A DNA stretch of 64,000 nt, taken from NCBI RefSeq assembly GCF_000269805.1, contig NZ_JH711481.1:1613789-1677788 (forward strand). Direction: 5' to 3'. Both the position numbers and the translations under genes were made by a program. Below are positions 1 through 64,000 of the stretch, in pieces (positions within the stretch are counted from its first letter, which is position 1; every line of letters begins with the position of its first letter). The DNA is from Actinomyces massiliensis 4401292 (GTDB taxonomy: Bacteria > Actinomycetota > Actinomycetes > Actinomycetales > Actinomycetaceae). The notes beneath the pieces are model-generated. The model did no database searches and had not been told where the DNA came from. It saw only the letters and a program-made list of their open reading frames with translations.

Positions 1-954
1 TGAACATCTGTATTGATACCAACGCGATGTCGAATCTTTTGACGAGCCTCTTCAATGTCTGATGCGTATTTGACATATACCTTCATAAGATGGGCGTCTT
101 TCAAAGTGAAGTGTCCGTGTGCACCGAAATGAGTAAGGTTAGATCCATCAACGAGAGACTCCAGATTGTCGAGTGTAGTCGACAGTTGTCTCGTGAAGTC
201 CCCTGGATGGACCGATTCGTGTCCGACTATACTGGCCGTGCCGGAAACAAATAAGAACTGAGCACATTCAGTTGGGTTAATTCTTTGTGTTAACGCGGTA
301 GCTCGGGCAAAGCTCGGCGGCTTAGGGCCATATTTTCTTGGATACTCATAGGCAGGTTTTTGACGCGGATTCTCAATATGTTTCGTTATCCCGGTTCGTG
401 AGGATAAAACTATAATTCCGATACCATCCCCATTGGTGCCAATACCAGTTGCAGCTGGCATGATTGGCGTGCCGCCAGACCTCATAAATGCATGAGCACG
501 ACCCTTGGCGAAGTCCTGATAGACTTGTAGCCCAGACGGTAGTGGAGTTAGTATATGTCCAATGTAGTTCCAGATACGAAATAATCTCGGATACCCAAGA
601 TGCTCGACTAGACTAAATATTTTCCGATAGCAGGATTCAGCGGCTTTCGCATATTCGGAACTTTCAAGAAGTGTCGCTGCTATAAACAGAAATTCCCCAT
701 CTTCGGCGAAGGCCAACTCATCGTGTAATCCATATTTTATAGAAGTTCCCCCCACCCATGATTCAAGAAATTCTTTCTGGACTGAGTTTCATCATTGGAA
801 CCGTTAGCAAAGGCGGCTCATTTTCGCCTCCAGAAAGATCTAGCTGATTACCGAACCTAATACGTCCAAGTACGTTGTTAGATGGCTGATCAGATTGGTT
901 GGAAAAAATGGCGTGTAGTGGGGCTGAGACACTTCCTACGTTGTTTTCTGACAT
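1..954 (-). pseudogene. FkbO/Hyg5-family chorismatase, frameshifted and cut by window edge
   Basis: Chorismatases of this family hydrolyse chorismate to a cyclohexadiene carboxylate or to 3-hydroxybenzoate, usually to supply a natural-product building block. The reading comes in two pieces. From the ATG at 954, six bases after an AGGAG ribosome site, one frame carries NVLGRIRFG and TVPMMKLSPE and stops at 763. The next frame carries AEDGEFLF, PAATGIGTNGDG, ENPRQKPAYEYPRKYGP, FVSGTASIVGHE and HPGDFTRQL, all recognisable family motifs. The frames must meet between 763 and 788; removing one A from the AAA at 774-776 would fuse them as SPEEFLESW. The gene also runs off the left edge, with about 315 codons present of a usual 330-350. 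It is either a decayed gene or a sequencing indel. The product subtype cannot be told from the sequence. Confidence 0.82.
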
Positions 955-1120
955 TGTTTTCTCCTAAAAGGTTGACACGCGGATAAGTAGGGCAAGTGTA
1001 GTCGTTTTTTTAGATACACCTCACCGAGATTCACTAAAGTTGATGGAATGTCAAAAGGTTGTCCTCGATACTGTGATGATCCGAGACTCATGGAGTTATG
1101 GCTGCTAACACCTCCTATAT

Positions 1121-1483
1121 TTATGTTTGATCTCTGACGTCTGTAGAACTTTTTTTAGGAAGAAAATTAGAATCTTCGGTTCTAAGAATTACATCTAGAA
1201 GACCTGGAAACTTCCAATTTATATCTTCATTCCTTACTTGAATGCTACGAAAACGTCCAGATACCGTTGTCCTAGTTAGCCCAGCTTCTCTTAGCACTTT
1301 CCAATGGTGTGAAAGAGTTGCCGACGATAGGTCCAGATCTGCTGATGCCTTTGAACATGCTAACGGTTGATGCTCCTCGTATGCTCGACGAAGAAGATGG
1401 CGACGTATGGGGTCTGCCAATGCATCGAGAATTTGTGTGAGATTCAGAGATTCTCTTGCAGGCTCGGGCAATATTTTTACCAT
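1121..1483 (-). CDS. ArsR-family winged-helix transcription regulator
   Basis: A 120-residue ArsR/SmtB-type repressor. The core runs from about residue 14 to 85: LDALADPIRRHLL is the typical first helix pair, and SSATLSHHWKVLREAGL is the recognition helix-turn-helix, followed by a wing (TTVSGRFRSIQVR). No CxC metal-binding motif is visible, and the single Cys at the third helix is isolated, so a metal sensor role is not supported. The ATG at 1483 has AGAAAGG upstream. It lies 16 bp after the TIM-barrel gene on the same strand and 166 bp before the chorismatase gene, so it is probably the local regulator of this operon. A 16-bp palindrome at 3717-3732 upstream of the first gene is a candidate operator. 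Confidence 0.85.
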   Translation of the reverse strand: MVKILPEPARESLNLTQILDALADPIRRHLLRRAYEEHQPLACSKASADLDLSSATLSHHWKVLREAGLTRTTVSGRFRSIQVRNEDINWKFPGLLDVILRTEDSNFLPKKSSTDVRDQT

Positions 1484-1499
1484 AATGATCTAGCCTTTC

Positions 1500-2381
1500 T
1501 TAGTTCTTCATGCGATAAGGGGCCAGTGCGAATTCAAGTAGGCGTATTGCGGCGGATCTGCATTCACGCAGGAAGTCTTCTAGCGGTTCGTTGGCAGATT
1601 GGGGAGACATGACCTCGACTGCCCAAGGACCCGTCCAACCAATTTGATTTAGTGTACTCACGAACTGTTCAATTTGGATATCACTACGGTCAGGTAGGGC
1701 TCGAAAACTTGCAGACGCTTTACGAAGACTCATGTTAGGCGTTCGAGCGATACCAGATAGTTCGACGGCAAATATCTCCGAGATATCTATAAAACGACGA
1801 ATCTCGTTAGAGGATACTCCACTTATTCCGAGGTGCCATGTATCTAGGAGTAGGCCGAGTGAAGGGCTACTGATCCTGTCGAGAATCTGGCGAGCGCTTT
1901 CCAGATCAGGCACATTAGACATAGCCATTGGCTCTAAAGCCAATTTCACTGACGCATCTTCTGCAAGATGAGCGATACGTTCGAGTGCGTCAATGAATGA
2001 GCGGTCTGGACGCTCAGTAGTTCTCGTTTCCGAGATTTTTGGACTGACTTTTATGTGTGCGGCACCGAGTTTTTTGGCGGCGTCCAGCATAATGCTTTCT
2101 TGTCTCGATATATCACTATCCGTTTTCCACCATTCCGTCAATAACTCAATCTCTATGTGTGCCAGCTTTTTTGACCTGCACATGTTGGCGAACATTTCAT
2201 AACCGCAGCCTTCCCGTATTTTTAAGATATCTGGGTATAATAAACCCACGCCGTTCCACGAAGTTGACTCTACGGCATCGAGCCTATCTGTTAGGTTGGT
2301 TGACTTTTGCGAATCTAGTGGACCAGCAGTACCGGCCCATGTCCAACCAGAAGGCAGAAGATTCCAAGCGGGGAATAACAT
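1500..2381 (-). CDS. xylose-isomerase-like TIM-barrel protein (sugar phosphate isomerase/epimerase family)
   Basis: A 293-residue protein of the AP-endonuclease-2/xylose-isomerase-like TIM-barrel superfamily. Visible marks are the strand-end acidic residues in LALEPMAM and LLLDTWHLGISG (metal-ligand Glu and Asp-x-x-His positions) and the late WAVEVMSP strand. Members include sugar-phosphate isomerases and epimerases and also the AsbF-type 3-dehydroshikimate dehydratases. With a DAHP synthase immediately upstream (12 bp) and a chorismatase downstream, a role on a shikimate-pathway intermediate is a reasonable guess, but nothing in the sequence proves it. It starts at the ATG at 2381, with only a weak GAGAA ribosome site. 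The gene is AT-rich like its neighbours. Confidence 0.72.
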   Translation of the reverse strand: MLFPAWNLLPSGWTWAGTAGPLDSQKSTNLTDRLDAVESTSWNGVGLLYPDILKIREGCGYEMFANMCRSKKLAHIEIELLTEWWKTDSDISRQESIMLDAAKKLGAAHIKVSPKISETRTTERPDRSFIDALERIAHLAEDASVKLALEPMAMSNVPDLESARQILDRISSPSLGLLLDTWHLGISGVSSNEIRRFIDISEIFAVELSGIARTPNMSLRKASASFRALPDRSDIQIEQFVSTLNQIGWTGPWAVEVMSPQSANEPLEDFLRECRSAAIRLLEFALAPYRMKN

Positions 2382-2393
2382 ATAAGATTCTCG

Positions 2394-3565
2394 CTATAAT
2401 GATTCGCGGAAAACTTGGACGATATGCATAGCCTGTTCGGCATTCAGGCGTGGATCGCATAGAGTTGTGTATGTTCTTCTCAGCAAATCATCCTCGGACA
2501 CGCCTAGCCCTACGCATTCCGTCACATCATACGGTGTTGCTTCAAGATGAATTCCATGGATTCTGGCACTGTTTGCGCGGGCTGCAGATGCGAAAATACG
2601 CATTTCATTCTCGATATCATTGAGGCTTCTAGTTTTTCGTCCGTTTTGAGCTCGTTGTGTGTTTCCATGCATGGGGTCAATAACGATCATCGTGTTTTTA
2701 GAGTGCTGCTGAAGCTCCTTGAGCAGTAGGGATGAGTATTTTTTGCAGCGGCTACGCCTAAGCGAAATATAAGAACAAGACGACCATCCTCCTGATGCGG
2801 ATTGAGTGACTCGCATAATGCTTTTAATCCATTACCTGTCATGTGAGGACCAATTTTAACGGCAACGGTGTTGTTCACTTTCTGAAGTAGTTCGATGTGT
2901 GCTCCATTTATTCCTCGTGTACGTTCACCCACCCAAGGAAGGTGCGTTGTTCCTAGGTAGTGCTTACCGGTTATAGGGTTCTGACGTACGAATGCAGCTT
3001 CATAATCTAAAATTAATGCCTCATGGCTGGTCCAAACTCTGCTCTTCTCTGGTTGCGTGTGTGCAAGAAGATGCATTGCGTGTTTTGATAGTTTATAAGC
3101 TTCGTACATACGACTGGGGTTTGGGGTGCGAGATTCTTCGGTCGCCTCGTACCCATTGACTATTTCTCCGCGGAAAACAGGAAGTTTGTGTCCTTCTACT
3201 ATTTCGTAACCGTTTGATCGCGGTTTGGCAAACTGTCCAGCTATTCGGCCGACCTTAACGACCGATGTGTTGTCGGCATATGCCAGCATTGTTGCTAGTT
3301 CGTTTATAAACTTGATTTTTTTAGTTATAGATGTATCGTCAAATTCATTGTATGGTTCAACGCAATCTCCCGCTTGAAAAAACATTTTATTACCTCTACT
3401 GACGTCGTTCATTTGTTGACGTAAGGAGGCAACCTCTTTAGGCGTCACCAGTTCCTTTTGTTGCTGCAGCCATCTGGAAACTTGTGTGAGCTTTTCGGGA
3501 TCGGCCCAGGTGGATTGCTGTTCGGCAGTATGTTCCGGCGTCCATTGCTGCGCGTGGATCGTCAT
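2394..3565 (-). pseudogene. class II 3-deoxy-D-arabino-heptulosonate 7-phosphate synthase, one frameshift
   Basis: The enzyme condenses phosphoenolpyruvate with erythrose 4-phosphate, the first step of the shikimate pathway. Class II marks in order are MFFQAGDCVEPYNEF, VVKVGRIAGQFAKPRS, LPVFRGEIVNGYE, WTSHEALILDYE, LPWVGERTRG and VAVKIGPHMTG. The first frame then leaves the family after GRLVLIFRLG. The neighbouring frame resumes with MIVIDPMHGNT, IHLEATPYDVTECVG and YTTLCDPRLNAEQA and ends at 2394. The break is at the A6 run 2744-2739; one more A, or a -1 slip, restores a 390-residue protein of normal length. The start at 3565 is preferred because AAAGGAAA precedes it. A pathway-dedicated DAHP synthase next to a chorismatase is the usual arrangement in 3-hydroxybenzoate-type clusters. 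It may be a dead gene, a sequencing error or a recoded gene. Confidence 0.85.
2739..2744 (-). other. A6 homopolymer at the DAHP synthase frame change
   Basis: On the coding strand the bases read GCA AAA AAT in the incoming frame, so the heptamer A AAA AAT has the X XXY YYZ layout of a -1 slippage site. The outgoing frame reads TGC AAA AAA TAC. This is the only place near 2740 where a single-base change joins the two conserved halves of the protein smoothly. Confidence 0.6.
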
Positions 3566-3716
3566 CGAAGTTTCCTTTCGATATTCGTGAGCTGCCCGTC
3601 CTGTGGATTGACGATAAGTTTTCATCCCGGCAGGTTATTTTGGAGCTACACGACGCGAACCGGCACCCTGGATGAAAGGCTGGCGGTTCTTCTAGGGACG
3701 CTGATATGCTACATGA

Positions 3717-3732
3717 TTCGATGATCATCGAA
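3717..3732. promoter_or_regulatory. 16-bp perfect palindrome upstream of the aromatic operon
   Basis: TTCGATGATCATCGAA is its own reverse complement and lies about 150 bp before the DAHP synthase start at 3565. Its position in the only sizeable upstream gap of the operon, with an ArsR gene inside the operon, makes it a candidate operator. No matching palindrome was seen before the chorismatase gene. Confidence 0.4.
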
Positions 3733-4024
3733 ACGTCGAGATGAAGATTGTGACGATATTAACATCTGTGTGTTTGCTGTGGGTTGTCCTATGGGGCGGT
3801 GTCTGTCTCGTGTACTTGGTCGTGGTGTCGGGTCTTGCCGGGGGTCGTTCGCTGCCGGGCCGGACCGGTTTTAGGGTGCGGTTGGGAACTGGGGTGAGAA
3901 GCATGTTGTGAGACTCAAGCACCAGTGGCCAGTTAGTTCGGTGTAGCCGGGCATGGTGAGGGACTCTGTGTTGTGTGTCGAGCTGTGGCTGGTTGTTGGG
4001 TAGCATGTTCGGTTGTGGGGGTGG

Positions 4025-4304
4025 TGTTGCGTGTCATGGCGTACCGGGTGAGGATTCGGCGGGCTAGGGTTTGGAGTACCTGGCCCGGGTGTTGTCCTTG
4101 GGTGATCTTGCGGTCGTAGTGGGTCATGGAGACAGGAGTGGTGCGGATGGTGGCGAAGGCGGATACATGGTGCGTTGAGTCTCTTGTTACTGGTGTGGGA
4201 GACGTGCTCGCCTCCTACAACCCCGGCCGGCTGCCCACCGCCGCTTGACACGCCACATAGGGACACTCCTCCGACCATCAAGGGCACTAGCAAGGTGGCG
4301 GGCT
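4025..4304 (-). mobile_element. degraded C-terminal end of an IS110-family transposase
   Basis: Pieces in different minus-strand frames follow the order of an IS110-type transposase C-terminus. ARHLASAL lies near 4300, GGEHVSHTSNKRLN near 4210, then FATIRTTPVSMTHYDRK and QVLQTLARRILTRYAM down to about 4025. The motif order HLAS, GEHxSHxxNKRL and YDRKxxxGxxxxQVLxxLARR matches the family. At least two frameshifts separate the pieces and no N-terminal DEDD catalytic part or second end was seen, so this is a relic. It lies between the AT-rich island and the normal-GC chromosome. Confidence 0.62.
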
Positions 4305-4592
4305 TGCGCCGTTTGGCTCGTGGATTGTTGCGTGGAGATGCGATAGGGCATCTGGGCTGAGACGAGGGTGTCCGCGTAGGGTCCGGAGGTCCGTAGGCCG
4401 GTGGCGCCCCAGATAATGGCTAGCGTGGTGGAGCAAACTCAGAGGTCAGGAGTCTTGTTATTTTTCAAAGGAGTCCTGCTTGGTGACGCGCAGGATCGGA
4501 TTGATTGTCGGCAAAGATGCTATGAGGGATACTATTTTATCTATCACCACTGGGAATTGCTGCGTGACTGACACGCGAGAGGAAGTGCGCGC
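4305..4592. other. intergenic region before the RNA repair gene
   Basis: No gene is visible here. With the preceding relic and the stretch 3733-4024 it makes about 860 bases without an intact gene. Near 4500-4545 there is a short AT-rich patch (GGGATACTATTTTATC) that could hold the promoter of the gene starting at 4593. Confidence 0.4.
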
Positions 4593-6887
4593 ATGCGGAC
4601 ACTATTCGTCCTGCGCGGGGCGCCCGGTGCGGGCAAATCGACTCTGATCCGCCGCCACGGGCTCGGCGACCTCGCCATCGGCCTGGACGACTTCCGGCGC
4701 CTGTACTCCACCCCTTTCACGGATCTGGACGGCCGGCCCACCCTGTCCATGGCCTTCGGCGCCGAGAAGCAGGTCGTCTCGGCCTTCAAGGCCGCCGTCG
4801 CCACCCGGATCCGGCAGGGCGGCACCCTCCTGCTGGACTGCACCAACCCGACCCGCAAGAGCTATCGCGAATTCGCCTCTCTGGCGCGGCGCTGCGGATA
4901 CGCGGTCTACGTCATCGACATTCAGGGAGAGCTGAGCGATGCCGAGCTGATCGAGCGCAACGAGACCCGCCGCGGAGGGATCGACTACGTCGGGCCGGAG
5001 GTCGTGACGAGCATCGCGGCCCGGGTGCGGGCCGGCACCGCCTCCGTCGTCGAGCCGGTGGTGGGCCTGGACGACGTGCGCCGCCTCAACACGATCACGG
5101 AGATCGACGTCGCCGAGCGCTACGAGCGCCTGGTCGTCATCGGCGACGTGCAGAGCTGCGCCGGGGCACTGGCCAAGGCCAAGGAGCACTTCGGCGGCTG
5201 GGACCCCGCGACCCTGTTCGTCTTCGTCGGCGACCTGTTCGACCGCGGTCCCGACGCCGCGGGCGTCCTCGACCTCATCCTCGATCAGGCCGACGCCGAT
5301 GGCGGGCTCCCGGACAACGTCATCCTCGTCGAGGGCAACCACGACGAGCACCTGCGCATGCTCTGCGCCGACGTGCGCGGCGGCAGCTGGCCGGACACGC
5401 GCGAGTCCCGCCGTCAGATCCTGGCATCGGGGCGGCGCAACGGCGATATCGAGGCGCTCCTGGCCCGCATGGTCCCCATGGTCGGCCTGCGCTTCGCCGG
5501 CGAGCACATCCTGGTCACCCACGCGGGCCTGGACCCGGTCACCATCGACCGGATCGTCACCGAGCGCGAGGACGGCCTGCTGTCCTGGGACCTCACCGAG
5601 GTCCCCATGCTCCAGCTCCTGCTCGGCTCCTCGGAGCGGTCCACCGCCTTCCAGGGCCGCTCCAGCTACGAGCGCGCCGTCGAGCCCCGCCTGTCCCACC
5701 CGCGGATCCTCCAGGTTCACGGACACCGCAACGGCACCCGCTCCGAGGAGCCGGGGCCCGCACTGGCCGCCCCCAACGTCTACACACTCGAGCACCGGGT
5801 GGAGCACGGCGGGCACCTCGCCGTCCTGCAGATCGACGCCGACGGCACGCGCACCCTGCACGCCTTCGAGGAGGATCACCCGGTTCTTACCGGCGCCGCC
5901 GCCGACCCGACCAGCCTGGTGGCGCGCATGAGCGCCCACCCCGAGGTCCGCGTGTGCGAGGTGACCGGAATGCCCGGCATTCTCGCCTGCAACTTCTCCC
6001 GGCGGGCCTTCACCAAGGGCCTGTGGGATGAGACCAGTTGCAAGGCCCGCGGCCTGTTCCTGCGCGCGGACGACGCCGAGGTCGTCGCCCGCGGCTACGA
6101 CAAGTTCTTCAACCTCGGTCAGGCACCGGGGCCGGCCGGGTTCGAGGAGGTCGTGCGCACCGGCGTCGGGCGGCCCCTGACCGTGCGCCGCAAGTGGAAC
6201 GGCTATCTCGGCATCGTCTCGGTGATCGATGGGCGCCTGCGCGTCTTGTCCAAGTCCGGCGTCACCGCCTATTCCGAGCACGCCGAGTCCCTGCTGCGGA
6301 CGCACCTGGGCGATCGGGCCGATGAGCTGGCGGGCATCATCGCCGAGGCCGGCGTCTCGCTCACCTTCGAGATCATCAGCCGCCGCGACCCCCACATCAT
6401 CGATGAGGGCGATGACGAGGTCGTCCTGCTCGACGCCATCCGCAACCGGGAGGACATGGAGCTGGTCGATGACCTGCGCCTGCGTCTGGCCGAGGACTTC
6501 GGCTTCATCTCCCCGCAGGTGGAGGTCCTGTCCGAGGCTGTCGAGGACGCCGGCGATGGTGCGGATGATGCCCTGGAGGCGCTGGTCGCACGGGCCCGCG
6601 CCGCCGAGGAGCGCGGGGAGGAGGGATTCGTCATCACCTACGCCGATGGTGCGATGACCAAGTACAAGTCCCGGGTCTACTCCGAGATCAAGGCGTTCCG
6701 CTCCCTGCTCACCCGCCACCTGGCCGGGAATCGGGTGCGCGTGACGGGGCCGGGATCCGCGCTCATGCACGCCTATCTCGAGCGCGAGGCGGAGGAGGGG
6801 GCCGGTAAGAGCCTGGTCGAGAGGTACACGATCGACGGCCTGATCGGACCGGTGATCGACATTCCGGCGCTGGTCGCGTCCCTGTGA
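4593..6887 (+). CDS. RNA repair polynucleotide kinase-phosphatase-ligase
   Basis: A 764-residue enzyme that should heal and seal broken RNA. Residues 1-170 are a P-loop 5'-OH polynucleotide kinase (GAPGAGKST at 9-17, K15; LLLDCTNPTRKSYR). Residues about 178-420 are a binuclear metallophosphatase (VVIGDVQ near 183, VGDLFDRGPD near 213, GNHDEH near 248, THAGLD, VHGHRNG). Residues about 440-764 are a nucleotidyltransferase/ligase with motif I RKWNG (K534), FEIISRRDP, EGFVI at 677-681 and TKYKS with K690/K692. The domain order is that of bacterial Pnkp, but the KxNG ligase motif recalls T4 Rnl1 and tRNA ligase (Trl1) enzymes, and the tail looks like a full ligase rather than the Hen1-dependent domain. 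No hen1 is visible. The start is the ATG after GAGAGGAAG. Confidence 0.87.
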   Translation: MRTLFVLRGAPGAGKSTLIRRHGLGDLAIGLDDFRRLYSTPFTDLDGRPTLSMAFGAEKQVVSAFKAAVATRIRQGGTLLLDCTNPTRKSYREFASLARRCGYAVYVIDIQGELSDAELIERNETRRGGIDYVGPEVVTSIAARVRAGTASVVEPVVGLDDVRRLNTITEIDVAERYERLVVIGDVQSCAGALAKAKEHFGGWDPATLFVFVGDLFDRGPDAAGVLDLILDQADADGGLPDNVILVEGNHDEHLRMLCADVRGGSWPDTRESRRQILASGRRNGDIEALLARMVPMVGLRFAGEHILVTHAGLDPVTIDRIVTEREDGLLSWDLTEVPMLQLLLGSSERSTAFQGRSSYERAVEPRLSHPRILQVHGHRNGTRSEEPGPALAAPNVYTLEHRVEHGGHLAVLQIDADGTRTLHAFEEDHPVLTGAAADPTSLVARMSAHPEVRVCEVTGMPGILACNFSRRAFTKGLWDETSCKARGLFLRADDAEVVARGYDKFFNLGQAPGPAGFEEVVRTGVGRPLTVRRKWNGYLGIVSVIDGRLRVLSKSGVTAYSEHAESLLRTHLGDRADELAGIIAEAGVSLTFEIISRRDPHIIDEGDDEVVLLDAIRNREDMELVDDLRLRLAEDFGFISPQVEVLSEAVEDAGDGADDALEALVARARAAEERGEEGFVITYADGAMTKYKSRVYSEIKAFRSLLTRHLAGNRVRVTGPGSALMHAYLEREAEEGAGKSLVERYTIDGLIGPVIDIPALVASL

Positions 6888-7013
6888 GGGCTGTCAGGCC
6901 CGCGAGAGGCCCGTCAGGTCGAGGCCTGTCAGGCCCGTGGGGGCGGCCGAGGGCGGCCGGACAGTCAGTGCCGGTTGCCGGTGAGGGTCAGTGCCGGTGA
7001 GTGCCGGTGGCGC

Positions 7014-7229
7014 TCACACGCCGAAGCCGACGCGGTGCGGAGCGGTCTGCCCGATCTCGATGTAGGCCAGTGAGCCGGCCGGGATGAAGACCTTGCGGCC
7101 CTTGTCGTCGCTCAGGGTGACGTCCGCGGTGGCGGCGCCGGAGACCGCGTCGAGGATCTCCTCCTGAGAGGCGGTGGTCTCGATGGTGAGCTCGCGGGCG
7201 GCGTGCTTGATGCCGATGGTGACCTGCAT
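7014..7229 (-). CDS. DUF3107 family protein
   Basis: A 71-residue small acidic protein of the actinobacterial DUF3107 family. MQVTIGIKHAARELTIET opens the typical beta-rich fold, DDKGRKVFIPAGSLAYIEIG is the conserved centre, and RVGFG ends the chain. AAAGGAG nine bases before the ATG at 7229 fixes the start. Function is unknown. In mycobacteria a homologue lies a few genes from the adnAB pair, and here it is divergent from adnA, so the neighbourhood is conserved. It has no signal peptide or membrane segment. Confidence 0.88.
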   Translation of the reverse strand: MQVTIGIKHAARELTIETTASQEEILDAVSGAATADVTLSDDKGRKVFIPAGSLAYIEIGQTAPHRVGFGV

Positions 7230-7408
7230 GATTCCGTGACTCCTTTGTTCCTGCCGGCGGCCGAATCACTCCCGGCTGCGACCCCAGGGCGATCCTAGGA
7301 CGGGCTCGCCTCCTGCAGGGCCGCCGTCATCGTTTTGCCGCGGTATTTCGCGTCGCGCGGACGGGGGCGGGACGCAATCCGGTGACCGGTGCCGATAGGT
7401 GCCGATAG

Positions 7409-10400
7409 GTGTCGCACCCGCATGGTGTCATTGGGGCCATGATTGGTGCCCTGCACGACGACGGCGCTCCGGCCCGGGTCCGGCTCCTGCCCGCCCCGGC
7501 GCCCGCCCCCCTGCCCGCCCCGGACGCCTCCGGTCGCGCGGTGCTGGAGCGCGCCGCCGCGGGCGCCGACCTGGTGGTGCTCGGCGCGGCCGGCACCGGC
7601 AAGACCTGCCTGGCGCTGCGCCTGCTGTGCGATGCCCTGGCTCTGGGGCGCGACGCCCTCCTGCTCGCCCCCACCCGCACCCGCGCCGACTCCCTGCGCC
7701 GCCGCGCCGCCCGCCTGATGCGCGCCCGCGGCGTCGGAGACGGCGCGGTCAGAGTGCGCACACCGGCCGGGTACGCCTTCACGGTGCTCACCACGTTCCT
7801 CACACGCCGCCGCGACCCGCTGCCCGCCCCGGTCCTGCTCGCCGGAGCTGAGGAGGATGCGGCGCTCGCGCATCTGGTCGGCGTCGAGCACTGGCCCGGC
7901 CTGCCCCCCGAGGCCGTCGCCTCCCGTGCATTCCGCACCGAGCTGCGCAGCCTGCTGGCGCGCGCCGGGGAGTTGAAGGTGGACGCCGATCGCCTCGCCG
8001 CCCTGGGCCGTGAGCTCCAGGTCCCCCTCTGGGGCCCGGCCTCCGCCCTCCTGCGCACCTGGGACGCCCAGGGCAGGCCCACTGCCGAGCGGCGCCCCGA
8101 GACCCGCAAGCTGGACACCGCGCGCATTCAGGATCGCGCCGTCGAGGCCCTTGAGGAATGGGATGCTCAGGACGTCCTCGAGGCGCCTCCTGTCCCCGAC
8201 CTGGTCGTGGTCGATGACTACCAGGACTGCACCGCCGCCACGGCCCGCCTCCTGTCCGCCCTGGCCCGCCCCGACGCCCGGGGGCGCCGCGCCCAGGTGG
8301 TGGTGCTGGGGAACCCCGACATCGCCGTCGAGACCTTCCGCGGCGGTTCCCCGAGTCTGCTCATTGAGGCCGAGGACCGCTCGGGGCTGGCCGCCGAGCG
8401 CCTCACCCTGCGCTCCGTGCACCGGGGCTCACCCGCTCTGCACGCCGTCTGGCGCGACCAGGCCGGGAGGGTCCCGGTGACCGGCACCGCCTCTCACCGC
8501 GGCGCGCTCCTGGGCGAGCCCCCGGACGCCGCCCGCGCCGAGCAGCCGGGGGGCGGCGGGAGCGTCGAGGGCAGCGAGGGCAGTGAGAGCGCTGAGGGCG
8601 TGGGCGTGCTCGTGGCCTCCTCTCCCTCTCAGGAGGCCGCCCACGTCGCCCGGATGCTGCGCGGCGAGCACGTCCACCGCTCCACCCCCTGGGATGCGAT
8701 GGCCGTGGTCGTGCGCTCCGCGGTCCGCGCTCAGGCCGTGGCCCGCGAGCTGCGCCGCCGCGGCGTGCCCCTGGCGGCCACCGCTCCGGCGGTGCTGCTG
8801 CGCGCAGAGCCCGCCGCCAGGGCGATCCTGGCGACCGCGCGGGCCGCGCTGGCAGGGCGGCTCGGCAGCGCCGACGCCCCGCCCGAGCGGTCCAGCGCCC
8901 TCGATCTGCTGACCAGCCCCCTGGTCGGCCTGAGCATGCTGGATCTGCGGCGTCTGCGGCGCCGTCTGCGGCTGGATCGCCCCGCCGAGACACATCCCGA
9001 TGAGAATCTGCTCGCCGTGCTGGCCTCCCGCGAGGCCGCTGCGGCACTGGCCGATGAGCTCGCAGAGGGGCCCCTGGCGGACCAGGCCGGGCGTCTGGAG
9101 GGCGCCGCGCGCATCGCATCCGCGGCGCGTGCGGTCTGCGGGATCGGAGCCGAGGATCCGCCCGCGCGCGTCGACGCCGAAAGGCTCCTGTGGGAGATCT
9201 GGCAGGCCTCCGGCTGCGCCGAGCGGTGGCGCTCCGCGGCCCTGGGCGTGTCGGGCGGTGCGGATCCGCTCCTGGCCGAGGTCGCCGAACGTGATCTGGA
9301 CACGGTCACGGCCCTGTTCAAACGCGCCGAGGTATGGGCCGAACGGCATCCGGGCGGGCGGGCGGAGGAGTTCCTGACCGAGCTCGACTCCGAGGTCCTG
9401 CCCTCGGACTCCGTGGCGCCCCACGGCTCTCGGCCCGGCGGCGTCGCCGTGCTGACCCCCGCCTCCGCCGCCGGAGGGCAGTGGGAGGTCGTGGCGGTCA
9501 TGGGACTGGGGCGCGACGCCTGGCCGGACCTGCGGCTGAGGGACACGATGACGCGCTCGGGCCTCCTCGTCGAGGCCGTCATGGATCGCCTGACCCGGGG
9601 CGCCGACGGGCGCCTGAGCGCCGGCGCCGATCCGACTGGCGCACGGGCCCAGGTCCGCGGGGACGAGCGGCGCATGCTCCTGGCGGCGCTGACCCGCGCC
9701 ACCCGTCGACTCCTGGTCACCGCCGTGGCCGATCAGGACAACGCCCCCTCCTCCTTCCTGATCGAGATCGCCCGCGCCGCGGGGCAGACGGTGATCGATG
9801 CCGACGGCGCCCCGATCATCGCCCACGACGTCGGCGACCTGACCCTGCGAGGGCTGGTCGGCGAACTGCGGGAGGCCGCCCTGGCCGGGAACCTGCCCAC
9901 GGCCGATGACGCCGAGCGCCGCCGCGCCCGCCAGGCCGCCCGGCTCCTGGCCGAACTGGCTCGTGAAGGCGTCCCCGGCGCGTCTCCGGGCAGCTGGCAG
10001 GGGGTGGAGGGCCCCACCTCCTCGGCGCCCCTGATCGGGCCCGGCCAGCGGGTGCGGGTGAGCCCCTCCGACGTCGAGGGCCTCGTGCAGTGCCCGCTGC
10101 GCTGGTTCCTCACCCGTCAGGGCGGGACCGGGGCGCCGTCCAGCGCCCAGGACCTCGGCAGTTTCATCCACACCCTGGCGCAGGAGGCGCAGGAGCGAGA
10201 TCTGAGAGGACGGGCCCTGATGGCCCGCTTCGAGGAGCGCCTGCCCGAGCTCGCCTACCCCGAGACCTGGTTCGGATCGGTGCGCGCCGAGGGCACCCGT
10301 GCCATGGTGGAGCGCCTCGACGCCTACCTGGGGCAGGCGCCCGCCGATGCTCGGGCGGAGGCGAGCGTGCGCGCCGAACTCGACGTTCCCGATCCCACCG

Positions 10401-10861
10401 GTCGGGGTCCGGCCCTGCCCGTCGTCGTGACCGGGCGCATCGACCGTCTGGAGCATCTGGAAGCGCCGAAGCCCGGTGCCGGCGGCAGCGGGCGGGTGCG
10501 CATCATCGACTTCAAGACGGGGCAGCGCGTCACCTCCTCCGCGGCCCGTCACCCCCAGCTGGCCACCTACCGCCTGGCGCTCGAGGCCCTGGGCTACGAG
10601 GTGGACGGCGGGGCGCTGGTCCTGCTCGGCAAGGAGCCGCCCAAGAAGAACCAGGGCGCTCCGGTCCTGGCGCCCGCGGGGGCCGCTCTGGAAGCGAGCC
10701 CCGATGCCGAGGGGGAGGACTGGGCGCGCGCTCTGCTGCACGAGGCGGCACTGGCGGCATCGGGCAGCACCCTGACGGCCCGCAGCGGGGAGCAGTGCCG
10801 GACCTGCCCCGTGAAGGACTCCTGCCCGATCCAACCCGAAGGGCGCAGGGCCGTCGCATGA
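7409..10861 (+). CDS. adnA: AdnA-like helicase-nuclease subunit (UvrD motor plus RecB nuclease, Fe-S)
   Basis: First subunit of an actinobacterial AdnAB-type double-strand-break resection machine. The N-terminal UvrD-like motor has Walker A GAAGTGKT (about 59-66) and a Walker B-like LVVVDDYQD (about 265-275). The C-terminus is a PD-(D/E)XK nuclease with RIIDFKTGQR. One Cys in VQCPLRWFL and three in CRTCPVKDSC are positioned like the four ligands of the AddB/AdnA iron-sulfur cluster. Length 1150 is a little over the mycobacterial protein, with low-complexity inserts such as VEGSEGSESAEGVG near residue 390. Its stop overlaps the start of adnB (ATGA). The GTG at 7409 has no good ribosome site; the ATG at 7439 is an alternative start. 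Confidence 0.85.
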   Translation: MSHPHGVIGAMIGALHDDGAPARVRLLPAPAPAPLPAPDASGRAVLERAAAGADLVVLGAAGTGKTCLALRLLCDALALGRDALLLAPTRTRADSLRRRAARLMRARGVGDGAVRVRTPAGYAFTVLTTFLTRRRDPLPAPVLLAGAEEDAALAHLVGVEHWPGLPPEAVASRAFRTELRSLLARAGELKVDADRLAALGRELQVPLWGPASALLRTWDAQGRPTAERRPETRKLDTARIQDRAVEALEEWDAQDVLEAPPVPDLVVVDDYQDCTAATARLLSALARPDARGRRAQVVVLGNPDIAVETFRGGSPSLLIEAEDRSGLAAERLTLRSVHRGSPALHAVWRDQAGRVPVTGTASHRGALLGEPPDAARAEQPGGGGSVEGSEGSESAEGVGVLVASSPSQEAAHVARMLRGEHVHRSTPWDAMAVVVRSAVRAQAVARELRRRGVPLAATAPAVLLRAEPAARAILATARAALAGRLGSADAPPERSSALDLLTSPLVGLSMLDLRRLRRRLRLDRPAETHPDENLLAVLASREAAAALADELAEGPLADQAGRLEGAARIASAARAVCGIGAEDPPARVDAERLLWEIWQASGCAERWRSAALGVSGGADPLLAEVAERDLDTVTALFKRAEVWAERHPGGRAEEFLTELDSEVLPSDSVAPHGSRPGGVAVLTPASAAGGQWEVVAVMGLGRDAWPDLRLRDTMTRSGLLVEAVMDRLTRGADGRLSAGADPTGARAQVRGDERRMLLAALTRATRRLLVTAVADQDNAPSSFLIEIARAAGQTVIDADGAPIIAHDVGDLTLRGLVGELREAALAGNLPTADDAERRRARQAARLLAELAREGVPGASPGSWQGVEGPTSSAPLIGPGQRVRVSPSDVEGLVQCPLRWFLTRQGGTGAPSSAQDLGSFIHTLAQEAQERDLRGRALMARFEERLPELAYPETWFGSVRAEGTRAMVERLDAYLGQAPADARAEASVRAELDVPDPTGRGPALPVVVTGRIDRLEHLEAPKPGAGGSGRVRIIDFKTGQRVTSSAARHPQLATYRLALEALGYEVDGGALVLLGKEPPKKNQGAPVLAPAGAALEASPDAEGEDWARALLHEAALAASGSTLTARSGEQCRTCPVKDSCPIQPEGRRAVA

Positions 10862-13800
10862 GTCCTGCAGCTCCGCCCAGTCCCGAGCGTCTCGCCGAGA
10901 TCCTCGGCATGCCCCTGCCCACGCCCGAGCAGGCGCGCATCATCGCCCACCCGCTCGCGCCCCTGCTCGTCGTCGCCGGGGCCGGCAGCGGCAAGACCGC
11001 CACCATGAGCCAGCGCGTCGTCCACCTCGTCGCCGGCGGCCAGGTGCGCCCCGACCAGATACTGGGTTTGACCTTCACCCGTAAGGCCACTGCCGAGTTG
11101 GAACAACGCGTCAGGACGCGTCTGGCTCAGCTGGCCGTGTCCGGGCTCCCCGGACTGCCCGAGCTGGACGAGGAGGCCGGCCCCACGATCGCCACCTACA
11201 ACGCCTTCGCGGGCTCCCTGGTGCGCGATCACGGACTGCGCCTCGGCATCGATCCGGACTCCACCCTCATCACTGAGGCGCGCGCCTGGCAGATCGCCAC
11301 CCGGATCGTCACGGAGCGCACCGATCCCCTCCCGCTGGACAAGCCCGGCGCCGCGGCCACCACCCTCCTGGCGCTGGACGGGGCGCTGAGCGAGAACCTG
11401 CTGTCGGTGGCCGATGCGGCCGAGCAGCTCGGTGACCTGGCCGCCCTCATGGAGGGCATCGGATCCGTACGCGGCTGCAAGACCCTCGTGCGGGGCGTGC
11501 CCGAGGCCCTGACCACCCGTCTGGGCATGCTGGAGGCGGTCGCCGCCTATCGCGACTACAAGCTGCGGCACTCCCTGCTCGACTTCGGCGACCAGATCGC
11601 CCTGGGGTGCCGTATCGCGGAGGAGGTCCCCGACGTCGCCCAGTCGTTGCGCACCCAGTACCCGGCCGTCCTGCTGGACGAGTTCCAGGACACCTCCGTG
11701 GCCCAGATCCGCCTCCTGGCGGCGCTCTTCTCAGACTCGGGCGTGACCGCCGTCGGGGATCCGAACCAGGCCATCTACGGATGGCGGGGTGCCAGTGCCG
11801 GAGCGCTGGACACCTTCCATGAGTACTTCAACCCCGGCGGTGCGGCGGCTGCTGAGAACGCGTTCAACACGGGCGGCGCCGATGAGAGCCGGGCACCCGT
11901 CCTGCCCCTGTCGACCGCCTGGCGCAACGACCGGGCGATACTGCGCGCCGCCAACGTGACCTCCTCACCATTGCGCCACCACACTCCGCAGCCCGGGGAC
12001 GCCGAGGTCGCCCACATCCCGGTCGACGAACTCCATGAGCGGCCCGAGGCCGCGGGCCTGGCCGAGGGCGTTGTCGTCGGCGCCTTCGTCCAGGATCCGC
12101 TGGCGGAGGCGCGCACCATCGCTGACTTCATGGAGGAGCGGTGGAGCCCGCAGGTGGAGATGGCGGTCCTGTGCCGTACTCGCGCTCAACTTGTCCCGAT
12201 CGCCGACGCCCTGGAGGAGCTCGGCGTGCCCTACGAGATCGTCGGGCTCGGCGGCATGCTGAGCGTGCCGGAGGTCGCCGATGTGCGCGCCGCCCTGACC
12301 GTGGCCGCCGACCCCGAGCGCGGTGATCGACTCCTGCGACTGCTCACCGGGGCGGGTATCGGCGCCGCCGACCTGCGCGCCCTGGCGGCACTGGCCAGAG
12401 CACAGGTCCGTTCGGCTCGGGAGCAGACCGGCGATGGCCGGGATCAGGCGGAGCGGGAGCAGCCGGACGCCCCGCTTCTCTCCGAGGCGATTGAGACCCT
12501 GGCGCGGTGGGAGGAGACCGGCCGGCCCCCCCGGACCGCCGCATCCGGTGACGCTGAGGCTGGCGGAGTCGCTGAGGCTGGCGGAGTCGCTGGGGCAGGC
12601 AGGGCGACCGGGACCGGCGCTGGTGCACCCGGACCCGCCGATGTCGGGCTCAGCGAGGCCGGTCGCCGCGCAGCCGTCGGATTGGCCCGCAGTCTGCGGC
12701 GGGTGCGCGCCGGCCTGGGACTCGCCCTGCCCGACCTCGTCGTGCTGACCGAGCAGGCCCTCGGGCTCGATGTCGAGCTCGCCGCCCGCGTGGGCAACCC
12801 CCTGGGGCGCCGCGCCGTCGACCGCTTCCGCGAGGCCGCGGAGCAGTTCACCGCCGAGATGGAATCGCCCACCCTCGCAGGCTTCCTCGATTGGCTGGAG
12901 GCCGCCGAGGAGCATGAGAACGGCATGGAGGCCCCCCATGTGGAGCCCGAGCCGGGCGCCGTCCAGCTGCTGACCATCCACGCCGCCAAGGGCCTGGAGT
13001 GGGACACGGTCGCCGTGGCCGGCCTGGTCGAGCAGGTCTTCCCCTCCTACCGTCAGCAGCCGAAGGAGGACCGCACCCTGTCGGACAAGGGGTGGATGAC
13101 CAGGCCCGAGGAGTTCCCGCACCCGCTGCGGGCCGACGCCGCCACCCTCCCGCCCTTCACCCTGGGCATGTGGGACACGGCCGGATGGGACGCTGAGGCG
13201 CTCAAGGAGGCCTGGGGCGAATACACCCTGGCCCTGGGCCGCCACACGCTGGCCGAGGAGCGGCGTCTGGCCTACGTGGCCTTCACCCGTGCCCGCCACG
13301 AACTGCTGCTGACCGGATCGCACCTGGCCAAGGCGGCCGCCAAGCCGCGCCCCATGGCGCGCTTCCTGGACGAGCTCGTGCGACGGGAGCTGGTGCGCCC
13401 CTACGGGCCGGGCTGGCAGAACTACGACGAGGACCAGCCCAACCCCTTGGCCGGCGGCAGCACGACCGGCACCTGGCCACCGCCCGAGCCCACGGGAGTC
13501 CGCGGCGAGCATCGGGAGGCCCGGCGACGCGCGGCCCGCGACGTCGCTGCGGCGGGCAGAGACGGATCTGCGCTGGAGGCGAGCACGGATCCGACCGTCG
13601 CCCGCTGGGTGGCCGAGGCCGAGCTCCTGCTGGCCGAGCGCGCCCGTCGACGCGACCAGCCCCCTTCGGTCCACCTGCCCGACCACCTGGCCGCCACCAG
13701 GATCGACGAGCTACGCGCCGATCGGGACCGCTTCGCGCTCGACCTGCGCCGCCCCCTGCCGCCGGAGCCGCGCCCGGAGCTGCGGCTGGGCACCGTCTTC

Positions 13801-14271
13801 CACGACGCCATCGCTCTGCGGCTGGGCGGGCAGGGCCAACTGCTGACCCTGGAGCAGGCGGGCGTTCCCGATGCGCTCACGCCCCGCCAGCGCAAGCAGC
13901 TCGAGCGCTGGCTCGAGATCGCCGAGAGGCTGCCCCTGCTGGACGGCTGCCTCCTCCAGGACACCGAGGTCGAGCTGGAACTGGCGCTGGAATCCCTCAC
14001 CGTGCGCTGCCGCCTCGATGCGGTGTTCCGGGATCCGGGGGGCGCCTGGCTCATCGTCGACTGGAAGACCGGCCAGAGGCGGGTGCCCGTGGACCAGCTC
14101 AGCATCTACGTCCACGCCCTGGCCGCCTCCCGGGGGGTGGAGACCGACGCCGTGCGCGCCGCCTACGTCTACGTCGATCGTGACGATGGGCTCGTCGACG
14201 AGCTCTCCGCCGCGGATCTCCTGCCCCTGTCCGAGATCGAGGATGCCCTGCGGGCGGAGGGCCGCTCATGA
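10858..14271 (+). CDS. adnB: AdnB-like ATP-dependent helicase-nuclease
   Basis: Second subunit of the AdnAB-type resection complex, 1137 residues, with the start ATG overlapping the adnA stop. It has the complete superfamily 1 motor set: GAGSGKT near residue 40, LTFTRKATAELE, VLLDEFQDTS, VGDPNQAIYGWRGA, LTIHAAKGLEWD and YVAFTRARHELLLTGS. The C-terminal RecB-family nuclease has ELRLGTVFHDAI, WLIVDWKTGQRR and QLSIYVHALA. In mycobacteria the AdnB motor drives translocation while both nucleases cut; the intact motifs here fit that. An alanine-glycine insert built from an 18-bp tandem repeat (12553-12588) sits in the variable linker around residue 570. A MerR gene follows 51 bp later. Confidence 0.88.
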   Translation: MSPAAPPSPERLAEILGMPLPTPEQARIIAHPLAPLLVVAGAGSGKTATMSQRVVHLVAGGQVRPDQILGLTFTRKATAELEQRVRTRLAQLAVSGLPGLPELDEEAGPTIATYNAFAGSLVRDHGLRLGIDPDSTLITEARAWQIATRIVTERTDPLPLDKPGAAATTLLALDGALSENLLSVADAAEQLGDLAALMEGIGSVRGCKTLVRGVPEALTTRLGMLEAVAAYRDYKLRHSLLDFGDQIALGCRIAEEVPDVAQSLRTQYPAVLLDEFQDTSVAQIRLLAALFSDSGVTAVGDPNQAIYGWRGASAGALDTFHEYFNPGGAAAAENAFNTGGADESRAPVLPLSTAWRNDRAILRAANVTSSPLRHHTPQPGDAEVAHIPVDELHERPEAAGLAEGVVVGAFVQDPLAEARTIADFMEERWSPQVEMAVLCRTRAQLVPIADALEELGVPYEIVGLGGMLSVPEVADVRAALTVAADPERGDRLLRLLTGAGIGAADLRALAALARAQVRSAREQTGDGRDQAEREQPDAPLLSEAIETLARWEETGRPPRTAASGDAEAGGVAEAGGVAGAGRATGTGAGAPGPADVGLSEAGRRAAVGLARSLRRVRAGLGLALPDLVVLTEQALGLDVELAARVGNPLGRRAVDRFREAAEQFTAEMESPTLAGFLDWLEAAEEHENGMEAPHVEPEPGAVQLLTIHAAKGLEWDTVAVAGLVEQVFPSYRQQPKEDRTLSDKGWMTRPEEFPHPLRADAATLPPFTLGMWDTAGWDAEALKEAWGEYTLALGRHTLAEERRLAYVAFTRARHELLLTGSHLAKAAAKPRPMARFLDELVRRELVRPYGPGWQNYDEDQPNPLAGGSTTGTWPPPEPTGVRGEHREARRRAARDVAAAGRDGSALEASTDPTVARWVAEAELLLAERARRRDQPPSVHLPDHLAATRIDELRADRDRFALDLRRPLPPEPRPELRLGTVFHDAIALRLGGQGQLLTLEQAGVPDALTPRQRKQLERWLEIAERLPLLDGCLLQDTEVELELALESLTVRCRLDAVFRDPGGAWLIVDWKTGQRRVPVDQLSIYVHALAASRGVETDAVRAAYVYVDRDDGLVDELSAADLLPLSEIEDALRAEGRS
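12553..12588 (+). repeat. 18-bp in-frame tandem repeat within adnB
   Basis: Two perfect copies of an 18-bp unit beginning GCTGAGGCTGGC, then a decayed third copy, encode AEAGGV twice. The unit length keeps the frame, so copy changes would alter only a linker of the helicase. Confidence 0.85.
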
Positions 14272-14322
14272 CTTCGCTGATAATCTTGACCTTGACACTG
14301 TGGCAATCGGGAGGCTGATGAC

Positions 14323-15324
14323 ATGGTCCGTGCGAGTCCCGTTGGCCCCCGGTGGACCATCGGCCAGTTCTCCCGCATGACGCTCCTGAGCGCCAGGATG
14401 CTGCGGCACTACGACCGGCTCGGTCTGCTGCGCCCCGGCGACGTCGACCCGAGCAACGGCTACCGGTACTACTCCCGGGACGAGCTCGCCCCGGCCCTCA
14501 TGCTGCGCCGCCTGCGGGAGGCGGGCCTGGGCCTGGAGGAGGCCTCCCGGGCGCTTCCCGCTCACCTCGCCGACGACGAGGCGGCCTGGCGGCGGCTGCT
14601 GACCCAGCACCTGGACCGCCTGGATGAGGAGGCGACCGAGCTGGGGCTGCGGCGCGAGCGCACCCTCGCACTGCTCCACCATCGAAAGGAACCGTTGATG
14701 AGCGCTAACGGCGCTGATGGCGTTAACAGCACCGACAGCACTGACAGCACTGACAGCACCGGTGACGCGGGCTCCGCCTGCATCACCACTCTGACCATCC
14801 CCGCCCACACCATTATCGCCCGCCGGGAGATCATCCCCACTTACGCCGATGTGGGGCACCTGTTCGACGAGTTCGAACCCCAGGTCCGCCGGGTACTCGC
14901 CGGCGGTGCCGTTCACCTAAGCGGCCAGCCCTGCGGAGCCACCTTCTTCGACGACGAGTACGTCGAGCACGACGTCGATGTCGAGATCTGGGAGGTCGTC
15001 GACGTTCCTGACGTCCCTGACTTCCCTGATGCTCCTGACGCCCCCATCGAGGTCAGCGCACCACTGACCTGCCGCACCGTCCCGGAGCAGACCGTCATCG
15101 CCACCGAGCACCTGGGCCCGTACGACGGTCTAGCGGAGACCTATACGGCGCTCCTGCAGCAGATCGGTTCACTCGGTGAATTCGATGAATTCGATGAATT
15201 CGATGAATGCGGTCTGCGAACCTCGGGGCACGCCTTCGAGCGCTACCTCGTCGGTCCCGCCCACAACCCGGACCCGGCATCGTGGCGCACCCAGGTCTGC
15301 TTCCCCATCAGCCCGGCGGACTAA
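14323..15324 (+). CDS. MerR-family regulator with GyrI-like effector-binding domain
   Basis: A 333-residue MerR-type activator. Residues 12-80 form the winged helix (IGQFSRMTLLSARMLRHYD, DPSNGYRYYSRDEL), followed by the dimerisation coiled coil to about 125. Residues 145-333 look like a GyrI/AraC-type effector-binding domain (ARREIIPTYADVG, LGPYDGLAETY, ERYLVGPAHNPDPASWRTQV). Such proteins resemble BltR/BmrR-type multidrug regulators, but the ligand is unknown. The linker and domain loops contain three separate in-frame 9-bp tandem repeats giving STDSTDST, VPDVPDFPDAPDAP and EFDEFDEFDE. GGGAGG lies eight bases before the ATG. No transporter gene adjoins it, and the downstream gene is on the opposite strand. 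Confidence 0.85.
   Translation: MVRASPVGPRWTIGQFSRMTLLSARMLRHYDRLGLLRPGDVDPSNGYRYYSRDELAPALMLRRLREAGLGLEEASRALPAHLADDEAAWRRLLTQHLDRLDEEATELGLRRERTLALLHHRKEPLMSANGADGVNSTDSTDSTDSTGDAGSACITTLTIPAHTIIARREIIPTYADVGHLFDEFEPQVRRVLAGGAVHLSGQPCGATFFDDEYVEHDVDVEIWEVVDVPDVPDFPDAPDAPIEVSAPLTCRTVPEQTVIATEHLGPYDGLAETYTALLQQIGSLGEFDEFDEFDECGLRTSGHAFERYLVGPAHNPDPASWRTQVCFPISPAD
14731..14757 (+). repeat. 9-bp repeat x3 in the MerR gene (Ser-Thr-Asp)
   Basis: Three tandem copies of A-C-Y-GACAGC encode STD-type triplets at the boundary between the coiled coil and the effector domain. The first copy differs at one base. Confidence 0.85.
15004..15039 (+). repeat. 9-bp repeat x4 in the MerR gene (Pro-Asp)
   Basis: Four degenerate copies of the pattern NNNCCTGAC, in frame, encode VPDVPDFPDAPD in a loop of the effector-binding domain. 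Confidence 0.8.
15178..15204 (+). repeat. 9-bp repeat x3 in the MerR gene (Glu-Phe-Asp)
   Basis: Three perfect copies of GAATTCGAT, each also an EcoRI-type palindrome, encode EFDEFDEFD. Identity between copies suggests recent expansion. Confidence 0.88.
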
Positions 15325-15382
15325 CCTGCAGACGGGCACGGGGCCGACAGCGCCGGAGGACGGGGCCCGCCCGAGAAGGCCC

Positions 15383-16714
15383 TCAGGCGCCCTCGGGTGA
15401 GGAACCGGAGTCGTGCGCCAGGCGCAGGGGCGTGACCGGCGCCGTGTCCGGCTCGTCATCATCGATGATGCCATCGACGTCATCGCCATCATCGACGCCA
15501 TCGTCATAGTCGTCGTCAAGGTCGTCACTGCTGTCGTCGTCATCGGCGTCGACCGGGACCATGGTGACCTCGTGGGTGGTTTCATCCGGGGCGGCGGTCA
15601 CCCGCTCTCCCGGCACCGGCGCCAGTCGGGGCTCGCGCGGCTCGATCAGCGGCTCGTCACCGACCTGATCGGCCAGGTCGTCGAGCATGGCCACCGCATC
15701 CTCGATGATCCTGTCCCGGGCGGCGCGCACGCCGTGCAGCAGCCACCTCGCCAGGCTCAGCTCGCTGACCAGCTCGGCGCGATCCCGCAGATGCTTGTCC
15801 ACGCCCTCGGTGCGGGCCAGATCGTAGGCGCCCTCGATGGAGTCCAGGCAGTCCACCGGCACGGAGGCGTAGATCCACGCCATGTCCTCCGCGGGGTCCC
15901 CGACATGCGCCTGACTGAGCCCGCGCATGGCCACGACCGCGCCCCCCGCCGTCAGGACGTTCTCCGCGTCGAGGTCCCCGTGCACCACCACCGGGCGGAA
16001 CCTCCACAGTGTGGGGTCCTCCAAGGCCGACTCCCACCGGGACAGCAGCGCCGGTGGCACCCTCCCGGTCCCGGCGGCGTCGTCCATGAGACTCAGCCAG
16101 CGGTCGCGGACCTCCTGAGCGTCGTAGACCGGCATGCCCGCCTCGGAGATCACGGAGGTGGGCAGCTCGTGCAGCTCGCCCAGGGCGCGGCCCACGCCGG
16201 CGGACAGGCCGGGGCCCGGATGCAGGGAGGAGACGTCGACCGGCCGCCCCTCGAGATGGCTGCGCACCTGGATGTGCGCCTCCTCGCTGCGCAGGGTTCC
16301 GGCTACACGCGGCACGTTGAAGGTCAGGCGGCCGTCATCCACGATCCGGCCGATGCGGCGCAGCACCTCGGCCTCGGCGTCCAGACTCGCCCCGGTGGCG
16401 TCGTCGTGGGCCTCCAGGACCTCCCAGTGGCGGCCCCTGGTGTCGATCACGCCGACGATGTGCAGGGACTCGGACTCCTCCTGGGGCAGGGCCAGCCGTG
16501 CGGGGTCCAGCCCGGGCACGGCGACGCCCGCCAGAGCGGCCAGCGCCAGCGCAGACCGCTTGCGGCGGCGCGCCGCGGAGACGGGCAACGCGGATACGGG
16601 GGAGGGGGCCGATTCCGGCGTCGGCGATGAGGCAGCGGCGGGCGCGGCGTTGGGCGCATTCTCCGCGCTCGGCGGTGCGGCGGGGTCGGACGGTCCGGTG
16701 GGCGGCTGCGACAT
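15383..16714 (-). CDS. APH-fold phosphotransferase-like protein with acidic tail
   Basis: A 443-residue protein. Residues about 85-365 have the aminoglycoside/macrolide phosphotransferase (APH) fold, with ALGELHEL and the catalytic-loop motif VVVHGDLDAENVLT. The next motif, normally a metal-binding Asp in a hydrophobic-D-W/F triplet, reads VVAMRGLSQAHVGDPAEDMA, so the expected Asp is absent and catalysis is doubtful. The first 60 residues are Pro/Ala/Ser-rich, and the last 75 form a very acidic low-complexity tail (DDDYDDGVDDGDDVDG). Homologues of this type are common near DNA-repair genes in actinobacteria, without a known substrate. It is convergent with the MerR gene, 58 bp apart. Antibiotic resistance should not be assumed. 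Confidence 0.75.
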   Translation of the reverse strand: MSQPPTGPSDPAAPPSAENAPNAAPAAASSPTPESAPSPVSALPVSAARRRKRSALALAALAGVAVPGLDPARLALPQEESESLHIVGVIDTRGRHWEVLEAHDDATGASLDAEAEVLRRIGRIVDDGRLTFNVPRVAGTLRSEEAHIQVRSHLEGRPVDVSSLHPGPGLSAGVGRALGELHELPTSVISEAGMPVYDAQEVRDRWLSLMDDAAGTGRVPPALLSRWESALEDPTLWRFRPVVVHGDLDAENVLTAGGAVVAMRGLSQAHVGDPAEDMAWIYASVPVDCLDSIEGAYDLARTEGVDKHLRDRAELVSELSLARWLLHGVRAARDRIIEDAVAMLDDLADQVGDEPLIEPREPRLAPVPGERVTAAPDETTHEVTMVPVDADDDDSSDDLDDDYDDGVDDGDDVDGIIDDDEPDTAPVTPLRLAHDSGSSPEGA

Positions 16715-17159
16715 GGCTCAACCGTAGGCGAGTAGCGGGTTCTCGGGGTACTGCCGCGCCCGGTTGGATTTGGGGCGGGGTCCCCACGCGGACGTGCGCA
16801 TGCGGGCCGGGGATCATGCGGCTGCCGGCCGGGAGGCGGCCGGCAGCCGGCGGAGCGCCGGTGACGAGTCGCTGCGGCGCCTCCGCCGCCCTCCGCTTTT
16901 CTTTCGGTGAGATCCGCGGAAAGTCGGTGCGTACCCGGGTCCACACTCGGTAGTTCTCGCCCTCCGGTGAGGAGCGCATATCCAGAGTTGTCCACAGGTT
17001 GGTCGTGAGGGCTGGCGCTGAGGCGAGAACGTGATCTAGGCTCCGAAACGTGGCACCGCTCACCTCCCTGTGGTGTCCCGTACGCCGGTAGCCTCCGCTC
17101 GCATGACGGTTCCCCCGGCGGTATCCCTGCCCGTCCCTTGAACCACAGCGAGGCCCATC
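16715..17159. other. divergent intergenic region with an 11-bp inverted repeat
   Basis: These 445 bases separate the APH-like gene from the Tad locus and hold no gene. At 16820-16848 an 11-bp perfect inverted repeat (GGCTGCCGGCC, seven-base loop) is followed by more G+C-rich dyads. Promoters for both directions must lie here, but no clear -10/-35 pair stands out. Confidence 0.5.
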
Positions 17160-18440
17160 ATGGACGCAGCCGCGCTGCTCCACGACGAGATCCGTGAGCT
17201 CGTCCGTCGTCGGGGCATTGACCCGCTCAACGAGACCTCGGCTCTGGAGGCCCTTGTCGCCGAGGCCTCCGCCGATTACGTGACTCGCGCCGACGCCGGG
17301 CTCGTGCCGCCCCTGCGCGACCCCGACGATGCCCAGGCCCGGGCCGTCGACGCGCTGGCGGGGCTCGGCCCCCTCCAGCACTATCTCGACGACGACTCGA
17401 TCGAGGAGGTCTGGTGCAATGCTCCCGGGCGAGTCTTCGTCGCCCGCGCCGGACGGCCCGAGCTGACCACGACGATCCTGGAGGACGAGGACCTGCGAGT
17501 CCTGGTCGAGCGCATGCTGCGGGTCTCCGGGCGCCGCCTCGATCTGTCCAGCCCCTTCGTGGACGCGCAGATGCCCGCGGGGGAGCGCCTCCACGTGGTC
17601 ATCCCGCCCATCACCGCCCGGCACTGGGCCGTCAACATCCGCAAGCACTCCTCGCGGGCATCCCGGACGGCGGACCTCGTGCGCCTGGGCTCCCTGACCC
17701 CGCGCGCCGCCGCCTTCCTCGACGCCTCTGTCCAGGCGGGGCTCAACATTCTCGTCTCGGGCGCCACCCAGGCCGGGAAGACCACCATGGTCCGTGCACT
17801 GGCCGGGGCGATTCCCGCCGGTCAGCGCATCATCACCTGCGAGGAGGTCTTCGAGCTCTCCCTGCGCAACCGCGACTGCGTCGCCATGCAGACCCGGGCC
17901 GCCAACCTCGAGGGTGTCGGCGAGATCAGTCTGCGCCGTCTGGTCAAGGAGGCGCTGCGCATGCGACCGGACCGTCTTGTGATCGGCGAGGTGCGCGAGG
18001 CCGAGGCCCTCGACCTGCTCATCGCCATGAACTCCGGTCTGCCGGCCATGAGCACCGTGCACGCGAATTCCGCGCGCGAGGCCGTTGTCAAGATCTGCAC
18101 GCTCCCGCTGCTGGCGGGGGAGAACGTGTCGGCCGCCTTCGTGGTGCCGACGGTCGCCAGTGCCGTGGACCTCGTGGTCCACCTCGACCTGGACGCCGAG
18201 GGCCGCCGGCACGTGCGCGAGATCGTCGCCCTGCCCGGGCGGGTCGAGAACGGCCCTCATGGCGCTGATGGCGCCGGTACTGTCGAGCTGGCCGACGTCT
18301 TCCACCGCGATGCCAGGGGGCGGCTCGTACGCGGTTCCGGTGCTCCGCCGTCGCCGGAGCGCTACGCCCGTGCGGGCCACGACCTGCCCGAGCTCCTCGC
18401 CCCGGAGAACGCCGCGCGGCGCGCCCAGGAGCGTGTCTGA
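17160..18440 (+). CDS. tadA: Tad pilus secretion ATPase TadA/CpaF
   Basis: A 426-residue type II/IV secretion ATPase of the CpaF/TadA group that powers assembly of Flp-type pili. It shows the N-terminal helical domain, ISxEEVWCNAPG-like NTD strand (SIEEVWCNAPGRVFVA), Walker A GATQAGKT at 201-208, the Asp box in TCEEVFEL, Walker B RPDRLVIGEVR and the His box STVHANSAREA. It heads a seven-gene run with overlapping or closely spaced reading frames, so it is probably the first gene of one operon. The ATG at 17160 follows GCGAGG. Confidence 0.92.
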   Translation: MDAAALLHDEIRELVRRRGIDPLNETSALEALVAEASADYVTRADAGLVPPLRDPDDAQARAVDALAGLGPLQHYLDDDSIEEVWCNAPGRVFVARAGRPELTTTILEDEDLRVLVERMLRVSGRRLDLSSPFVDAQMPAGERLHVVIPPITARHWAVNIRKHSSRASRTADLVRLGSLTPRAAAFLDASVQAGLNILVSGATQAGKTTMVRALAGAIPAGQRIITCEEVFELSLRNRDCVAMQTRAANLEGVGEISLRRLVKEALRMRPDRLVIGEVREAEALDLLIAMNSGLPAMSTVHANSAREAVVKICTLPLLAGENVSAAFVVPTVASAVDLVVHLDLDAEGRRHVREIVALPGRVENGPHGADGAGTVELADVFHRDARGRLVRGSGAPPSPERYARAGHDLPELLAPENAARRAQERV

Positions 18441-19291
18441 TGGGTGCGATCACGGGACTCATGGGCGGGATCGGCCTGGTGCTCGTGTGGCTCGCCCTGA
18501 CGACGGAGCCGCCGCAGTGGCGCTCCGAGAGACAGCGCCACCTGTCCGACCTCCTGGTTCAGGCCGGAGTCGGACGCACCAGCCCCGCCGTCTTCGTTGC
18601 GGGCAGCGCGGCGCTGGGCGCTGTCGCCGCACTGGGATTCCTCGGCGTCTCACGCGCATGGCCCATTGCCGTGGCCTTCGGCGTCATCACCGCCGGCGCA
18701 CCCTATGCGGTGGTCTCCAGCCGGGCCCGGGCGCGGCGCACCCGGCTGCGGGAGGTGTGGCCCGAGGCGGTCGACACCCTGGTGTCCGGGGTGCGCGCGG
18801 GCATGAGCCTGCCCGAGGCGCTGACCAATCTCGGCGAGCGCGGTCCGGAGGCCGTGCGCGAGCAGTTCCGCGCCTTCGCCGTCGATTATGCGGCCACGGC
18901 GCGCTTCACCGTGTGCCTGGACCGGCTCAAGGCGCGTTTCGCCGACCCCGTCGCCGATCGGATCGTGGAGGCCCTTCGCCTGGCTCACGAGGTCGGCGGG
19001 GGCGAGCTGGGCACCCTGCTGCGCTCCCTGTCGCGCATGCTGCGCGAGGATCTGCGCACCCGCGGCGAGCTCGAGGCCCGTCAGTCCTGGACCGTCAACG
19101 GGGCCAGGGTGGCCGTGGCCGCGCCCTGGCTGATCCTGGCCCTCCTGGCGACCCGCCCGCAGGCCGCCGCGGCCTACGCGACGTCGAGCGGCGCGCTCGT
19201 GCTGGCCGTGGGGGCGGTGGCCAGCATCCTGGCTTACCGCCTCATGCTGCGGCTCGGGCGCCTGCCCGAGGAGGAGCGGGTGCTGCGATGA
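18440..19291 (+). CDS. tadB: TadB-like type II secretion F-domain membrane protein
   Basis: A 283-residue inner-membrane platform protein of the Tad pilus. The GspF domain in the middle carries VDTLVSGVRAGMSLPEALTNL and VGGGELGTLLRSLSRML, flanked by two N-terminal membrane segments (about 4-15 and 48-90) and one or two at the C-terminus (AAPWLILALLATR and VLAVGAVASILAY). The ATG overlaps the tadA stop, which suggests translational coupling. Confidence 0.88.
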   Translation: MGAITGLMGGIGLVLVWLALTTEPPQWRSERQRHLSDLLVQAGVGRTSPAVFVAGSAALGAVAALGFLGVSRAWPIAVAFGVITAGAPYAVVSSRARARRTRLREVWPEAVDTLVSGVRAGMSLPEALTNLGERGPEAVREQFRAFAVDYAATARFTVCLDRLKARFADPVADRIVEALRLAHEVGGGELGTLLRSLSRMLREDLRTRGELEARQSWTVNGARVAVAAPWLILALLATRPQAAAAYATSSGALVLAVGAVASILAYRLMLRLGRLPEEERVLR

Positions 19292-20241
19292 CCACATCCC
19301 TATCCCTGGGCGCCCTGGGAGCCCTGGCCGGCCTCACGGCGGCGTGCGGAATGCTCCTGATCGTCTCGGCGCTGCGGCGCCGTCGCCCCACGCTGGAGGA
19401 CCGCCTCGCCCCCTACGTCCACGACCAGCCCGCGATCTCGGGCCTGCTGGGGGCGCATGCGCCGGACCCCGATGGGCGCCCGGGGAGCACGGTCTCGTCC
19501 GTGCTTCTGGCGACCATCGGTTCGGCCGGCTACGTGCTCGAGGGGCTGGGATCGTCGGCGGAGTCGGTGCGGCATCGGCTGTCGCGAGCGGGCAACGCCC
19601 TGACCTACGAGCAGCTTCGACTGCAGCAGCTCCTGTGGGCCGCGTCCGCCTTCGCCTTCACGATCGGTGTTGGGCTGCTGGCCTCGATAGTGCGTCATGT
19701 GAGCGTGCCGCTGCTGGTGGTCTCCGCCCTCGTGGCCCTGGTCGGTGGGGCGGCCTGCCGCGACTGGTGGCTCAGCCGGGAGGTCGAGCGTCGACGACGG
19801 CGCATCGAGATCCAGCTGCCCGACGTCGTGGAGCTGCTGGCCCTCGTCGTCGGGGCCGGACAGGGGCCCGTCGCCGCCATTGAGCGCGTCGTCGACCTCG
19901 GACGGGGCGAGCTGATCGATGAGCTCGCCCTCACCCTGGCCGATGTCCGCAGCGGCACGGTTCTGACCTCCGCTTTGACTCGTCTCGAGGGCCGTGTCGA
20001 TTCCCTGCACGTGACGCGCCTGTCGGAGGCCATCTCCGTCGCCCTCGAACGGGGCACGCCGTTGGCCGACGTCATGCGCGCGCAGGCCGCCGATGCGCGG
20101 GAGGCCTCCCGACGCGCCCTCATGGAGGAGGGCGGCAGGCGCGAGATCGCGCAGATGGTGCCGGTGGTCTTCCTCGTCCTGCCGATCACCGTCGTCTTCG
20201 CCCTGTTCCCGGGACTGTTCGTCCTGCGCCTCGGGCTGTAA
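19288..20241 (+). CDS. tadC: TadC-like type II secretion F-domain membrane protein
   Basis: A 317-residue second platform protein. Start ATG overlaps the tadB stop by four bases. The first membrane segment is about 7-29, a pair lies near 125-165, the GspF domain contains DVVELLALVVGAGQGP and ISVALERGTPLADVMRAQA, and the last segment is VPVVFLVLPITVVFALFPGLF. TadB and TadC normally form a heteromeric platform on the TadA ATPase. Confidence 0.88.
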   Translation: MTTSLSLGALGALAGLTAACGMLLIVSALRRRRPTLEDRLAPYVHDQPAISGLLGAHAPDPDGRPGSTVSSVLLATIGSAGYVLEGLGSSAESVRHRLSRAGNALTYEQLRLQQLLWAASAFAFTIGVGLLASIVRHVSVPLLVVSALVALVGGAACRDWWLSREVERRRRRIEIQLPDVVELLALVVGAGQGPVAAIERVVDLGRGELIDELALTLADVRSGTVLTSALTRLEGRVDSLHVTRLSEAISVALERGTPLADVMRAQAADAREASRRALMEEGGRREIAQMVPVVFLVLPITVVFALFPGLFVLRLGL

Positions 20242-20324
20242 GCCCGACGCCTGCGCTCCCGCGCCCTTCCCGTCTTGCCCGTCTTGTTCCCGATCCCCGA
20301 ATTCCTCCGTGAAAGGACAGCCAG

Positions 20325-20576
20325 TTGATTCATCTGATTCATCCCGATTCCGCACCCGCTCTCTTACCCGCCGCCGGTCCGGAGCGCCCGGGGCTCCCGG
20401 GTCACCGTCGCGCCTGGCTGTCGGCCGGCTGGCGCCAGGAGCGCGGCGACGTCCCCGGCTGGGTGCTGGTCACCCTGATGACCGCGGGCCTGGTCGTCAG
20501 CCTGTGGGCTGTGGCCGGGCCGGCCCTGACCCAGGTGTTCAACGATGCGATCGCCAAGGTCACCGGTGCCATCTGA
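20325..20576 (+). CDS. small Flp/Tad pilin-like membrane peptide
   Basis: An 83-residue protein with a charged N-terminus (WRQERGDVPGW) followed by one hydrophobic helix (VLVTLMTAGLVVSLWAVAG) and a short extracellular tail. Size and position fit the major Flp pilin cut by a TadV-type prepilin peptidase. The usual Glu-Tyr just after the Gly cleavage site is not present; the sequence there is GDVPGWVL. The TTG at 20325 is used because GAAAGGA lies eight bases upstream. No prepilin peptidase gene is in the window. It may instead be a DUF4244-like Tad-associated peptide. Confidence 0.7.
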   Translation: MIHLIHPDSAPALLPAAGPERPGLPGHRRAWLSAGWRQERGDVPGWVLVTLMTAGLVVSLWAVAGPALTQVFNDAIAKVTGAI

Positions 20577-21015
20577 GAGCGGGGCCCGCGGAGGCCATGG
20601 GGGTCCTGGTCCGCGAGGGGGCGAGCGCGGCTCCGCCGTGGTGGATTTCGTGCTGGTGGGCGTGCTCGTGATCGCTGTGTGCGTCGCGCTCCTCCAGCTC
20701 GCCCTGGGGCTGCATGTGCGCAATGTCCTCACCGATGCCGCCGGCGAGGGGGCCCGCAGGGCCGCACTGGTCGGCGGTACCGAGGGCGAGGCGGCCGAGC
20801 GCGTCGCCATGCTGACCGATGCCGTGCTCGCGGACGGCTACGTCGATGAGGTGACGGTGACGCGCACGAGGGTCGGCGGCACACCGGTGGTGCAGGCCGA
20901 GGTGACGGCGCCCCTGCCGGTGCTGGGGTTGTTCGGCCCTGCGGGCGCGCTGCGGGTGACCGGCCATGCAGTCGATGAGGCCGCGCTCGTGGCCGCCGCG
21001 CGGGAGGAGCCATGA
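20566..21015 (+). CDS. TadE-like pseudopilin
   Basis: About 149 residues from the GTG at 20566 (an ATG at 20545 is also possible); the start overlaps the end of the pilin gene. RGSAVVDFVLVGVLVIAVCVALLQLAL is split by a prepilin-type cleavage region and gives one N-terminal membrane helix. The next residues (GLHVRNVLTDAAGEGARRAA) match TadE, and the rest is a small soluble beta domain. It is likely a minor pilin of the Tad system. Confidence 0.82.
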   Translation: MPSESGARGGHGGPGPRGGERGSAVVDFVLVGVLVIAVCVALLQLALGLHVRNVLTDAAGEGARRAALVGGTEGEAAERVAMLTDAVLADGYVDEVTVTRTRVGGTPVVQAEVTAPLPVLGLFGPAGALRVTGHAVDEAALVAAAREEP

Positions 21016-21491
21016 GGGGCGGTGGGCGCGCACCGGGGTGCGGCAGCGGCCATCGCGCGCCCCGTGCCGTTATCGGGACGCGCGGGCAGGCATGCCAGGA
21101 GGGCGGCAATGCTCCCGTGGAGTTCATCGGCTGGACTCTCATCCTGGCCGTTCCGGTCCTCTACCTGCTCGTGGCGTTCGCCCAGGTCCAGTCGGCGTCC
21201 TTCGCGGTCGCCTCGGCCGCCGATGCCGCCGGCCGCGTCTTGGAGGTGGAGAAGGGGGAGGCCGCCATGGAGCACGCGCGCGTCGCTGTCGACCTGGCCC
21301 TGTCCGATCAGCATATCGACGCCGATCCTGCGGGCTCCCTGAGTCTGACGTGCTCGGATGACGAGTGCGCCAGGGGCGTCGTGCGCGTCGAGGCCGGAGT
21401 CGACCTGCCGATCTTGGGGGCGGCCGGCATCGGGCGCGATGCGGTCGTGCTCGACGCCGAGCGCGCCGTGAGTCTGGCGAGCTCCGAATGA
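21012..21491 (+). CDS. second TadE/TadF-like pseudopilin
   Basis: A 159-residue protein whose ATG overlaps the previous stop (ATGAG). After a basic N-terminus comes GGNAPVEFIGWTLILAVPV, with the Glu that typifies TadE/F pseudopilins, then one membrane helix and AASAADAAGR-type residues (FAVASAADAAGRVLEVEKG). The exported part has two Cys in CSDDEC that could form a disulfide. Confidence 0.8.
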   Translation: MRGGGRAPGCGSGHRAPRAVIGTRGQACQEGGNAPVEFIGWTLILAVPVLYLLVAFAQVQSASFAVASAADAAGRVLEVEKGEAAMEHARVAVDLALSDQHIDADPAGSLSLTCSDDECARGVVRVEAGVDLPILGAAGIGRDAVVLDAERAVSLASSE

Positions 21492-21994
21492 GGCTCGGGC
21501 TGCTGCGTCACTTGCGCCACTATCACTATCGCTGCGCTGCCCGCGCCGCCGATCTGCGGCGCGGCGAGGACGGTCAGACCCTCCTGCTGGGCATCGGGGT
21601 GATCGCGGTCGTGGCCGGGCTCCTCCTGGTGGTGGCCGGCGCCACCGCCGTCTACCTGGATCTAAAGACCCTGACCTCGCTGGCGGACTCGGCCGCCGCG
21701 GCCGCCGTCGACGGTGTGGACGAGGACGGCTACTTCGAGGGAGTCGAGGCCGACGGCGCGCCCGGGCGCCTGACGGATGCGGGCGTGCGCGCGGCGGCGC
21801 TGTCCGATCTGGAGGCCCAGCCCGACCGCCTGGAGTCGGTGCAGGTGCGTCAGGCATCCAGTCCCGACGGCACCACCGCGATCGTCACGCTCACCGCCGA
21901 ATCACGGCCTCCCTTCCTGCCGTGGGGTGCGATCCCGGCCCGGGGCTTCACCATCACCGCGACTGGTTCGGCGCGGGTATCGACGTCCCAGTGA
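21488..21994 (+). CDS. TadG-like pilus protein with N-terminal membrane helix
   Basis: A 168-residue protein starting at the ATG that overlaps the preceding stop. RRGEDGQTLLLGIGVIAVV begins the single membrane helix, and LTSLADSAAAAAVDGVDE is the TadG/Rv3660c-type post-helix segment. It completes the set of one pilin and three pseudopilins. No gene follows on this strand for 650 bp, so the operon probably ends here. Confidence 0.78.
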   Translation: MRLGLLRHLRHYHYRCAARAADLRRGEDGQTLLLGIGVIAVVAGLLLVVAGATAVYLDLKTLTSLADSAAAAAVDGVDEDGYFEGVEADGAPGRLTDAGVRAAALSDLEAQPDRLESVQVRQASSPDGTTAIVTLTAESRPPFLPWGAIPARGFTITATGSARVSTSQ

Positions 21995-22202
21995 GAATCC
22001 GGTGAGAGCCCAGTGAGCACAGCCGAGGCTGCGTCCTTCCTCTGTCCTTCCTCCGTCCTTTTGCGTCTCCTCCCGGATTTCGCGTCCTCGAGGCTCAGCC
22101 GTTCATGCCTGCTGCGCCCGCTGTGCCCGGTTGTGCTTGCTGTGCCCGCCTGCCGGCTGCTCGTCTGCCTGCTGCGCCCGCGGTTCCGCTCCTGCCGGCT
22201 CG

Positions 22203-22553
22203 TCAGCCCTCCGCAGCCGCGGCGCTGGGAGCCGTGGCTGCGGAGGCGGCACTGCCACGGTGCAGGCGCGTTCCGAGGAGCGCGCGCCGGTTGTGGGCGA
22301 GTTGGGCGATGTAGGCGCGCTTGACCGTGATGAGGATGCTGATCCCGACGATGACGTAGAAGGAGTTCGCGATGACGCTGGGCCAGGCGCCGGTGTAGGC
22401 GCAGTTGGCGACCAGCAGCACGCTGCCGGTGAGATTGAGCGCCTGGTAGCGCAGGGAATCCCCCACGATCCGCCCCTTGGAGACCAGGGCGTATGCCAAG
22501 AGGAGCTCAGCGGCGCCGATCCAGCCGCCGGTGGAGATGAGGATGCTCGCCAT
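22203..22553 (-). CDS. small four-helix membrane protein of the CBU_0592 type
   Basis: A 116-residue integral membrane protein with hydrophobic stretches at about 1-20 (ISTGGWIGAAELLLAYAL), 35-52 (ALNLTGSVLLVANCAY) and 57-78 (PSVIANSFYVIVGISILI), then a basic and alanine-rich cytosolic tail. The pattern GDSLRYQALNLTGS with N-S-F-Y in the last helix fits the CBU_0592 family of unknown function. The ATG at 22553 was chosen; an upstream TTG at 22598 has no better ribosome site. It is divergent from a LysR-type gene 95 bp away, and such a pair often has the regulator acting on the membrane protein. Confidence 0.7.
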   Translation of the reverse strand: MASILISTGGWIGAAELLLAYALVSKGRIVGDSLRYQALNLTGSVLLVANCAYTGAWPSVIANSFYVIVGISILITVKRAYIAQLAHNRRALLGTRLHRGSAASAATAPSAAAAEG

Positions 22554-22648
22554 GTCGTTCACAGGCAGGATCGTGAACCTCGAACCAATGAAGATCAATC
22601 ACATCTATCTGCATAGTCAGTGCAGTTTTCCTGAATTAAGGTCGAAAC

Positions 22649-23560
22649 ATGGACATCTCCGCTCACCGTATCGCCGTCCTTCTCGCCGTGCACCGCGCCG
22701 GAGGCGTTGTGGCGGCTGCGGATCTGCTCCACCTCAGTCCGTCGGCGATCAGTCAGCAGATCCGTCTGCTTGAGAAGGAGGCGGGCGTGCGTGTGCTCGA
22801 TCGCACGCCCGAGGGCGCCGTCCTGACCGACTCCGGACGGGTGCTTGCCGAGGCCGCCGAGCGCATCGAGTCCGAGCTGACCACCGCCCGGCGCGAACTC
22901 GCGCTCATCGACGGCGATACTCCGACCGGCACCGTCCGCATCGGCACCTTCGCCACGGCGATCCGCGCGCTCCTCTTGCCGCTGCTGCTCACGCTGGAGG
23001 AGTCGCTGCCCGGCATCGAGCTGGTGATCGAGGAGGTCGAGGAGCGCGCGGCCCTGGCGCGGCTGCGGCAGGGCACGCTCGATCTCGTCCTGCTCGAGCG
23101 CGACTCGCACACCCTGCCGGCTCCGCCGCGCGCCATGAACGACGTCCCCCTGCTGGACGAGTCGTGGCTGGTGGTCGTCCCGCCCGGGCAGGCGGCCCCG
23201 AGCACACTGTCCGATCTGGTGCGCGCCACCTGGATCGATCTGGATCCGGCGACGGCCGGTGCCTTCGCGCTGGCCCGGCTCTCGCGCCAGCTCGGCACGC
23301 CGTTGAGCACCCGGCATGTGGTTGACGACTACGACGTCGTCCTGGCGATGGTGGGTCAGGGCCTTGGGTATGCGATTCTGCCGGAGCTCGCGGTGCACTC
23401 CGGCGTCGTCCCCGACGGCGTCGTCGTCTCCAGCTTGCCCGGCCTGGGCACCCGCCAGCTCGTCGTGCGTCATCGTGTCACCCGCACCGAGCCGACCAGT
23501 GCTGCGCGCGCCGTCCTGGAGGCGATGCTGGTGCGCGCCCAGGCCCTCGAGACGGGCTGA
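22649..23560 (+). CDS. LysR-family transcription regulator
   Basis: A 303-residue LysR-type regulator. The N-terminal winged helix is residues 1-60 (VVAAADLLHLSPSAISQQIRLLEKE is the recognition region), then the linker helix and a periplasmic-binding-type sensing domain with GTVRIGTFATAI and DLVLLERDS. The effector is unknown. It stands alone, divergent from the small membrane protein gene, whose expression it may control from the shared 95-bp spacer. A dyad terminator follows at 23603-23633. Confidence 0.87.
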   Translation: MDISAHRIAVLLAVHRAGGVVAAADLLHLSPSAISQQIRLLEKEAGVRVLDRTPEGAVLTDSGRVLAEAAERIESELTTARRELALIDGDTPTGTVRIGTFATAIRALLLPLLLTLEESLPGIELVIEEVEERAALARLRQGTLDLVLLERDSHTLPAPPRAMNDVPLLDESWLVVVPPGQAAPSTLSDLVRATWIDLDPATAGAFALARLSRQLGTPLSTRHVVDDYDVVLAMVGQGLGYAILPELAVHSGVVPDGVVVSSLPGLGTRQLVVRHRVTRTEPTSAARAVLEAMLVRAQALETG

Positions 23561-23602
23561 GTGCCGGCTGGCTATGACCCTCGTCGAGATCGACATTATC
23601 GA

Positions 23603-23633
23603 ATGAGATCGACGGCGACACCGCCGATCTCAT
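23603..23633 (+). terminator. hairpin after the LysR gene
   Basis: ATGAGATCG and CGATCTCAT are perfect inverted arms around an inner GGCG/CGCC stem, followed by CCCAAAA rather than a T-run. It may act as a terminator between the LysR gene and prfB. Confidence 0.5.
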
Positions 23634-23676
23634 CCCAAAAAGTCGACCTCGACGCACCCTGCCGTAGACTCGCGGG

Positions 23677-24798
23677 GTGGCCACCGACTTCTCCGCTCAG
23701 ATCGAACGACTCCGACACACCTACGCCTCCATTGCGGCGGTGACGGATCCCGAGGCGCTGCGCGCGCGCATCGCGTCCCTGTCCGAGCGGGCCGCCGCCC
23801 CGGATCTGTGGGACGATCCGGAGGCCGCCCAGGCGGTCACCTCCGCCCTGTCGCACGCCCAGGCTGATCTGGGGCGTGTCGAGGAGCTCGGCGCGCGCAT
23901 CGACGATCTCGAGGCTATGGTCGAGATGGCCGGGGAGGAGAGCGGTGAGGACGCCGATGAGCTGCTCGCCGAGGCCGACAGCGATCTGGAGGCCATCTCC
24001 AAAGATCTGTCCGACTTGGAGATCCGCACCCTGCTGAGCGGCGAGTACGACCAGCGCGACGCCGTCGTCACGATCCGCTCGGGCGCCGGGGGAGTGGATG
24101 CGGCCGACTTCGCCGAGATGCTGCTGCGCATGTATACCCGCTGGGCCGAGCGTCACGACTACTCCGTCAAGGTCCTCAATACCTCCTACGCCGAGGAGGC
24201 GGGGCTGAAGTCCGTCACCTTCGAGGTCCACGCCCCCTACGCCTACGGCACGCTCAGCGTGGAGGGCGGCACGCACCGCCTGGTGCGCATCAGCCCCTTC
24301 GACAACCAGGGCCGCCGCCAGACCTCCTTCGCCGCCGTCGAGGTCATCCCGCTCATCGAGTCCACCGACCATATCGATGTCCCGGAGACCGACATCCGCA
24401 TCGACGTCTTCCGCTCCTCGGGGCCCGGCGGGCAGAGCGTCAACACGACCGACTCCGCCGTGCGCATCACCCACATCCCCACCGGCCTGGTGGTCTCCAT
24501 GCAGGATGAGAAGTCCCAGATCCAGAACCGCGCCGCCGCCATGCGCGTGCTTCAGTCGCGTCTCCTCTTGCTCAAGCAGCAGGAGGAGGACGCCAAGAAG
24601 AAGGAATTGGCGGGGGACGTCAAGGCGTCCTGGGGGGATCAGATGCGCTCCTACGTGCTCAATCCCTATCAGATGGTCAAGGACTTGCGCACCAACCACG
24701 AGGTCGGCAATCCCGATTCGGTTTTCGACGGCGACATCGACGGCTTCATCGACTCCGGCATTCGCTGGCGCAAGCAGCAGGAGAGCGCCGAGAGCTGA
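23677..24798 (+). CDS. prfB: peptide chain release factor 2
   Basis: A 373-residue class I release factor reading UAA and UGA. It has the SPF tripeptide anticodon at 206-208 ([11 protein letters not shown]) and the GGQ loop at 251-253 ([15 protein letters not shown]). The GTG at 23677 starts the gene directly, without the in-frame TGA and +1 shift of the E. coli gene. The last 159 bases (24640-24798) are matched by a diverged copy at 26580-26738, so the present 3' end may have been supplied by an inserted element. The conserved C-terminal helix ([20 protein letters not shown]) is complete, so the protein should be functional. Confidence 0.95.
24640..24798 (+). repeat. left copy of the prfB 3'-end duplication
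   Basis: 159 bp from CAGATGCGCTCC to the stop codon. The copy at 26580-26738 has the same length with no gaps and encodes 42-43 identical residues of 53. The two form direct repeats around the cassette 24799-26579. Confidence 0.9.
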
Positions 24799-24916
24799 TC
24801 CGGCAGAGATCACGACGCCTGTCAGGCGGCGAGGCGGTGCTAAGGGTGCCTGTGGTTCACGATGTGCTGCCTTGATGCCGGCCAGTCAGGGCGGGCCGGG
24901 CCTCTGCCTGTAGGCT

Positions 24917-25585
24917 TCACCACCACTCCTCGCACGGGGCGTAGTACTCGGTACAATGTGCAACTGCACAGTAGTTGCACCACAGTATGACGCATGCGAC
25001 TCCTAGAGGAACGCCACCGAAAACGCAGGGAGTGCAGCATTCGAACAGTGCCTGATAATCGTAAGTACAGCATGTAGCCGGGGGCATGCCAAAAGCGCTG
25101 CAACAGTTGATTCCGTCGCTTGCGGCCAGCGAGTCATCGAGCCCTCCGGGGGCGGCCTCCTGCTCATTGAGACGACGAACGATGTTCTCGCCGTCGGTGT
25201 AGAATACCAATAGCGCGGTCCTGGGGGCGGATGACTCGCTGGTCTCCTTGACCAGGATGAAAAATAGTTCCTCGCTCATCATCAGAGCGGCTTTGAGGAT
25301 AGTAGTCCCTCGCGATGAGATCGATGCGGTAACTCCAGTCGCAGCGGCGCCTACTGCCTCGCTCGGGTGTCCTGCTTCGATGACTCGACTCTGCAGGTCG
25401 GGAAGAATGGAGTCGCGCTCCTCCTGGGTGGCGTCACGTGTTCCAGAAAGACTCTCCTCGAACCACTGACGATCCCCCTGCTGGGCTGCCGCTGCGGTAG
25501 AAGTGGTAGGCCCCCCTGCAAGTGCGTAAACTGATGCCGCGAACGATCCGATAATTCCTCTCAGAATTGTGCGTCTGGTCGACAT
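24917..25585 (-). CDS. Tat-exported protein with 12-cysteine C-terminal domain (halocin C8-like organisation)
   Basis: A 222-residue precursor. STRRTILRGIIGSFAASVYAL is a twin-arginine signal peptide. Residues about 35-158 form a Cys-free soluble region. Residues 161-218 hold twelve Cys (three CC pairs, CTPC, WCNYC and others) in a hydrophobic aromatic-rich domain ending EEWW. This arrangement of Tat signal, Cys-free middle and Cys-rich end resembles halocin C8-type bacteriocin precursors, where the middle acts as immunity and the end is the toxin; homology is inferred from layout only. GAGGAGGAG before the ATG is a strong ribosome site. It is downstream of a MauE-like gene by 42 bp and probably co-transcribed, which fits a need for disulfide formation. 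Confidence 0.7.
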   Translation of the reverse strand: MSTRRTILRGIIGSFAASVYALAGGPTTSTAAAAQQGDRQWFEESLSGTRDATQEERDSILPDLQSRVIEAGHPSEAVGAAATGVTASISSRGTTILKAALMMSEELFFILVKETSESSAPRTALLVFYTDGENIVRRLNEQEAAPGGLDDSLAASDGINCCSAFGMPPATCCTYDYQALFECCTPCVFGGVPLGVACVILWCNYCAVAHCTEYYAPCEEWW

Positions 25586-25627
25586 TCTCTCCTCCTCTGT
25601 CGTGTGGGGGTGAAGGTGGTCTCGAGG

Positions 25628-26125
25628 TTATCTTGTTTTAATGAGCTTTCTGTACCGCAACGATGATGCTGTGACGATGAGGACTGCGACAAGGCATGAT
25701 AGTGCGAGGTTCTTGGTGTCTCCCAGTGGGCGAGGTAATATGAGGGTCGGCATCAGCGCGAGGGTGAGGATTGTGTTGCGCACGACAAGGCCGGCACTGA
25801 CTCTCGTCGGAGATGTGCCACATCCACAGTCTTCGGGAGGGTTTTTTCTGACCAAGACGATAATCATGGCCACCGAGAATATGCACAACAGAAGAAAAAG
25901 GATCGCGGCCGAGGGCAGAGGTGATACATTTGAGGCTAGTGCAAGGCCGCCGAAGAACTCCAGCGGGGGAATGATAGATGCAAGAACTCGAGCCTCTCGC
26001 ACTCCTGTCAGTCCGTAGCTCATGATCGCCGCCCAAAACAAGTTCGGCGCCCCCATCTTGGCTGCGCCCGACCGTACGAAGTAGCATCCGACGAGAAACC
26101 TGAGCAATTCATAAAGAACTGTCAC
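25628..26125 (-). CDS. MauE/DoxX-like redox membrane protein
   Basis: About 165 residues with four membrane segments (LYELLRFLVGCYFV, ASIIPPLEFFGGLAL, SAAILFLLLCIFSVAMIIVLV, and two weaker ones near 120-160). The loop DCGCGTSP after the third segment carries the C-x-C motif of the MauE family, which helps form disulfides in partner proteins such as methylamine dehydrogenase. Start chosen at the GTG at 26125, after GAGGAG; a TTG at 26149 would add eight residues. It is the first gene of the cassette and lies just upstream of the 12-Cys exported protein, its likely client. Confidence 0.78.
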   Translation of the reverse strand: MTVLYELLRFLVGCYFVRSGAAKMGAPNLFWAAIMSYGLTGVREARVLASIIPPLEFFGGLALASNVSPLPSAAILFLLLCIFSVAMIIVLVRKNPPEDCGCGTSPTRVSAGLVVRNTILTLALMPTLILPRPLGDTKNLALSCLVAVLIVTASSLRYRKLIKTR

Positions 26126-26579
26126 GCTAAGACGCTCCTCGACTCCCAATCAGAACCTGACTTGCCCCATCTCCATTCGAGCTTCATATTAGCGTGCATT
26201 TTTTTGATGGCAAGGTCTCGACGGCAAGATCGCCTGGAAAGTTCCTGGGCGGGGGCCTGGTGCTTTATGCGTGAGAGCGCTTGCCCGACTGGCTGGGAGG
26301 TTGCCAGGCGCGGCCAATGGTCAGGGTTGCGGGCGCACTGACAAAGGTGTTCTGCATTAGCGTGACGTATGAATTTTGGGAGCGTATGCGGACAAGGGCC
26401 TGTGCTCCAGCGCGGGTACGGCACAGGTACAGTATCGGCGTGCGTCCTCTTGTCCTCATTCGTTTGAGTCGCGTCCCCAGGCTCGTCCGAGTACCTCACG
26501 CCCGCTATCATTGCCCCTTGTCTCGCCGTCAGGACGCTGGGTCCTTAGCCGTCCAGGAAGAGCCACTCGCTCCGAGGGC
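26126..26579. other. upstream region of the cassette operon
   Basis: 454 bases without a recognisable gene. The part next to 26126-26220 is AT-rich (CATTTTTTTGATGG) and should contain the promoter of the two minus-strand genes. The homology to prfB begins abruptly at 26580. Confidence 0.5.
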
Positions 26580-26738
26580 CAGATGCGCTCCTGCGTGCTC
26601 AACCCCTACCAGATGGTCAAGGACCTGCGCACGAGCTACGAGGTCAGCAGCCCCGGCTCCGTCTTCGACGGCGACATCGACGGCTTCATCGACGCCGGCA
26701 TCCGCTGGCGCAAGCAGCAGGAAACGGCCGAGGACTGA
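26580..26738 (+). pseudogene. displaced 3' end of prfB
   Basis: An orphan fragment encoding the last 52 residues of release factor 2 ([16 protein letters not shown] to the stop) with no start or ribosome site of its own. It differs from the end of the intact gene at about ten residues but keeps the frame, stop position and following terminator. This fits an original chromosomal gene end separated by the insertion at 24799-26579. Conserved [20 protein letters not shown] shows that the loss of function is recent or that the fragment came from a related species. Confidence 0.85.
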
Positions 26739-26769
26739 TCGGTTCGCTTCTTCAGAAACATCGTCGGAG

Positions 26770-26804
26770 TCAGGGATCCCCCGGAGGGGTCCCTGATTTC
26801 TTTT
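26770..26804 (+). terminator. rho-independent terminator after the prfB fragment
   Basis: TCAGGGATCCCC pairs with GGGGTCCCTGA around a CGGA loop (one bulged T), followed by TTTCTTTT. It is one of the few canonical T-tract terminators in the window and probably is the native prfB terminator. Confidence 0.85.
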
Positions 26805-26849
26805 CCACGCGCCCCTGATTCCTTCAAGGTTCGATTGAGGTCACAAAAT

Positions 26850-27821
26850 ATGAGGCGTACCGTGAATTTTATGAGCGCATCACATGGAAAACCTCGGTCG
26901 GTGGAAGTCTCGTCAACACTCTCGTCTCTCGAGTCCTCGGATCTCAGTGGGGATCGATCGGATCAAGATCATCACCTCACTGTGGGCGGCAAGGTTCTGC
27001 GCATCGTGATTGCGTTTGTGATGATGTTCGCCTGTGCGCTCACGCCGGCCTTGTTGAAACAGATTCCTGCGATCCAGTCCTTTGCTCTCGCACATGAGAA
27101 TCCCGATGATCTCTTGGAGTCCTTCGCGGTGGGGTCGTGTGTGTTGCTGATCTATGGGGCGGCGGTGGTGCTCGCTCTTATCCTGTGCTATGTCTTGGGT
27201 CGCACGCTTGACCGAGGTCGGCATGTCAGTGTGGGGCTGCGCATCGACAGGCGTGCGCTGCTCTGGCTGGTGGGGATGATTCTGGCTGCGCTCGTCGTGG
27301 ACCTTGTGGTGGCCAGCATGCTCCATGCGCTCGGGCTTGCTGGTGGAGACCAGCCGGTACCCCAGGGTCCACCGTGGCTCATGATCGTCGAGCCCTTCTC
27401 CATAGCCTTCCTTCTTCAGGGAATTCCTGAGGAGGTGATTTGGAGAGGGTGGCTCTTCTCCTCGTTGGGTGAGACGCGTTTTGCAGCAGTGTCCAGCGTC
27501 CTCGGATTCACTGCTCTTCATCTCTTCTCTCAAGTAGGTCAGCAGAATCTCATCGAGCACCTCACATACCTCGTTTTGCCGTGCGGTTTCGCGGTGACCG
27601 CGTTGATTGTTCGGCTGGTATCGAGGTCAACCTGGGCGGCGATCGGAGTGCACGGAGGATTTCATATGGTGAACTACTTCGTGTCCGGTTCCATGCATCT
27701 CCCCGCTGACTCGGTGACCTGGGTGCTTCAAGGACTTCTCTGGGCCGCGGTCGGCCTTCTCATTCTCGCCTTCCACCGCCGTCGTCAGCAATTGGCGGCG
27801 TTGACAGACCTGCCATGTTGA
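26850..27821 (+). CDS. CPBP-family intramembrane glutamic endopeptidase
   Basis: A 323-residue membrane protein with about seven hydrophobic segments. The CPBP (Abi/CAAX) catalytic motifs are PEEVIWRGWLF (EExxxR), FTALHLF (FxxxH) and HGGFHMVNYF (HxxxN). Members process prenylated proteins in eukaryotes; in bacteria many protect their hosts against bacteriocins or process peptides. It lies just beyond the prfB-end cassette carrying the Cys-rich Tat protein, so an immunity role is conceivable but unproven. The ATG at 26850 follows TTGAGG at nine bases. Its 3' end overlaps the convergent ogt gene by 62 bp. Confidence 0.85.
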   Translation: MRRTVNFMSASHGKPRSVEVSSTLSSLESSDLSGDRSDQDHHLTVGGKVLRIVIAFVMMFACALTPALLKQIPAIQSFALAHENPDDLLESFAVGSCVLLIYGAAVVLALILCYVLGRTLDRGRHVSVGLRIDRRALLWLVGMILAALVVDLVVASMLHALGLAGGDQPVPQGPPWLMIVEPFSIAFLLQGIPEEVIWRGWLFSSLGETRFAAVSSVLGFTALHLFSQVGQQNLIEHLTYLVLPCGFAVTALIVRLVSRSTWAAIGVHGGFHMVNYFVSGSMHLPADSVTWVLQGLLWAAVGLLILAFHRRRQQLAALTDLPC

Positions 27822-28311
27822 CACCCTCCATCTCCAGGAGACGTTCCTTCCGGTCGACCCCGCCTGCGTAGCCGCGCAGGCTCCCGTCGGAGGCGAGCAC
27901 ACGGTGGCACGGCACAATGAGAGTGATCGGGTTGTGCCCGACCGCGCCACCCACCGCCTGGGCGGACATCTGCTTCCTGCCGGTACGCCGGGCAACCTCG
28001 GCGGCGATGCGGGCATAGGTGCTGGTGGCGCCGAGGGGGATGGAGAGCATGATGGAGGTGACCATTTTCCTGAAGTCGGAGCCCTCGATATTGATCGGCG
28101 GAGTGAAACCCGGGTCAGTACCCTCGAAGTAGGCGCCGAGCCACTGGGCCGTCTGCATGAAAACAGGTAGACGGGGCTGGAGTACCGCGTCGTCGTCGAT
28201 CGTCGAGCGGTCGTACTTCTGACCGTCGAACCACAGGCCCGTGAGATACTCGCCATCGCTGGCCATGGTCATGGTGCCAAGGGGTGACTCGTAGTGACTG
28301 AGATAGTGCAT
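27760..28311 (-). CDS. ogt: methylated-DNA-protein cysteine S-methyltransferase
   Basis: A 183-residue O6-alkylguanine DNA repair protein that moves the alkyl group to its own Cys. The acceptor motif is IVPCHRVLASDGSLRGYAGG, with the DNA-binding helix before it (PLGATSTYARIAAEVARR) and the N-terminal SPLGTMTMASDGEYLTGLWF. It starts at the ATG at 28311, preceded by GAGAGGAAGGAA. The C-terminal codons overlap the CPBP gene on the other strand. Confidence 0.93.
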   Translation of the reverse strand: MHYLSHYESPLGTMTMASDGEYLTGLWFDGQKYDRSTIDDDAVLQPRLPVFMQTAQWLGAYFEGTDPGFTPPINIEGSDFRKMVTSIMLSIPLGATSTYARIAAEVARRTGRKQMSAQAVGGAVGHNPITLIVPCHRVLASDGSLRGYAGGVDRKERLLEMEGVNMAGLSTPPIADDGGGRRE

Positions 28312-28581
28312 TGATTCCTTCCTCTCGTTCCTCCTCCTGCTCATGGTGGCACAGCTCGGGCGCTGTTCTGCTCCTACCCGGCTCGCCTGGGCAGTGGTCC
28401 GAGAACATGAGCGTCCCTAGCGGGGCGCCGTGGATCTGCGTGCACCGTCTCACCTCCGCCGTCATCGCCATTGCTCCAGGGCTCCCTTAGGCTTGGCCAC
28501 GGTGCGCACGGACGGGACCGGTCGGTCGCCGTCGTCGCGCAGAACCTCCGCTCACACCCTGACGAAAGGCGCGGCGAAGCA

Positions 28582-30264
<1,683 letters not shown>

Positions 30265-30271
30265 TAACCGC

Positions 30272-30359
30272 CGAGATCGGTCGAGTTCCGCGTCGAGATC
30301 GGTCTGGTTCCGGCTCGAGATCGGTCGAGTTCCGCGTCGAGATCGGTCCGGTTCCGGTG
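30272..30359. repeat. 22-bp tandem repeat array, four copies
   Basis: Four units of 22 bp start with CGAGATCGGTC and continue with a GTTCCG core. Copies 1 and 3 are identical; 2 and 4 differ at four to six bases. The array lies between ettA and the antitoxin gene. The same unit recurs inverted at 63125-63228. Confidence 0.9.
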
Positions 30360-30413
30360 CTCGGTTAGTCTAGTCGGTTGACTAGGCGTGATCTGACGGA
30401 GGACCATGGCACC

Positions 30414-30638
30414 ATGAAGACGGTGAAGGTCCATGAGGCGAAGACGCACTTGTCTGCGCTGCTGGCGGAGGTGGAACGCGGCTCCATGATCGATATCGCC
30501 CGGGGGCGACGGACGATCGCGCGGCTGGTCCCGGTAGACGACGGCGAACGGGAGCTCGGGTTCGGCGGCTATCACTTGCCCGACTCCTTCTTCGATGAGC
30601 TGCCTGAGGAGGAGCTGAGCGCCTGGGAGGAAGCGTGA
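30414..30638 (+). CDS. Phd/YefM-type antitoxin
   Basis: A 74-residue type II antitoxin. The N-terminal MKTVKVHEAKTHLSALLAEVERG is the DNA-binding and dimerisation fold of the prevent-host-death family. ARGRRTIARLVPV finishes it, and the acidic C-terminus (FDELPEEELSAWEEA) is the part that should wrap the toxin. GGAGG precedes the ATG at 30414. It overlaps the toxin start by four bases (GTGA). It should repress its own operon. Confidence 0.87.
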   Translation: MKTVKVHEAKTHLSALLAEVERGSMIDIARGRRTIARLVPVDDGERELGFGGYHLPDSFFDELPEEELSAWEEA

Positions 30639-31027
30639 GCGGTTATCTGCTGGATACACACGCTCTCATGTGGGCTATCAATGAGCCTTCTCGTTTGGGA
30701 TCCGATGCGGTCAGGGTGCTGAGTGCGCGGGAGAATCGTGTGGTGGTATCAGCGGCGAGTGCGTGGGAGCTGTTCACTAAGCACCGTATTGGCAAGCTTC
30801 CTGGCGCGGGCCCCTGGCTGGATGCGCTTGAGGATCACGTTGTGCGGCTCGGGGCGGACATACTGCCGATCGAGTGGCATCATGCTCGTCTGAGTGGCCA
30901 GCTGGAGTGGGGGCATCGCGATCCTTTCGACCGTATGCTCGCCGCGCAGGCGATCCGGGAATCTCTGATTCTCATCACCGCCGATCCGGCCTTCTGGAAG
31001 CTTTCCGGGCTCAGAACTCTTTGGTGA
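30635..31027 (+). CDS. PIN-domain toxin of VapC type
   Basis: A 130-residue PIN-domain ribonuclease, presumably acting on tRNA or rRNA when free. Acidic catalytic positions are visible in YLLDTHALMW (D7), SAWELFTK (Glu near 45), DPFDRMLAAQA (Asp near 98) and LITADPAFW (Asp near 116). The GTG start overlaps the antitoxin stop. A strong double hairpin follows. Confidence 0.88.
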   Translation: MSGYLLDTHALMWAINEPSRLGSDAVRVLSARENRVVVSAASAWELFTKHRIGKLPGAGPWLDALEDHVVRLGADILPIEWHHARLSGQLEWGHRDPFDRMLAAQAIRESLILITADPAFWKLSGLRTLW

Positions 31028-31066
31028 GGGCGCCTCTATCTCGCTCGGTGGAGCCTTCCGGGAAAA

Positions 31067-31105
31067 GCGGGGGCACCTTCTCCTTGAAGGAAACAGCGCC
31101 CCCGC
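31067..31105. terminator. nested hairpin between convergent genes
   Basis: GCGGGGGC and GCCCCCGC enclose a second stem CCTTC/GAAGG. It lies between the toxin gene and the FtsX permease gene and could stop both transcripts; no T-run is present. Confidence 0.65.
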
Positions 31106-31144
31106 CTCATCATGCGCGGGATCTTGTACGGAGTGGGACGGCGC

Positions 31145-33592
31145 TTACTCCGCCAGCAGCGAGTAGGCGGTGACCTTGCCCAAGGGCCGCGTGGAGAGGA
31201 AGACCGCCGCCACAGCGGTCAGGAGCACCGTCGCCCCGACGGCCAGCGTCGGCCACTGCGGGATATCCACCGTGATCTGCTTGATCCCCACACCGCTGAG
31301 CAGCACTCCCAGCAGCGGCCTGATCAGCGCCCCGCCCGCCGCGCAACCCAGCGCGGTACCGAGGACGAGCGGGGGCAGGATGGTCCAGCGCACGCGAGTC
31401 GCCGCCTGACGCGTCGTCATCCCCAGGGCCTTGAGTAGCCCCGCAGTGCGGCGCGATTGCGCCACCAGGGAGGAGGTCATGAGTGCCACCACCAGGACCA
31501 CGACGAAGCCGTTGAAGGCCATGAGGGACGTGGACAGCAGCGGGATCACGGAGAGGTAGCTCCCCATCTGCACCGCCATGGAATCCCGTGTATTGACGAC
31601 CTGGAACTCAGAACCGAGCTCGTCCTGCAGTGCTTTGCCGACCGTTCCGGAATCGTCTGCACTGGTGACGAAGACGCCGACATCGGTCAATCTCGCATCG
31701 GGTGCGAGTTCCTGGTAGGCCGCACGGGTGAGGATCGCGAAGTTACCGATATTGGGCGCACCACTGGCCAGCCCCGTGACGAGGAAATCCTTCTCGATGC
31801 CATTGCGCTTCGCCGTCCAGGTGTCGCCGGTGTGGACCGCGAAGCGCTTCTCCACGCCCGGGCCCAGGACGATCTCGTTGGCATGATGCGCGGGTCGCCC
31901 CTCGTAGACGGGACTTATCGGCAGATCCTCCACATCGTCGACCACTAAGAAGAATATGTTCGTGCCGTCCACAGTCTCGACCTGTTGGGAGTAGGGGATC
32001 GCAGTCGCCACACCGGGTATGTCCCGGGCCTTGTCCACGGCGGCATCGACGTCATCGGGCGACTGCGCCGTCACGGTGACATCGGCGAAGGCGCTGCCCA
32101 GGAACAGCGACAGGGCGTTGTCCTTGATGGCGAGCATTCCCAGGCCGGAGGCTGAGAAGACCGAGGCAGTGGTGCATGCGGCGGCGACGACGAGGACGAG
32201 CACTGCCCGGCCCGGCGCCGCGAGCATCTCCTTGAGGCCGAGCAGCACGGCCAGTGGACCTCGCGTACGCTGCAGGGGCAGGCGAGCACGGGTGAAGGAA
32301 TGGTCCGCCTGGCCGCCGCGCAGCGCCTCCACGGCGCTCATGCGGCCGGCGCGCCGCGCGACGAGGGCCCCTCCCAGCCAGATCATGACGCCCAGGCCCG
32401 CTGCGCAGCCCAGGAGTACCCCGGGGGCGACGTGAACTCTCCAGGTGATCCCCGTTTGAGCGCGCAGGACCGAGGACAGGTACGGCAGGACCGCGTAGCT
32501 CAGGGCCGCCCCGGCCGCCGCGCCCATCGCTCCCAGCAGTGCGAAGGAGAGCACCATGGGGCGCATCACCCCGCCCGTGGTGAACCCCGTGGCGCGCAGT
32601 GCGCCCACCGCAGCAAGGTCGTCGCGGATGGCGCCGCGCAGCATGAAGGCCAGAGTGAGGAGCGCCACGGCCGCGATCATGGAGGAGAAGAGCAGGATCA
32701 CCACGGAGATGAGCCCGACCGATATCTGATTGGCCATGGACAGAGTTTCCCGGTCCATGTCCCAGACCGAGGTGACGTTCAGGCGCGAGGTGACCTCGCC
32801 GGTGAGGTCCCCGGCCTCGTCGGTGCTGCGGGTCTGCACCTTGATGAGTGTGGAGGGCACCCAGCCCGGCGGTTGAGCCCGCTGGGCCTGCGAGTCAGCT
32901 GCGCTGTCCTGTCCGCTCGCGGCGAGCTCGGCCTGGAAGCCGGCCATGTACTCCTCCGCGTCGGTCTCGAGGGCTCCGTAATCCTTGCTCGGCAGCCCGA
33001 ACCGTAGGATCCCGGTCGACGGCATACCCCCGTAGGTCGCCTCGGTGAAGCCTTGGATATGGAAGGTCCGCTCGCCCATGGGGGAGGAGAGCGCCAGCTC
33101 ATCGCCCAGTTCGTAGCCGCCCGCTGCTTGAAACGTGGACGGCACCCAGACGGGGTTCTCCACCGGACCGTCGAGCTGGGAGGCGATATCCCAATGCCCC
33201 ATCCGCGGGGAGGCATCGACGTCGTAGAAGAGGAATCTGGACGGCAGCGTCGAGTCGGCGTAGGGGATCGAGCCCTGCACGAGGACGCCCGGTGCGGTCT
33301 CCAGCTCGCGCACTCGCTCATCGGATCGGAGAGCATCCTCGACGTCGTCGGCCTGCTCGCTCCGGGGCATGAGGATGACGGCGTCGGGGGAGTTCCACTC
33401 CTCGGCCTTGTGGTTCAGATAAGCGCCGTGCTGGGTCATCATGACCAGCCCGACATTGATCAGCAGGCCGGCGATGAGCGACAGGATCAGGACGGCCCCG
33501 GCCATGCCCGGATGCTTGCGGATGGTGCGGCGCGCCAGCAGCAGGGAGGGGCTGGACATCGGTGATGTCAGTGATTTCAGTGATGTCGGCAT
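31145..33592 (-). CDS. FtsX-domain ABC transporter permease
   Basis: An 815-residue membrane protein of the FtsX/MacB-like type. One N-terminal helix (AVLILSLIAGLLINVGLVMM), a large extracellular domain to about 275, three helices from 277 to 400 (first FtsX domain), a second extracellular domain, and three C-terminal helices from about 680 (second FtsX domain). The partner ATPase gene ends 3 bp upstream, and the two-component genes precede that on the same strand. Such modules move lipoproteins or export antimicrobial peptides; the cargo is unknown. The ATG at 33592 is right after the ATPase stop with GGTGAAGG as ribosome site. Confidence 0.88.
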   Translation of the reverse strand: MPTSLKSLTSPMSSPSLLLARRTIRKHPGMAGAVLILSLIAGLLINVGLVMMTQHGAYLNHKAEEWNSPDAVILMPRSEQADDVEDALRSDERVRELETAPGVLVQGSIPYADSTLPSRFLFYDVDASPRMGHWDIASQLDGPVENPVWVPSTFQAAGGYELGDELALSSPMGERTFHIQGFTEATYGGMPSTGILRFGLPSKDYGALETDAEEYMAGFQAELAASGQDSAADSQAQRAQPPGWVPSTLIKVQTRSTDEAGDLTGEVTSRLNVTSVWDMDRETLSMANQISVGLISVVILLFSSMIAAVALLTLAFMLRGAIRDDLAAVGALRATGFTTGGVMRPMVLSFALLGAMGAAAGAALSYAVLPYLSSVLRAQTGITWRVHVAPGVLLGCAAGLGVMIWLGGALVARRAGRMSAVEALRGGQADHSFTRARLPLQRTRGPLAVLLGLKEMLAAPGRAVLVLVVAAACTTASVFSASGLGMLAIKDNALSLFLGSAFADVTVTAQSPDDVDAAVDKARDIPGVATAIPYSQQVETVDGTNIFFLVVDDVEDLPISPVYEGRPAHHANEIVLGPGVEKRFAVHTGDTWTAKRNGIEKDFLVTGLASGAPNIGNFAILTRAAYQELAPDARLTDVGVFVTSADDSGTVGKALQDELGSEFQVVNTRDSMAVQMGSYLSVIPLLSTSLMAFNGFVVVLVVALMTSSLVAQSRRTAGLLKALGMTTRQAATRVRWTILPPLVLGTALGCAAGGALIRPLLGVLLSGVGIKQITVDIPQWPTLAVGATVLLTAVAAVFLSTRPLGKVTAYSLLAE

Positions 33593-33595
33593 CCT

Positions 33596-34411
33596 TCACC
33601 ACCCCATCCCAGCCAGGAAGGCGGTGAGCCTCTCAGTGCGCTGGTCGGCCGCGCCGGCCAGGGCGCACTCATCGGCGATGCGGCCGTCGCGCAAGTAGAG
33701 AACGCGGTCGGCGCGGGCGGCGGAGCGGACGTCATGGGTCACCATGACAATGGTCTGGCCGTCCTCGTGCACCTCACTGAGCAGGTCCAGGACGGCGGTG
33801 GAGTGCTCGGAGTTGAGCTGGCCGGTGGGCTCGTCGGCGAAGACCACGGTGGGGTGGTTCATCAGGGCCCGGGCGATGGCCACGCGCTGCGCCTCACCGC
33901 CCGACAGCATGGTGGGCACCTTGCTCCAGTCCCGCTCGGGCAGGTTGACGCGCTCCAGCAGTGAGCGCGCCCGGGCGGTGACGGCGCTGCGGTCCCTGCT
34001 GATGAGCAGGCCCACGGCCAGGAGGTTCTCCAGGACGCTCAGGGAGTCCAGCAGGTGCACCTGCTGGAACACGAAGCCGCAGTGACCGCGGCGGAAGCGG
34101 GCCAGAGCGTCCTCCTTCAACTCGGTCAGCCTCGTGCCGCCCAGCCTCACCGTGCCCAGCGTCGGTCGGTCCAGTCCGGACAGGGCGTACAGGAGCGTGG
34201 ACTTCCCGGCGCCCGAAGGCCCCATGATCACGGTGAAGGAGCCTTCGTCGACCGCCAGGTCCAGGTTGCGCAGCACGTGCTGCTGCGAACCTCCGACCGA
34301 GAAGGACTTGGAGAGCTTGTCGGTGGTGACGACGGGGATTGCGTCGGCAGGCGCCTCGGGCTGCTTCCGCTGGTTCTGCTGGCTTTGCTGGTTTTCTCGG
34401 AGAGGCGGCAT
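33596..34411 (-). CDS. ABC transporter ATP-binding protein (MacB/LolD type)
   Basis: A 271-residue ATPase partner of the FtsX permease. It has Walker A GPSGAGKST, the Q-loop FVFQQVHLLDSL, signature MLSGGEAQRVAIARAL and Walker B VVFADEPTGQLNSE, with the MacB/LolD-type spacing. The first 25 residues are Gln/Asn-rich and unrelated to the fold. AAAGGGA precedes the ATG. An 11-bp direct repeat at 34464-34485 lies in the promoter region and may bind the response regulator encoded upstream. Confidence 0.92.
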   Translation of the reverse strand: MPPLRENQQSQQNQRKQPEAPADAIPVVTTDKLSKSFSVGGSQQHVLRNLDLAVDEGSFTVIMGPSGAGKSTLLYALSGLDRPTLGTVRLGGTRLTELKEDALARFRRGHCGFVFQQVHLLDSLSVLENLLAVGLLISRDRSAVTARARSLLERVNLPERDWSKVPTMLSGGEAQRVAIARALMNHPTVVFADEPTGQLNSEHSTAVLDLLSEVHEDGQTIVMVTHDVRSAARADRVLYLRDGRIADECALAGAADQRTERLTAFLAGMGW

Positions 34412-34463
34412 GTGGTGTCCCTTTCTCGTGCGACTGGATCGACGCTATGGGGAGCACCGGAGC

Positions 34464-34485
34464 GAAGTCCTTACGAAATTCCTAC
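34464..34485 (-). promoter_or_regulatory. 11-bp direct repeat ahead of the ABC transporter operon
   Basis: GAAGTCCTTAC and GAAATTCCTAC are adjacent on the plus strand and match at 8 of 11 bases. They lie 53-74 bp before the ATPase start. Adjacent 11-bp direct repeats are the usual target form of OmpR-type regulators, one of which is encoded just upstream. Confidence 0.45.
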
Positions 34486-34534
34486 GGTTCGCCTGCGATT
34501 CGCAGCAGTGACCTTCCCGCCAGAAGGTCACTGC

Positions 34535-35860
34535 TCAGGCGAGCGGCAGGGACAGGGTGATCGTCAGACCGCCCTCATCGGGCAGGTCCGCCTCGATATG
34601 GCCGCCCATCCGCTCCATGAGCTGGGCGCAGGTGAACAGACCCAGCCCTTGGCCGGGCGCGCCTGCAGCATGTGCAGCGTTCCTGCCGCGCTGTCCTCGG
34701 GCGAAGATCAGCCCGGTCTCATCCGGGTCGACGCCGGGGCCGGCGTCGGTGAGGCTGAGGCGCAGCGCCTCCTCCTCGATCCGGCCGCTCACGCGGATGG
34801 GCGTACCCGCGTACTTGTAGGAGTTCTGCACGACATTGTCGATGACCTGCGCCAGGCGCAACCGGTCCGCACGCACCAGGACCGCCGGCAGGGGTGCTAT
34901 CTCCATGAGACGACCATGGTCGGCCTCGCGCATCAGGGCCGTGACCTCATCGGTGCCCAGGTCCGTGGGAGTCACGCTCAGGGCGGCGATCTCGTCGTCG
35001 TGGGCGCGGAACAGGTCGCTGACCAGGCCATCCACCTGGCTGCTCTTGGACTGGATCACCTGCAGCCGTTCGCGGGCGGCGGGGGAGTCCTCCGTGAGCT
35101 GGAGGAGCTCGGCGGTCGCGGAGATCGTGGCGATGGGCGTGCGCAGGTCGTGCCCGATCTGGGCGATCAGCGCCTCCTTGGAGGCCTGTGCGGCCGCCTC
35201 CCGCTCGCGCGAGGCGGCCAGCTCGGTGCGCAGCAGGTCGAAGCTCTCCGTCCAGGCCCCGAACGTGTTGCCCCGATCCATCTCCAGCGGTGCGGACAGA
35301 TCCCCGCCGGCCACCCGGGAGGCGAAGCGCTCCAGCTTCCGGAACGGGACCAGCACTCGTGCGTTGATCCACATCAGCAGGGCGAGCAGGAGGAGGAAGC
35401 CGGCCGCCAGGGTCGCTGCGCTCGCCCAGAAGAAGGCGCGCTGATGGGCCGCCACCGCGTTGGCGTGGTCGTCGTCGAGGAATGCCCAGGCCACGACCCG
35501 CCCATCGACGACGACGGGTCCGGCCAGCGGACGGTGCTCACCGGTCCACTGCATGGTTCTGAGCCCGCCCGCCTGATTGACGACCTGGCCGTCCGCGTCA
35601 CCGCCCTCGGTGCTCCCCTCGGTCCTCGCGGTCAACGACACCGGGTTGCCCGATGCATCAACCACCCGCAGCTCGTCGGCCATGCCGTCCAGGCCCGCCT
35701 CCTCGGGGTGGGGCCAGACGGCCGACAGGCGCTGGATAGCATCGTTGAGTCGCGCCGTATCGGCGCGGGGAGGATCGCTCGCCGATATCAGGCCGAGCGC
35801 CGCCAGGCCTGTGATGAATACGGCGGTCAGCAGGGCCAGAGGCCCGCGCAGGCTGCGCAT
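34535..35860 (-). CDS. two-component sensor histidine kinase
   Basis: A 441-residue membrane kinase. Two membrane helices (about 8-27 and 130-152) bracket an extracellular sensor of about 100 residues, then a HAMP-like segment, the H box IAQIGHDLRTPIATIS and the ATPase domain with N box DNVVQNSYKYA, DAGPGVDPDE and GQGLGLF. The ATG overlaps the response regulator stop (ATGA). It sits in one run with the ABC transporter, so it probably senses a compound that the transporter handles. Confidence 0.92.
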   Translation of the reverse strand: MRSLRGPLALLTAVFITGLAALGLISASDPPRADTARLNDAIQRLSAVWPHPEEAGLDGMADELRVVDASGNPVSLTARTEGSTEGGDADGQVVNQAGGLRTMQWTGEHRPLAGPVVVDGRVVAWAFLDDDHANAVAAHQRAFFWASAATLAAGFLLLLALLMWINARVLVPFRKLERFASRVAGGDLSAPLEMDRGNTFGAWTESFDLLRTELAASREREAAAQASKEALIAQIGHDLRTPIATISATAELLQLTEDSPAARERLQVIQSKSSQVDGLVSDLFRAHDDEIAALSVTPTDLGTDEVTALMREADHGRLMEIAPLPAVLVRADRLRLAQVIDNVVQNSYKYAGTPIRVSGRIEEEALRLSLTDAGPGVDPDETGLIFARGQRGRNAAHAAGAPGQGLGLFTCAQLMERMGGHIEADLPDEGGLTITLSLPLA

Positions 35861-36585
35861 CAGGAGGCCTCGAACAGGTAGCCGCGCCCCCACACCGTGC
35901 GGATGCAGGCGGGGGAGTCGGGTTCTTTCTCGATGCGGGCGCGCAGGCGCCGCACATGCACGGTCAATGTGCCCTCGCTGGTGAACTCATCGCCCCACAC
36001 CGAGCGGATGATGTCCTCCTTGGTGCACACTACGCCCCGGTTGGACACCAGGTGCCTCAGAATCCTGTCCTCCAGCGCGGTCAGGTGGAGCTCGCGACCG
36101 TCCAGGTAGGTGCGTCCGGTGGAGAACTCCACCCGCAGGCGCCCGTCGTCGAAGTCCGCCTCCTCCTCAGGGTCGCCGGAGCCGCCTCCGGCATTCTCAC
36201 CGGCAGGCGGACTGTCGGCGGAGCGCTCCAGGGCGCGGCGGACCTTCGCCAGGAGCACGGCCAGGGAGAAGGGCTTGGTGATGAAGTCGTCGGCGCCCAG
36301 CGACAGGCCCTGAACCTGATCCACGTCGGCACTGCGGGCGGAGACGAAGATGATCGGCGCCCGCGTCCTGCCCCGCAGTTCGCGGCACAGCTCGAAACCG
36401 CTCATGCCGGGCAGATTGACATCGAGCAGGACGACGCCGGGCGCGCGGGCTCCGGCGGAGGCCAGCGCCGACTCCGCATCCGGGCAGTGGAGCACGTTCA
36501 GCCCGAAGGCGGACAGGTAGTCCCGGGTGGCCGCGGCGAGATCTGTCTCGTCCTCGACCAGCAGGACATCGACGGGTGCACTCAT
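35860..36585 (-). CDS. OmpR-family response regulator
   Basis: A 241-residue DNA-binding regulator. The receiver domain has VEDE, phospho-acceptor D55 in VVLLDVNLPG, VSARS and KPFSLAVLL. A Gly/Glu-rich linker (ENAGGGSGDPEEEADF) leads to the winged helix (VVCTKEDIIRSVWGDE, LTVHVRRLRARIEK and WGRGYLFE). It is translated ahead of its kinase with overlapping codons. Targets probably include the downstream ABC genes. Confidence 0.93.
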   Translation of the reverse strand: MSAPVDVLLVEDETDLAAATRDYLSAFGLNVLHCPDAESALASAGARAPGVVLLDVNLPGMSGFELCRELRGRTRAPIIFVSARSADVDQVQGLSLGADDFITKPFSLAVLLAKVRRALERSADSPPAGENAGGGSGDPEEEADFDDGRLRVEFSTGRTYLDGRELHLTALEDRILRHLVSNRGVVCTKEDIIRSVWGDEFTSEGTLTVHVRRLRARIEKEPDSPACIRTVWGRGYLFEAS

Positions 36586-36762
36586 GGCAGCAGTCTCCCA
36601 CCCGCTGGTCCGGCATGAGGATCCAGCGGCACTGCCCGCGCTCCGCCCGTCGCAAGGACCCGCGGTGCGCGGCTCAGCGGCACGATCCGGGCCGTACCTT
36701 CCGCGACCGCAGCGACCTCCGCGCCCGTCGCACCCGCCGCGCCCGCCGCGCCCGCTGTGATC

Positions 36763-37797
36763 TCAACCCTCGAGGCGGACTTCCCACTGGCCGCTGCCGC
36801 GGGTCCTCTGCGTGGGCATCCGGATCATCCCCTCCTGGGCGATGGAGGAGACGAGCCGCCCGGAGGCGTCGAAGACCTCCGCGCGGACCATCGCCCGCCC
36901 GCCCTGGGAACTCGGGGAGTCCTGGACGAAGAGCATCCAGTCGCACACGTCGACATCCCGGTGGAACCACTGGGTGTGGTCGAGGGTCGCCAGGCTCATC
37001 CCCTCGCTGCGCCAGCACAGGCCCTGGCTCCGCAGCGCCGGCTCCAGCATGATCTGGTCGCACATGTAGGTCAGCAGCGCCCGGTGCACCGTCTGCGAGG
37101 CCTCAGCTGGCAGACGCCCGCGTGAACGGGCCCACAGGTGCTGGACGCCCGTCCGCTCCCGGCCGGGTGCCAGGTAGATGTTGCCCTCGACGTGCCGCAG
37201 GTCGAAGGCCGCCGTGCGTCCCAGGAACTTCGCCACCGGGTGGTCGATGGTCCTGAAGATCTCCAGCGCACTGGTCAGCTCCTCGGGGCGGGGCACCTCG
37301 GGCGCCTCGACCTGCACGTCGGCACCGTCCTGGGTCTCCTGGAAGGAGGAGATCATGGTCAGGATCGGCATGCCGTCCTGCAGGGCCGTGGTTCGCCGCT
37401 GCGAGAAGGACCTGCCGTCGCGGAGCCTGTCGACGGCGAAGCTCACGGGCTTGTCGGGCTTGCCCCCGCGGATGAAGTAGGCGTGCACCGAGTGCGGCAG
37501 GCGCTCCCGGGTGCTGCCGGCACCGCCGGTACCGCCGGCAGAACCGTCGCCCAGGGTGGCGGCTCCGGCGAGCATGCCCTGGGCCACCACCTGGCCGCCG
37601 TAGATGCGTCCCGAGAGCTGGGGCAGGGAGTCTCCGCTGAAGAGCTCCTGCGAATCCGCAGGACTGGATCCGTCTGTGCACTCGTTGGATCCGTCGTACC
37701 CGTTCCCGTCGCCGATCGTCCCGCTCAGGGCGAGAACCCGGGTGACCGAGCCCAGCGGCTCCTCGGTGGCGGCGGGAACCGGGTACGGCGCCGTCAC
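36763..37797 (-). CDS. tesB: acyl-CoA thioesterase II
   Basis: A 344-residue double-hotdog thioesterase that hydrolyses acyl-CoA. GRIYGGQVVAQGMLAGAATL is the first hotdog helix, HSVHAYFIRGGKPDKPV and DRLRDGRSFSQRRTTALQ are family motifs, and the second hotdog holds LDHTQWFHRDVDVCDWMLF and GRAMVRAEVFDASGRLVSS. It is longer than E. coli TesB by about 60 residues because of a Gly/Ser-rich N-terminal part and a loop (GDGSAGGTGGAGSTRE). The GTG at 37797 overlaps the ptsI stop by four bases, so the two genes are coupled despite unrelated functions. Confidence 0.88.
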   Translation of the reverse strand: MTAPYPVPAATEEPLGSVTRVLALSGTIGDGNGYDGSNECTDGSSPADSQELFSGDSLPQLSGRIYGGQVVAQGMLAGAATLGDGSAGGTGGAGSTRERLPHSVHAYFIRGGKPDKPVSFAVDRLRDGRSFSQRRTTALQDGMPILTMISSFQETQDGADVQVEAPEVPRPEELTSALEIFRTIDHPVAKFLGRTAAFDLRHVEGNIYLAPGRERTGVQHLWARSRGRLPAEASQTVHRALLTYMCDQIMLEPALRSQGLCWRSEGMSLATLDHTQWFHRDVDVCDWMLFVQDSPSSQGGRAMVRAEVFDASGRLVSSIAQEGMIRMPTQRTRGSGQWEVRLEG

Positions 37798-39491
37798 AGG
37801 CCGAGCTCCTCCAGGATCGGCAGCTCGGCGCGCACGGCGGCGCGGGCGTCGTCGGCGGTCCGCGCATCGATCGCGAGGGCCGCCAGGCGCTGGCACTCGG
37901 CGAAGTCGACGGACTTGAGCACGGCGTCGACATCGGGCAGGGCGCGGGCGGTCATCGACAGGCTCGCCACCCCCAGGCCCACCAGGACGACGGCGAGGGC
38001 CGGGTCGGCGGCGGCCTCGCCGCACACGCCCACCGAGCGGCCGTGGGGCGAGGCGCCGTCGCAGGCGGCCTTGATCAGGCGCAGGACGGCGGGCTGCCAG
38101 CCGGTCGACAGGTCCGCCAGGGAGGACAGGAGCCGGTCGGCCGCCATGACGTACTGGGTGAGGTCGTTGGTGCCGATGGAGGCGAAGTCGGCGTGCTCGA
38201 AGAGCTTGTCCGCCATGAGCGCGGCCGAGGGCACCTCGATCATCATGCCGGCGGTCTTGAGCCCGTAGGAGCGGGCCTTGTCGGTGAAGGCCTTGGCCTC
38301 TTCCGCGGTGGAGATCATGGGGGCCATGACCCACACCTTCGCCTCGGTGTCGGCCTCTGCCTTGGCGAGGGCCTCCAGCTGGTGCTCCAGGACCTCCGGA
38401 TCGCGCCGGGTGGTGCGGTAGGCGCGCACGCCGAGCGCCGGGTTGGCCTCGGTGGCGTCCGTGAGGAAGGGCAGCGGCTTGTCGGCGCCGGCGTCCAGGG
38501 TGCGCACGACGACCTTCTTGCCGGGGAATGCCTCGAGCACTCCGCGGTAGGCCTCCACCTGCGCCTCGACCGTGGGTTCCTCGGGCTGGTCGAGGAAGCA
38601 GAACTCGGTGCGGAACAGGCCCACGCCCATGGCGCCCGCCTCCGCGGCGCTGCGCGCACCGGCGGCGTCGCCGACGTTGGCCAGCAGCTGGACCTCGCGG
38701 CCGTCCTTGGTGGCGCCGTCACCGTTGAAGACGCGCACTCGGCTGGCGAGCTCGCGGGCCCGGCGCAGGGCCTCCTCGCTCGGGTTGAGGGTGACGGTGC
38801 CCTTGGTGCCGTCGACCAGGACGATGTCGCCGTCCTGGAGCTGGTCGGTGACCTCCGTGCCCGTGCCGACGATCGCCGGCATGCCCAGTGCGCGGGCCAG
38901 AATCGCGGTGTGCGAGGTGGGGCCGCCCTCGGAGGTGATGAAGGCGACGACCTTCTCAGGGTCGAGCAGGGCGGTGTCGGCGGGGGCGAGGTCCTCGGCG
39001 ACCAGGACGAAGGGCTCGGGCAGGCGCGGGATCCCCGGCATCGGCGAATCCGTGAGGACGGCGATGATGCGGTCGCGCACATCCGCCACGTCCCGGGTGC
39101 GCTCGGCCATGTAACCGCCCAGCGACTCGAGCATGTCGGCGAGCGTGCCGGCGGCCTCCCACACGGCGCGCTCGGGGACGAGCCTGCGCTCGCGCACCTT
39201 CGCCTGGGCCGACGTGGTCAGAGTCGGGTCGGCGGCCATCTGGGCGGTGGTCTCGAGCAGGGTGCGCCCCTCGCCCTTGGCCTCGGCTGCGGAGAGCTCG
39301 AGCCCCTTCTTGACCCTCTGCGCCGCCTCCGCAATGCGGTCGCATTCCTTGTCGAGGTCTCGGCTGGACTCGAGCGTGGCGATCTCAGGCTCGGTGATAC
39401 CCGGCGCCATGCGGGCGACAGGACCTGCGATGAGCCCGGGGCTCACGCCAATGCCGGTCAGGGAAGTGGGTGTTGCGTCGGACGGGGCCAT
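37794..39491 (-). CDS. ptsI: PTS enzyme I (phosphoenolpyruvate-protein phosphotransferase)
   Basis: A 565-residue general PTS enzyme I that passes phosphate from PEP to HPr. The active-site His is in SEGGPTSHTAILAR (near 190). The PEP-binding TIM barrel has GVGLFRTEFCFLD, RTLDAGADKPLPF, MMIEVPSAAL, SIGTNDLTQYVMAADR and SVGVCGEAAADP. The start at 39491 has GAGGAG six bases upstream. No HPr gene is in the window. An EIIB gene is divergent from it across a 366-bp region full of GGGAG dyads. Confidence 0.95.
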   Translation of the reverse strand: MAPSDATPTSLTGIGVSPGLIAGPVARMAPGITEPEIATLESSRDLDKECDRIAEAAQRVKKGLELSAAEAKGEGRTLLETTAQMAADPTLTTSAQAKVRERRLVPERAVWEAAGTLADMLESLGGYMAERTRDVADVRDRIIAVLTDSPMPGIPRLPEPFVLVAEDLAPADTALLDPEKVVAFITSEGGPTSHTAILARALGMPAIVGTGTEVTDQLQDGDIVLVDGTKGTVTLNPSEEALRRARELASRVRVFNGDGATKDGREVQLLANVGDAAGARSAAEAGAMGVGLFRTEFCFLDQPEEPTVEAQVEAYRGVLEAFPGKKVVVRTLDAGADKPLPFLTDATEANPALGVRAYRTTRRDPEVLEHQLEALAKAEADTEAKVWVMAPMISTAEEAKAFTDKARSYGLKTAGMMIEVPSAALMADKLFEHADFASIGTNDLTQYVMAADRLLSSLADLSTGWQPAVLRLIKAACDGASPHGRSVGVCGEAAADPALAVVLVGLGVASLSMTARALPDVDAVLKSVDFAECQRLAALAIDARTADDARAAVRAELPILEELGL

Positions 39492-39857
39492 GCGGTGCTC
39501 CTCAACAGCGATGGAGGCGAATATCACGGCCCATTGTGCCCCGGGAGAGCACTGGATGTCTCGTTTCCGCCGTCGGATGAATATCGATTGACATGACCGC
39601 GCCCGATCATGATTCCTCGGGAGTCCCGAGGGAGTTTCGGAGGGAGTTCCAGGGGGAGCCCTGGGGGAGTCCCCAGGGAGTTCCGCTCGACTCTCTTGGA
39701 GTGCCTGTTGGGCGAGAGATAGTCCGCCTAGGATAAAGTGATGCCGAGCACGAAGGGGCACGACCGAGCACCGACGAGCTACGGAGATGACGAGCCGTCG
39801 TGCGGCGCCCGAGAGCGCCGCAGAGCTGAAGACGCATGAAATGCATGAGGAGCGCAC
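39492..39857. promoter_or_regulatory. divergent ptsI / EIIB control region with clustered dyads
   Basis: No gene lies here. From 39617 to 39684 there is a run of GGGAGTTCC-like units, several of them palindromic: TCGGGAGTCCCGA at 39617-39629, then CCAGGGGGAGCCCTGG and GGGGGAGTCCCC. A possible -10 (TAGGAT) for the EIIB gene is near 39729. The cluster is well placed for a sugar-responsive repressor or for a structured leader. Confidence 0.45.
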
Positions 39858-40091
39858 ATGAGTAGTACTGCTGAGAAGATCGTCAGTGGCCTGGGAGGTC
39901 GGGACAACATCTCGGATCTCGAGCCCTGCATCACGCGGCTGCGCGTTGAGGTCGAGGATCAGGAGAAGGTCGACGAGGACGCCCTTCGGGCCGCCGGGGC
40001 CTTCGGGGTCGTCCGCTCCGGCCGCGTCGTGCAGGTCGTCGTCGGGCCGACCGCCGACGACCTCGCGAGCGAGATCGCCGCGCTGGACTGA
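39858..40091 (+). CDS. PTS glucose-family EIIB domain protein (copy 1)
   Basis: A 77-residue free-standing EIIB of the glucose/N-acetylglucosamine class. The phospho-acceptor is C24 in LEPCITRLRVEVED, and GVVRSGRVVQVVVGP is the typical second half. GAGGAG precedes the ATG at a good distance. A second EIIB with the same layout is encoded at 43047-43277. It is divergent from ptsI and is not next to an EIIC. Confidence 0.92.
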   Translation: MSSTAEKIVSGLGGRDNISDLEPCITRLRVEVEDQEKVDEDALRAAGAFGVVRSGRVVQVVVGPTADDLASEIAALD

Positions 40092-40404
40092 GAGCCCCGG
40101 GCCGGGCCGGTAAACCACCATCTGATTACCTGACTTACCCGCCTCGTATCCCGCCTCCTGCATAGTCTTTCGTCCGCCGTCCTGCGGGGCGGCGGACGCG
40201 CAATCGTGTCACATGGTGTCAGACGTGTCGAAGCTGGTGAAGCATGGCTGCGTATGAAACGCTTGCTGCAATGGGTGGCTACCGCCCGATCGCTCAGACG
40301 CACTGCTGCACCGGAGCGGTTGGGCGCGTTGTCACCCGCCGCATCATCCCGACAGGGCCACCCCTCGCGTCCACGCGACCGACCACCGAGGCTGAGTTCA
40401 CGCC
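40092..40404. other. EIIB-malQ spacer with terminator hairpin
   Basis: 313 bases with no convincing gene. The arms CGTCCGCCG (40171-40179) and CGGCGGACG (40190-40198) form a G+C-rich hairpin that may end the EIIB transcript. The malQ promoter should lie in the second half. Confidence 0.5.
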
Positions 40405-42570
40405 ATGACTGAGTCAACTGAGTCAATCGCCGTTTCCGAGCCTGCGGGCGAGCGTCTGAAGCAGCTCGCCGAAGCACACGGAGTCTCCACCGAGTACTGG
40501 GACTATCACGGCAATCTCGCCGCGCCCTCCCGGGCCACGCTGGTCGCCGTTCTGGCTGCCCTGGGCGTCAAGGCGAGCACCGAGGAGGAGATCAATGCCT
40601 CTTTGACGGAGGTCGAGCTCGCCCCCTGGAGGCTCACGCTGCCGCGCGTGATCGTCGTCCGGTCCGGTGCCTCGCCCTCCGTGCCCGTCCACCTGCCCGA
40701 CGGCGCCGCTGTGCGAGTGCACGTCGAGCTGGAGGACGGCGGCAGGCGCGAGCTGTCCCAGACCAACGAGTGGACGCTGCCGCACGATGTGGACGGCGTT
40801 CTGACTGGCAGGGCGTGGTTCGCCATTCCGGCCGATCTGCCCCTGGGATGGCACACCCTTGTGGCGGAGATCGACTCCAGCCCGGCGCGCGAGGCGTTCT
40901 CGGCGACCGCGCCCCTGGCGATCACCCCGGAGCGCCTGGAGATCCCGGCGGCGCTGGGGTCGCGCGGCTGGGGCGCCATGGCTCAGCTGTACTCCGTGCG
41001 CTCGCACGGCTCATGGGGCATCGGCGACGCCGACGATCTCACCGAGCTGGTCAGTTTCCTGGGGGACGAGGGCGCGGACTTCCTCCTGATCAATCCGCTG
41101 CACGCCGCTGAACCGGCCGGTCGCATGACCCCGTCCCCCTACCTGCCGGTGACCAGGCGCTTCGTCAATCCGATCTACATCCGCCCCGAGGCGATCGGGG
41201 AGGTCGCCCGCCTGTCCGGGCCGCGCCGCTCGCTCGTCCAGTGGGCCTTCGAGGAGGTGTCGGCCGCCAATCTCAGCGCGGAGCCCATTGACCGCGACGC
41301 CGTCTGGAAGGCCAAGCGCGAGGCGCTCGAGGTCATCTTCGCCGCCGACCGCTCCCGGGCGCGCCAGCGCGACTTCGAGCGGTTCCGCGCGGAGCAGGGC
41401 GAGGGCCTGGAGAAGTACGCCCTGTGGTGCGCCCTGACGGAGAAGTACGGCGAGCTCAAGGACTGGCCCCACAACCTCAGGGACGCTTCGAGCGCCTTCG
41501 TGGCCAACGAGGCCCGCAACCTGACCGAGCGCATCGACTTCTACGCCTGGCTGCAGTGGATCGTCGATGAGCAGCTGAGGCGCGCGCAGGAAGAGGCCAA
41601 GGCCTCCGGCATGAGTCTGGGGGTCATGGATGATCTGGCCGTCGGGGTGCACCCGTACGGCGCCGATGTGTGGAGCGACCCGGACTCATTCGCTCCGGGG
41701 ATGGCGGTCGGCGCTCCGCCGGACATGTACAACCAGCTCGGTCAGAACTGGTCCCAGCCGCCGTGGAGTCCCGCGCACCTGGCGGAGACCGCCTACGCGC
41801 CTCTGCGCGACATGCTGCGCACTGTGCTGCGCCATGCCGGAGCGCTGCGCGTGGACCATGTCGTCGGGCTGTTCCGGCTATGGTGGATTCCCCAGGGCAT
41901 GGGGGCGGACCAGGGCGCCTACGTGCGCTACGACCATGAGGCCATGGTCGGCGTCGTCCTGCTCGAGGCCTATCGAGCCGGCGCCGTGATCATCGGCGAG
42001 GACCTGGGCACCGTCGAGCCCTGGGCGCGCGACTACCTCGCCAGCCGCGGTGTGCTCGGCACGTCGGTGCTCTGGTTCGAGAAGCAGCACGACGGCTGGC
42101 CGCTGCAGCCCGCCGCCTACCGGCGTCTGGCCCTGTCCACCGTCAACACTCACGACCTGCCGCCCACCGCCGGGTATCTCGCTGACGAGCACGTGATGCT
42201 GCGCGAGAGGCTGGGGCTGCTGACCCAGCCCACTGAGCAGGTCCGCGCCGAGGCCCGTCTGGAGCGCGAGCGGATGCTGACCCGGTTGCGCGAGCACGGA
42301 TTGCTGGGGGACGACCCCTCGGAGCGGGAGATCGTCGAGGCCCTGCACCGCTATGTGGTGCGCACGCCCTCCACGCTGGTCGGCATGGCCCTGGTCGACG
42401 GCGTCGGCGAGCGGCGGACCCAGAACCAGCCGGGCACCGACCAGGAGTATCCGAACTGGAAGATTCCGCTCGCCGACGGCTCGGGCAGCGCCGTCCTGGT
42501 GGAGGACCTGCCCAACAACGTGCGGCTGAGCAGCCTGCTGGCCGCGATCCGCGACGAGATGAAGCGCTGA
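40405..42570 (+). CDS. malQ: 4-alpha-glucanotransferase (amylomaltase)
   Basis: A 721-residue glycoside hydrolase family 77 enzyme that transfers glucan chains between maltodextrins and releases glucose. An N-terminal beta domain (1-170) precedes the catalytic barrel. Motifs are GSWGIGDADDL, LINPLHAAEP, the nucleophile region ALRVDHVVGLFRLWWIP, the acid/base GEDLGTVEPWA and STVNTHDLPPTAGY, then TQNQPGTDQEYPNWKIP. It stands among PTS genes, which would take up the glucose that it makes available. Start is the ATG at 40405. Confidence 0.95.
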   Translation: MTESTESIAVSEPAGERLKQLAEAHGVSTEYWDYHGNLAAPSRATLVAVLAALGVKASTEEEINASLTEVELAPWRLTLPRVIVVRSGASPSVPVHLPDGAAVRVHVELEDGGRRELSQTNEWTLPHDVDGVLTGRAWFAIPADLPLGWHTLVAEIDSSPAREAFSATAPLAITPERLEIPAALGSRGWGAMAQLYSVRSHGSWGIGDADDLTELVSFLGDEGADFLLINPLHAAEPAGRMTPSPYLPVTRRFVNPIYIRPEAIGEVARLSGPRRSLVQWAFEEVSAANLSAEPIDRDAVWKAKREALEVIFAADRSRARQRDFERFRAEQGEGLEKYALWCALTEKYGELKDWPHNLRDASSAFVANEARNLTERIDFYAWLQWIVDEQLRRAQEEAKASGMSLGVMDDLAVGVHPYGADVWSDPDSFAPGMAVGAPPDMYNQLGQNWSQPPWSPAHLAETAYAPLRDMLRTVLRHAGALRVDHVVGLFRLWWIPQGMGADQGAYVRYDHEAMVGVVLLEAYRAGAVIIGEDLGTVEPWARDYLASRGVLGTSVLWFEKQHDGWPLQPAAYRRLALSTVNTHDLPPTAGYLADEHVMLRERLGLLTQPTEQVRAEARLERERMLTRLREHGLLGDDPSEREIVEALHRYVVRTPSTLVGMALVDGVGERRTQNQPGTDQEYPNWKIPLADGSGSAVLVEDLPNNVRLSSLLAAIRDEMKR

Positions 42571-42591
42571 TAGGCGGGCTCGGGTCGGGTC

Positions 42592-43050
42592 TCAGCCCCA
42601 GGTGAAGGCCACTGCCCCGCGGGTGAGGGTCTCGCCCGCGGGGGCGCTCGTGAGCGACTCGGCTGCGGCCTCGAGTGCGATCACCGGAACAATCGGATTG
42701 CGCCCACCGGCCTCGATCGTCGCGGGGGACCAGGTGATGATCGGCTCGCCCGCGGCGACCTCGCTGCCCGCGACGGCATGGACGGTGAAGCCCCGCCCGC
42801 CCAGCTCAACCGTGTCGAGGCCGAGGTGGACGAGCACGCTCCGGCCCTCAGGGGAGACGGTCACATAGGCGTGCGGGTGAACCTTGGACAGGACGCCCGA
42901 GATCGGCGCGGTGGCGGTCGCGGTGCCGTGGCTGCGGTCAGGATCGATGGCCAGTCCGGGACCGATGATCCTGTTCGCGAAGACCGGATCGGGGACGTCG
43001 TCGAGCATGACGACCGTCCCCGCAAGAGGCGCCCTGACGGCCAGGCTCAT
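42592..43050 (-). CDS. PTS glucose-family EIIA protein
   Basis: A 152-residue EIIA of the Crr/glucose class. Active-site H75 lies in SVLVHLGLDTVEL and the supporting H60 in KVHPHAYVTV. MSLAVRAPLAGTVVMLDDVPDPVF is the usual beta-sandwich start. It overlaps the EIIB stop by four bases, so EIIB and EIIA form one transcript. Its EIIC partner would be the truncated gene at 43595, divergent from this pair. Confidence 0.93.
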   Translation of the reverse strand: MSLAVRAPLAGTVVMLDDVPDPVFANRIIGPGLAIDPDRSHGTATATAPISGVLSKVHPHAYVTVSPEGRSVLVHLGLDTVELGGRGFTVHAVAGSEVAAGEPIITWSPATIEAGGRNPIVPVIALEAAAESLTSAPAGETLTRGAVAFTWG

Positions 43051-43277
43051 CGCAGGTCCTCAATGTCGCCCGCGATCGTGTCCGCATTGGGGCCGACGAC
43101 GACCTGGGCGACGTTGCCGACAATGAGCACGCCGTGCGCGCCGGCCGCCTTCAGCCCAGCCTTATCGACAATCGTGGGGTCCTCGAGCTCGCACCGCAAA
43201 CGGGTGATGCAGGGCTCGATCTCGGCGATGTTGTCGAAACCTCCGAGGGCGTCGATGATGCTCTGTGCCTGGGACAT
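43047..43277 (-). CDS. PTS glucose-family EIIB domain protein (copy 2)
   Basis: A 76-residue EIIB with phospho-acceptor C23 in EIEPCITRLRCELED. The start at 43277 is set by AGGAGAAA nine bases upstream; an in-frame upstream extension lacks a ribosome site. It is a paralogue of the protein encoded at 39858-40091 with strong similarity along the whole chain. First gene of an EIIB-EIIA pair. Confidence 0.92.
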   Translation of the reverse strand: MSQAQSIIDALGGFDNIAEIEPCITRLRCELEDPTIVDKAGLKAAGAHGVLIVGNVAQVVVGPNADTIAGDIEDLR

Positions 43278-43439
43278 GGCGCGTTTCTCCTGATTCGGCC
43301 GGCCGCGGCCGGGCTCGATGAACAATGAGAAGAATGCTATGGTCTGTGCGAGCCGCGGTCAGGGGGACGACGTGCGGCTCGCGAGGACACGGCGCTGTCT
43401 TTACCTCATTGATATAGGAGAAGCGATTCCTTAGCGTGC

Positions 43440-43520
43440 GGATTGTCTTACAGTCGCCATAGAACCCTGCTTTCTAGGGGAACTGGTCCAGGTGAGCCCA
43501 GGGGCGGGCGCACCTGGACC
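43440..43520 (+). promoter_or_regulatory. possible antiterminator (RAT-like) element and 10-bp hairpin before EIIC
   Basis: GGATTGTCTTAC opens a 27-base segment that ends in AACC at 43466, the general form of BglG/LicT-type ribonucleic antiterminator sites. It overlaps a small ACCCT/AGGGG stem and is followed by a perfect inverted repeat, GGTCCAGGTG (43485-43494) and CACCTGGACC (43511-43520). All lie in the leader of the EIIC gene. The remaining part of this 317-base gap (43278-43439) has a 9-bp inverted repeat GCGAGCCGC/GCGGCTCGC. Confidence 0.35.
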
Positions 43521-43594
43521 GCCCTCGTCCCGGGTCGGTGCGCCTCAAGCGCAACCCGACCGCTCGCTATCCCGAAACTGGAGAGAAGAGAACC

Positions 43595-44182
43595 GTGTCT
43601 GATGGCAAGAAGAGAGGCGGTGCTTTCGCTCTCGCCCAGCGTCTCGGGCGGTCTCTCATGCTCCCGATCGCAACCCTGCCGGCGGCGGCCCTGGCCATGT
43701 GGCACACGGCCCGTCTATCCAGGCGCAGGGCCACCGGCGCCCTGATGATCTCGGTCGCCCTGACCGCATTCCTCACCGGCATCACCGAGCCCCTGGAGTA
43801 CGCCCTCGTCTATGTGGCCTTTCCGCTGTATGCGGTCCACGCGATCCTGACCGGGACCTCACTGGCCCTGGTCAACGCCTTGGGCATCAAGGACGGGTTC
43901 GCCTTCTCCGCCGGAGGCATCGACTATCTCATCAACCTGGGCAAGTCCGCCGAGCTCTCGGGCGGGTACCTGGCCGGTCCGGTTCTCCTGGCCGGCATCG
44001 GCCTGGCCTACGGAGTCGTCTACTACCTGCTGTTCCGCTTCCTAATCGTCCTTCTGGGGTTCAAGACCCCCGGCCGCGACGAAGACGAATCGGATCTCGA
44101 CACCTTCGAATTCGCCGCCGCCGCTGCGGTGGCGGCGGATCGCAGCAAGCAGAAGGTGGTGCATTCTCACCGGCGCGCTTGA
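43595..44182 (+). pseudogene. PTS EIIC with large internal deletion
   Basis: A 195-codon open frame where a glucose/GlcNAc-type EIIC should have about 420. The first 32 residues (GGAFALAQRLGRSLMLPIA) are the true EIIC start. They run in frame into MWHTAR and RRRATGALMISVALTAFL, which belong to the last third, followed by the substrate-binding TGITEPLEY, FPLYAVHAILTG and the last helices. The join is at LPAAAL, a motif that occurs at both positions in full-length relatives, so recombination between the two copies would remove about 230 codons without a frameshift. The product cannot form the transport channel. GGAGAGAAGAG precedes the GTG. Confidence 0.8.
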
Positions 44183-44195
44183 GCGCCGGTGAGAA
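44164..44195 (+). terminator. 13-bp hairpin at the EIIC stop
   Basis: TTCTCACCGGCGC and GCGCCGGTGAGAA are perfect arms around a six-base loop, overlapping the stop codon. Confidence 0.7.
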
Positions 44196-44220
44196 GCCGA
44201 GTGACATCCGCATACGAAGG

Positions 44221-44261
44221 ACCGGGTCCCGCCACTCCTCATAGGAGCGGCGGGACCCGGT
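44221..44261. terminator. large hairpin between EIIC and pepN
   Basis: ACCGGGTCCCGCC and GGCGGGACCCGGT flank an inner CTCCT/AGGAG stem. It is suited to stop both convergent transcripts. Confidence 0.7.
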
Positions 44262-44316
44262 TCAGGCTCGGGACTGCGCACTCATGACAGCGCGCGTCAG
44301 CGCATGTCAGCGCACG

Positions 44317-46941
44317 TCAGTGCGCAGCGGCCTCGCAGGCCTGCGCACCGGCCACCCGGCGGGTGTCGTCGAGATTCTCCGCCACGATCCGGCGGAAGGC
44401 GGCCGGTGCGTCCCGGTGGGAGGCCAGCCAGCCTTCCAGGGCGCCGATCGGGTCGACGCCCTCCAGACCGACCGGCGCGGGGGACCACAGCGCGGTCAGC
44501 AGGTTCTCCGCCATGTGGAAGGTGCGAGTCTCCCAAAGGGCATCCGCCTCGCGGACGTACTCCTCGATGAAGGGCACGAGCAGCTCCGGATTGCGCTCGA
44601 CGCTGCGGAAGCCGCGCAGTGTCTTGACCTGGGTCTCATTGGGCATGGAGGCGTCCTCGACGAGTCTGCGCCAGGCTGCGGCCTTGGCCTCGGCGGTCGG
44701 GACCGAGGCCCGTGCCTGCGCCGCGCGCTCGCGCCCCGTCGTCGTGAGGTCCCGGCTCTCCTCAGCGGCGATCTCGTCTTCGCCCGCGCGGCCCGCGGCC
44801 ACCAGGCCGATGAGCAGCTCCCAGCGCAGATCCTGGTCGACGACGAGTCCCTCGAGCGGCTGTGAACCGCTGAGCCAGGCGGCCACCGCCGCGGTCTGCT
44901 CCTCGGTCACGGCGTGGTCGGCGACGGCGCGCACCAGCTGGAGCTGGGCGTCGCTGCCGGCCTCGGCGGCCCGGGCGAGGGCCAGGAGCGCGTCTGCCGT
45001 TGCCGTCACGGCCACCGGGCGGTCTTCCTGGGGCAGGTAGTGGCTCAAGCAGACGGTGATCCGGCCCAGCAGTCCCTGGACCACCGAGGAGTGGGCCTCC
45101 ACCCGCAGCGCTCGGAGCGCCGCTGCCAGGAAGCGCGATGCCGGAAGCTCGCCGTCGCGCACCAGGTCCCATGCGGAGGCCAGCAGTATCGAGCGCGGCA
45201 GCGACTCGGTGAAGGCGTCCACATGCTCCAGCCCCGTGGTCAGCGAGGCCTCGTCCAGGCGCACTTTGGCGTAGGTGAGGTCGTCATCGTTGAGGATGAG
45301 GACGTCTGCGCGGCGCGTCCCGACGAGTTCGGGAACCGGCGTGATCTCGCCGTCCACATCCAGCTCCACGCGGCCGGTGCGCTCCAGGCGCGCACTCCCG
45401 CCCTGGCCGGTCACTGCGTAGGAGCCGATCGCCACACGGTGCGGGCGCAGGGTGGCCGGGGACCCCTCGGGGATCTCCTGGCGGATGGCCGCGGAGGTGA
45501 TGATGCCGTCGCCGTCGGTCTCGATCGACATGCGCAGGGTGGTCACGCCCGCCTCCTGAAGCCACACGCGGGTCCAGGCCTCCAGGTCGCGCCCCGAGAC
45601 CTTCTCCAGCTCGGCGAGCAGGTCGGCCAATGTGGCATTGCCGTAGGCATGGGCGGCCAGGTAGCTCTTGATCCCCTTGAAGAAGCTCTCCCGGCCAACG
45701 TAGCCCACGAGGGCCGTCAGGACGGCGGCCCCCTTGGCGTAGGTGATGCCGTCGAAGTTCACCTCGACGTCGTGCAGGTCGTTGATCTCGGCCGCGACCG
45801 GGTGGGTCGAGGAGAGCTGATCCTGGTTGTAGGCCCAGCCCTTCTCGAGGATCTGGAAAGTGGTCCAGGCGTCTGTGAAGCGCGTGGTCTCGGCGACGGC
45901 GAGCGTGGAGATGTACTCGGCGAAGGACTCGTTGAGCCACAGGTCGTTCCACCACTTCATCGTCACCATGTCCCCGAACCACATGTGGGCCAGTTCGTGG
46001 AGGATGGTGACGGCGCGGCGCTCCACGCGCGCCTCGACGGGCCGGGAGCGGAAGACGTAGTCGTCGCGGTGGGTGACGCACCCGGCGTTCTCCATGGCGC
46101 CCGCATTGAACTCGGGCACGAAGATCTGGTCGTACTTCGTGAAGGCGTAGGGGGTGCCGAATAGCTCCTCGTAGTAGGCGAAGCCGTTGCGGGTCATCTC
46201 CAGGATCTCGTCGGAGTCCATGTGCTCGGCCAGCGAGGCGCGGCAGTAGACGCCCAGCGGGACGACCCGGCCATCGGGCGCCCGGTACTCGTCGGTGGCG
46301 CCCCGGTAGGGGCCGGCGACGATCGCGGTGATGTAGGAGCTGATCGGCTCGGTGGGGGCGAAGGCGAAGGTGCGGTTCCCGTCCTGATGGGTCGGTGAGG
46401 GCGTGGGGGAGTTGGACAGGACGGTCCAGCCCTCGGGCACGGTCACCGTGAAGGTGAAGGAGGCCTTGAGGTCCGGCTGCTCGAAGACGGCGAAGACCCG
46501 ACGGGCGTCGGGCACCTCGAACTGGGTGTAGAGATAAGTCTCGGAGTCGGCCGGGTCGGTGAACCGGTGCAGCCCCTCCCCGGTGTGCATGTAGGCGCAG
46601 TCGGCGACCACCGTCAGCTCATTGTCGGCCATCAGATCGGCCAGGACGATACGGGAGTCGACATAGACCTCGGCGGGGTCCAGCTCGCGGCCATTCAGGA
46701 CGATGGAGTGCACCCGCGGGGCCACCAGGTCGATGAAGGTAGCCGCATCGGAACCGGCTGACTCTGCGGGTTCGCCTGGCCCGGCCGGCTCGATCGAGAA
46801 CTGGACGGTCGTCGTCGAGCGGAACGTCTCCTGCGCCGGGTCCGCGGCGCCGCTGAGGTCCAGAACGACGTCGTAGTTCTTCACGGTCACGAGGCCGGCG
46901 CGGGCTGCGGCCTCCTCGCGAGTCAGGTTCTGACCGGGCAT
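44317..46941 (-). CDS. pepN: M1-family aminopeptidase N
   Basis: An 874-residue cytosolic zinc aminopeptidase. The exopeptidase motif GAMENAGCVTH and zinc motif HELAHMWFGDMVTMKWWND with the distant Glu in LNESFAEY are intact. An N-terminal beta domain (MPGQNLTREEAAARAGLV) and the helical C-terminal ERAP1-like domain match actinobacterial PepN in order and length. The ATG at 46941 has AGAAGGAG upstream. It is a single-gene unit, with a hairpin between it and the wall-protein gene upstream. Confidence 0.95.
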   Translation of the reverse strand: MPGQNLTREEAAARAGLVTVKNYDVVLDLSGAADPAQETFRSTTTVQFSIEPAGPGEPAESAGSDAATFIDLVAPRVHSIVLNGRELDPAEVYVDSRIVLADLMADNELTVVADCAYMHTGEGLHRFTDPADSETYLYTQFEVPDARRVFAVFEQPDLKASFTFTVTVPEGWTVLSNSPTPSPTHQDGNRTFAFAPTEPISSYITAIVAGPYRGATDEYRAPDGRVVPLGVYCRASLAEHMDSDEILEMTRNGFAYYEELFGTPYAFTKYDQIFVPEFNAGAMENAGCVTHRDDYVFRSRPVEARVERRAVTILHELAHMWFGDMVTMKWWNDLWLNESFAEYISTLAVAETTRFTDAWTTFQILEKGWAYNQDQLSSTHPVAAEINDLHDVEVNFDGITYAKGAAVLTALVGYVGRESFFKGIKSYLAAHAYGNATLADLLAELEKVSGRDLEAWTRVWLQEAGVTTLRMSIETDGDGIITSAAIRQEIPEGSPATLRPHRVAIGSYAVTGQGGSARLERTGRVELDVDGEITPVPELVGTRRADVLILNDDDLTYAKVRLDEASLTTGLEHVDAFTESLPRSILLASAWDLVRDGELPASRFLAAALRALRVEAHSSVVQGLLGRITVCLSHYLPQEDRPVAVTATADALLALARAAEAGSDAQLQLVRAVADHAVTEEQTAAVAAWLSGSQPLEGLVVDQDLRWELLIGLVAAGRAGEDEIAAEESRDLTTTGRERAAQARASVPTAEAKAAAWRRLVEDASMPNETQVKTLRGFRSVERNPELLVPFIEEYVREADALWETRTFHMAENLLTALWSPAPVGLEGVDPIGALEGWLASHRDAPAAFRRIVAENLDDTRRVAGAQACEAAAH

Positions 46942-47094
46942 ATGTGCTCCTTCTGGTGGTGGAACGGGTCGGCGGCGGGGCGGTCGGCCCGCGGTGGCGC
47001 TCATGATGACGATGCGGCGGGCGCCTGACGCCATCCTCTCATCCTGTGCGCAGGCGACCCGGCGGGCGCTGCGAGAACTGAGCGACGGGGGAGT

Positions 47095-47140
47095 AGAGGA
47101 GCCCGGGTGCGCACGATCTCGTGCGCACCCGGGCTCCTCT
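47095..47140. terminator. 22-bp perfect inverted repeat
   Basis: The arms start AGAGGAGCCCGGG on one side and mirror it perfectly on the other, with only two bases between. It follows the wall-protein gene (minus strand) and probably ends its transcript. Confidence 0.75.
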
Positions 47141-47220
47141 GGGTATCAGGTCGGTATCAGGTCCTCAGCGGGATGTCGTGGCCGGGAGAGCCGCAGCATC
47201 CTGGAGAGGTCGTCCTCGGG

Positions 47221-48180
47221 TCAGGCCCGACGACGGGCCATGAGGACACCGCCCGCAGTGAGCAGGCCGGCGGCGGCGATGGCGAAGCCGAGGCTCGTAC
47301 CGGTCTTGGCGAGTCCGGACTTCGGGGCGGCCGGGGCGGCGGCTCCCGGGTCTCCGGTCGCCGGGTCGGTGGCACCCGGGTCAGCGGCACCCGGGTCGGC
47401 CGGAGCCGGGTTGTTCGGGTCGGAGGGCAGCTTGCCGTCCTGGACCTGCCACCAGCCGTCCTTCACCTCGATCGCCTCGCTGAAGAAGTGCTCGCCGTAG
47501 GTGGAGCCCACTACGTAGAAGTGGTACATGCCGTCAGGCAGGTCGGTCACGGCGGGGGCGTCGTAGGCGACATCACCCTGTGCGCCGGCGGTGACCTCGT
47601 ACAGGTCCTTGACCGTGTTGCCGTCCTCGTCGGTGATGTAGAAGTTCACGGACTCACCCGGGGTGAAGCCGGTGAGGTTGGCCGTGAAGGTCTGGGAGTC
47701 GAACGTGCCATCGCCGTCGGTGTCCCAGGAGCTGATGTGGGCATCGCCATCCACGTCGGTGGAGTCGAGGATGAGCGGCATCTGCTGCGTGCCGGTGACC
47801 TGACCGTTGTAGTCGACGCACGCGACGCCCAGGGTGAGCACGGCGGGGTTGTCGAAGCCGTTCTTGGCCACGATGCTGGGGATGTCGATGGTGGCGCTCC
47901 AGGTGCCGTCGCTGTTAGCGGCCTCGGCGCCGGCGGCGTCCTCGATCGCGGTGCCGTCCTGGGAGTACAGGCCCCAGGTGATGGCGGAGCGGCTGTTGCC
48001 GACGGGGTTGCATCCGACGCCGGAGACGGCCACGTTCTGGCTGGGGGCGTAACGGCCGACGTAGTTGTCGTCGATGGTGAAGCCTGATGCGCCGTCGTCG
48101 GCAGCGGCGGGGCTGGCGATAGCGCCGACCGTGACCAGCGCGGCGGCGCCGACGGTGGCAAGGGAACGGCTAACACGCAT
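47221..48180 (-). CDS. LAKTG-anchored surface protein, paralogue of the GspA-like protein
   Basis: A 319-residue sortase substrate. A Sec signal peptide is at 1-30 (MRVSRSLATVGAAALVTVGA), two Cys stand in SGVGCNP and GVACVDYN, and LPDGMYHFYVVGSTYGEHFF is a motif shared with the protein encoded at 49521-50807. A Pro/Ala/Asp-rich stalk leads to SGLAKTG, a hydrophobic helix and a RRR tail. The stalk is short and lacks the long Ser/Thr stretch of its paralogue. TTGGAGG precedes the ATG at 48180. It is separated by 228 bp from the LCP gene and probably has its own promoter. Confidence 0.85.
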   Translation of the reverse strand: MRVSRSLATVGAAALVTVGAIASPAAADDGASGFTIDDNYVGRYAPSQNVAVSGVGCNPVGNSRSAITWGLYSQDGTAIEDAAGAEAANSDGTWSATIDIPSIVAKNGFDNPAVLTLGVACVDYNGQVTGTQQMPLILDSTDVDGDAHISSWDTDGDGTFDSQTFTANLTGFTPGESVNFYITDEDGNTVKDLYEVTAGAQGDVAYDAPAVTDLPDGMYHFYVVGSTYGEHFFSEAIEVKDGWWQVQDGKLPSDPNNPAPADPGAADPGATDPATGDPGAAAPAAPKSGLAKTGTSLGFAIAAAGLLTAGGVLMARRRA

Positions 48181-48408
48181 GGGGACCTCCAAATGATCTG
48201 GGAGTTAATGGGGTGTCGGGAACGTGCGCCTGCAGTGTTCCATCTGGTGCGGGGCATTTACAAGGCTTTAACAGCGTGTTCTCGGGCCGTGTCGTGAAAT
48301 GCGGTGTCACACGAGCCCCATGCGCCACCCTCGACATTGCTGGCCACTATTTCATCAGGTTGTATGGGGACTGCTCCCCATCTCGTTTCCTCACCCGGCC
48401 CGGGGCCT

Positions 48409-49509
48409 CTAGTCGGCCGGGGCGCAGGCGCCGGGCGTGTACCCGTACTCGGCGAGTACGGCGAAGGTCTCGTCCGTGGGGAAGGCGACGAAGGAGTCCC
48501 CCTGCGTCGGGGCGGGCACGTCGACGAGCGTGACGGCGTCGGTGCCCGCCCGGGCCATGGTGCTGATCAGATGGGTGAGATCGAGCAGGCCGGTTTCGTC
48601 ATCGACCCCGAGATTGCCGGTCAGGGTCCAGGCCAGCTGGTGCGCGGTGAGTGGATTGCGGGCCCGCTCGCGCATGGCGCTCATGAGGGCCTTCATGACG
48701 ACGCCGGAGTTCTGGGTGCGCCGGTGCGCGCCCTCGGTATCGGACAGGGCGACCCAGGCTCCATCGCGGTAGACCTCGGGGTGGCGGGAGCGGACCAGCG
48801 CCAGTGCGTCGACGCCGGACAGGGTCTGAGGGCCGGCCTGGGCGATGTCGAGGCCCGCGTTGGCGTCCCGGAAGGGTTCGTCGATCGTGACCTCCAGGCC
48901 GCCCAGGGAGTCGATGATGGAGGCGAACTGGGCCATGTCGACAGTGATCAGGTGGGTGGTGGTGATGTCGAGCTGGGTGCACAGCAGGTCGACCGTGTTC
49001 TGTGCGCCGTCGAGGTAGGAGGTGGCGAGCCGCTGCCGGGTGAACAGGGTCGGGCCGACGGTGAGGTCCCGGGGCAGGGTGAGGATGGTGAAGCCGTTCG
49101 CGGTGGGCCGCACAAGGGCCAGGACATCGGCGCGCGAACCGCCGCCGGTGTCCTCCACGGTGCCGTAGCGGTCCGGGCCCTCGGGAAGATTCTCGCGCGA
49201 GTCGGTGCCGACGATGAGCCAGGTCTCGTCGTCGGGAGCTGCAGTGTTATCGGTGCCGTCAGTGCTGCCGGTGCCGTCGGTGGCCGTGCGCGGCATATGG
49301 AGATCGGTGCGATCGAGCCTGGAGCTCATCAGGCCGATGTCGCCCAGCGCGAGGACCAGGATCAGGACGAGCACGAGACTGATGCCGACCAGAAATGGGT
49401 GCCTGCGCCTGAATGCGAGCGCCCGGGTGCGCGCAGCTGCTAGGGCTGTGCGCACCCGGGCGGGAGTGCGATCTGCGGAGGAGGTGTCGGAGTGCGTCAC
49501 TCCTCGCAC
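48409..49509 (-). CDS. lcpA: LytR-CpsA-Psr (LCP) family phosphotransferase
   Basis: A 366-residue membrane-anchored enzyme that transfers a lipid-linked glycopolymer to a wall or protein acceptor. One membrane helix (about 41-60), then the LCP domain with WLIVGTDSRENL, RADVLALVRPT, LPRDLTV, the pyrophosphate-binding Arg/Asp set in LVRSRHPEVYRDG, and QNSGVVMKAL. It lies 11 bp after a LAKTG-protein gene. In Actinomyces oris LcpA glycosylates the sortase substrate GspA and the genes were found together, so this pair very likely has the same relation. Start GTG at 49509 or 49500. Confidence 0.87.
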   Translation of the reverse strand: MRGVTHSDTSSADRTPARVRTALAAARTRALAFRRRHPFLVGISLVLVLILVLALGDIGLMSSRLDRTDLHMPRTATDGTGSTDGTDNTAAPDDETWLIVGTDSRENLPEGPDRYGTVEDTGGGSRADVLALVRPTANGFTILTLPRDLTVGPTLFTRQRLATSYLDGAQNTVDLLCTQLDITTTHLITVDMAQFASIIDSLGGLEVTIDEPFRDANAGLDIAQAGPQTLSGVDALALVRSRHPEVYRDGAWVALSDTEGAHRRTQNSGVVMKALMSAMRERARNPLTAHQLAWTLTGNLGVDDETGLLDLTHLISTMARAGTDAVTLVDVPAPTQGDSFVAFPTDETFAVLAEYGYTPGACAPAD

Positions 49510-49520
49510 ACTAGCGGGGC

Positions 49521-50807
49521 TCAGGCCTTACGGCGCGAAGCGAGGATGATGGCGCCGGAGGCCAGAAGGCCGGCGCCGATGAGCGCGACGCCGAGATCGG
49601 CACCGGTCTTGGCGAGCTCCTTCTTGGCGGGAGCGGGAGCCGACCCGGCCGCGGGCTTACTCTCGGTGGCCTTCTTGGCCTCGGGGGCGGGAGCGGCCGG
49701 AGCGGCCGGAGCCGGGTCATTCTGCTGCTGAGCGTTCTCGTTACCGGTGCCGGCGGCCGGAGTCTCGTTACTGGTGCCGGTGCCGGTGTCGGCGCCGGCA
49801 CCAGTGTCAGTGCCGGTGGTCGGAGTCTCGGTACTGGTGCCGTTGCCAGTGTCGGTGCCCTGGGTCTCGTCGTCGGTCGGCTGCTGGGGGCCCTTTCCGT
49901 CGCCCCTGTCGACGGCGTACATCTTGCCGTCCTTGACCAGGATGTTCTCGAACCAGGCGTGCTCACCGTATGAGTCGCCGAAAACGCCGACCTTGTAGCG
50001 GCCGTCGGGCAGATCGGCGGAAGGCGTGAAGGTCTGGTTGACGGCGCCCTGCGCGTCGGCGGTGAATGTGGCCAGGGCGGTGTAGTCGCCCTCGGCCGGT
50101 CCGGCCTCGCTGTTGTAGACGTTCTCCAGTGCGGCGCGGAAGGTGACCTCCTCGCTGTCGCGGAAGCCCTTGACGTCGAGCGCGATGGCCTGAGAGCCGT
50201 CGGACTGGTTGATCAGCTTGTAGGTGCCGCTGAGCTGGGTGGAGTCCAGCTCGAGGGACAGGCCGAGAGTTTTGAAGGCGCTGGTGTTGTAGTCCACGCA
50301 GGCGAAGGAGAGAGTGGTCCGCTGCTGGTCCTTCAGCCCGGCGGCGGGGACTGCGCGCGCCAGGTCGATGGTGGCGGTCCACGAGCCGTCCTCCTGGACC
50401 TCGCCGGTGCCCGAGGAGCCGGACGCGGAGGTGGCGGTCGATGCGGAAGCGGAGGTAGAGGGCGACGTCGACGTGGAGGCGTCAGAGTCATTAGAGGAGC
50501 TAGAGGAGTTAGAGGCGCCGGCGGCCTCTGAGGACTCAGTGGGCCCAGCAGCCTCCGCAGGGCCGGCAGGCTCGGCAGATCCGGCGTCGCCGATGGCCCA
50601 CAGCAGGCTGGTCGGATTGCCGGAGGGGTCGAGGCAGCCGGTGCCGGAGACGGTGAGGGTCGAGTTCGGGTCGGCGACGCCCGTGTAGTCGCCGTTCGTG
50701 ACGAAGCCGTCCTCCTCGGCGGCGAAGGCGGGGGCGGAAACGGCGGTGCCGGCGGCCACGAGGGCGGTGGCGGCACCAAGGGCGGCGACGGAGCGTCCGA
50801 GTCGCAT
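49521..50807 (-). CDS. gspA: GspA-like LAKTG surface glycoprotein candidate
   Basis: A 428-residue wall protein. It has a signal peptide (RLGRSVAALGAATALVAAG), Cys in SGTGC and FACVDYN, and LPDGRYKVGVFGDSYGEH. A Ser-rich insert near 95-125 (SNSSSSSNDSDASTSTSPS) and a Thr/Gly-rich stalk from 315 are likely glycosylation regions. KELAKTG, a helix and RRK end it. It is paralogous to the protein encoded at 47221-48180, and the gene is followed by an LCP gene on the same strand. TTGGAGG fixes the start at 50807. Assignment to GspA rests on gene pairing, sorting signal and composition, not on an alignment. Confidence 0.72.
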   Translation of the reverse strand: MRLGRSVAALGAATALVAAGTAVSAPAFAAEEDGFVTNGDYTGVADPNSTLTVSGTGCLDPSGNPTSLLWAIGDAGSAEPAGPAEAAGPTESSEAAGASNSSSSSNDSDASTSTSPSTSASASTATSASGSSGTGEVQEDGSWTATIDLARAVPAAGLKDQQRTTLSFACVDYNTSAFKTLGLSLELDSTQLSGTYKLINQSDGSQAIALDVKGFRDSEEVTFRAALENVYNSEAGPAEGDYTALATFTADAQGAVNQTFTPSADLPDGRYKVGVFGDSYGEHAWFENILVKDGKMYAVDRGDGKGPQQPTDDETQGTDTGNGTSTETPTTGTDTGAGADTGTGTSNETPAAGTGNENAQQQNDPAPAAPAAPAPEAKKATESKPAAGSAPAPAKKELAKTGADLGVALIGAGLLASGAIILASRRKA

Positions 50808-51112
50808 GAATCCTCCAAGGGGATGGTCGGGTCGGGTTGTCCATTCACGATGCGATGCATCGATCTGAACCCAACTGTCCCTCACGTAACATCGGGACAC
50901 AAGTCTGCAACGTCCAAAATATGAGATGAGAGGTACATCATCAATCACACCAGTCACACGAGCCTCAGATATATAAGCATTTTGTGTTCTAGGCCACGAA
51001 ACTAGGGTGTTAGTGGATCGCTGCGTGGATGGCCTCGCAACGCGATCGGCAGCGTCGAACTGAACTGAGGTGAACTGAGTTGAACTGAGTACGGTCGCGC
51101 CTCACCAGATGC
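50808..51112. other. AT-rich promoter region of gspA and short repeat
   Basis: 305 bases between the gspA-like gene and the M13 peptidase gene, both on the minus strand. The part 50935-51000 is AT-rich for this genome (ATATATAAGCATTTTGTG) and should hold the gspA promoter. At 51061-51090 there are three tandem copies of the 10-mer TGAACTGAGN. Confidence 0.6.
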
Positions 51113-53269
51113 TCACCAGATGCTCACCCGCTCCTCGGGTGCCAGCCACAGGGCGTCGCCCCGGGCCACATCGAAGGTCTCGTAGAACGCATCCATGTTG
51201 CGGACGATCCCGTTGCAGCGGAACTCGTTCGGGGAGTGCGGGTCGATGGCGAGCAGGAGCTCGGCGTAGTCGTCGCGGTTCCGGCTCCGCCAGATGCGCG
51301 CCCACGAGAAGAAGAAGCGCTCCATGGCCCTCAGGCCGTCGATCACGGGCGCCTCCTCGAGCGAGTCGATTCCCGCCTCGGCCAGCGCCAGTCGGTAGGC
51401 CTTGAGCGCGATCCCCAGCCCTCCCAGATCGCCGATGTTCTCGCCGATCGTCAGCGCGCCGTTGACATGCGGAACCTCGTCCGCATCCTCGCCTGCCGCC
51501 TCGGCACGGGCCACGAGCTGCGTCGGCCGATAGTCGTTGTACTGGTCGATGAGCGCCCTGGTGCGCGCCTTGAAGGCATCCCGGTCCTCGGGGGTCCACC
51601 AGTCGACCACTTTGCCGGTGCCGTCGAAGGTCGATCCCTGGTCGTCGAAGCCGTGCCCGATCTCGTGGCCGATGACCGCGCCGATGCCGCCGTAGTTGAC
51701 GGCGTCGTCGGCGGCCGGGTCGAAGAACGGCGGCTGGAGGATCGCCGCCGGGAAGACGATCTCGTTCATCGTCGGGTTGTAGTAGGCGTTGACGGTCTGC
51801 GGCGTCATGTGCCATTCGCCCCGATCGACCGGTCCGGGCAGCTTGCGCAGTGCGCGGGCCAGCTCGAACTCCTCGACCGAGCGAACCGATGCGATGACGT
51901 CCCCGGGAGTGATGACGACCGCGGAGTAATCCCGCCAGGTGTCCGGGTAGCCGATTTTGGGCGTGAACATGGCGAGCTTGTCCAGGGCGCGCTGACGGGT
52001 GGGCGGACTCATCCACTCCAGGGAGGAGATCGAGTCCCGGTAGGCCTCGATGAGGCGGCTCACCAGAGCCTCCATCCGCTCCTTGTGCTCGGGCGGGAAG
52101 TGCTCGGCCGCGTACAACTCGCCCAGGGCCTCGCCCATGGTGCTCTCGACCAGGCCCACGGCGCGCTTCCATCGCGGTCGCAGCTGGTCGATGCCCTGGA
52201 GGGTGCGCGAGTAGAAGGCGAAGGTCTCCTCCACGAAGGCCCGCGAGAGCAGGGCTGCGCGGTTGTGGAGGACATGCCATGCAGCCCACGCGCGCAGGTC
52301 TTCCAGGGGCGTCTCCCGCCACACCCGCGTCAGATGGGGCAGGTAGTCGGGCTGCTTGACGATCGTGCGATCGAGCAGCGTTGTGGGGTCCGCGCCCGCG
52401 TCTGCCGCGGCCTGGTCGATGCCGGAGCGCCAGGCCTCCCACGCGAAGTCCGGCGCCGATTCCGTGATCTCGGCCCAGGTGCGCGGATTGTTCATCTTCT
52501 CCACATCGCGGCAGGCCACGCGGTCCCAGTGCCCGGCGGCCAGAGCGGTCTCCACGGCCATCACTGCGGCGGCCAGGGCCTCGGCGTCGGCGCCGAGCCG
52601 CTGCGGCAGCCCCGCCAGATCGAGCATCCGTGCCACGTGGGCCGTGTAGGCCTCGCGGATCTTCGCGCGAGCCTCCTGGCGGTAGTACGACTCGTCGGGC
52701 AGGCCGAGCCCGGACTGCCCCATCCAGGTCGTGTAATGGTCTGGGTCGTTCAGGTCGACCTCGACATTGATGGCGACAGGGCCCGAGAAGCCGGTGGTGA
52801 TCCCCGCTCCCAGGACGCGGGCCAGGGAGTCCTTGTCGTCTGCATTCAGAATCGGAGCGAACTCGGCCTCCAGCGGGGCCGCTCCCAGCTCCTCGATGCG
52901 CTCCTCGTCGAGGAAGGAGGCGTACAGGGAGGCGATCTTGGCCGATGGCGCGGCCGATTCCCCCAGGGCGGTCGGAGCGGCGTTCGGCTCCGCCTGCGCG
53001 ACGAGTCCGTCGAGGATGTCCCTGCAGGCGGCCTCCGCGGTTTCGCGCAGAACCAGGAAGGTTCCGGTTCCCGGGCGGTCGGCCGGGATCTGCGCCGTCT
53101 TGATCCATGCGCCGTTGGCGCAGCGGAAGAGGTCGTCCTGCGGGCGGACGGCGGGGTCGGCCGCCGAGGTGTCGAGCACGCCGCCGAGCAGGGAGCCCGC
53201 CGAGCCCTCGGGGCGGTCGGGGTCCTTGACGGGGACGCGTCGTGCCGAAGCGGAGGAGTGAGTCGTCAT
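51113..53269 (-). CDS. M13-family zinc metallopeptidase (PepO/neprilysin type)
   Basis: A 718-residue endopeptidase of the neprilysin family, without signal peptide and thus probably cytosolic or released. VNAYYNPTMNEIVFPAAIL, the zinc motif GHEIGHGFDDQG, ENIGDLGGL with the third ligand, and DPHSPNEFRCNG near the end are canonical. The N-terminal PRVRPQDDLFRCANGAW-like sequence (VRPQDDLFRCANGAW) is also typical. It starts at the ATG at 53269 and is divergent from rpiB. Confidence 0.94.
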   Translation of the reverse strand: MTTHSSASARRVPVKDPDRPEGSAGSLLGGVLDTSAADPAVRPQDDLFRCANGAWIKTAQIPADRPGTGTFLVLRETAEAACRDILDGLVAQAEPNAAPTALGESAAPSAKIASLYASFLDEERIEELGAAPLEAEFAPILNADDKDSLARVLGAGITTGFSGPVAINVEVDLNDPDHYTTWMGQSGLGLPDESYYRQEARAKIREAYTAHVARMLDLAGLPQRLGADAEALAAAVMAVETALAAGHWDRVACRDVEKMNNPRTWAEITESAPDFAWEAWRSGIDQAAADAGADPTTLLDRTIVKQPDYLPHLTRVWRETPLEDLRAWAAWHVLHNRAALLSRAFVEETFAFYSRTLQGIDQLRPRWKRAVGLVESTMGEALGELYAAEHFPPEHKERMEALVSRLIEAYRDSISSLEWMSPPTRQRALDKLAMFTPKIGYPDTWRDYSAVVITPGDVIASVRSVEEFELARALRKLPGPVDRGEWHMTPQTVNAYYNPTMNEIVFPAAILQPPFFDPAADDAVNYGGIGAVIGHEIGHGFDDQGSTFDGTGKVVDWWTPEDRDAFKARTRALIDQYNDYRPTQLVARAEAAGEDADEVPHVNGALTIGENIGDLGGLGIALKAYRLALAEAGIDSLEEAPVIDGLRAMERFFFSWARIWRSRNRDDYAELLLAIDPHSPNEFRCNGIVRNMDAFYETFDVARGDALWLAPEERVSIW

Positions 53270-53354
53270 GACCCCACGCTAACGTGGGCGCTATCCGCAC
53301 ATCCGTGCGGCTGGCCTCCACCCGATGCTGTTCGCGTGAGGCACAATCCGTGCC

Positions 53355-53840
53355 ATGCGTATCCATATCGCCTCCGACCATGCCGGCTTCGACCTCAAGA
53401 CCGCGGTGGCCGAGCACCTGCGGGAAGTCGGGCACGAGGTCATCGATCACGGGGCCCACACCTACGATCCCGACGACGACTACCCCTCCTTCTGCGTCTC
53501 CTGCGGGGAAGCCGTCGTCGACGACGCCGGCAGTCTCGGCATTGTCCTGGGGGGCAGCGGCAACGGCGAGCAGATCGCCGCCAATAAGGTCGACGGCGTG
53601 CGCGCCGCCCTGGCCTGGTCCATCGAGACCGCCCGATTGGCCAGGCAGCACAACAATGCCAACGTCGTATCCCTGGGCGGGCGCATGCACGACCTCGGCC
53701 AGGGGCTGGAAATCATCGACGCCTTCATCGCCGAGCCCTTCAGCGGCGACGAGCGCCACGTGCGCCGCATCGCCCAGCTGGTCGACTACGAGCTGCGCTC
53801 CCACCGCGGCCCCGATCCCATCGAGCCCATCGGCGCCTGA
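53355..53840 (+). CDS. rpiB: ribose-5-phosphate isomerase B
   Basis: A 161-residue isomerase that converts ribose 5-phosphate and ribulose 5-phosphate in the pentose phosphate pathway. IASDHAGFDLK, YDPDDDYPSFCVSCGEAV, LGGSGNGEQIAANKV and NNANVVSLGGRMHD are the full set of family motifs. The ATG at 53355 gives the usual N-terminus. A DNA glycosylase gene follows in the same direction, as in several actinobacteria. Confidence 0.95.
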   Translation: MRIHIASDHAGFDLKTAVAEHLREVGHEVIDHGAHTYDPDDDYPSFCVSCGEAVVDDAGSLGIVLGGSGNGEQIAANKVDGVRAALAWSIETARLARQHNNANVVSLGGRMHDLGQGLEIIDAFIAEPFSGDERHVRRIAQLVDYELRSHRGPDPIEPIGA

Positions 53841-53936
53841 GCAGCGCCTGAAGCGCCTGGTCAGCAGGCGAGCAGTGTCGAGCAGTACGGTCGGGAGCCG
53901 GGCGCCCCGCCGCAGTTCTCGTAGTTCCTCTGCAGT

Positions 53937-53980
53937 TCCCGGTAAATCCCGGTAGATCCCGGTAAATCCCGGTAAATCCT
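53937..53980. repeat. 10-bp tandem repeat x4
   Basis: TCCCGGTAAA-type units: CCCGGTAAAT, CCCGGTAGAT, CCCGGTAAAT, CCCGGTAAAT in a row between rpiB and the glycosylase gene, ending 25 bp before the start codon. Confidence 0.9.
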
Positions 53981-54005
53981 CATACGTTCCCAAGGAGTCC
54001 GCGCT

Positions 54006-55004
54006 GTGCCCGAGGGCCACACCATTCATCGACTCGCCGCCGCATTGAGCGAGCTCTACGTCGGGCGGCGCCTGCGGACGAGCTCTCCTCAGGGCCGCTT
54101 CTCCGACGGTGCGGCCAGACTCGACAAGCAGATCCTCCTGGGGGCCGAGGCGCACGGCAAGCACCTCTTCCTGGCCTTCGGACCGCAGCCCGACATGCCA
54201 CTGGAGGCCGAAACGGTGGTTTGGCTGCGCATCCACCTGGGGCTGTACGGCTCGTGGACCTTCGACGGCGACTCCGCCTTCACGGCACCGCACGCCATCG
54301 GCGCCCCGCGCCGACGGGTCGGTGATCGCGGGGAGCACGCGCTGCGCCACGGGGGCGGCTCTGCGCTTGCGGGTCTGAGCGGCTCTAACAGCTCCGATGG
54401 GGACGCCGACGGCGCGCCTGCGCCGGGGCAGTGGAGCCCCCCGGAGCCTCGCGGTGCGGTGCGCCTGCGCCTGCTGGGGGAGCACGGCGTCGCCGATCTC
54501 ACCGGCCCGGCTGCCTGCGAGCTTCTCAACGCCGAGGAGGTGGCCGCCGTGCACGGGCGTCTGGGACCGGACCCGCTGCGCGCCGACGCCGACCCGGATG
54601 AGTTCGTTGCCGGTGCGCAGCGGCGCCGGAAGGCCGTGGGGGAACTGCTCATGGACCAGTCGGTCATCTCGGGGGTGGGCAACATCTTCCGCGCCGAGAC
54701 GCTGCTGCGCTGCGGGATCAACCCCTTCCTCGAGGGCAATCGGCTCAGTCGGGAGCAACTGCTCGCCATATGGGACGACCTGGTCCCGCTCATGGAGTAC
54801 GGGGTGGCCACCGGGTTCATCACCACCGTGGACCCCGACGACGTCCCCGAGCCGCTGCCTGACGACGACCCGGAGGCCGGGCGCTGGTACGTCTACCATC
54901 GGGCGGGGCGTGCCTGTTTGCGGTGTGGTAGGTCGGTGTGTGAGCGGGAGGTGGTGGGGCGTCGGCTTTTCTGGTGCCCGGGTTGTCAGTGTTGTCAATC
55001 CTGA
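54006..55004 (+). CDS. Fpg/Nei-family DNA glycosylase (Nei2-like)
   Basis: A 332-residue base-excision repair glycosylase/AP lyase. After removal of the first Met, P2 and E3 of MPEGHTIHRLA are the catalytic residues; the His at position 5 is as in Nei2-type proteins. The helix-two-turn-helix is VGELLMDQSVISGVGNIFRAE, and the zinc finger has four Cys in CLRCGRSVC and CPGC. A low-complexity insert (GGGSALAGLSGSNSSDGDAD) lies near 118-140. GTG start at 54006 after AAGGAG. Confidence 0.92.
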   Translation: MPEGHTIHRLAAALSELYVGRRLRTSSPQGRFSDGAARLDKQILLGAEAHGKHLFLAFGPQPDMPLEAETVVWLRIHLGLYGSWTFDGDSAFTAPHAIGAPRRRVGDRGEHALRHGGGSALAGLSGSNSSDGDADGAPAPGQWSPPEPRGAVRLRLLGEHGVADLTGPAACELLNAEEVAAVHGRLGPDPLRADADPDEFVAGAQRRRKAVGELLMDQSVISGVGNIFRAETLLRCGINPFLEGNRLSREQLLAIWDDLVPLMEYGVATGFITTVDPDDVPEPLPDDDPEAGRWYVYHRAGRACLRCGRSVCEREVVGRRLFWCPGCQCCQS

Positions 55005-55435
55005 CTGATGGGGTTGTTGGGTTGTGTTGTCAGGGTTTTGTCAGGTGTGGTGGGGGTGAATCTCCAGGGTGGTGGGGTTATATGGGGTGTGCCGCCGGAC
55101 GGGATGGGTCATGAGGGTTGGGGAACCTGTTGATGGGCTTGTTTCCGAGAGGTGCTTGGGTCCAAGGGAGCCCGGGTGGTTCGTTTCGGCGAAGGAGGCT
55201 TGTCTGCCGGGCGTGGGAACCCGGTGGGTGGTCTCGATGACTCAGGCCCGTGGGTCCGGAACGCCGCACCGGACCCACGGGCCATAGTCATCTGAAGTCG
55301 GCTGGTCCCGGGAGAGCCGGCCGGGGAATGTCCGGGGAGGTCGGAATTCAAGAGATGACGGGGATTCCAGCTGCTTCACTGATGATGGTGAACCGCTGTG
55401 GTTCGCAGCGAGTCACAGCGAACTAAAGTGACGCT
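55005..55435. other. intergenic region with a large interrupted palindrome
   Basis: 431 bases without a gene. The main feature is at 55237-55292: outer arms GATGACT/AGTCATC, inner arms of 15 bases beginning GGCCCGTGGG, and a nine-base loop. No T-run follows. It may end the glycosylase transcript or be a repeated extragenic element. Confidence 0.6.
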
Positions 55436-56767
55436 GTGCCCGTTGTGCCTGCTGCGTTCTCGCCCTCCCTCTCCTCCAGTTCCTGGTCCCGCGCGACTGC
55501 GGGACTTCTCACTCGTGATCACCGCCTTCGGGTACCGCTAGACCGCTCAGGTGCCGGCGATCATTTCCCGGACGGCGCCACCACCATCAGCGTCTACGCC
55601 CGTGAGATCTGCCTGCACGAACCCGCCGAGTCCACGGGCGCCACTGCGGACCCGCTGACCAGGCCGCCCCTGCTCTTCCTTCAAGGCGGTCCGGGCTGCG
55701 AGGCTCCACGTCCGTCGGCCGACGCCGGCCTGGGCTGGCTCGGTGCGCTTCTGGAGCATCATCGAGTCCTGCTGCTCGACCAGCGCGGCACTGGCCTGTC
55801 CACCCCTGTGGATCGGCCCGATGCCGGGGGCGACCCGGCTGCCACGGCGCGTCTGCTCACGCACTTCCGCGCCGACGAGATCGTCGAGGACTGCGAGGAC
55901 TTGCGCCGAGCGCTGGGCATCGAGCGGTGGAGTCTCCTGGGGCAGTCCTTCGGCGGCTTCTGCACCACGCGCTACCTGTCCGCCCACCCCGATTCGGTCG
56001 AGACCGCTTTCCTCACCGGGGGCCTGCCCGCCATCGGCCGTAGCATTGACGAGGTCTATGCGCTGACCTACGCCGCCATGCGGGATCGTTGCGAGGAGTT
56101 CTACACCCGATACCCCGGTGATCGGGAGCGCATGGCCGCGCTCATGGAGGCCGCCGGGCGTGGTCAGGTGCGCACCTGTCGCGGCGACGCCGTCGGTCCT
56201 GAACGGCTGCGCGGGCTCGGGGCGATGCTCGGAGTCAGCGGCGGAATGGACCGGCTTCACCATCTTCTGGAGCGCGACCCGCAGTCTGGGGCGTTCCGCT
56301 GCGATCTGCCAGAGGCTCTCCCGTTCGGCGGCCGCAACCCGCTGTACGCCGTCGTCCACGAGTCCTGCTGGGCCGATGGGGGAGTCACCGCCTGGGCCGC
56401 CGAACGGGTGCGCCCCGCCGATTTCGATGACCCGACTCTACTGACGGGGGAGCATGTCAGACGCGCGGTTCTCGAGGAGGACCCCGCCCTGCGGCCGTGG
56501 CTCGAGGTCGCCGAGGCGCTCGCCGCCCACGAGTGGGACCGCCTCTACGACGCCGATGCTCTGAGCGCCGCGGACGTTCCCGGGGCCGCGGCCGTTTACG
56601 CCGGAGACGTCTACGTCCCCATGGAGACCTCCCTGGCCACCGCCTCCCTCATGCCGCGGCTGCGGACCTGGGTGACCAGCGAGTACGAGCACGACGGCTC
56701 CCGCGCCAGCGGGGGAGCCGTCTTCCGGCGACTGCGAGACCTGGCGGCCGGCGTCGTCGTGCGCTGA
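55436..56767 (+). CDS. alpha/beta-hydrolase of the proline iminopeptidase type
   Basis: A 443-residue S33-family hydrolase. LLFLQGGPGCEAPRP is the oxyanion strand, LLLDQRGTGLSTPV the family motif, and LLGQSFGGFCTTRY holds the nucleophile Ser. The length and the extended cap fit actinobacterial prolyl aminopeptidases, so release of N-terminal proline is the likely activity. The GTG at 55436 opens the frame, with no strong ribosome site. It is convergent with cysE. Confidence 0.85.
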   Translation: MPVVPAAFSPSLSSSSWSRATAGLLTRDHRLRVPLDRSGAGDHFPDGATTISVYAREICLHEPAESTGATADPLTRPPLLFLQGGPGCEAPRPSADAGLGWLGALLEHHRVLLLDQRGTGLSTPVDRPDAGGDPAATARLLTHFRADEIVEDCEDLRRALGIERWSLLGQSFGGFCTTRYLSAHPDSVETAFLTGGLPAIGRSIDEVYALTYAAMRDRCEEFYTRYPGDRERMAALMEAAGRGQVRTCRGDAVGPERLRGLGAMLGVSGGMDRLHHLLERDPQSGAFRCDLPEALPFGGRNPLYAVVHESCWADGGVTAWAAERVRPADFDDPTLLTGEHVRRAVLEEDPALRPWLEVAEALAAHEWDRLYDADALSAADVPGAAAVYAGDVYVPMETSLATASLMPRLRTWVTSEYEHDGSRASGGAVFRRLRDLAAGVVVR

Positions 56768-56789
56768 TGCCGTCGGGTGGCTGATGCCG

Positions 56790-57365
56790 TCAGATGTAGA
56801 TAGTCGGGTCCATCATGAGCTCCGGGTCGGTGCGCGGATCGCGCACGCGCGCCGGGACGCCGACGCCCACGTGATCGGCCGGCAGATTCTTCACCAGCAC
56901 CGCATTGGCGCCGATCTTGGCGTTGTCCTGGACCGTCACCGGGCCGAGCACTTTGGCTCCCGCGCCGATCTGCACGTTGTTGCCGATGGTCGGGTGCCGC
57001 TTGCCCGGGTTCATGGACACGCCGCCCAGGGTGACCCCGTGGAACATGAGGACGTCGTCGCCGACCTCCGCGGTCTCGCCGATGACTACGCCCATGCCGT
57101 GGTCGATGAAGAACCGGTCGCCGATCCTGGCCGCCGGGTGGATCTCGATCCCGGTGATATTGCGGGCGGCCTGGGACAGGGCGCGCGCGGCGAACTTGTG
57201 GCCCGAGCGCCACAGCTTGTGCGCCGCGCGATGCGCCCACAGGGCGTGCACGCCGGGATAGAGCACGGCCACCTCGAAACTGGAGCGTGCGGCGGGGTCG
57301 CGCCTGCGGGCAGCGGCCAGATCCTCCTTGGCCAGCTTCCACAGCGAACGGGAAGGGTCGTGCAT
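56790..57365 (-). CDS. cysE: serine O-acetyltransferase
   Basis: A 191-residue left-handed beta-helix enzyme that makes O-acetylserine for cysteine synthesis. [30 protein letters not shown] (active-site His) and [19 protein letters not shown] are hexapeptide-repeat motifs. The start at 57365 is chosen for GAGGAG four bases upstream. It follows cysK on the same strand with a strong hairpin in the 246-bp gap, so cysE probably gets only part of the cysK transcript or has its own promoter. Confidence 0.94.
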
Positions 57366-57477
57366 GGTGCTCCTCAATGCCGAGGCCGGCGCCGGACGGC
57401 GCCGCCGAGAGGGTAGTGCGTACAAGTCGATGGCCGGGGTTCCCGCCGATTCTCCGGATGGAACCCGCGTGGTAACG

Positions 57478-57516
57478 CCGACGGCGGCGCCCCTGTTCCC
57501 GGGGCGCCGCCGTCGG
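57478..57516 (-). terminator. 16-bp perfect hairpin between cysK and cysE
   Basis: CCGACGGCGGCGCCCC and its exact complement flank a seven-base loop. It lies downstream of cysK on the minus strand. It may be a full or partial terminator. Confidence 0.75.
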
Positions 57517-57611
57517 TCGGCCCGCCTCAGGGGCGGCGGAGGCCGACGGTCAGGGGTGGGGATCGGCTTCAGCCGATCGGACGTGCTCAGTTCGAGGTAC
57601 CAGTTGAGGTA

Positions 57612-58535
57612 TCAGTTGAGATACTCGGAGTACAGCGGAGTCGATAGGTAGCGCTCACCGGTGTCGGGGAGCACGGTGACGATCGTCTTGCCGGCGAACT
57701 CGGGGCGCTGGGAGAGGAGGTCCGCGGCGGCCAGGGCGGCTCCCGAGGAGATGCCCACCAGGAGGCCCTCCTCGGCGGCGGCCCGACGGGCGTAGACGAG
57801 GGCGTCGTCCGACGGGATGTGCATCAGCTCGTCCCAGATGTCCTGGTCGAGGACCTCGGGGACGACGTTCGGGCCCAGGCCCTGGATCTTGTGCGGCGCG
57901 GCACGGCCCTCGCTGAGCAGTGGGGATTCGGTGGGCTCGACGCCGAAGATCTTGACGTCTGGCCGCTCTTCGCGCAGCACCCCTCCGACGCCGGTCAGGG
58001 TGCCGCCCGTGCCGATGCCGGCCACGAAGACGTCGAAGTCTCCCGCCTGCTCCAGGAACTCGCGCGCCGTGGTCTCACGGTGGACCTTGGGGTTGGCGGG
58101 GTTGGTGAACTGCGAGGCCAGGACCGAGTTCGGGGTGGCCGCCTGGATCTCCTCGGCGCGCTTGACCGCACCGGCAACGCCGCCCTCGGTGGTGAGCACC
58201 AGTTCGGCGCCGAAGGCCCGCATGATCGCCCGGCGCTCCTTCGACATGGTCTCCGGCATGGTGATGACGACCTTGTAGCCCAGGGCCGCACCGACCATGG
58301 CCAGGCCGACGCCCGTGTTGCCGCTGGTGGCCTCAATGATCGTGCCGCCCGGTTTGAGGTCGCCGGAGGCCTCGGCCGCGCGCACGATCGACAGGGCGAT
58401 GCGGTCCTTGACGCTGCCGGCCGGCTCGAAGGCCTCGACCTTGGCCAGAACCGTGGCGGGGCCGGAGATGACGCGGTTGATGCGCACCAGCGGGGTTCCG
58501 CCGACGGCTTCGGTGATGTTCGACAGGTAAGCCAT
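57612..58535 (-). CDS. cysK: cysteine synthase A (O-acetylserine sulfhydrylase)
   Basis: A 307-residue PLP enzyme joining O-acetylserine and sulfide to cysteine. The PLP lysine K43 is in PAGSVKDRIALS, the substrate loop is EATSGNTGVGLA, and the phosphate-binding loop is GIGTGGTLTG; IQGLGPNVVPE completes the family pattern. AAAGAAAAGAAG lies before the ATG. The gene has a 356-base leader with a Cys-rich leader peptide at 58954-58892, so expression probably responds to charged tRNA-Cys. Confidence 0.95.
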   Translation of the reverse strand: MAYLSNITEAVGGTPLVRINRVISGPATVLAKVEAFEPAGSVKDRIALSIVRAAEASGDLKPGGTIIEATSGNTGVGLAMVGAALGYKVVITMPETMSKERRAIMRAFGAELVLTTEGGVAGAVKRAEEIQAATPNSVLASQFTNPANPKVHRETTAREFLEQAGDFDVFVAGIGTGGTLTGVGGVLREERPDVKIFGVEPTESPLLSEGRAAPHKIQGLGPNVVPEVLDQDIWDELMHIPSDDALVYARRAAAEEGLLVGISSGAALAAADLLSQRPEFAGKTIVTVLPDTGERYLSTPLYSEYLN

Positions 58536-58891
58536 GATGCTTCTTTTCTTTCTTGTTCCTTGTGCTCGGTGTGGTGCTCTGTGCGCTCTCCCGCTGCTGC
58601 GGGCCCGGCCGTGGAGCGGCGCGGCCGCAAGGACGTGGGAGGAGGCGGAAGGAGGCGGAAGAACGCTGATGAGCGCTGACGAGAGGCGGATTGGATGGGG
58701 CCGGAGCGGGCCCGGGGTGCCGGGGAGGTCGGCATGGAGATCGGCGTGAGGCCGATTGACGGTTCGCCGCCGTCGATGGGGAGGGGGTACCCGCGGGTCG
58801 TGCGTGTGACTGCAGAGGCCTTAGCGGTGCGTCGCCCTATAGCGCCGGGCATGCGCGCAGCGACGCGCGCACAGTGTCGTGGCCAGGCGCC
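58536..58891 (-). promoter_or_regulatory. cysK leader region after the Cys-rich peptide
   Basis: 356 bases of untranslated leader. Read on the minus strand, after the leader peptide stop there are overlapping G+C-rich dyads (GCGCGC around 58850-58870 and a GGGCGCC/GGCGCT pair), then a purine-poor stretch up to cysK. These are candidates for alternative attenuator stems; the exact pairing was not computed. Confidence 0.4.
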
Positions 58892-58954
58892 CTATCGACA
58901 CTCGCAGCACTGACAGCAGGAGGACATCTCGCGCATGACGCCGTTGGACATCAT
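58892..58954 (-). CDS. cysteine-rich leader peptide upstream of cysK
   Basis: A 20-residue open frame ending in CCQCCECR and a TAG stop. AAAGGAGG at 58967-58960 is the best ribosome site of the region and leaves six bases before the first of two adjacent ATG codons. Five of the last eight codons are Cys. Poly-cysteine short frames ahead of sulfur-metabolism genes are known in mycobacteria to act as cysteine-responsive attenuators, where slow decoding of Cys codons changes downstream expression. Position before cysK on the same strand fits this. TTGACA motifs with TACTGT 19 bases further on (near 59040-59015) are a possible promoter. The peptide itself probably has no function. Confidence 0.75.
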   Translation of the reverse strand: MMSNGVMREMSSCCQCCECR

Positions 58955-59182
58955 GGGGTCCTCCTTTCGCAGTTCAGAGGCGGCTGTTCCGCAGCGGAGG
59001 CCGCCCGTGCGGCAGACAGTACCGCGATGGTGCACATGACTGTCAAGCGGGACTGTCAAGGCGGTCGGGACGGCGTCCGCATGATGGGTGGCGTGGAGCA
59101 GGTGCGAGCGAGGGCGAGCGAGGGCTTGAGAGCGATTCAGATGACGCGGATGCGGCGGCTGTGATGCAGATTCGGCGGGCAT

Positions 59183-59917
59183 TCAGGCGGGCAGTTCGAC
59201 GACGCGGTGCCCGGAGCTGCGAGGCGCGGCACCGCCTGCCGTGATGGCGGCCAGGATTTCGGTGATCCGGGTGGCGTCGGGGGAGTCGGTGGTCAGGGCG
59301 AGAACCGCGTGGGTTGCGCCCCAGGTGGTGTCCTCCACGGAGAGGCCGTGCGCACCGCGCTCGCTCGCGGCCCGCAGCTCCGCCTCGACCCGGCCGGCGT
59401 CGGCCACGGGGATCTGAGCCTCCCACAGGTAACGGGTTGTCAGGCGCACCCGCTTCGCGGCGGCCAGGACGCGGATAGTCGCCTCCGAGTAGGCGCGTAC
59501 AAGGCCGCCGGTGCCCAGAAGAGTCCCGCCGAAGTACCTCGTGACGACGACGGCGGTTGCGGTCAGCCCTGTGGATCGCAGCGTCTCGAGCATCGGCTGA
59601 CCGGCCGTGCCCGAGGGCTCGCCGTCATCGCTGGAGCGCTCGATGGGGAGAGCGCCGGGACTGGGGACTATGTAGGCCGAGCAGTGATGCCGGGAGTCGG
59701 GGTAGCGACTGCGGACCGCGGCGATGAAGGCCCGCGCCTCCTCCTCGCAGTCCGCACGCTGAGCGCGGGCCAGGAAGTGGGACCGCTTGATCTCCAGGTC
59801 GATCTCCGGCTGGTCGCCTCGAGCCAGGGTGAGTTGCGGGTCGGGGGAGTCAGGGATGTCAGGTGAATCGTGGGAGACGGCGGGGCCGGTCGAAGAGGGG
59901 GCGGAGGAGGCGGGCAT
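59183..59917 (-). CDS. IMPACT/YigZ family protein
   Basis: A 244-residue protein of the UPF0029/IMPACT family. [33 protein letters not shown] and [21 protein letters not shown] are the conserved motifs, followed by the YigZ C-terminal ferredoxin-like domain. The eukaryotic relative is a translation regulator; the bacterial role is unknown. The Ser/Asp-Pro-rich start ([12 protein letters not shown]) looks like another short in-frame repeat. Confidence 0.9.
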
Positions 59918-60154
59918 GGTTCCATCGTGGCATGTCGTGAGGTGATGCGACGTGCCGTGGCTAGCCGTGACGCGCCGAGCACCCGGAGGGGTGGGGGAGG
60001 GGAGCTCCTGCGTTGGCGAGAACCGACGAGGGGATTGATATCACACGCATATCGCCTCACCCGGGCTGGAAGGGCCTTGGTCGATGCCGTTAAGGTTTCC
60101 CCCGGTCCAGTTTTCGATCGATCAGACGATCCAGTTCTTGAGAGGAGCGGGCTC

Positions 60155-60319
60155 ATGGCAGTGCCGAAGCGGAAGATGTCCCGCAGCAACACCCGCAACC
60201 GCCGCTCGCAGTGGAAGGCCAAGCTGCCCGAGCTCAACACCATCCGCGTCAACGGGCGTGAGATCTCCGTGCCTCGCCGTCTGGTGAAGGCCTACAAGAC
60301 CGGGCTTCTGGAGTACTGA
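60155..60319 (+). CDS. rpmF: ribosomal protein bL32
   Basis: A 54-residue large-subunit protein. [20 protein letters not shown] is the canonical start. There are no Cys, so it is the zinc-independent form. GAGAGGAG precedes the ATG at 60155. A tRNA pair follows directly. Confidence 0.95.
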
Positions 60320-60377
60320 GTCGTTATCGCCGTTATTCCGCGGCTATTCAGCGGGCCGGTGCGGTCGGCTCGCGCAT

Positions 60378-60448
60378 GCGGGTGTAGCTCAATGGTAGAG
60401 CCTCTGCCTTCCAAGCAGATGGTGCGGGTTCGATTCCCGTCACCCGCT
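60378..60448 (+). tRNA. tRNA-Gly (anticodon TCC)
   Basis: 71 bases fold as a full cloverleaf: acceptor GCGGGTG/CACCCGC, D-arm GCTC/GAGC, anticodon stem TCTGC/GCAGA with loop CTTCCAA, and T-loop TTCGATT. The CCA end is not encoded. Confidence 0.97.
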
Positions 60449-60505
60449 CGGTGATCGAGCCGGGCCGCCTCCGAATGTTCCGGTGGCGGCCCGGTCCGTT
60501 TTCCA

Positions 60506-60582
60506 CGGGGTGTGGCGCAGCTTGGTAGCGCGCCTGCTTTGGGAGCAGGAGATCGTGGGTTCAAATCCCGCCACCCCGACCA
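60506..60582 (+). tRNA. tRNA-Pro (anticodon TGG)
   Basis: 77 bases with encoded CCA: acceptor CGGGGTG/CACCCCG, D-arm GCGC/GCGC, anticodon stem CCTGC/GCAGG with loop TTTGGGA, and T-loop TTCAAAT. Confidence 0.97.
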
Positions 60583-60597
60583 GGGCTCGCATATTCA

Positions 60598-60633
60598 AAC
60601 CCACGCCTTGAGGTATCTCGGGCGTGGGTTTTT
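60598..60633 (+). terminator. rho-independent terminator after tRNA-Pro
   Basis: AACCCACGCC and GGCGTGGGTT are perfect arms followed by TTTTT. Confidence 0.88.
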
Positions 60634-60689
60634 GGGTGGATTAGACCCTGAGAATCCGTATGCCTGATCTCCTGATGATGTACGGCTCA

Positions 60690-61214
60690 TCAAATAGTGT
60701 CCTGCCGTACCGTGCGCTCGCCGAGCTCCCGGCTGAGCGTCACCTGGCAGTGCGCTTCCACGGCGATGGCTTTACATGCATCCGGACCTTCCGGAAGGTC
60801 TCCGACCATCAGGTTGATCGTCACGTCCTCATCCGTCTCCGTGACCTGTGCATTCACGCCCTCGCAGTCAGTCGGTCCACTTGTGAAAGTGACGTCAATC
60901 GTGTCGGGAGAAACCAGCGTCCAGGATTCCCAGGCCTCGGGCTGAGGCGAGACCAGGTCATCGCGCGACGTGAGCAGTGGTGGACCGGAAGTGCCGTTGC
61001 CAGTCGATCCGCCCGACCCGTCGGTACCACCGGTGCTGGCAATGCCGCCGGTGCCGGCAGTGCTGGTAGCGCTGGCATGTGTGGCCGTGCTGCGCGCCGA
61101 TCCATGGCGGCGGCAACCGCTCGCAGCAGCAGCGACTCCCGTGGCCAGGGCTGCTGTCAGGCCGAGAACCGTGCGCCGGTTCGTAACGGCCTTCGCGTTC
61201 GTCTCGTCAGTCAT
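60690..61214 (-). CDS. Tat-type lipoprotein of unknown function
   Basis: A 174-residue exported protein. TNRRTVLGLTAALATGVAAAASGC is split into a twin-arginine start and a lipobox ending at the Cys near residue 34, so it should be lipid-anchored. A Ser/Thr/Gly-rich spacer (SGGSTGNGTSGPP) separates it from a small domain with three Cys. The start lies two bases after the stop of the trypsin-like protease gene, so the two are coupled and may work together. No family was recognised. Confidence 0.7.
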   Translation of the reverse strand: MTDETNAKAVTNRRTVLGLTAALATGVAAAASGCRRHGSARSTATHASATSTAGTGGIASTGGTDGSGGSTGNGTSGPPLLTSRDDLVSPQPEAWESWTLVSPDTIDVTFTSGPTDCEGVNAQVTETDEDVTINLMVGDLPEGPDACKAIAVEAHCQVTLSRELGERTVRQDTI

Positions 61215-61216
61215 GC

Positions 61217-62422
61217 TCAGTCATATCGGGTGGCGGCATCCCGCGCGGTCTTCATATCACCCGAGAAATATGGACCCCAGTTCTCATCCTCCGCATCATT
61301 CCATCTGGACATCACCGATTCGAGATATCCCAGTCCGGTGCTGTTGTCATATGAGTCCAGCCAGGGCCCACCGGAAGATCCTTTACCGAAATCGCACCCG
61401 GTAATCGAGTAACTACTCTCCTTCGAGGCATCGCGGGCCGCATTCTCCTGACATGTCCACATCGCCAGGCGGCCGTCGGGATCCTTCTTATTGCTGGGGT
61501 ATCCGAAGATCGAGACGTCGAAGGCGCTGGGACCATTCCACTTCATGCCATGACCGCCGACGGTGTTCACAATGGGCTCATCATTGTCGCCGCCATCATT
61601 GAGGGTCACATATCCCACGTCGTGGGTCCAGTCCTGCTCGTCTATCCAGGTGTCGAACGTACGGAATGAGCGGGCCGTCCACATTCCGAAAGGCTCTCTG
61701 TCGTCGTTATTCCTCCCGTCGAATGCGGGGACGAAGACCGCGTTCTCGGACCATTTCCCCGTGTCGAAGTTGTATACGCAATGAGCGGCGGTGAGTATCA
61801 GGCGCTTGCTCTCCGTATTCTGCGCCGAAGCGCTGCACGTATGGGTGTCGATGCCGTTGGCGTCTCTGAAGAACAATTTGCCGTTTGTCGCCGAATAGCC
61901 GGTCTCCGGAGGTGCGGCCACCGGTGCGTCCTGCTGCTCGTCCCCCTCGGTTGGAGCTGTACCGACGTTATCCGATTTATCCGCCAGCTTCGCAACGACC
62001 TCTGCCGAGGGGGCGGCCGGCTCGCTCACCTCCTCGGGACCGGTGGGCTGAGCACTAGTCGCACCCTGCTGCGTGTCCGCATCGGATGGCTCCGGAGTGT
62101 CCAGAGGGGTGGCCGCCGCCAGCCGTTCGGGCGTCCAATAGGCGAGGACGTCTTCATCTGGAGCGCTGTACTCATCGGGCGAAGAAACCGCCTCGTCGTC
62201 ACTGACGGGGGTTGCCTCCTTGCCGAAGCTGGTTGGAGCGCTGACCGCAGTGGAGGCGGCGCGGTCGTCACTGCCATCGGCGGCAGCGGGAGCGTCTGCC
62301 GCGGGTGCCCCTAACGCAGGCGGTGCTGCGAGAGCGGAAACGCTCAGGAGAAGAATGGTGGCCCAGCCCGGCCGTCCGCTATGCATCCGCGCAGGCCTCC
62401 GTACAGGCATTGTGATTCGCAT
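61217..62422 (-). CDS. secreted trypsin-like serine protease
   Basis: A 401-residue chymotrypsin-fold protease. It has a signal peptide (WATILLLSVSALAAPPALG), a pro-region rich in Ala/Pro/Asp to about 180 and the catalytic triad in LTAAHCVYN (His), WTHDVGYVTL (Asp) and KGSSGGPWLDS (Ser). The domain resembles the V8/glutamyl-endopeptidase-like group. Start at 62422 after GAGGAGGAAT. The following lipoprotein gene is translationally coupled. Confidence 0.88.
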   Translation of the reverse strand: MRITMPVRRPARMHSGRPGWATILLLSVSALAAPPALGAPAADAPAAADGSDDRAASTAVSAPTSFGKEATPVSDDEAVSSPDEYSAPDEDVLAYWTPERLAAATPLDTPEPSDADTQQGATSAQPTGPEEVSEPAAPSAEVVAKLADKSDNVGTAPTEGDEQQDAPVAAPPETGYSATNGKLFFRDANGIDTHTCSASAQNTESKRLILTAAHCVYNFDTGKWSENAVFVPAFDGRNNDDREPFGMWTARSFRTFDTWIDEQDWTHDVGYVTLNDGGDNDEPIVNTVGGHGMKWNGPSAFDVSIFGYPSNKKDPDGRLAMWTCQENAARDASKESSYSITGCDFGKGSSGGPWLDSYDNSTGLGYLESVMSRWNDAEDENWGPYFSGDMKTARDAATRYD

Positions 62423-62708
62423 GGATTCCTCCTCAGGGGGAGATGGAATATCACTTCGATGAATAAGCGCGCAAAATGCCCGAACCTCGTTTGTTCGATA
62501 AACGTGGCAAGTATTTTCTAAATATCGTTGGTACATCAGGGATCGTCAGACAGCTGCACGCAGTATCGAGCCTAGCCATCGCAGTTGCCCGTGTAAACCC
62601 TGTGCCGCGGCCGAGCGGCGGCAGGTTCGCTCTCCATTCAAGCCAATTGGAGCAGGCCCGCATCATAGGATGACAGCGGCGTCGCATATGGCGCCAGGAG
62701 GAGGAACC

Positions 62709-62999
62709 ATGAAGATCCTGCACTCGCAGTTCACCGCCAAGCCCGGCTTTGAGGACGAGGTCGCGACGATGATCTGCGGATTCGCCGACAAGGTCCGCGC
62801 CGAGCCGGGCAACCGCGTTTTCGACGTCTACCGGCACAGCGAGGACCCCGCGAAGTTCTTCGTCATGGAGGCCTACGTCGACGAGGACGCTTTCCAAACC
62901 CACTTGGGCATGCCCTATGGCGGGCCCTTCAATGCACGTCTGGAGGAGATCATCGAGGAGCCCCACTCGATCCTCACCTTCCTCGACCAGATCGCCTGA
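62709..62999 (+). CDS. ABM-domain (antibiotic biosynthesis monooxygenase-like) protein
   Basis: A 96-residue ferredoxin-like ABM protein. It has KPGFEDEVATMICGFADKVRAE, the central strand VFDVYRHSEDPAKFFVMEAY and DEDAFQTHLGMPYGG. Members are cofactor-free monooxygenases, heme-degrading enzymes or of unknown use; this one resembles the YgiN-type quinol monooxygenases. AGGAGGAACC before the ATG at 62709 decides the start. Single gene with a strong hairpin after it. Confidence 0.88.
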   Translation: MKILHSQFTAKPGFEDEVATMICGFADKVRAEPGNRVFDVYRHSEDPAKFFVMEAYVDEDAFQTHLGMPYGGPFNARLEEIIEEPHSILTFLDQIA

Positions 63000-63032
63000 C
63001 GGCGCTCGCCGCTGGCGCCCGATCAGCAGCAC

Positions 63033-63079
63033 AGGGCGGGGCCCGCCGAAACGGTTTGAGTTTCGGCGGGCCCCGCCCT
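63033..63079 (+). terminator. 20-bp perfect hairpin after the ABM gene
   Basis: Arms begin AGGGCGGGGCCCGCC and end in GAAAC/GTTTC with a seven-base loop. Confidence 0.8.
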
Positions 63080-63124
63080 ATGCGTGCGTCACGTTCGGCG
63101 ACGTGCTTCCTACCGGGTAACCCG

Positions 63125-63228
63125 GACCGATCTCGGCGCGGAACTGGACCGATCTCGAGCCGGAACTGGACCGATCTCGGCGCGGAACTGGACCGATCTC
63201 GGCGCGGAGTACGACCGATCTCGACGAG
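63125..63228. repeat. 22-bp tandem repeat array, four full copies and a part
   Basis: Units start GACCGATCTCG and contain GCGGAAC; on the reverse strand they equal the units at 30272-30359. Copies 1 and 3 are identical, copy 2 changes four bases and copy 4 three, and the fifth is cut short. Confidence 0.9.
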
Positions 63229-63280
63229 TAGGGGAGGCCGTCGGGCCTCGCCCGCCTCTGAGCGGCCCTGCCGGCCCCGC

Positions 63281-63384
63281 CCCTGCCTGCCTCCCGCCTG
63301 CCCCGGCCCTGCCTGCCTCCCGCCTGCCCCGGCCCTGCCTGCCTCCCGCCTGCCCCGGCCCTGCCTGCCTCCCGCCTGCCCCGG
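63281..63384. repeat. 26-bp tandem repeat, four perfect copies
   Basis: The unit starts CCCTGCCTGCCTCCC and ends GCCCCGG. Four identical copies follow each other without spacers, then a partial fifth. The unit length is not a multiple of three and no gene is here. Confidence 0.92.
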
Positions 63385-63419
63385 CCCTGCTTGGCTCGGC
63401 AGGCCAGGAACCGATCCGT

Positions 63420-64000
63420 CTAGTGGTTGGCGGGACCGCCCGCCCCCTCGTTGACGCGGTCGGTGAGGATGCGGCCGAAGGAAGAGGCGTCGCGGGTCGA
63501 GATGTAGTTGTTGACGGCCTTGAAGAAGCCGTCCTGCATCGCCGGTGAGATCACTTCCCCGTAGGAGATCGAGTTGAGGATCTTCTGGCTGCGCAGGTCC
63601 TTCGACGCCTGCTGCTGGTAGGAGCTGAGGGAGGAGACGTCGGCGTCGTTGCGCGTCGGGATGCAGCCCTTGACCTCGCAGACCGCGGTTTGCACCCCGG
63701 GGTCGAGGGCGGAGCTCAGGAAGGCGTCCGCGCCGCTGCGGTTGTCCGTCGAGGAGGACGCCACGAATGCGTCCACGACCATGAGGAAGCTCCCCTCGGT
63801 TCCCGGGAAGATGGTCGAGGAGACGGGCGAGGTCCCGTTGTTCGAGTCGGTGGTCGCCTCCTCAAGGGTGGTCGATTCGGTCAGGGCGCTGTCGTTCATC
63901 TGATAGAAGCCGCATTCGCCCGCCGCCAGACGGCCCGAGGCCTCGTCCCAGGTGCGCGTTGCATCCGCCTGGTCGGTGTGGTCCATAAGGCGCCCGAAGG
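63420..64000 (-). CDS. extracellular sugar-binding protein, C-terminal part (cut by window edge)
   Basis: At least 193 codons of an ABC-transporter solute-binding protein of the carbohydrate type (family 1). ASGRLAAGECGFYQMND, SFLMVVDAFVASSST and AMQDGFFKAVNNYI fit the C-terminal lobe, which ends at RVNEGAGGPANH. The start lies beyond base 64000; the frame is open to the edge (FGRLMDHTD). The sugar is unknown. The permease genes would be expected outside the window. Confidence 0.75.
   Translation of the reverse strand, partial: FGRLMDHTDQADATRTWDEASGRLAAGECGFYQMNDSALTESTTLEEATTDSNNGTSPVSSTIFPGTEGSFLMVVDAFVASSSTDNRSGADAFLSSALDPGVQTAVCEVKGCIPTRNDADVSSLSSYQQQASKDLRSQKILNSISYGEVISPAMQDGFFKAVNNYISTRDASSFGRILTDRVNEGAGGPANH

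What the first reader, a model, noticed from the sequence alone, without database searches (positions are those of the whole stretch)
24917..26125. Paired MauE-like redox protein and Tat-exported 12-Cys protein: possible disulfide-rich bacteriocin system
The exported precursor has a twin-arginine signal, a Cys-free middle and a 58-residue end with 12 Cys and many aromatic residues, an organisation like halocin C8 precursors, where one protein yields both immunity and toxin parts. The gene before it encodes a MauE-type membrane protein with a C-x-C loop, a family that assists disulfide formation. The two-gene unit is compact and sits on a likely mobile cassette. Tat export of a folded, oxidised peptide with its own oxidase partner would be an uncommon bacterial arrangement.
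Basis: partly seen in the sequence, partly recalled or inferred. Interest (0 to 1): 0.76.

Follow-up and report, generated by a model that had tools for sequence, protein, structure and literature searches.

The report
MauE-linked exported cysteine-rich precursor
A rare, mobile two-gene cassette in Actinomyces bacteria pairs an exported protein whose tail holds twelve cysteines with a membrane redox protein that probably helps to form its disulfide bonds; it may be a new sort of secreted antibacterial peptide, but no activity has been shown.

Summary
A 222-aa protein (25585-24917, minus) has a twin-arginine signal, a Cys-free middle and 12 Cys in residues 161-218. Directly upstream lies a MauE-family membrane protein (26125-25628; Pfam MauE E=2.6e-21) with a DCGC loop. 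Relatives are rare but real: nine loci are known (seven in the window's genus, Actinomyces; two in the Clavibacter family). All nine have a MauE-type gene next to the Cys gene (upstream in seven, downstream in two; in one the MauE frame is broken). Ten Cys are invariant and two more come and go together. The cassette sits at different chromosomal sites. In the window it lies behind prfB between two copies of the prfB 3' end, and six of 15 genus-mates examined show the uninterrupted site. The halocin C8 link fails on models, profile comparison and Cys spacing; only the architecture is alike. The closest precedent is MauE beside Cys-rich candidate precursors in Streptomyces (PMC7794033), seen again here. 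Best reading: an exported, disulfide-rich effector precursor with its own redox partner. A bacteriocin role is plausible but unproven; neither immunity nor activity has been shown.

The parts
25628..26125 (-). MauE-family membrane protein, 165 aa, GTG start with GAGGAG upstream; DCGC motif in a loop between hydrophobic segments
   Evidence: Pfam MauE E=2.6e-21, DoxX sub-threshold; DCGC invariant in the 7 aligned sequences, window included; hydrophobic segments
24917..25585 (-). Tat-type exported Cys-rich precursor, 222 aa, ATG with AGGAGG upstream
   Evidence: Open frame and sequence; homologues
25478..25585 (-). signal region, residues 1-36 (STRRTIL ... hydrophobic stretch ... TAAAA)
   Evidence: Sequence; twin Arg kept in 8 of 9 family members, not in the open frame of A. 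gerencseriae
25112..25474 (-). Cys-free middle (residues 38-158), predicted helix plus antiparallel sheet; pro-domain or possible immunity part
   Evidence: AlphaFold2 block means of pLDDT 65-89 over residues 51-130; Foldseek best match stefin, E=0.86, not significant
24932..25105 (-). Cys domain, residues 161-218, 12 Cys, 6 possible disulfides
   Evidence: 10 Cys invariant in 8 sequences; C161 and C173 both present (5) or both absent (3)
24640..24800 (+). prfB 3' end, copy 1 (in the complete prfB 23677-24798)
   Evidence: 161-bp direct repeat, 87 percent
26580..26740 (+). prfB 3' end, copy 2, on the far side of the cassette and contiguous with the CPBP (Rce1-like) gene as in relatives without the cassette
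24801..26579 (.). inserted cassette between the repeats, about 1.8 kb, G+C down to 54 percent against 65-72 percent in 22500-24500; the stretch beyond it (26500-28000) is also low, 55-64 percent

Best explanation
A mobile two-gene unit for making an exported, disulfide-rich peptide. The precursor carries a twin-arginine signal, so it is probably exported by Tat after its middle domain has folded. MauE, in the membrane, takes electrons from the precursor's thiols (directly, or through a thioredoxin-like partner) and passes them to the quinone pool, so that the C-terminal domain acquires its 5-6 disulfides outside. The middle domain acts as folding aid or pro-domain, and perhaps as self-protection; an extracellular protease then frees the compact 60-residue Cys domain, which most probably acts on competing bacteria. 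Shown: gene pair, homologous family, conserved Cys pattern, conserved MauE linkage, mobility, TatC in the genome. Inferred: Tat use, disulfide formation by MauE, cleavage, antibacterial role.
For: MauE neighbours the Cys gene in 9 of 9 loci, although MauE hits number only 25 in the 49 genus genomes searched. One member (G024) was found through its MauE gene after the homology searches had missed it, and it has the same Cys spacing within one or two residues. The Cys domain is better kept than the middle: 70-78 vs 41-42 percent identity to A. oris and A. bowdenii, 53 vs 23 percent to Clavibacter (the fixed Cys are part of this). Ten Cys invariant, two present or absent together. Twin Arg in 8 of 9; TatC in the genome. 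Purifying selection against A. israelii: dN 0.035, dS 0.218 for the Cys protein; 0.079, 0.400 for MauE. Different chromosomal sites and an insertion behind prfB. Precedent: MauE beside candidate precursors with at least 8 Cys in Streptomyces (PMC7794033, section 7 read whole).
Against: No family model matches the Cys protein, so function rests on context. Apart from MauE no neighbour recurs in the loci read; no transporter or separate immunity gene comes with the pair. The Cys domain is conserved rather than diversified and acidic (pI 4.05, no Lys or Arg in window residues 159-222), unlike many cationic, fast-changing bacteriocins (recalled). Its structure is not predicted with confidence (pLDDT about 50). 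In A. gerencseriae the twin Arg is not in the open frame, and in G024 MauE is split over two frames. A. oris already has a general MdbA/VKOR oxidation system (PMC5478893, passages seen), so MauE might not be needed.
Confidence: 0.5

Rival explanations
1. A surface or secreted non-toxin: a disulfide-stapled adhesion, signalling or colony-interaction protein that stays whole, with the middle domain as its working part and the Cys domain as a stabiliser or anchor, again matured by MauE.
For: Cys domain conserved rather than diversified; many aromatic residues (11 in 64); Actinomyces are oral biofilm colonisers (PMC5478893, start of abstract seen); no immunity gene within the cassette.
Against: Sporadic, mobile two-gene unit at different sites, more usual for competition genes (inference); the middle domain changes faster than the Cys domain, so the Cys domain looks like the functional end.
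Confidence: 0.25
2. A MauA-like redox or cofactor protein: an exported 12-Cys polypeptide needing MauE, as methylamine dehydrogenase light chain does (six disulfides; recalled), perhaps carrying a protein-derived cofactor.
For: Same partner family and similar number of Cys (recalled); MauE is speculated to help the disulfides of that subunit (PMC7794033).
Against: No Pfam match to the light chain at E up to 10 and no solved chain at E below 0.4; no large subunit or other mau gene seen among the neighbours (by eye). The nearly constant Trp202 is missing in G024.
Confidence: 0.08
3. A metal- or thiol-buffering exported protein (CC pairs binding Cu or Zn), MauE keeping its thiols in the right redox state.
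For: Three CC pairs and a CxxC in the Cys domain.
Against: Hydrophobic, aromatic-rich domain (GRAVY 0.64), unlike metallothioneins (recalled); one Cys of each of two CC pairs is dispensable as a linked set, which suits a disulfide; no metal gene noticed in the loci read (by eye), except an iron-transporter permease gene beside the Clavibacter pair (by eye).
Confidence: 0.07
4. A halocin C8 homologue.
For: Same gross layout: signal, long N-terminal part, Cys-rich end.
Against: TIGR04449 and NF040679 models not matched at E up to 10; hhalign probability below 1 percent for whole, middle and end, though with only three halocin sequences; Cys spacing 0,9,0,9,0,2,10,4,2,4,6 against 2,7,3,7,12-13,7,8,8,6-7; no MauE annotated within 2.5 kb in the three halocin loci fetched.
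Confidence: 0.04

Closest known systems
MauE-containing candidate RiPP families of Streptomyces (decRiPPter, PMC7794033)
   Same: MauE gene beside a gene for a precursor with many Cys, without other orthologues of the mau cluster; proposed to modify the precursor
   Different: Their candidates are ORFs shorter than 100 aa in clusters filtered for transporter, peptidase and regulator; here a 222-aa Tat-type precursor with a folded middle domain in a bare two-gene unit. The Cys-rich ORFs found here beside MauE in Streptomyces-type genomes do not match the profile of this family significantly (best 4.1 bits). The decRiPPter precursor list (supplement) was not available, so kinship with it was not tested
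Halocin C8 and halocin C8-like domain proteins (TIGR04449)
   Same: Single precursor: signal, long N-terminal part, Cys-rich C-terminal part
   Different: 10 Cys with other spacing, no MauE annotated in the three loci fetched, no detectable sequence or profile similarity
Methylamine dehydrogenase light chain MauA with MauE/MauD
   Same: Exported Cys-rich polypeptide that needs MauE (MauA details recalled)
   Different: No sequence match, no catalytic partner subunit and no other mau gene seen next door
MdbA/VKOR disulfide machine of Actinomyces oris (PMC5478893, passages)
   Same: Membrane protein linked to menaquinone drives oxidation of exported proteins
   Different: General system acting on Sec-translocated precursors; the MauE here is rare, linked to one substrate gene, and of a different family

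Membership tests
MauE (PF07291) | Match above Pfam gathering score | tested here: met
   76.7 bits against cut-off 27
MauE (PF07291) | Cys pair in a loop between membrane segments (feature recalled and read from the alignment) | tested here: met
   DCGC invariant in the 7 aligned sequences, between hydrophobic segments
MauE (PF07291) | Thiol oxidation activity | not testable with these tools
   Needs biochemistry; described as speculated in PMC7794033
Halocin C8-like domain (TIGR04449 / NF040679) | Match to the curated models | tested here: not met
   No match at E up to 10 for the window protein and 5 homologues, while the recalled halocin C8 peptide scores E=1.1e-16 to TIGR04449; no TIGR04449 match in the genome at E up to 0.001
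Halocin C8-like domain (TIGR04449 / NF040679) | Ten-Cys spacing | tested here: not met
   Spacings of 8 family members and 3 halocin-type proteins compared
Halocin C8-like domain (TIGR04449 / NF040679) | N-terminal part gives immunity, C-terminal part kills | not testable with these tools
   Bench work needed
Methylamine dehydrogenase light chain (PF02975, accession recalled) | Profile match | tested here: not met
   No Pfam match to it at E up to 10; no PDB chain at E below 0.4
decRiPPter MauE candidate families | MauE gene next to a precursor gene with at least 8 Cys, no other mau genes | tested here: met
   12 Cys; neighbours read by eye; the rest of the genome was not searched for mau genes
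decRiPPter MauE candidate families | Sequence kinship of precursors | not tested
Tat substrate | Twin-arginine signal and a TatC in the genome | tested here: met
   Sequence; TatC E=1.1e-53
Tat substrate | Export lost without TatC | not testable with these tools
   Bench work needed
Integrative element at a gene 3' end | Insertion bounded by a duplicated 3' end, empty site in relatives | tested here: met
   161-bp repeat; contiguous prfB-CPBP in 6 of 15 genus-mates
Integrative element at a gene 3' end | Own integrase | tested here: not met
   The three ORFs of over 100 aa upstream of mauE up to 26796 match no Pfam family at E up to 0.01; ORFs in other frames under the two genes were not scanned. 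A DDE-transposase remnant lies by the A. israelii copy

The most novel reading that the evidence does not exclude
A new class of bacterial antibacterial peptides: Tat-exported, six-disulfide effectors made from a single precursor with a built-in pro/immunity domain and matured by a dedicated MauE oxidase, spread as a minimal two-gene mobile cassette among oral and plant-associated actinobacteria.
Probability: 0.3. Interest if true: 0.75.

Novelty: new variant of a known kind. Interest (0 to 1): 0.5.

Why it matters
It would give a two-gene model system for what solitary MauE proteins do, a role described in print as speculated, and a defined family (9 members, invariant Cys pattern) to purify and assay. 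It would also test whether Tat export and disulfide formation outside the cell can be coupled through a private oxidase.

Tried and rejected
Halocin C8 kinship: tested by models, profile comparison and Cys spacing, rejected. MauA kinship: no match. Phage or plasmid origin: no match in phages or plasmids at E up to 1, none of 10 pattern-matching stretches confirmed in viral contigs, no PHROGs or PADLOC match.

Hits dropped before counting members: G048/L006 (an unrelated 704-aa frame), G365/L025, G999/L055 (four stops inside), and G1299, G1462, G1405, G1428 (partial matches in 581-763-aa frames). Limits of the searches: in the wide profile searches only the best 7-13 candidates per genome were scored, itself missed the G024 member, and the genome-contig scan works through two short exact patterns. 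The nine loci are therefore a lower bound.

Structure: whole protein mean pLDDT 50 with a usable middle domain only; Cys domain alone pLDDT 50, pTM 0.29, not interpreted. Foldseek best match stefin B, E=0.86, not significant. An automatic count of Cys-rich ORFs near MauE at 7 Cys per 60 aa was too noisy: 5 of 18 control tiles of the window, one of them the finding itself; 6 of 25 Actinomyces loci, with three true pairs lost to the filter and two false ones kept; 10 of 30 Streptomyces-type loci. Statements on neighbours therefore rest on reading the ORFs printed and their Cys spacing. Promoter and terminator scans gave no more than shuffles. MauE topology was not settled: hydrophobicity gives 4-5 segments, so the side on which the DCGC loop lies is not claimed.

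Paper searches: nothing relevant except PMC7794033; halocin C8: listing; passages of PMC12893001; MdbA/VKOR; MauE with RiPP as whole words: one paper, PMC7794033; nothing used. That no paper describes this family rests on these searches of open-licence papers only.

Full report
WHAT IS THERE. The window is C1:1613789-1677788 of a 3.37-Mb genome. Its genus contains A. israelii DSM 43320, whose Cys protein is 92 percent identical, so the genus is Actinomyces. On the minus strand lie a MauE-family gene (26125-25628, GTG start, 165 aa) and, 42 bp on, a 222-aa Cys-rich precursor gene (25585-24917) with a good ribosome-binding sequence. The precursor has MSTRRTIL at its start, no Cys in residues 1-160, and 12 Cys in residues 161-218. 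One of 20000 shuffles of the protein packs 12 Cys into 64 residues. No Pfam, NCBIfam, PHROGs or PADLOC model matches it at E up to 10. MauE matches PF07291 at 2.6e-21 and DoxX below threshold.

THE FAMILY. A search of 49 genomes of the genus (own genome included) gave 6 matches: 5 real and 1 (G048) spurious. A profile search of 213 genomes of the family gave 6, all in the same genus, adding G036. In the family of the Clavibacter genome (Microbacteriaceae, recalled) 3 of 398 genomes matched; two are real (G213, which is the Clavibacter, and G472) and one is spurious. Samples of the phylum (396 genomes) and the order (396 genomes) added none: 1 and 4 further matches were rejected. A search for MauE genes in the 49 genus genomes gave 25 hits in 20 genomes. 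A script that listed Cys-rich ORFs in all 25 loci (1.5 kb each side, less at contig ends) showed the six known pairs and a seventh, in G024, that homology had missed. So nine loci are known: seven of 49 Actinomyces genomes and two of 398 in the Clavibacter family. Only part of the candidates per genome is scored in wide searches, so nine is a lower bound.

CONSERVED LINKAGE AND CYSTEINES. All nine loci have a MauE-type gene next to the Cys gene: upstream in seven and downstream in two (A. gerencseriae, G036). In G024 the MauE frame is split over two frames, which may be decay or a sequencing error. In eight aligned sequences, leaving out the near-identical A. israelii copy, ten Cys are invariant. 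The other two, C161 and C173, are both present in five and both absent in three, as expected for one accessory disulfide; this may be a single event in evolution. Spacing is 0,9,0,9,0,2,10-12,4,2,4,6 in the 12-Cys type. The Cys domain is better conserved than the middle domain in all five pairs compared, partly because the Cys themselves are fixed.

MOBILITY. The last 161 bp of prfB (24640-24800) recur at 26580-26740 with 87 percent identity, and the two genes lie between the copies. I compared the prfB 3' region of 22 other genomes (15 of the genus, 7 of the order). In 6 of the 15 genus-mates (G001, G019, G020, G021, G030, G039) prfB runs without a break into the CPBP region of the window, one alignment from about 26576 to 27783-28232 at 81-88 percent identity. 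In the other 9 genus-mates and the 7 of the order other genes follow prfB, or the match does not extend. A. israelii has the pair at the same prfB site, but its contig ends before the far side. A. oris (G021) has this site empty and carries its own pair elsewhere, between an M16 peptidase gene and an IS110-type transposase. A. bowdenii, A. gerencseriae and Clavibacter have it at yet other places. A. gerencseriae also has an IS110 transposase nearby, and the A. israelii copy a DDE-transposase remnant. G+C falls to 54 percent in the cassette, but the native stretch beyond it is also low (55-64 percent), so composition alone proves little. Neighbours other than MauE differ from locus to locus. 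CPBP (Rce1-like) genes, some of which serve in bacteriocin immunity elsewhere (recalled), lie beyond the far repeat in the window and one gene away from the pair in A. bowdenii; the window copy belongs to the empty site of relatives and so is not part of the cassette. A histidine kinase gene follows the Clavibacter pair.

HOW IT PROBABLY WORKS. The twin Arg is kept in eight of nine members and the genome has TatC. The middle domain is predicted to fold (helix and antiparallel sheet, block means of pLDDT 65-89); the Cys domain is not predicted with confidence. I infer that the protein is exported by Tat with a folded middle domain, that MauE provides oxidising power for the Cys domain, and that the Cys domain, the most conserved and most distinctive part, is the effector, perhaps released by proteolysis as halocin C8 is (PMC12893001, passages). 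The rare, patchy, mobile distribution suggests a role in competition. None of export, oxidation, cleavage or activity has been shown. A. oris has MdbA and VKOR with menaquinone as general oxidation machinery (PMC5478893, passages), so MauE would be a dedicated addition.

COMPARISON WITH WHAT IS KNOWN. Halocin C8: the recalled peptide found 15 plasmid records of haloarchaea, and three of these were fetched and aligned. Layout is alike, but models, profile comparison (probability below 1 percent, with only three halocin sequences) and Cys spacing all fail, so it is not a member. Methylamine dehydrogenase light chain: same partner family and similar Cys number (recalled), no sequence match. Closest in kind: the decRiPPter paper reports three Streptomyces candidate families with mauE and a precursor of at least 8 Cys, and proposes that MauE modifies the precursor (PMC7794033, section 7 read whole). 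Here, MauE was found in 42 of 121 genomes (58 hits) of an unnamed genus with genomes of 5.5-12 Mb that I take to be Streptomyces: one of its loci is 89 percent identical to a Streptomyces plasmid stretch, and a peptide from another finds three Streptomyces plasmids only. I screened 30 of the 58 loci by script and read the Cys-rich ORFs that were printed. Seven have a short (59-85 aa) peptide with 7-10 Cys upstream of MauE (L056, L060, L068, L069, L070, L074, L076; L070 and L076 are nearly the same) and two a larger Cys-rich protein (L084, L085). None matches the profile of the Actinomyces family significantly (best 4.1 bits), and five of the nine were also tried against Pfam and NCBIfam, with no match above a curated cut-off. 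The Streptomyces plasmid locus also carries a TlpA-type thiol protein, a SARP regulator and an ABC transporter gene under the match, which the Actinomyces pair lacks. MauE next to a Cys-rich exported or precursor protein is thus a recurrent theme of actinobacteria, and the present family is a distinct, larger, Tat-type variant of it.

VERDICT. Observation confirmed; a MauE-matured exported Cys-rich protein is likely; a bacteriocin role is possible, at about even odds or less; halocin membership rejected.

Noticed in passing
window 24640-24800 and 26580-26740: Duplicated prfB 3' end flanks the cassette; the far copy is contiguous with the CPBP gene as in relatives without the insertion. What follows prfB varies much in the genus, so the site may be an insertion hot spot.
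   Followed up: yes
L114 (G020 C1:2178681-2178950): In G020 the prfB match stops at residue 90 of the 140 queried although the 3' DNA is present, out of register: a frame change near the 3' end or a sequencing error.
   Followed up: no
L053 (G024), about 1355-1780 minus: The MauE reading frame next to the 10-Cys-type precursor is split over two frames.
   Followed up: partly
L084, L085 (genomes G1008, G1049): MauE lies near a larger Cys-rich protein (10 Cys in 60 aa); the L084 protein has a double-psi beta-barrel match (DPBB_1, E=3.5e-06, just below the Pfam cut-off), a different kind of MauE partner.
   Followed up: partly
L009 5873-6724 and window 26835-27821: CPBP (Rce1-like) membrane protease genes lie near the pair in A. 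bowdenii and in the window; coincidence or an unlinked immunity candidate.
   Followed up: partly
window 30378-31027: Overlapping small genes for a Phd-type antitoxin (E=9.3e-07, just under the cut-off) and a PIN-domain toxin (E=1.2e-15).
   Followed up: partly
window 20545-21994: Run of small genes of a Tad pilus type; the first matches TadE (E=5.4e-09), the others were judged by eye.
   Followed up: partly
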